Assembly: GCA_016188625.1 (NCBI GenBank) | Contig: JACPHL010000035.1 | Location: forward strand, 1-11,656 | From: Candidatus Rokuibacteriota bacterium | Lineage (GTDB): Bacteria; Methylomirabilota; Methylomirabilia; Rokubacteriales; JACPHL01 | DNA length: 11,656 nt | Reading direction: 5' to 3' | Shown here: positions 1 through 11,656 of the stretch, one piece after another | How the letters are laid out: each line of letters opens with the position of its first letter | Position numbering within the stretch: the stretch's first letter is position 1 | Notes under the pieces: model-generated | The model's database searches: none | The model's input: only the letters and a program-made list of their open reading frames with translations | Told to the model about the DNA's origin: nothing | Program-made: the position numbers and the translations under genes

Positions 1-1
1 G

Positions 2-265
2 GACAAGAACCCGGCCAACTACAGCCGGTACATTGACCGGACCCTCGACGACCTCTACGAGAAGCAATCTCGGGCCGAGGACCCCGAGGAGCGGAAGAAG
101 TACATCCGGCAGTTCGAGAAGCGGCTCCTCGACGAGGAGGCCCACTATCTCATGACCCTCCAGTGGCATCGGATCATGCCGCACTCGAGTAAGGTGCACG
201 GGTTCAAGACCACTCCGAGCCACTACCTGAACAACACGCTCGATCAGGTCTGGCTGGCTGAGTAG
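2..265 (+). CDS. Peptide-type ABC transporter substrate-binding protein, C-terminal fragment
   Basis: The last 87 residues of an open frame that enters from the left edge and ends at TAG 263-265. The piece ends in LNNTLDQVWLAE and is rich in charged and aromatic residues (DDLYEKQSRAEDPEERK, then TLQWHRIMPHSSKVHGF). This matches the C-terminal lobe of family 5 extracellular solute-binding proteins (SBP_bac_5, DppA/OppA-like), where a helix of the type 'EDPEERKKYIRQFEKRL' precedes a segment listing the residues around the ligand. The protein would capture a peptide or other small solute outside the membrane and deliver it to the two permeases encoded immediately downstream in the same direction, which supports the family call. 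The ligand cannot be read from this fragment. The start and signal peptide lie outside the window. Confidence 0.85.
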   Translation, partial: DKNPANYSRYIDRTLDDLYEKQSRAEDPEERKKYIRQFEKRLLDEEAHYLMTLQWHRIMPHSSKVHGFKTTPSHYLNNTLDQVWLAE

Positions 266-271
266 GCCGCG

Positions 272-303
272 CGGGGGAGAGGGCGGCAGCGCCCTCTCCC
301 CCG
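272..303 (+). terminator. 14-bp hairpin between binding-protein and permease genes
   Basis: Left arm 272-285 and right arm 290-303 are perfectly complementary (core GGGGGAGAGGGCG / CGCCCTCTCCCCC) around the 4-base loop GCAG. It begins 7 bases after the binding-protein stop and has no T-run after it. In ABC operons such a hairpin typically stabilises the upstream mRNA or partly attenuates transcription, so that binding protein exceeds permease. That role is inferred; the fold is seen directly. Confidence 0.7.
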
Positions 304-346
304 GCTTCCCGCCCTGTGGAAGTACGTCCTGAAGCGCTTCTTTCTG

Positions 347-1273
347 ATGTTCCCCACGCTCCTCGGCGTGGCGGTCCTGACCTTCGTGCTCCTCCGCATC
401 GTCCCAGGCGACGTGGTTGAGGCACGGTACGTGGCGGCCGGCCAGGGGCAGTTCTTCTCCAAGGAGCTGCTGGCGCAGGAGCGGGCCAAGCTCGGTCTCG
501 ACAAGCCTCTCTGGCGGCAGTTCGTGGACTGGATGTGGGGGATCGTTCGCCTGGACCTCGGGACCTCCATGTGGACCGGGGCTCCGATCACCCAGGAGAT
601 CAAGCTCCGCTTCGCCCTGTCCCTCCAGGTCGCGATCATGGCGAGCATCGTCGCCACGCTGCTGGCGATCCCGCTGGGCATCGTGGCGGCCCTGAAGCAG
701 GACACCTGGGTGGACTACGCCGTCCGCGTCTTCTCCATCGCGGGGCTGGCGACGCCGTCCTTCTGGCTCGGGATCCTGATGATCCTGGGCTTCCTCATCA
801 TCTTCCGGTGGCTCCCGCCGATGGTCTACACGCCCTTCTGGGTCGACCCGTGGCAGAACCTGGCCCAGCTCATCTGGCCGGCGCTGGCGGTCGGCTACCG
901 CTACTCGGCGGTCGCGACCCGCATGACCCGTTCGACCATGCTGGAGGTCCTGCGGGAGGACTACATCCGGACGGCCCGGGCCAAGGGACTCTGGGAGCAG
1001 CTGATCCTTAAGCGGCACGCCCTGAAGAACGCGATACTCCCCGTCGTCACCGTCATCGGCCTGGAGTTCGCCTTCCTCCTCGGCGGCCTGGTGGTCACCG
1101 AGCAGGTCTTCAACCTGAACGGGCTGGGACTCCTGTTCGTCGAGGCGATCGCCCGGCGCGACTACACGCTCACCCAGGCGCTGGTGCTCCTGGTCTCGTC
1201 GGCCTTCATCGTCGTCAATTTCCTCATGGACGTCATGTACGCCTGGCTCGACCCGCGCATCCGGTACCGCTAG
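347..1273 (+). CDS. ABC transporter permease, DppB/OppB-like
   Basis: An inner-membrane permease subunit of a peptide/nickel-type ABC importer (BPD_transp_1 family). Hydrophobic segments typical of a six-helix permease run through the 308 residues. The VPGD motif follows the first helix (about residues 18-23). The cytoplasmic EAA loop that docks on the ATPase starts at D205 (DYIRTARAKG, then HALKNAILPVV). The C-terminus DVMYAWLDPRIRY is the classic DppB ending. The ATG at 347 is the first standard start, but family members normally begin with a basic stretch such as M-(L/W)-(K/R)-Y-(I/V)-L-(K/R)-R. Here that stretch (WKYVLKRFFL) lies upstream in frame, preceded only by CTG at 314-316, so the real start may be CTG 314. 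The stop is 2 bases from the next permease gene, so the two are co-translated. Confidence 0.93.
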   Translation: MFPTLLGVAVLTFVLLRIVPGDVVEARYVAAGQGQFFSKELLAQERAKLGLDKPLWRQFVDWMWGIVRLDLGTSMWTGAPITQEIKLRFALSLQVAIMASIVATLLAIPLGIVAALKQDTWVDYAVRVFSIAGLATPSFWLGILMILGFLIIFRWLPPMVYTPFWVDPWQNLAQLIWPALAVGYRYSAVATRMTRSTMLEVLREDYIRTARAKGLWEQLILKRHALKNAILPVVTVIGLEFAFLLGGLVVTEQVFNLNGLGLLFVEAIARRDYTLTQALVLLVSSAFIVVNFLMDVMYAWLDPRIRYR

Positions 1274-1275
1274 AG

Positions 1276-2178
1276 ATGGCCATCCGGGTTCCCCTCGACA
1301 CCACCGTGGAGGCCGCCCGGGCGGAACACCGCCGCGGCTGGATGACCGTGGCGCTCGCCTTCTGTCGTCGCCGCTCGCTGGGTGCCGCGGGCGCCGTGGT
1401 GGTGCTGCTGATGATCGCCGTGGGCCTGACGGCCACCCTCATCGCACCTTACGACCCGCTGGCGGTGGACTTCGGGGGCATGCTCGCGCGGCCCTCGGCG
1501 GATCACTGGCTGGGGACCGACGCCTTCGGCCGCGACGTGCTCTCCCGTCTGATCTATGGCAGCCGCACCGCCCTCATGGTCGGCTTCGGGGCCGCGTTCT
1601 TCGGGGCGACGGCCGGCGCCATCCTGGGCGTGGGGAGCGCGTATTTCGGCGGGCGGGTCGACCTCTACCTCCAGCGCCTCATGGACGTCTTCATCTCCTT
1701 CCCGCTCATCATCCTCGCCCTGGCCATGGTGGCCATCCTCGGCAACAGCCTCCCCAACGTCATCACCGCCATCACCATCCCGATGATCCCCCGCTGCGCG
1801 CTGGTGATTCGCTCCAGCGCCCTCTCCATCCGCGATATGCCGTACGTGGACGCCGCCCGCACCTCGGGCTTCGGCCACGCCCGGATCATCCTCCGCCACA
1901 TGCTCCCCAACGTCATGGCCCCCTACCTGATCATGCTCACCGCCTTCCTGGGCCAGGCGATCCTCCTGGAGGCCTCGCTCTCCTTCCTCGGCCTCGGCGT
2001 CCAGGAGCCGGTCGCCGCCTGGGGGCTCATGCTCCGAGGGGCCGCGGTCGATTTCGCCGAGACCGCGCCCTGGATGGCGATCTTCCCGGGGCTCGCCATC
2101 AGCCTCGCTGTCTTCGCCTTCAACCTCTTCGGCGACTCCCTCCGCGACGCCCTCGACCCCCGCCTCCGCGTCCTTTAG
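1276..2178 (+). CDS. ABC transporter permease, DppC/OppC-like
   Basis: The second membrane subunit of the same importer, 300 residues. A cytoplasmic N-terminus of about 35 residues leads into a first hydrophobic helix, followed by the family signature YDP near the membrane exit and HWLGTDAFGRDVLSRLIYGSRTAL, which is diagnostic of DppC-type permeases (OppC_N plus BPD_transp_1). The EAA loop starts at Y190 (YVDAARTSGFGHARIILRHM). The C-terminus NLFGDSLRDALDPRLR is canonical. It starts with ATG 2 bases after the dppB-like stop. A strong hairpin lies directly after its stop, so the operon ends here without the DppD/DppF ATPases normally found downstream. They must lie elsewhere or upstream of the window. 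The substrate is unknown. Confidence 0.95.
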   Translation: MAIRVPLDTTVEAARAEHRRGWMTVALAFCRRRSLGAAGAVVVLLMIAVGLTATLIAPYDPLAVDFGGMLARPSADHWLGTDAFGRDVLSRLIYGSRTALMVGFGAAFFGATAGAILGVGSAYFGGRVDLYLQRLMDVFISFPLIILALAMVAILGNSLPNVITAITIPMIPRCALVIRSSALSIRDMPYVDAARTSGFGHARIILRHMLPNVMAPYLIMLTAFLGQAILLEASLSFLGLGVQEPVAAWGLMLRGAAVDFAETAPWMAIFPGLAISLAVFAFNLFGDSLRDALDPRLRVL

Positions 2179-2179
2179 A

Positions 2180-2209
2180 CTCGGAGGGGGGGCAAGGCCC
2201 CCCTCCGAG
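2180..2209. terminator. Hairpin between converging operons (bidirectional terminator)
   Basis: Arms 2180-2191 (CTCGGAGGGGGG) and 2198-2209 (CCCCCCTCCGAG) pair perfectly over 12 bp around a 6-base loop. It fits exactly between the TAG of the DppC-like gene (2176-2178) and the TAA of the minus-strand glycosyltransferase (2211-2213), so it could end both transcripts. There is no poly-T tract. The same right-arm 12-mer recurs at 11626-11637. Confidence 0.75.
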
Positions 2210-2210
2210 C

Positions 2211-3473
2211 TTAGCAGCGGGGGCGGCGGGCGACCGCGGGGAGCGCCGGGAGCAGCTCGCCGTAAAGCTCGGTCACTCGCCTGGCGATGCACGGCCAGCG
2301 GAACCGGCGCGCCCACCGGGCGGCCTGGCGGCCGAGGGCCAGGCGGCGGGGCTCGTCGCGGAGGAGGGCGCCGATCTCGCGGCCCAGGGCGACCGGGTCG
2401 CCCTCGGGGACCAGGGCGCCGGTGACCCCCTCCCGGATCGTCGCCGCGAGCCCGTCGACCCGGGAGCCGATGACCGGGACGCCGCAGGCCATCGCCTCGA
2501 GCGCCACCATCCCGAACGATTCATAGAGCGACGGCACCAGGCAGAGGTCGGCCGCCGCGTAGTAGTCGGGGAGGACGTCCTGGGGCCGGGCCCCCAGGAA
2601 CTCGACCCACCCCTCGACCCCGAGCTCCCGGGCCAGGGCCCGGAGGCGACGGGGCTCGCCGTCCTGGGCCCACCGCTCCTCGATCCCGCCCCCGACCACG
2701 AGGATCCGGAGCGCCGTCGCCCCGAGGCCGTCCGCCCTGAGGAGCGCCAGGGCCCGCAGCAGGGTCTCCACCCCCTTGATCGGCACCAGGCGTCCGACAT
2801 AGAGGAGGATCCGCTCCGCGCGGAGGCCGAGCCTGGCCCGGGCCTCGCGGGGGTCGCGGGGGTGAAAGAGGTCAAGATCGACCCCGCAGGGGATCACGGT
2901 GACCCGCTCGGGATCCGCCCCGTAATGCCAGCGGAGGTGCGCCCGCTCGACGGGGTTGGCAGCGACGAGCCGGTCCGCCGCCCGGGCGATCCTCCGCTCC
3001 TCGGCGAGGCGCAGGAGCGGCTCCAGCTCGTCGGGGCGGCGGGCCACCCGGTTCTTCTGGGCCCCCAGGGTGTGGAACATGTGGACGACCGGGACGCGCC
3101 AGCCGGCCCGGAGCGCGAGCGCCACCACCCCCGAGAGCCAGTAGTGGCTGTGGAGGAGGTCGTAGCGGAGTCCCTCGGTCGCGCGGAAGGCCTCGACCCC
3201 TTCGGCGAAGGCCCCGAGGTGCTCGTGGACCTCCGCCTTCGGGATCGGGGCGGGCGGGCCGGCCTCGATGTGGACAACCCGGGCGTTCGGGCCGAGCGGG
3301 ACGACCTGAGGGACGGCCCGGTTCTGGGAGCGGGTGAAGACGTCCACGGCGAAGCCGAGCCGCCCCAGCTCCCGGGCCAGCTCGCGGACGTAGACGTTCA
3401 TCCCCCCGGTCTCCTTCCCGCCGAGGGCCGCCAGGGGGCAGGTGTGGACGCTGAGGAGGGCGAGCCGGGTCAT
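2211..3473 (-). CDS. GT4 family glycosyltransferase (MshA / sucrose-phosphate-synthase-like)
   Basis: A retaining GT-B glycosyltransferase of 420 residues. The N-terminal domain starts with LALLSVHTCPLAALGGKETGGMN; the GGMN loop at 23-26 binds the nucleotide-sugar phosphates in the MshA/sucrose synthase group. HSHYWLSG sits at 108-115 and a conserved IPCGVD segment at about 194-199. The C-terminal domain has VGRLVPIKG, with R228 and K233 expected to contact the donor diphosphate, and the EX7E motif with E318 and E326 in ESFGMVALEAMACG. These are the expected donor-binding residues of an active enzyme. Acceptor and sugar are unknown; MshA (inositol-phosphate GlcNAc transfer) and sucrose-phosphate synthase are the nearest named relatives by motif, but surface-glycan synthesis is equally possible. 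Its ATG overlaps the TGA of the upstream acyltransferase gene (ATGA, 3470-3473), so the two are coupled. A proline/arginine-rich C-terminal tail follows the fold. Confidence 0.93.
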   Translation of the reverse strand: MTRLALLSVHTCPLAALGGKETGGMNVYVRELARELGRLGFAVDVFTRSQNRAVPQVVPLGPNARVVHIEAGPPAPIPKAEVHEHLGAFAEGVEAFRATEGLRYDLLHSHYWLSGVVALALRAGWRVPVVHMFHTLGAQKNRVARRPDELEPLLRLAEERRIARAADRLVAANPVERAHLRWHYGADPERVTVIPCGVDLDLFHPRDPREARARLGLRAERILLYVGRLVPIKGVETLLRALALLRADGLGATALRILVVGGGIEERWAQDGEPRRLRALARELGVEGWVEFLGARPQDVLPDYYAAADLCLVPSLYESFGMVALEAMACGVPVIGSRVDGLAATIREGVTGALVPEGDPVALGREIGALLRDEPRRLALGRQAARWARRFRWPCIARRVTELYGELLPALPAVARRPRC

Positions 3474-4414
3474 CGGCGCCGGAGCCTCACGGCGAAGACG
3501 TCGGCGGGGACCGCCCCGAAGCCGTATTTATAGGGCTCCTCGCCCCGGAGGAAGTCGTAGCGCCGACGGCCGCGGCCGATGGCGTCCCGGATGGAGGCAG
3601 CGATCAGCCCCACGCCGGGGCTCAGCCGGGCCGCCTCGGGATCGAACCCCGAGTTGTAGAGGCTGACCCTGCTGCCGTAGTCCAGGCAGAGGAGCGAGGC
3701 CGCGGGCCGCCCCTCCACCCAGAGGATCCAGAGCGCGAGCCACCCCGCCCGGGCGAAGGCCAGGGCCACCGCCCGGAAGAACCCCTCCATCCGCGCGTCC
3801 ATGAAGCGGGCCTTGCCGGCCTTGGACTTCCGGTGGAGGCCGAGGAAGGTGTCGAGGACCGCCGCCACCGCCGCCGGGGTGGTCAGGGCGCTCGTGCGGG
3901 CCTGCCGCGTCTCGAGGCGGCGGAGCTTTCTGCGGAGCTCGTGCCGGTCCTTCCCGGAGAGCCGGGCGAGGTAGGCCTCCCAGCTCTCGGGGAGCTCGAC
4001 CACGGGGCAGCGCTCCTCGCGCTCGACCTCGACGGCGAGCCCCCACGCCCTGGCGAGGCCGGGGAGGAGCTGGAGGGAGGGGGAGGCGGCCGGCAGGCAG
4101 TGGAGGTCCAGGAGGTCCCAGCGCAGCTCAAGGAGGCTCGGGAGGAGGGCCTTCCAGATCTCCTCCTCGCCGACCAGCCGGAGGACGGTCCGCCCCCCGG
4201 CCTCAAGGCCGTAGAGGGGGAGGAGCCCGATCGGCGTCTCCCCGTCGCGGACGACGAAGAGGGCGAGCGGCCCCGGGCCGAAGGCCTCCCACCAGGCGGT
4301 CTGCCACTGCCAGGTGAGGAACGGGACGTCGGTGGCAGAGCGGGCCAGGAGGCCGTTCCAGGCTGTCTCGTCGAGCCCCCCTGCCCCCCAGGCGGAGAGC
4401 CGCTCCACCCTCAC
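3470..4414 (-). CDS. CelD/BcsL-type GNAT acyltransferase
   Basis: A 314-residue member of the Acetyltransf_6 (CelD/BcsL-like) branch of the GNAT superfamily, which acylates sugars or cell-envelope components. The N-terminal half holds the 'PFLTWQWQTAWWEAFG' segment (about 30-45) typical of the family. The central part has the basic helix 'LSGKDRHELRRKLRRLE' that precedes the second GNAT domain. Near the C-terminus, 'YDFLRGEEPYKYGFGA' (from Y286) is the family hallmark, as is 'YNSGFDPE' shortly before it. No signal peptide or membrane helix is evident, so it should act in the cytoplasm. The start is GTG at 4414; another in-frame GTG lies two codons later (4408), and no strong Shine-Dalgarno sequence separates them. 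It lies between an FmdB-type gene and a coupled glycosyltransferase, which suggests acylation and glycosylation of one product. The substrate is unknown. Confidence 0.88.
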   Translation of the reverse strand: MRVERLSAWGAGGLDETAWNGLLARSATDVPFLTWQWQTAWWEAFGPGPLALFVVRDGETPIGLLPLYGLEAGGRTVLRLVGEEEIWKALLPSLLELRWDLLDLHCLPAASPSLQLLPGLARAWGLAVEVEREERCPVVELPESWEAYLARLSGKDRHELRRKLRRLETRQARTSALTTPAAVAAVLDTFLGLHRKSKAGKARFMDARMEGFFRAVALAFARAGWLALWILWVEGRPAASLLCLDYGSRVSLYNSGFDPEAARLSPGVGLIAASIRDAIGRGRRRYDFLRGEEPYKYGFGAVPADVFAVRLRRR

Positions 4415-4474
4415 GCCTGCCGCCCTTTCACCCGGTCTCCCGTCCGTCCGGCGCCGTCCCGCCCTCCGCCGGGG

Positions 4475-4837
4475 CTACGGGAGGTCGTCCCCTGCCCCGC
4501 CCTGGGTCTCGTCGCGGCCGACCTCCTCCTCGAGCGCCTCGTCCACCACCTCGCCGAAGTCCTCGCCGAGGTCGTCGCCGAGCTCCGACCCCATCCGCTT
4601 CATCCAGCGGGCGACGCTCTTGGGGTCGTCCTCGTCGAGGTCCCCCAGGCGGCCGGGATCGGCCAGGGCCTCCAGGCGATCCTCCTCGGACTTCAGGGTG
4701 GCGAACCGCGACATGAGGCGGGTCAGCCGCTCCCCCCCGCAGCGCGGGCAGCGCGGGGTCCCGGGGGTCGAGACGCTCAGGACGAGCAGGCTCACCCGGC
4801 GGCGGCAGTCGTGGCAGTGGTACTCGTAGATCGGCAT
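4475..4837 (-). CDS. FmdB-type zinc-ribbon protein
   Basis: A 120-residue protein starting with MPIYEYHCHDC, the hallmark of the FmdB/CxxC-CxxC-SSSS putative regulatory protein family. C8, C11, C30 and C33 form two CxxC knuckles for one zinc ion. After about residue 45 the protein is strongly acidic and probably helical or disordered (GSELGDDLGEDFGEVVDEALEEE). FmdB proteins are named for a putative regulator of formamidase; the biochemical role of the family is not established, so no function is claimed. It is the first gene of a three-gene minus-strand operon, about 60 bases before the acyltransferase. A good promoter lies upstream at 4859-4887, and a GAGG ribosome site sits about 6 bases before the ATG. 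Confidence 0.9.
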   Translation of the reverse strand: MPIYEYHCHDCRRRVSLLVLSVSTPGTPRCPRCGGERLTRLMSRFATLKSEEDRLEALADPGRLGDLDEDDPKSVARWMKRMGSELGDDLGEDFGEVVDEALEEEVGRDETQGGAGDDLP

Positions 4838-4858
4838 CGCATCCTCGCGCCGGTGATC

Positions 4859-4887
4859 ATTCTATCCCGCGGGGTCCCGGCCGGCAA
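4859..4887 (-). promoter_or_regulatory. Sigma-70-like promoter for the FmdB-type operon
   Basis: Read on the minus strand, TTGCCG (4882-4887) and TAGAAT (4859-4864) are separated by exactly 17 bases. This gives 4/6 and 5/6 matches to the -35 and -10 consensus. The FmdB-type start codon lies 21 bases downstream of the -10 box, leaving a short leader with a GAGG ribosome site. The prediction is from consensus only. Confidence 0.6.
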
Positions 4888-5011
4888 GCCCGCGCATCGG
4901 ATCATGCTCGACGCCACACCCCCCCGGCCCCACGACCCATTCAGAAAAATGAGGCCTTTGCTCTATGGACTCGGCCCTCGTCGGGGGGTATCGTGGCCCC
5001 GACGTCGTCTG

Positions 5012-5041
5012 ATATGTCTGAATCGATGGGACTCATATGTC
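5012..5041. promoter_or_regulatory. AT-rich patch with a direct repeat upstream of the GntR gene
   Basis: The heptamer ATATGTC occurs at 5012-5018 and again at 5035-5041, 23 bases apart (about two helical turns). The surrounding ~50 bases (5009-5060) are noticeably richer in A/T than the rest of the window. It lies just before the GntR-family regulator start and could be an autoregulatory operator. I could not identify a convincing plus-strand -35/-10 pair or the inverted repeat typical of FadR-type sites, so the role is tentative. Confidence 0.25.
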
Positions 5042-5068
5042 ACTTACCATTCGTGATGTGACGGCAAC

Positions 5069-5890
5069 GTGAGCTCCGGCCGGGAGGCGCTCGTGCCCGT
5101 CGCGCGGCTACCACGAAGAGGCCAGCGGCCTGAAGAAGTGATCCCGAGCTCGAACGGCCGAGCCATCAAGGGGTCTCGCCCGAGGCCCGGATCCCGGGGG
5201 GCCGGCTCACGGACGGATCCCCCCCGAAGCCGCCTGTTATCTGAACGCGCCTACCTCGAGCTCCGCCGACGGATCATCTTTCAAGATTTCAAAGGCGGGC
5301 AGGCCCTGGACGAGATGTCGGCGGCCCGCGCCCTCAGGCTGGGCCGCACGCCCGTTCGAGAGGCGATCCAGATGCTGGCGAGGGACGGGCTGGTCAGGGT
5401 GTACGCCCGACGGGGAACCTTCGTGTCCGAGATGGGCCTGGAGGTCCTCCGCCAGGTGTGCGAGACCCGGGCGCCGATCGAGGAGCATGTCGCCCGGCGC
5501 GCCGCGCTGCGGGCCGAGGCCGCCGACATCGAAAAGATGCGCGGAGCCCTCGCGGGGGTTAACGCGCTGATCGAGCAGAGGCTCTTCCGGAATCTGGTCG
5601 AGGCCGACGAGCGATTTCACCTGGCGCTGGCGGAGGCCGCGAAGAATCCCCTGCTGCAGGAGCTGGTCGTCAAGCTCCACGGCCTGGCCATCCGATTCTG
5701 GTACCCCACGCTGACGCAGCGGTCCCTGGACGACATCCGCGAGGAGATGGCGCTGCACCAGCACGTCCTGGCGGCCGTTGAGGATCACGATCCGGATAGG
5801 GCGGCCCGGGCGATGCTCACGCTCGTGGGTGGTTTCTTTCACAGGGTCACCGAGGTCCTGAAGGGGACCCCGCCGGGCGCCACCGCGTGA
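5069..5890 (+). CDS. GntR-family transcriptional regulator, FadR subfamily (FCD domain)
   Basis: A DNA-binding regulator of 273 residues from GTG 5069. The winged helix-turn-helix runs from about residue 55 (SERAYLELRRRII) through LRLGRTPVREAIQMLARDGLVRVYARRGTFV, the standard GntR recognition-helix and wing signature. An all-helical FCD ligand-binding domain follows. 'EADERFHLALAEAAKNPLL' supplies the Asp and first His (D-x3-H), 'LHQHVLAAV' the next His and 'GFFHRV' the last, so a metal site for a carboxylate ligand looks complete. Such proteins usually sense organic acids and repress nearby catabolic genes, consistent with control of the decarboxylase genes starting 34 bases after its stop. 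The first ~50 residues are low-complexity (Arg/Pro/Gly/Ser) and unlike the family. GTG 5138 (residue 24) is the only later standard start before the HTH, so the true start is uncertain. Confidence 0.92.
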   Translation: MSSGREALVPVARLPRRGQRPEEVIPSSNGRAIKGSRPRPGSRGAGSRTDPPRSRLLSERAYLELRRRIIFQDFKGGQALDEMSAARALRLGRTPVREAIQMLARDGLVRVYARRGTFVSEMGLEVLRQVCETRAPIEEHVARRAALRAEAADIEKMRGALAGVNALIEQRLFRNLVEADERFHLALAEAAKNPLLQELVVKLHGLAIRFWYPTLTQRSLDDIREEMALHQHVLAAVEDHDPDRAARAMLTLVGGFFHRVTEVLKGTPPGATA

Positions 5891-5924
5891 CGCGGGTGGC
5901 CGGCAGGAGGGGGAGGGCGAGGCC

Positions 5925-7262
5925 ATGGACCTTCGCGCGTTTCTGACGGACCTCGAGAAGGCCGGGGAACTGATCCGCATCCGGAGGCCGGTAGATCCCC
6001 GGCACATCTCCGCCCTGACGGCCCAGTCCAAGAAGGGGGTCTACTTCGAGAAGATCCGCGGGTACGACATGCCGGTGGTGGCGGGGCTCGTCGGCACCAT
6101 GGACCGATTGGCGGTGGGGATGCACGCGCCCAAGGGGGCCATCGGGCGGCGCGTCTCCGAGGCCGTGCAGAAGCCGATCCCCCCCGAGGTGGTGAAGGAG
6201 GGGCCGTGCCAGGACGTGGTCCTCACCGGGACGGAGGTGGACCTCACCCGGCTTCCCCTGCCGCTCCAGGGCGAGATCGACGGAGGGCCCTACATCTCGG
6301 CGGGCATGACGATCGCCAAGGACCCCGAGTACGGCCGAAACGCCGGCTTCTACCGGTTCATGTACAACGACCCGACCCACCTCGGGATCGGGCTGACGGG
6401 CCCGTCGGACCTCCGGCTCTTCTACCAGCGCGCCCTCTCGGCCAAACGACCCGTCCCGATGGCCGTGGCGATCGGAACCCATCCCTCGGACATGGTCGCG
6501 GTGACCTACAAGGCCCCCGTGGGGTACGACGAGCTCGCCATCGCGGGAGGGTTGTGGGGCGAGCCGCTGGAACTGGTCCGGTGCAAGACCATCGACGCCG
6601 AGGCCCCGGCCAACGCCGAGATCGTGCTGGAGTGCGAGATCCTCCCCACCGGGTTCACCGTGGACGAGGGGCGGTTCGGCGAGTTCACCCGCTTCGTGGG
6701 AGAGCTGGTCCAGATGCCGCTGGTGGAAGTCAAGGCGATCACCCACCGGCGGGACGCCATCTTCCAGGTCATCCACATGCCCTGGGAGAACATCGTCCTC
6801 GACGTTCCGGTCTATGAGGCGATCGCCTGGAACATCCTGACGACCGCCGGCATCGAGGCCACGGCCATCAACGTCACCACGGGCGGGTGCGGGCAGTTTC
6901 ACGTGGTGGCGGCCATCAAGAAGCGCGGCGGGGAGGGAAAGAACGCGGTGCTGGCGCTCCTCTCGGCGGCCTCCTTCAAGTACGCGGTGGTGGTGGACGA
7001 GGACATCGATATCTTCGACCCCGACCAGGTCGAGTGGGCGATCTTCTCCCGGGTCCAGGCCGACCGCGACGTGATCATCGTCCCCGGGGCGCGGGCCAAA
7101 CCGCTGGACCCCTCGCTCCCTCCCGCCAAACCCCCCGCCCTCCCGCTGGGCGCCAAGCTGGGGATAGACGCCACCATCCCGGAATACGCCTACAAGGAGC
7201 GTTACACCACCATCACCTACCCGTTCATCAACGACGTGAAGCTGGAGGACTACCTCGACTGA
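5925..7262 (+). CDS. UbiD-family prFMN-dependent decarboxylase, first paralogue
   Basis: A 445-residue UbiD-family enzyme, cytosolic, expected to use prenylated FMN for reversible decarboxylation of an aromatic or alpha,beta-unsaturated acid. By motif comparison with fungal Fdc1 (R173-E277-E282), the catalytic triad is R144 (in NAGFYRF), E248 and E253 (in DEGRFGEFTRF), all intact. 'GGPYISAGMTIAKDP' and 'KLGIDAT' are further family signatures. N139 matches the cofactor-metal Asn, but the His expected about 18 residues after R144 is not evident (LTGPSDLR). A proline-rich stretch at 398-407 (LPPAKPPALP) precedes the conserved AKLGIDAT strand and is longer than in the second paralogue. A very strong ribosome site (AGGAGGGGGAGG) precedes ATG 5925, 34 bases after the regulator gene. 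The substrate is not determinable; ubiquinone-pathway UbiD is unlikely given two paralogues and a local regulator. Confidence 0.93.
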   Translation: MDLRAFLTDLEKAGELIRIRRPVDPRHISALTAQSKKGVYFEKIRGYDMPVVAGLVGTMDRLAVGMHAPKGAIGRRVSEAVQKPIPPEVVKEGPCQDVVLTGTEVDLTRLPLPLQGEIDGGPYISAGMTIAKDPEYGRNAGFYRFMYNDPTHLGIGLTGPSDLRLFYQRALSAKRPVPMAVAIGTHPSDMVAVTYKAPVGYDELAIAGGLWGEPLELVRCKTIDAEAPANAEIVLECEILPTGFTVDEGRFGEFTRFVGELVQMPLVEVKAITHRRDAIFQVIHMPWENIVLDVPVYEAIAWNILTTAGIEATAINVTTGGCGQFHVVAAIKKRGGEGKNAVLALLSAASFKYAVVVDEDIDIFDPDQVEWAIFSRVQADRDVIIVPGARAKPLDPSLPPAKPPALPLGAKLGIDATIPEYAYKERYTTITYPFINDVKLEDYLD

Positions 7263-7273
7263 AAGGGGAAGCG

Positions 7274-7498
7274 ATGCCACCGCCGAGCGAGATCGATCGG
7301 CTCGCGCAGCGTATCCTGGCCCTGGCCCGCCGGGGCCCGATCTTCTACTACGACATCCTCCGAGAGCTCCGGGACGAGGACTATCGCGCGATCATGCTCG
7401 CCTTCGGCCAGATCCGGCAGCAACAGCTCTTCGGGCGCGACGACAAGGGCTGTTACGTCCTGGCCGAGACCGGGAGGGAGGAGGGAGCCAAGGCATGA
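7274..7498 (+). CDS. Small unrecognised protein (74 aa) between two UbiD genes, winged-helix-like
   Basis: A 74-residue frame from ATG 7274, with AAGGGG a few bases upstream, to TGA 7496-7498. Its ATGA overlap with the second UbiD start couples their translation, and it lies 11 bases after the first UbiD stop. I do not recognise the family with certainty. The sequence reads as helix (EIDRLAQRILALARR), then GPIFYYDILRELRDE, a third helix (DYRAIMLAFGQIRQQ), then a beta-hairpin-like LFGRDDKGCYVLAE. This is the order of a small winged-helix domain. It has one cysteine and no CxxC, so it is not the zinc-binding VdcD/BsdD small subunit of hydroxyarylic acid decarboxylases, though its place in the operon is analogous. 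It could be a structural subunit, a cofactor-loading factor or a regulator. No function is assigned. Confidence 0.82.
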   Translation: MPPPSEIDRLAQRILALARRGPIFYYDILRELRDEDYRAIMLAFGQIRQQQLFGRDDKGCYVLAETGREEGAKA

Positions 7499-8865
7499 GG
7501 CAGGATCTCCGCTCGTTCGTGGAGGAGTACGGAAAGAGGTATCCCGGGGAGCTCGTCCGCGTCACCGAACCGGTCGATCTCCGGTTCGATCTCCAGGCGA
7601 TCGCGCTGGAGCTGGAGCGCCGCCGCCGGTTCCCCATTCTCCTGTTCGAGAATGTGGTGGGGCACGACATCCCGGTGATCTGCAACGTCATGGCCAGCCG
7701 GCGCGCCTTCGCCGCCGCCCTCGGGGTCGAGGAGGCGCAGATGCATTCCGAGTACTCCCGCCGGCTCACCGAGTACATCAAGCCGGTAGTGGTCCAGGAC
7801 CCGCCCTTCCGCCACACGATCATGAAAGGGGATCGGGTGGACCTGTCGAGACTGCCCATCCCGACCTATTTCCCGGGTGACGGCGGCCCCTATATCACGG
7901 CGGGCATGATCGTGGCCAAACACCCCGACACGGGGGGCGAGACCGAGGGCTACCACCGCTGCCAGGTCAAGGGGCGGGACAGGATCGGGATCAGCCTGCA
8001 CTCGCGCCGGCGGATGTTCGAATACCAGCGGCTCGCCGAGGCCCGCGGGAGGAACCTGGAGGCCGCCATCGTCCTCGGCCTGCACCCGCTCATCGGGATG
8101 GGCTCGCTGGCCTACCCGCCGCCTGAGATCTCCAAGTTCCAGGTGGTCGGCGGGCTGTTCCGGGAGCCGCTGCAGATCGCCCCCTGCGAGACCATCGACC
8201 TGATGGTCCCGGCGTGGGGAGAGATCGTCATCGAGGGCGAGATCCTGGCCGGGGTCAGGGAGAAGGAGGGGCCCTTCGGCGAGTTCACCGGCTACTTCTC
8301 CCGTCGGAGCACCGAGCACGTGCTCATGGTCAGGGCCATCTGCATGCGCGAGCGCCCGTGGTACCAGTCCATCAACTCCGGGCGGGCGCCGGATCACATC
8401 CTGCCGCTCGGCGTCCTCCGAGAGGTGGAGATCCGGAACGCCGTCAGCCGAGTGATCCCCAACGTCAAGGCCGTCCACGTTCCGACCTCGGGGTGCGCGG
8501 CCTTCACGGCCTTCGTCTCCATCAAGCAGACCCGCCCGGGCGAGGCCAAGCATGCCATCCCCATCGTCTTCGGGGTGGATCACTACCTGAAGCTCGTGGT
8601 GATCGTGGACGACGACGTGGACGTCTTCGACGAGTCCGAGGTCCTCTGGGCCCTGGCCACTCGCGTGCAGGCCGACCGCGACCTCGTCGTCATCTCGGGC
8701 AGTCTCGGAGCGATCCTCGACCCGTCGGCTACCGAGCAGGGGCTGACCGCGAAGATCGGCATCGACGCCGCCAGGCCATTCGGCCAATCCTTCCCCGAGA
8801 AGCTCCTCATGAGCCCTGAGAAGCTGGTATGGGCCCGCGAGGTCGTGGACCGGATAGGCGGGTGA
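7495..8865 (+). CDS. UbiD-family prFMN-dependent decarboxylase, second paralogue
   Basis: A 456-residue UbiD-family protein, clearly homologous to the 5925-7262 product but divergent along its length, so not a recent duplicate. The proposed triad is R155 (GYHRCQV), E258 and E263 (KEGPFGEFTGYF, the textbook UbiD motif). 'GGPYITAGMIVAKHP', 'VPTSGCAAFTAFVSIKQT' and 'GLTAKIGIDAA' are further signatures. At the position of the cofactor-metal Asn of Fdc1 (five residues before the Arg) it has T150, while a His (H169) is present near the second ligand position, the reverse of the first paralogue. A purine-rich ribosome site (GGGAGGGAGGAGGGAG) precedes ATG 7495, inside the 3' end of the small gene. 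It probably acts in the same pathway as the first UbiD, perhaps in one complex; this is inference from coupling. Confidence 0.93.
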   Translation: MRQDLRSFVEEYGKRYPGELVRVTEPVDLRFDLQAIALELERRRRFPILLFENVVGHDIPVICNVMASRRAFAAALGVEEAQMHSEYSRRLTEYIKPVVVQDPPFRHTIMKGDRVDLSRLPIPTYFPGDGGPYITAGMIVAKHPDTGGETEGYHRCQVKGRDRIGISLHSRRRMFEYQRLAEARGRNLEAAIVLGLHPLIGMGSLAYPPPEISKFQVVGGLFREPLQIAPCETIDLMVPAWGEIVIEGEILAGVREKEGPFGEFTGYFSRRSTEHVLMVRAICMRERPWYQSINSGRAPDHILPLGVLREVEIRNAVSRVIPNVKAVHVPTSGCAAFTAFVSIKQTRPGEAKHAIPIVFGVDHYLKLVVIVDDDVDVFDESEVLWALATRVQADRDLVVISGSLGAILDPSATEQGLTAKIGIDAARPFGQSFPEKLLMSPEKLVWAREVVDRIGG

Positions 8866-8877
8866 CGGGGAGATGCC

Positions 8878-8988
8878 GTGACGCTGGCCCTCGGTGTGGC
8901 CGATCGCGGGTCCGTCATGGAGACCGGGTGGATCGCCCCCTCCCGGGCGATCCCGTGTGTCAACCGGATGTGCGCTCGGGGAGGATAG
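8878..8988 (+). pseudogene. Possible remnant of a LivF-type ABC ATPase C-terminal region
   Basis: A 36-codon frame from GTG 8878 to TAG 8986-8988, in the gap between the second UbiD gene and ubiX. Residues 3-17 (LALGVADRGSVMETG) resemble the stretch after the H-loop in branched-chain amino acid ATPases (LivF: 'ALEIADRGYVLETGRI'). After that the similarity stops (WIAPSRAIPCVNRMCARGG). The Walker A, Walker B and ABC signature regions are all missing, so nothing functional as an ATPase remains. A GGGGAG sequence precedes the GTG, so a peptide might still be made. The resemblance is short and judged by eye, and could be chance. Confidence 0.4.
8930..8953 (+). other. 9-bp hairpin upstream of ubiX
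   Basis: GGATCGCCC (8930-8938) and GGGCGATCC (8945-8953) form a perfect 9-bp stem with a 6-base loop, 38 bases before the ubiX ATG. There is no T-run after it. It may set the relative expression of the UbiD genes and UbiX by RNA processing or attenuation; that role is inferred. Confidence 0.55.
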
Positions 8989-8991
8989 GTC

Positions 8992-9645
8992 ATGCCTACG
9001 CGTCTCGTCGTCGGAATCTCGGGGTCCAGCGGGGCCCTTTACGGCATCCGCCTGCTCCGGGTCCTGGCGCGCCGGCCCGAGATCGAGACCCACCTCGTCC
9101 TGACCAACCCGGCCAAGCGGACGATCCTGCACGAGACCGAGTTCACGATCCCGGAGGTCGAGGCCCTGGCCACCTGCGTCTACGACATCCGCGACATCGG
9201 CGCCGCCATCGCCTCGGGGTCGTTCAAGACCGTCGGGATGGTCGTGGCCCCCTGCAGCGTCAAGACGCTGTCGGCCATCGCCAACTGCTACGCGGACAAC
9301 CTCCTGACCCGGGCCGCCGACGTGACCCTCAAGGAGGGGCGCCGACTCGTGATCCTGCTCCGGGAGACCCCCCTGCACCTCGGCCACCTCCGCCTCATGC
9401 GGGCCGTCGCCGAGGCCGGGGGGGTGATCCTCCCGCCCGTGCCGGCCTTCTACCACCACCCCAAGACCATCGAGGACCTGGTGGACCACACGATCGGACG
9501 CGTGCTGGACCGGTTCGGGATCGAGCAGGGCCTGGTTCCTGAATGGCGGGGCTCCCGCCCCCCGGTACCGGCGCGGCGCCATGAAGCCGCCGTCGCAGAT
9601 CGATGCGCTCCGGCAGGTCGGGTGGTGGAGGCCGAGAGGGGCTGA
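8992..9645 (+). CDS. ubiX: UbiX-type flavin prenyltransferase
   Basis: Makes prenylated FMN by joining a dimethylallyl group to reduced FMN, the cofactor the two upstream UbiD enzymes need. All residues known to matter in Pseudomonas UbiX can be placed: S13 in GISGSSGALYG, E48 (HETEF), K114 (TLKEGR), R124-E125 (LLRETPLH), Y154 (FYHHP) and R170 (GRVLDRF). From K114 onward the offset to the Pseudomonas numbering is a constant 15. 'APCSVKTLSAIA' is another family signature. A strong GGGGAGG ribosome site precedes ATG 8992. The conserved protein ends near residue 186. The last ~31 residues (from about 9550) have no counterpart in the family as I know it and are encoded by palindromic DNA, so they look like read-through into former intergenic sequence. 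The gene may also serve other UbiD enzymes in the cell. Confidence 0.95.
   Translation: MPTRLVVGISGSSGALYGIRLLRVLARRPEIETHLVLTNPAKRTILHETEFTIPEVEALATCVYDIRDIGAAIASGSFKTVGMVVAPCSVKTLSAIANCYADNLLTRAADVTLKEGRRLVILLRETPLHLGHLRLMRAVAEAGGVILPPVPAFYHHPKTIEDLVDHTIGRVLDRFGIEQGLVPEWRGSRPPVPARRHEAAVADRCAPAGRVVEAERG
9545..9580. repeat. Cluster of three short dyads inside the ubiX 3' end
   Basis: Three dyads follow one another: GGCGGG/CCCGCC (9545-9550 with 9554-9559), the palindrome CCGGTACCGG (9562-9571), and GGCGC-G-GCGCC (9570-9580). They coincide with the point where conserved UbiX similarity ends, and look like intergenic palindromic DNA absorbed into the reading frame. Confidence 0.5.
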
Positions 9646-9656
9646 GGTGGTGGTCA

Positions 9657-10097
9657 ATGGAACTGCAGGAGAAGATTCGCGAGTATCTTGAGACGCACGA
9701 CGTGCTGACATTGGCCACGCTGGACGAGGGAGGACCCTGGGCCACGCCCCTGTACTACGTGAGCGACGACGCCCTGGATCTCTTCTTCCTCTCCGATCCG
9801 ACCACGCGGCACTGCCAGGCCGTCGCTCGAAACCCGAACGTCTCGGCGGCGATCCACGAGGAATCCGCCGCCTGGACCGACATCAGAGGACTCCAGCTCG
9901 AGGGACGGGTCCACCCCGTCGATGACGAGCAGGCAGCGGAGCGGGTCCTCGCCAGCTACACCGCCAAATTCCCCTTTGCCCTCGCCCTGGCCTCTCTCGA
10001 CGGGCCTCACCGGTTCTACCGTATCCAACCTCGATGGCTCCGTCTGATCGACAACTCCTGCGGCCTCGGCTTCAAGGAGGAGCTCCGGCTGAGCTGA
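9657..10097 (+). CDS. UPF0306/YhbP-like pyridoxamine-5'-phosphate-oxidase-fold protein
   Basis: A 146-residue protein of the FMN-binding split-barrel (PNPOx-like) superfamily. Similarity to E. coli YhbP (UPF0306) is visible in order: an N-terminal helix with 'HDVLTLATLDEGGPWATPLYYV' (first barrel strands), 'FFLSDPTTRHCQAVARNPNVSAAI', 'IRGLQLEGRVHPV' and a C-terminal 'RLIDNSCGLGFKEEL' matching the YhbP ending 'DNTLGFGKK'. Such proteins usually bind FMN or a related flavin; the reaction of UPF0306 members is not established. ATG 9657 is chosen because similarity begins right there and GAGGTGG precedes it. The frame is open upstream but reads low-complexity Gly/Arg. It starts 11 bases after the ubiX stop, so it probably belongs to the prFMN operon. 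The last 26 bases overlap the convergent VOC gene. Confidence 0.87.
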   Translation: MELQEKIREYLETHDVLTLATLDEGGPWATPLYYVSDDALDLFFLSDPTTRHCQAVARNPNVSAAIHEESAAWTDIRGLQLEGRVHPVDDEQAAERVLASYTAKFPFALALASLDGPHRFYRIQPRWLRLIDNSCGLGFKEELRLS

Positions 10098-10869
10098 GGG
10101 CTTCGAGCACGAGACGGGCGCCCATGGACTTCGCCTCGTCGAGGGGGCCCCCGGCTCCCGAGGCCGTCCTGAGCGTGGCGGCATAGGGGGAGGGCCCGTG
10201 GAGCCGGAGCCAGGCCGCGAGCGGGCCCGCGGCTCCCCGGGGCGCCACGAACTCGAAGGTGTGGGGGCCGATCGCGAAGCCCACCCCGGCGGCGTCGAGG
10301 TCGTCGCGCCGGACCTCCTGCCCGGCCCGCCGGAGGACGGCCGCATACCAGTGACGCACGGTCGCCACGTCATCGACGGCGACCGCGACCGTGCCGACGC
10401 CGCTCACCCGATTCCGCTGCGCCGTCTCCCTGGGGACGCGCTCCTCGCGCGGCGTCTCGTCCCGGATCAGGAACGGTGCCACGCCCCGATACCCTCCGCG
10501 GGGGAGCGCGAGCACCCAGCTCAGCTCGTACCCGTCGGGACGCACCCGGGTCAAGGGCGTCGGGTCGTCGATCTCCACGCCGGCCTCCCGGAAGGCCGCC
10601 GTGTCGGCGAGGAGGTCGTCCGTCCGCAGGCAGAAGTCCACCAGCCCGCCCCCGCGCTGGAGGGGCGCCCACCAGTAGTGCCCAGGGCTCGGCGCATAGA
10701 ACGCGATGAGCTCGAGGTAGGCGCCGTCGGCGAACGCGATCAACGCGTTGTGGGTGCCGACCGGGTGTCTCCCGCCCCGCACCACCGTGAACCCGAGCTC
10801 CGCGTAGCTCCGGCTCGCAGCCTCGAGGTCCCGGACCGCGACCACGAAGTGGTCAATCCCGATCAGCAC
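10072..10869 (-). CDS. VOC-superfamily protein, two-module glyoxalase-like domain
   Basis: A 265-residue protein with two vicinal-oxygen-chelate modules. The first opens with IGIDHFVVAVRDLEAASRSYAELGFTV (H7 as likely metal ligand), then GGRHPVGTHNALIAFADGAYLELIAF (E53), the signature of the Glyoxalase_3-type domain (PF13468). The second begins near residue 160 (VSGVGTVAVAVDDVATVRHWYAAVLRRAG) and is more degenerate. Proteins of this class include metal-dependent lyases, dioxygenases and non-enzymatic binders, so no reaction is assigned. The start is GTG 10869, with GGGGCGGGA upstream. Its 3' end overlaps the convergent split-barrel gene by 26 bases (10072-10097), so the two transcripts would be antisense there. 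It follows the methyltransferase in the same direction. Before the 17-bp duplication in that gene, the two frames would have overlapped by 17 bases. Confidence 0.88.
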   Translation of the reverse strand: MLIGIDHFVVAVRDLEAASRSYAELGFTVVRGGRHPVGTHNALIAFADGAYLELIAFYAPSPGHYWWAPLQRGGGLVDFCLRTDDLLADTAAFREAGVEIDDPTPLTRVRPDGYELSWVLALPRGGYRGVAPFLIRDETPREERVPRETAQRNRVSGVGTVAVAVDDVATVRHWYAAVLRRAGQEVRRDDLDAAGVGFAIGPHTFEFVAPRGAAGPLAAWLRLHGPSPYAATLRTASGAGGPLDEAKSMGARLVLEALSSAGAPP

Positions 10870-10910
10870 GGCGTCCCGCCCCGCACTTGGCCGCCCGGAG
10901 GACGGCCTCG

Positions 10911-10944
10911 ACGTTCATGGCCGGGAAACGTTCATGGCCGGGAA
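10911..10944. repeat. Perfect 17-bp tandem duplication
   Basis: ACGTTCATGGCCGGGAA occurs twice head-to-tail (10911-10927, 10928-10944) with no mismatch. Its length is not a multiple of three, so it shifts the reading frame of the minus-strand methyltransferase gene in which it lies. Confidence 0.95.
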
Positions 10945-11412
10945 CCAGAAGGCGAAGTGCTTCTCGTAGAGGAGCGGGAAGCGGTTCGCGAGCCAGGCGA
11001 TCCCGAGGAGGCGGTAGAGGCGCCAGAAGACCAGGCGCCGGGAGACCACCTCGAAGCGCGCCCGGTACCCCGGGGTGGGGACGGCGCCCGCGAGGTGGTC
11101 GAGGACCTGGAGGCCGAAGGCGTGCCGGTGGGTGGGGTCGGCGTAGGCGAGGCAGCTCGAGTAGTGGGGCGCGCGGACCTCGATGAGCGCCCCGGGCCGG
11201 GCGATCCGGTGGAGCTCCCCCATCACCGCGAGGACGTCCTGGAGGTGCTCGAGGACGTCCCGGCAGACGATCCGGTCGAAACTCGAGTCGGGGAACGGGT
11301 ACGGGAAGCGGTCGAGGTCGTGGACGACGTCGGCCAGGGTCTCGGGGGAGCGGTCCACCCCCACCGCGCCCGGCTCCTTGTTCACCCCGCACCCGAGGTC
11401 CAGAACCTTCAT
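10915..11412 (-). CDS. Class I SAM-dependent methyltransferase, C-terminus frameshifted
   Basis: A 165-residue protein starting MKVLDLGCG (motif I, residues 3-9), with D20 as the probable ribose-binding acid and FDRIVCRDVLEHLQD (about 45-59) as the post-motif signature. It therefore binds S-adenosylmethionine; the methyl acceptor is unknown. 'PTHRHAFG' and 'YEKHFAFWFPAMN' resemble methyltransferases found with cell-surface glycan genes. ATG 11412 is chosen because motif I begins there; the frame is open further upstream but reads as non-coding. The 17-bp duplication at 10911-10944 causes the protein to end ...FPAMNVSRP. Removing one copy restores ...FPAMNVEAVLRAAK and a stop at 10853, giving 180 residues and an overlap with the VOC gene. 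The lost tail is short and activity may remain. No clear promoter was found upstream. Confidence 0.85.
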   Translation of the reverse strand: MKVLDLGCGVNKEPGAVGVDRSPETLADVVHDLDRFPYPFPDSSFDRIVCRDVLEHLQDVLAVMGELHRIARPGALIEVRAPHYSSCLAYADPTHRHAFGLQVLDHLAGAVPTPGYRARFEVVSRRLVFWRLYRLLGIAWLANRFPLLYEKHFAFWFPAMNVSRP

Positions 11413-11573
11413 CCTGCTACCCGATTCATTCTCCCCACCAGGAGGTAGGCTCGATCCGTTCGCCGAGGCGACCGCCGCGACCCTTCGGGGCCCCGGCCCG
11501 GAGGTCCGTCCAAGGTTCGAATATGCCCCTCCCGGCCGAAAATCTCCGCGCGCTCCTTGCCGAAGCGCTCCGG

Positions 11574-11636
11574 GCGCGGGCTGGGCCCGCGCAACCTCGG
11601 GGGGAGGTTCGGAAGGGGGGCGGAGCCCCCCTCCGA
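11574..11636. repeat. Three back-to-back hairpins at the right edge
   Basis: Hairpin 1: GCGCGGGC (11574-11581) with GCCCGCGC (11585-11592), loop TGG. Hairpin 2 follows with no gap: AACCTC (11593-11598) with GAGGTT (11604-11609), loop of five G. Hairpin 3: 11610-11620 (CGGAAGGGGGG, one bulged A) with 11626-11635 (CCCCCCTCCG), loop CGGAG. Part of the third repeats the hairpin at 2180-2209. These may terminate a gene outside the window or be a palindromic repetitive unit. Confidence 0.65.
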
Positions 11637-11650
11637 GGCAATCGATTGCC
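11637..11650. promoter_or_regulatory. 14-bp perfect palindrome
   Basis: GGCAATCGATTGCC is its own reverse complement and directly abuts the hairpin cluster. It lies about 225 bases upstream of the minus-strand methyltransferase start and could be a dimeric regulator site. No matching regulator is identified. Confidence 0.35.
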
Positions 11651-11656
11651 ACGCGC

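Follow-up and report, generated by a model that had tools for sequence, protein, structure and literature searches.

A predicted winged-helix protein as the likely separate subunit of an HmfF-like UbiD decarboxylase

Two UbiD genes, a gene for a 74-aa protein and a UbiX gene lie side by side in the DNA analysed here (the window), an entire 11,656-base contig of a draft genome (2.6 Mb, 84% complete), probably that of a Rokubacteria-type bacterium. We consider it likely that the first UbiD protein (UbiD1) and the 74-aa protein, a predicted winged helix, make up one prFMN-dependent decarboxylase, while the second UbiD protein (UbiD2) is a separate enzyme and UbiX serves both. This reading builds on the gene content of the window, the near-exclusive association of the small domain with UbiD1-type proteins, natural fusions of the two, the predicted fold, the separate lineages of UbiD1 and UbiD2 and their differing pocket residues. 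The genes concerned are the following.

5069 to 5890, plus strand: GntR/FCD regulator (PF00392 and PF07729), with an uncertain N-terminal start (GTG at 5069, 5093 or 5138)
5925 to 7262, plus strand: UbiD1, 445 aa, predicted HmfF-like UbiD decarboxylase of the MPWEN subfamily (TIGR00148, best PDB match 6h6v HmfF, tree, triad)
7274 to 7498, plus strand: 74-aa predicted winged-helix protein, candidate separate C-terminal domain or subunit of UbiD1 (homologs fused to or directly downstream of UbiD; AF2 model)
7495 to 8865, plus strand: UbiD2, 456 aa, predicted independent UbiD decarboxylase with an HmfF-like His/Arg pocket (TIGR00148, 6h6v, orthologs, clade)
8992 to 9645, plus strand: UbiX flavin prenyltransferase, which makes prFMN (above curated NCBIfam cut-offs: PRK06029, 267 bits, cut-off 188; TIGR00421, 234 bits, cut-off 109)
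9657 to 10097, plus strand: PNPOx/YhbP-like split-barrel flavin protein, putative role only (PF01243, E = 3e-18)
10072 to 10869, minus strand: Glyoxalase_3 (VOC) protein, a convergent neighbour (PF13468, E = 1e-39)

All six genes from the regulator to the PNPOx gene were confirmed as plus-strand ORFs and, apart from that of the 74-aa protein, assigned to families, in agreement with the initial annotation, which had described them as a co-directional run with tight spacing. The spacing is indeed tight for most of the run (34 nt between the GntR gene and UbiD1, 11 nt between UbiD1 and the small gene, a 4-nt ATGA overlap between the small gene and UbiD2, and 11 nt between UbiX and the PNPOx start at 9657), but not between UbiD2 and UbiX, where a gap of 126 nt is the sole loose spacing. 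A promoter and terminator scan gave no signal above chance. At the start of the contig (347-2178, plus strand), two oligopeptide/nickel-type ABC permease genes, possible uptake genes, lie apart from the UbiD genes, with three genes of the opposite strand in between. Elsewhere in the genome there are two further flavoprotein (PF02441) genes and one further UbiD gene (contig C211, 744-2078), the product of which is ~30% identical to UbiD1 and UbiD2 and the open frame of which was counted with one TAG inside.

Both UbiD proteins match the three UbiD domains (UbiD_N, UbiD and UbiD_C) over their full length and above cut-offs (PF01977/TIGR00148), with TIGR00148 scores of 300 bits for UbiD1 and 345 bits for UbiD2 at a cut-off of 244.85. 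The closest solved structure for both is HmfF from Pelotomaculum thermopropionicum (PDB 6h6v), which is the best PDB match of UbiD1 (E = 1e-87, 42% identity) and aligns with UbiD2 at E = 7e-82 and 38% identity; the two window proteins are 34% identical to each other. The catalytic R-E-E(D) triad of HmfF is intact in both (R144/E248/E253 in UbiD1, R155/E258/E263 in UbiD2), as had been read from the sequence at the outset. The pockets, in contrast, differ. At the positions of HmfF H296 and R304, UbiD2 retains the pair as H301 and R309, whereas UbiD1 carries N289 and Y297 and departs from the HmfF pocket. The same division is seen in their relatives, with Asn at the H296 position in 95 of 98 UbiD1-type proteins and His in all 15 UbiD2-type proteins, across which the R304 equivalent is also kept. 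HmfF H297, which we take to be the same site as H296, is the counterpart of N318 in the pyrrole-2-carboxylate decarboxylase PA0254 and key to furan specificity (PMC7976604).

Given these differences in pocket residues, UbiD1 and UbiD2 probably take different acids; the residues perhaps point to a pyrrole-like substrate for UbiD1 and a furan-like one for UbiD2, as a lead rather than an assignment. No hmf-type genes were recognised among the neighbours in the window. The window UbiD1 is only 46-54% identical to other UbiD1-type proteins and its function may therefore differ from theirs. We attempted to deduce a single substrate from the neighbours of these relatives and rejected the approach, as the neighbours vary (CoA ligase, thioesterase, TRAP/ABC uptake and luciferase-like monooxygenase genes, several of them named from sequence by eye). 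Plasmid collections held no close UbiD1 (best match 37%).

Homologs in 12 of 95 genomes from its phylum, and far outside the phylum, mark the 74-aa ORF as a real gene. A search of genome contigs with the single small protein as query found nothing, and profile searches were needed. Within the phylum these yielded 21 copies of the small domain, all in the order to which the window belongs and each either immediately following a UbiD gene or fused to one. To avoid circularity, relatives of UbiD1 were gathered independently of the small protein, with a UbiD1 alignment and two UbiD motifs, and the small domain was present in 80 of the 80 loci of this motif-based collection. Over all loci, an HMM scored it in 105 of 105 UbiD1-type genes, a set that includes a few same-contig duplicates and loci first found through the small gene; in 75 it was fused to the C-terminus and in the other 30 it had its own ORF downstream, with one of the 30 (L047) resembling a UbiD1 fusion broken by a contig frameshift. 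The same loci contain 20 other UbiD ORFs in which the HMM scored no small domain, although one of these, from Neorhizobium (L115), showed a weak fused copy with a later, broader profile. The initial view of the small gene as a UbiD partner is thus borne out for UbiD1, with the domain mostly fused. Because natural fusions exist, the association is unlikely to stem from co-regulation alone.

When 25 whole genomes were searched with this broader profile, 48 of the 51 domain matches examined lay in or beside a UbiD gene. Two more (L225 and L226, on two Binatota chromosomes) share a gene run with UbiD1, from which a short-chain dehydrogenase gene separates them, an arrangement that fits a subunit working in trans; the small gene there, upstream of UbiD1, is itself preceded by an amidohydrolase-like gene. 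The last match (L227, about 5104-5391, minus strand, 42 bits) had no UbiD in its 12-kb stretch (~5 kb either way), and sits near enoyl-CoA hydratase and CoA ligase genes. Split and fused forms together span Rokubacteria, Myxococcota, Binatota, Chloroflexota, Acidobacteria, alpha- and betaproteobacteria and one archaeal MAG. Fusions also occur in the window's own order (L014/L015, L041; L016, L050), and two genomes (G005 and G007) carry a tandem of UbiD1, split small gene and fused UbiD1. A second, more distant UbiD lineage (12 genes; L211, L214-L224), scoring 290-353 bits to the UbiD1 model, has a fused C-terminal winged helix that matches the profile weakly.

The origin of the split form was approached through a 125-row quick tree, for which no root was inferred. 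Fused UbiD1 proteins formed one clade (97*) and split ones another (96*), with the window UbiD1 as a lone deep branch and UbiD2 in a separate clade (100*). The sister UbiD lineage is fused, which hints that fission came later than fusion. A frameshifted fusion in the window itself was considered and rejected, since UbiD1 ends level with other split UbiD1 proteins; the small gene's own start, the purine-rich stretch upstream of it and the many split relatives also contradict it.

UbiD2 is distributed differently. Of 60 genomes in the order, 41 have an ortholog of it (67-85% identical), in some genomes other than that of the window near TRAP/NMT1-type organic-acid transporters. Among 30 ortholog loci examined, the window alone has UbiD2 next to both a small gene and a gene of the UbiD1 type (0 of 29 others). 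At two other loci (G030:C22 and G034:C267), the UbiD2 ortholog is preceded by another UbiD, 37-38% identical to UbiD1, and by a UbiX 65-66% identical to that of the window, which is a different two-UbiD arrangement. Nevertheless, UbiD2-type genes (46-52% identical to UbiD2) lie no more than 9 kb from UbiD1 in 9 of the 80 motif-collected loci, directly upstream in five of them (L052, L055, L073, L099 and L125) and nearby in four more, against a chance expectation of ~0.6 loci if about two such genes per 5-Mb genome are assumed. As this is far above chance, the two UbiD proteins likely share a pathway, and the link between them that had first been noted holds to this extent.

A closer tie, in which the small protein joins UbiD1 and UbiD2 in one hetero-oligomer after the manner of the alpha, beta and gamma subunits of phenylphosphate carboxylase, would accommodate this neighbourhood, as well as the overlap between the small gene and UbiD2 and the presence of a UbiD2 ortholog in 12 of 12 small-gene genomes versus 41 of 60 overall (hypergeometric p = 0.006, uncorrected for relatedness); moreover, two UbiD-like subunits are found in the enzymes of D. 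anilini and T. aromatica (PMC7500099). We nonetheless regard it as unlikely. The domain tracks UbiD1 alone, the small gene is absent beside UbiD2 orthologs in 29 of 29 other loci, no UbiD2-type gene was found in the flanks of UbiD1 and its domain in 71 of 80 loci (some of these flanks end at contig ends), and both proteins have intact triads in different pockets. The initial annotation had proposed such a single enzyme and had named the two UbiD genes occurring routinely apart, without the small gene, as what would speak against it, which is largely what the UbiD2 orthologs show; its alternative of two, possibly sequential, enzymes is possible. A complex shared by UbiD1 and UbiD2 is likewise possible, though not needed. 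It is very unlikely that the winged-helix subunit couples two prFMN sites within such a hetero-oligomer so that the product of one is passed on to the other, for instance from a dicarboxylic heteroaromatic acid.

The remaining alternatives concern the 74-aa protein itself, which has no Pfam or NCBIfam match and belongs to a domain that no model of either covers. Its AF2 model (mean pLDDT 86.7) comprises three helices and a two-strand wing, i.e. a winged helix. The best structural matches, among many winged helices, were to the winged helix of Pyrococcus Rpa2 (Z 9.1 and rmsd 1.8 across 60 residues), which has been solved in complexes with primase and PolD; a profile of the small domain run against PDB sequences gave only chance-level matches (best E 0.057). 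In a natural fusion from Caballeronia (531 aa; L111), the model has an HmfF-like UbiD followed by a well-ordered C-terminal domain (mean pLDDT 90). The fold by itself reveals no function. Its resemblance to PadR- and ZitR-type regulators, among others, would suit a DNA- or RNA-binding regulator of the operon, or a domain that makes UbiD1 a trigger enzyme. However, a crude charge test placed helix 3, at the recognition-helix position, near neutrality (mean charge +0.7 to +0.85) and gave the domain core a slight negative charge (mean -0.65 to -1.3), which does not suggest DNA binding; together with the frequent C-terminal fusion to an enzyme and the GntR regulator that the operon already has, this makes a regulatory role highly improbable. 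A transient role on UbiD1 as a prFMN chaperone or maturation factor appears improbable as well. Small accessory proteins of UbiD/UbiX systems do include the prFMNH2 chaperone LpdD and the prFMN maturase PhdC/YclD, and such helpers can be encoded beside UbiD/UbiX genes (PMC10865409, PMC13040415), but their described folds (a Pba3-Pba4-like beta-sandwich in LpdD, an HpaC-like fold in PhdC) are unlike the predicted winged helix, and the fusion seen in the majority of members implies a lasting, equimolar partnership with the enzyme.

The two-protein decarboxylase that we favour has its nearest analogue in the vanillate/4-hydroxybenzoate decarboxylase VdcCD (Sedimentibacter, Bacillus; PDB 7ae4/7ae5), likewise composed of a UbiD protein and a small (<10 kDa) separate partner. 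VdcD is an integral, allosteric subunit, a zinc ribbon tightly bound to VdcC and believed to hold the catalytic loops (PMC8379154). The two small proteins differ, as the Cys4 zinc ribbon VdcD has two CXXC motifs, while the window protein has one Cys, is predicted to be a winged helix and belongs to a family often fused to UbiD; in addition, UbiD1 (256 bits) and UbiD2 (278 bits) score well below the exception-level cut-off of 650 for VdcC. HmfF, in turn, shares the triad with both window proteins and the H296/R304 pair with UbiD2, but its solved chain (448 aa) lacks the C-terminal winged-helix domain. In phenylphosphate carboxylase (alpha/beta/gamma/delta; Thauera aromatica) two UbiD-like proteins and a small protein are also encoded together, whereas the window small protein tracks only one UbiD. 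UbiD1 and UbiD2 reach 114 and 133 bits with the alpha model (cut-off 564.6) and 131 and 153 bits with the beta model (cut-off 468.95), and none of 50 small-protein family members had an NCBIfam match naming a gamma subunit at E up to 0.1, which confirms the initial verdict that this is not the phenylphosphate system.

Of the other neighbours, the PNPOx gene had been counted as part of the unit, a view that we abandoned because the UbiD1 and UbiD2 loci searched yielded no homolog of it. Its product is YhbP-like and gave weak matches to other PNPOx-fold proteins among PDB sequences (nearest E = 0.006) and none to PhdC. Glyoxalase_3 counterparts, 53-62% identical, are found near UbiD1 at four loci from other lineages (L054, L058, L108 and L127), where they adjoin a gene reading as a luciferase-like monooxygenase; owing to this recurrence, the Glyoxalase_3 protein may belong to the same pathway.

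We suggest the following mode of action. UbiX would make prFMN for both UbiD1 and UbiD2. The winged-helix protein, fused to the UbiD C-terminus in most subfamily members, would in this organism act as a separate subunit, most likely binding the UbiD1 core physically and in a fixed, presumably 1:1, ratio as a permanent partner. There it would most likely position or stabilise the core in a structural or allosteric, activating role, like that of VdcD for VdcC, and would most likely be neither a DNA-binding regulator nor a transient maturase. UbiD2 would probably act on another acid of the same pathway, with decarboxylation as the presumed physiological direction.

VdcD, the phenylphosphate carboxylase gamma subunit and LpdD have no sequence similarity to one another (PMC8379154), and PhdC is a different, HpaC-like maturase (PMC13040415). 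On this ground the modelled winged helix represents a further type of small UbiD helper, unlike VdcD, LpdD or the gamma subunit. The UbiD and UbiX genes are otherwise ordinary; what is unreported in the literature searched, which contained no paper joining UbiD with a winged-helix or helix-turn-helix partner, is a winged helix that, as subunit or domain, characterises a broad subfamily of UbiD proteins. In the absence of a Pfam or NCBIfam model for its family, the split subunit can go unannotated, and a UbiD protein of this kind expressed alone may look misleadingly inactive. The natural fusions offer a direct experimental handle on the winged-helix domain.

Follow-up and report, generated by a model that had tools for sequence, protein, structure and literature searches.

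A small winged-helix protein encoded behind a UbiD gene of Rokubacteria is probably a dedicated subunit of one UbiD branch

Introduction

What is a gene of only 74 codons doing between two UbiD genes, 11 nt behind the first and overlapping the second? UbiD enzymes attract interest as tools for fixing carbon dioxide and for aromatic chemistry, and many of them are inactive in a foreign host because helper subunits, still unknown, are missing. UbiD small subunits are already known as a kind. VdcD, a zinc ribbon, is a small and tight partner that is needed for the activity of VdcC, and it shares no sequence similarity with the phenylphosphate carboxylase (Ppc) gamma subunit or with LpdD, nor do these two with each other; the role of many further small UbiD accessory proteins is unknown (PMC8379154). 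LpdD is a prFMNH2-binding chaperone with a dimeric, Pba3/4-like beta-sandwich fold (PMC10865409), and PhdC is a prFMN maturase (PMC13040415).

We analyzed the small gene in the window, by which we mean the whole stretch of 11,656 nucleotides, taken from a draft genome of 2.6 Mb, and followed its relatives through the genomes of its phylum and beyond.

Results

The small open reading frame is a real, conserved gene. The frame (7274-7498, forward strand) starts with ATG, stops with TGA and encodes 74 amino acids. It is preceded by an 11-nt gap (7263-7273, forward strand) that follows the stop codon of the upstream gene, UbiD1, and contains a Shine-Dalgarno-like AGGGGA stretch, and its own stop codon overlaps the start of the downstream gene, UbiD2, in an ATGA (7495-7498, forward strand). 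Both junctions were confirmed from the sequence as the original prediction had described them. UbiD1 (5925-7262, forward strand) encodes 445 amino acids and UbiD2 (7495-8865, forward strand) 456, and each matches all three Pfam UbiD domains; in UbiD1, PF20695, PF01977 and PF20696 all scored above cut-off, as did TIGR00148. Further downstream on the same strand, Pfam and NCBIfam identify a UbiX flavin prenyltransferase (8992-9645), the source of prFMN, and, 3' of it, a pyridoxamine-oxidase-like split-barrel protein (9651-10097). Upstream of UbiD1, also on the forward strand, they identify a GntR/FCD transcription regulator (5069-5890), which is likely the operon's own regulator.

With the single protein as query, relatives turned up in 12 of the 95 genomes searched from the phylum, on contigs named Candidatus Rokubacteria. 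When the same 95 genomes were searched with a family profile, 21 strong matches were obtained in 12 genomes, all at E 4e-16 or better, after which the next score dropped to E 0.001. For a pattern scan, profile A1 was too diverse and a narrower profile worked. Scanning the genome contigs with the window protein as a single sequence gave no match. Two weak matches were set aside: L002, in the window's own genome, an open frame that lacks support and at whose locus tblastn detected no UbiD, and L013 (genome G001), which has no UbiD beside it and was lost with the profile. Between related small genes, dN/dS was 0.14, 0.06 and 0.28 in three pairs, so these relatives are under purifying selection. 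This selection, together with the finding that all 21 strong relatives adjoin or are fused to a UbiD gene, makes the frame more than a product of chance.

The protein belongs to no known family that we could detect. No curated Pfam or NCBIfam model matched it, or any of 18 family members, above cut-off, which bears out its earlier description as unrecognised. The VdcD model NF041205 matched none of the 18 at E 1 or better; the same model detected its B. subtilis control and found nothing in the window's genome. Sequence matches in the PDB (PUF60, kinases, designed barrels) were due to chance.

The small domain follows one lineage of UbiD enzymes. Fifteen of the 21 strong relatives follow a UbiD gene immediately on its 3' side and six are fused to the C-terminus of a UbiD. 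The 15 unfused genes begin at or close to the stop codon of the UbiD gene. Of 14 junctions inspected in relatives, 11 have the two genes overlapping by 4 nt (NTGA), whereas the window has the 11-nt gap instead. One of the six fused copies (L133) is broken by a frameshift between the UbiD and the small part; it was counted as fused and carries the tree label SMALL, owing to the frameshift that separates the two parts. This UbiD copy (G064:C333) and another at G041:C75 contain a frameshift or an internal stop, for which assembly errors or decaying genes are possible explanations. At three loci behind a UbiD gene (L032, L035 and L135), the NTGA overlap requires a CTG start, while the relatives use ATG, GTG or TTG; the start codon may be non-standard there, or reinitiation may tolerate CTG.

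The 12 genomes with small-protein relatives contain 118 UbiD matches, and the domain thus marks one subset of UbiDs and is no general UbiD feature. All 19 UbiD1-like genes in the 95 genomes (at least 46% identity to UbiD1) carry it. The next-best UbiDs, which have no such domain, reach at most 42% identity and 271 bits, against at least 429 bits for the 18 intact UbiD1-like genes. In a tree of 85 UbiDs from these 12 genomes, a branch with 100/98 support separated all 21 domain-bearing enzymes from all 64 sampled UbiDs without the domain; with shuffled labels, which ignore relatedness, the same split arose in 0 of 500 trials. The small domain nonetheless follows the enzyme lineage.

The tree also bears on which of the two neighbors in the window is the partner. 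UbiD2 falls among UbiDs that lack the small protein and the UbiD1-like genes all have it, which makes UbiD1 the proposed partner and the pairing of UbiD genes incidental. A small gene between two UbiD genes was found in the window and in genomes G087 and G088, while most loci consist of a single UbiD gene followed by the small gene. The expectation that profile and neighborhood searches would reveal linkage to UbiD pairs was accordingly half right: the linkage to UbiD is conserved, and it is to the upstream UbiD alone. The other flanking genes vary from locus to locus (ABC, MFS and TRAP transporters, a sensor kinase, an AMP-binding enzyme and others), leaving UbiD as the sole constant neighbor. 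G087 and G088 have 13 and 15 UbiD matches, respectively, an unusually large UbiD set in Rokubacteria.

Outside the phylum the domain occurs as a UbiD tail. Among 388 sampled genomes, two matches came from other phyla, and searches centered there raised these to six. Plasmid-borne UbiDs of Neorhizobium and Paraburkholderia bear the same C-terminal tail, and all eight examples from outside the phylum, the six from other phyla and those on plasmids, are fused to UbiD. A tblastn search of plasmids with the free small proteins found none. Free small genes were seen only in Rokubacteria, the survey outside the phylum being a shallow one that covered, for Pseudomonadota, plasmids only. When the sequences from other phyla and plasmids were added to the tree, the domain-bearing UbiDs, free or fused, came together on a single branch (support 99/99; recovered in 98% of bootstrap trees). 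Within it, two neighboring fused groups stand beside a mainly unfused group, which means that splitting or fusing, in either direction, has occurred at least once.

The predicted fold is a compact winged helix. AlphaFold2, given ten natural sequences, produced a model of three helices followed by a hairpin (pLDDT 85.7, pTM 0.71), in the order H4-19, H25-31, H37-49, E53-55 and E61-63. Foldseek placed this model among winged helices (best E 0.004), and the best VIA-align match was the winged helix of archaeal Rpa2 (Z 9.3, 2.1 A over 64 residues); next came the winged helices of RPC34 and cullin, which serve in protein docking. The helix-helix-helix-hairpin order proposed from the sequence was thus recovered in the model. 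Resemblance to the Rpa2, RPC34 and cullin domains does not by itself show a function. The conserved positions are P22, F25, R38, A43, G45 and R48 and the wing; the family motifs are R..L.AWG.LR in the predicted third helix (residues 37-49; 7382-7420, forward strand) and LGRDxxGRY in the predicted wing hairpin (residues 50-63; 7421-7462, forward strand). Conserved arginines occupy positions 38, 48, 55 and 60, and most members are neutral to acidic overall (net charge near neutral, zero or negative).

A model of one natural UbiD fusion had a mean pLDDT of 68 and fell below 50 at the junction, and only its separate domains are credible; it does not locate the small domain on the enzyme. Among solved structures, the closest relative of UbiD1 is PDB 6h6v/6h6x (448 amino acids), which aligns over the whole length at E 1e-87. 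Its chain ends where UbiD1 ends, without a winged-helix tail. We take this structure to be Pelotomaculum HmfF, a furandicarboxylate decarboxylase.

Discussion

The pattern of linkage and fusion is strong evidence that the small gene and one UbiD branch form a functional unit. Proteins that are fused in nature generally act together. We consider it probable, with good though not full confidence, that the small protein is a dedicated subunit of UbiD1, encoded immediately upstream. Most likely it is a structural or allosteric subunit that would work much as VdcD does, with a different fold. Two points count against a subunit: the winged-helix fold is also common in DNA-binding proteins, and most UbiDs work without a partner.

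By analogy with VdcD and by the rule on fused partners, this winged helix of 60-70 residues, which some relatives carry as the C-terminal domain of the UbiD polypeptide itself, would bind UbiD1 stably, one to one, near the UbiD C-terminus. There it may hold UbiD1 in its active conformation, as VdcD does for VdcC, by positioning active-site loops or by limiting motion of the prFMN domain. Translational coupling, through the 11-nt gap or the NTGA overlap, would ensure that both chains are made in equal amounts, and the UbiX of the same cluster would supply prFMN.

Like VdcD, the protein has about 70 residues, is encoded with a UbiD enzyme and has no enzymatic domain; VdcD is the tight partner of one UbiD, as we propose here. 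The two differ in that VdcD has two CXXC motifs, whereas the small protein has at most one cysteine and is modeled as a winged helix. The window protein has one and every other member has one or none (most have none), which makes a four-cysteine zinc ribbon impossible. The original prediction that VdcD-type cysteines are lacking therefore holds for the zinc-ribbon set and needs correcting in one respect, since a single cysteine is present. The phenylphosphate carboxylase gamma subunit also serves a UbiD-type carboxylase as a small accessory protein, and it had no sequence match to the small protein in our NCBIfam scans. None of VdcD, LpdD and PhdC is a winged helix, and our text searches of an open literature library returned no paper on a winged-helix UbiD partner and nothing relevant on UbiD in Rokubacteria. 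Relative to the family libraries and literature searched, the small protein is a new class of UbiD partner. The suggestion of a different class, first made from the sequence, gains support from the fold, the lack of a VdcD match, the exclusive linkage to one clade and the natural fusions.

There are several other possibilities for these observations. The protein could be a helper that loads or matures the prFMN cofactor, like LpdD or PhdC, and no permanent part of the enzyme. Known UbiD helpers are small and diverse (PMC10865409, PMC13040415), a UbiX gene lies in the same cluster, and the resemblance is real as far as it goes: LpdD is a small protein linked to a UbiD decarboxylase and PhdC an accessory protein of a UbiD-UbiX operon. 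However, LpdD is co-transcribed with UbiX and serves unrelated UbiDs, whereas the window protein is tied to one UbiD branch, often by fusion, and tracks neither UbiX nor UbiDs at large. The model of three helices and a beta hairpin is not the LpdD-type beta-sandwich, and PhdC has an unrelated, HpaC-like flavin reductase fold; the small protein is far below both folds in size and matches neither family. A fixed one-to-one fusion with the enzyme in at least 14 cases is also easier to reconcile with a subunit than with a helper that acts transiently, and we regard a loading or maturation role as unlikely.

Lower still we place an adaptor role, in which the small protein would link UbiD1 to a further protein such as UbiD2 in a mixed decarboxylase complex. 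The position between two UbiD genes in the window, G087 and G088 would fit such a role, as would the protein-docking winged helices that head the structural matches. Most loci, though, have one adjacent UbiD and no constant second gene, and UbiD2 itself comes from the branch without the small partner.

The fold also raises the question of a DNA- or RNA-binding regulator of the operon, and weak, sub-threshold matches to repressor-type families point the same way. Against this, the protein is fused to the enzyme in many lineages, most members have a net charge close to zero or below it, basic residues are not a consistent feature of the third helix, flanking genes and regulators vary between loci and the window already has its GntR regulator. 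Across the 18 members, no Pfam or NCBIfam model of DNA-binding winged-helix regulators (MarR, PadR, BlaI and similar) matched above cut-off. DNA binding therefore looks unlikely, and a role as operon regulator seems to us slightly more doubtful than docking. A more exotic version, in which the winged helix still binds nucleic acid and these UbiDs, whether with a free subunit or fused, double as autoregulators that detect substrate by way of the prFMN enzyme, is very unlikely. No profile match to a DNA-binding family without UbiD linkage turned up, and the frame was conserved in related clusters, so neither finding that would have undone the prediction was made. Finally, that the ORF is no gene is virtually excluded: chance frames are common in high-G+C DNA and many are listed in the window, but the frame, its start position and purifying selection are kept across genera, fused copies occur also in genomes less rich in G+C, and this conservation already refutes the idea.

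If the small protein is a subunit of UbiD1, then a small and easily overlooked partner defines one UbiD branch and comes with natural fused versions. The fused form, or co-expression of the small gene, would offer a route to active enzyme, and the natural fused and free forms would provide a way to test how a small subunit controls UbiD catalysis. As for the reaction, a heteroaromatic carboxylate is a reasonable guess for the substrate of UbiD1-type enzymes.

On the rhizobial and Paraburkholderia plasmids, the fused UbiD (L144, 4020-5564; L145, 3954-5558) lies beside a molybdenum hydroxylase of the xanthine-dehydrogenase type and an enoyl-CoA hydratase, neighbors that suggest heteroaromatic breakdown. 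In the window, the split-barrel flavoprotein behind UbiX could have a prFMN-handling role comparable to that of the maturase PhdC, although it is from a different family. Two ABC transporter permease genes lie upstream (347-2178; the Pfam check covered the first) and are separated from the UbiD cluster by genes on the opposite strand.
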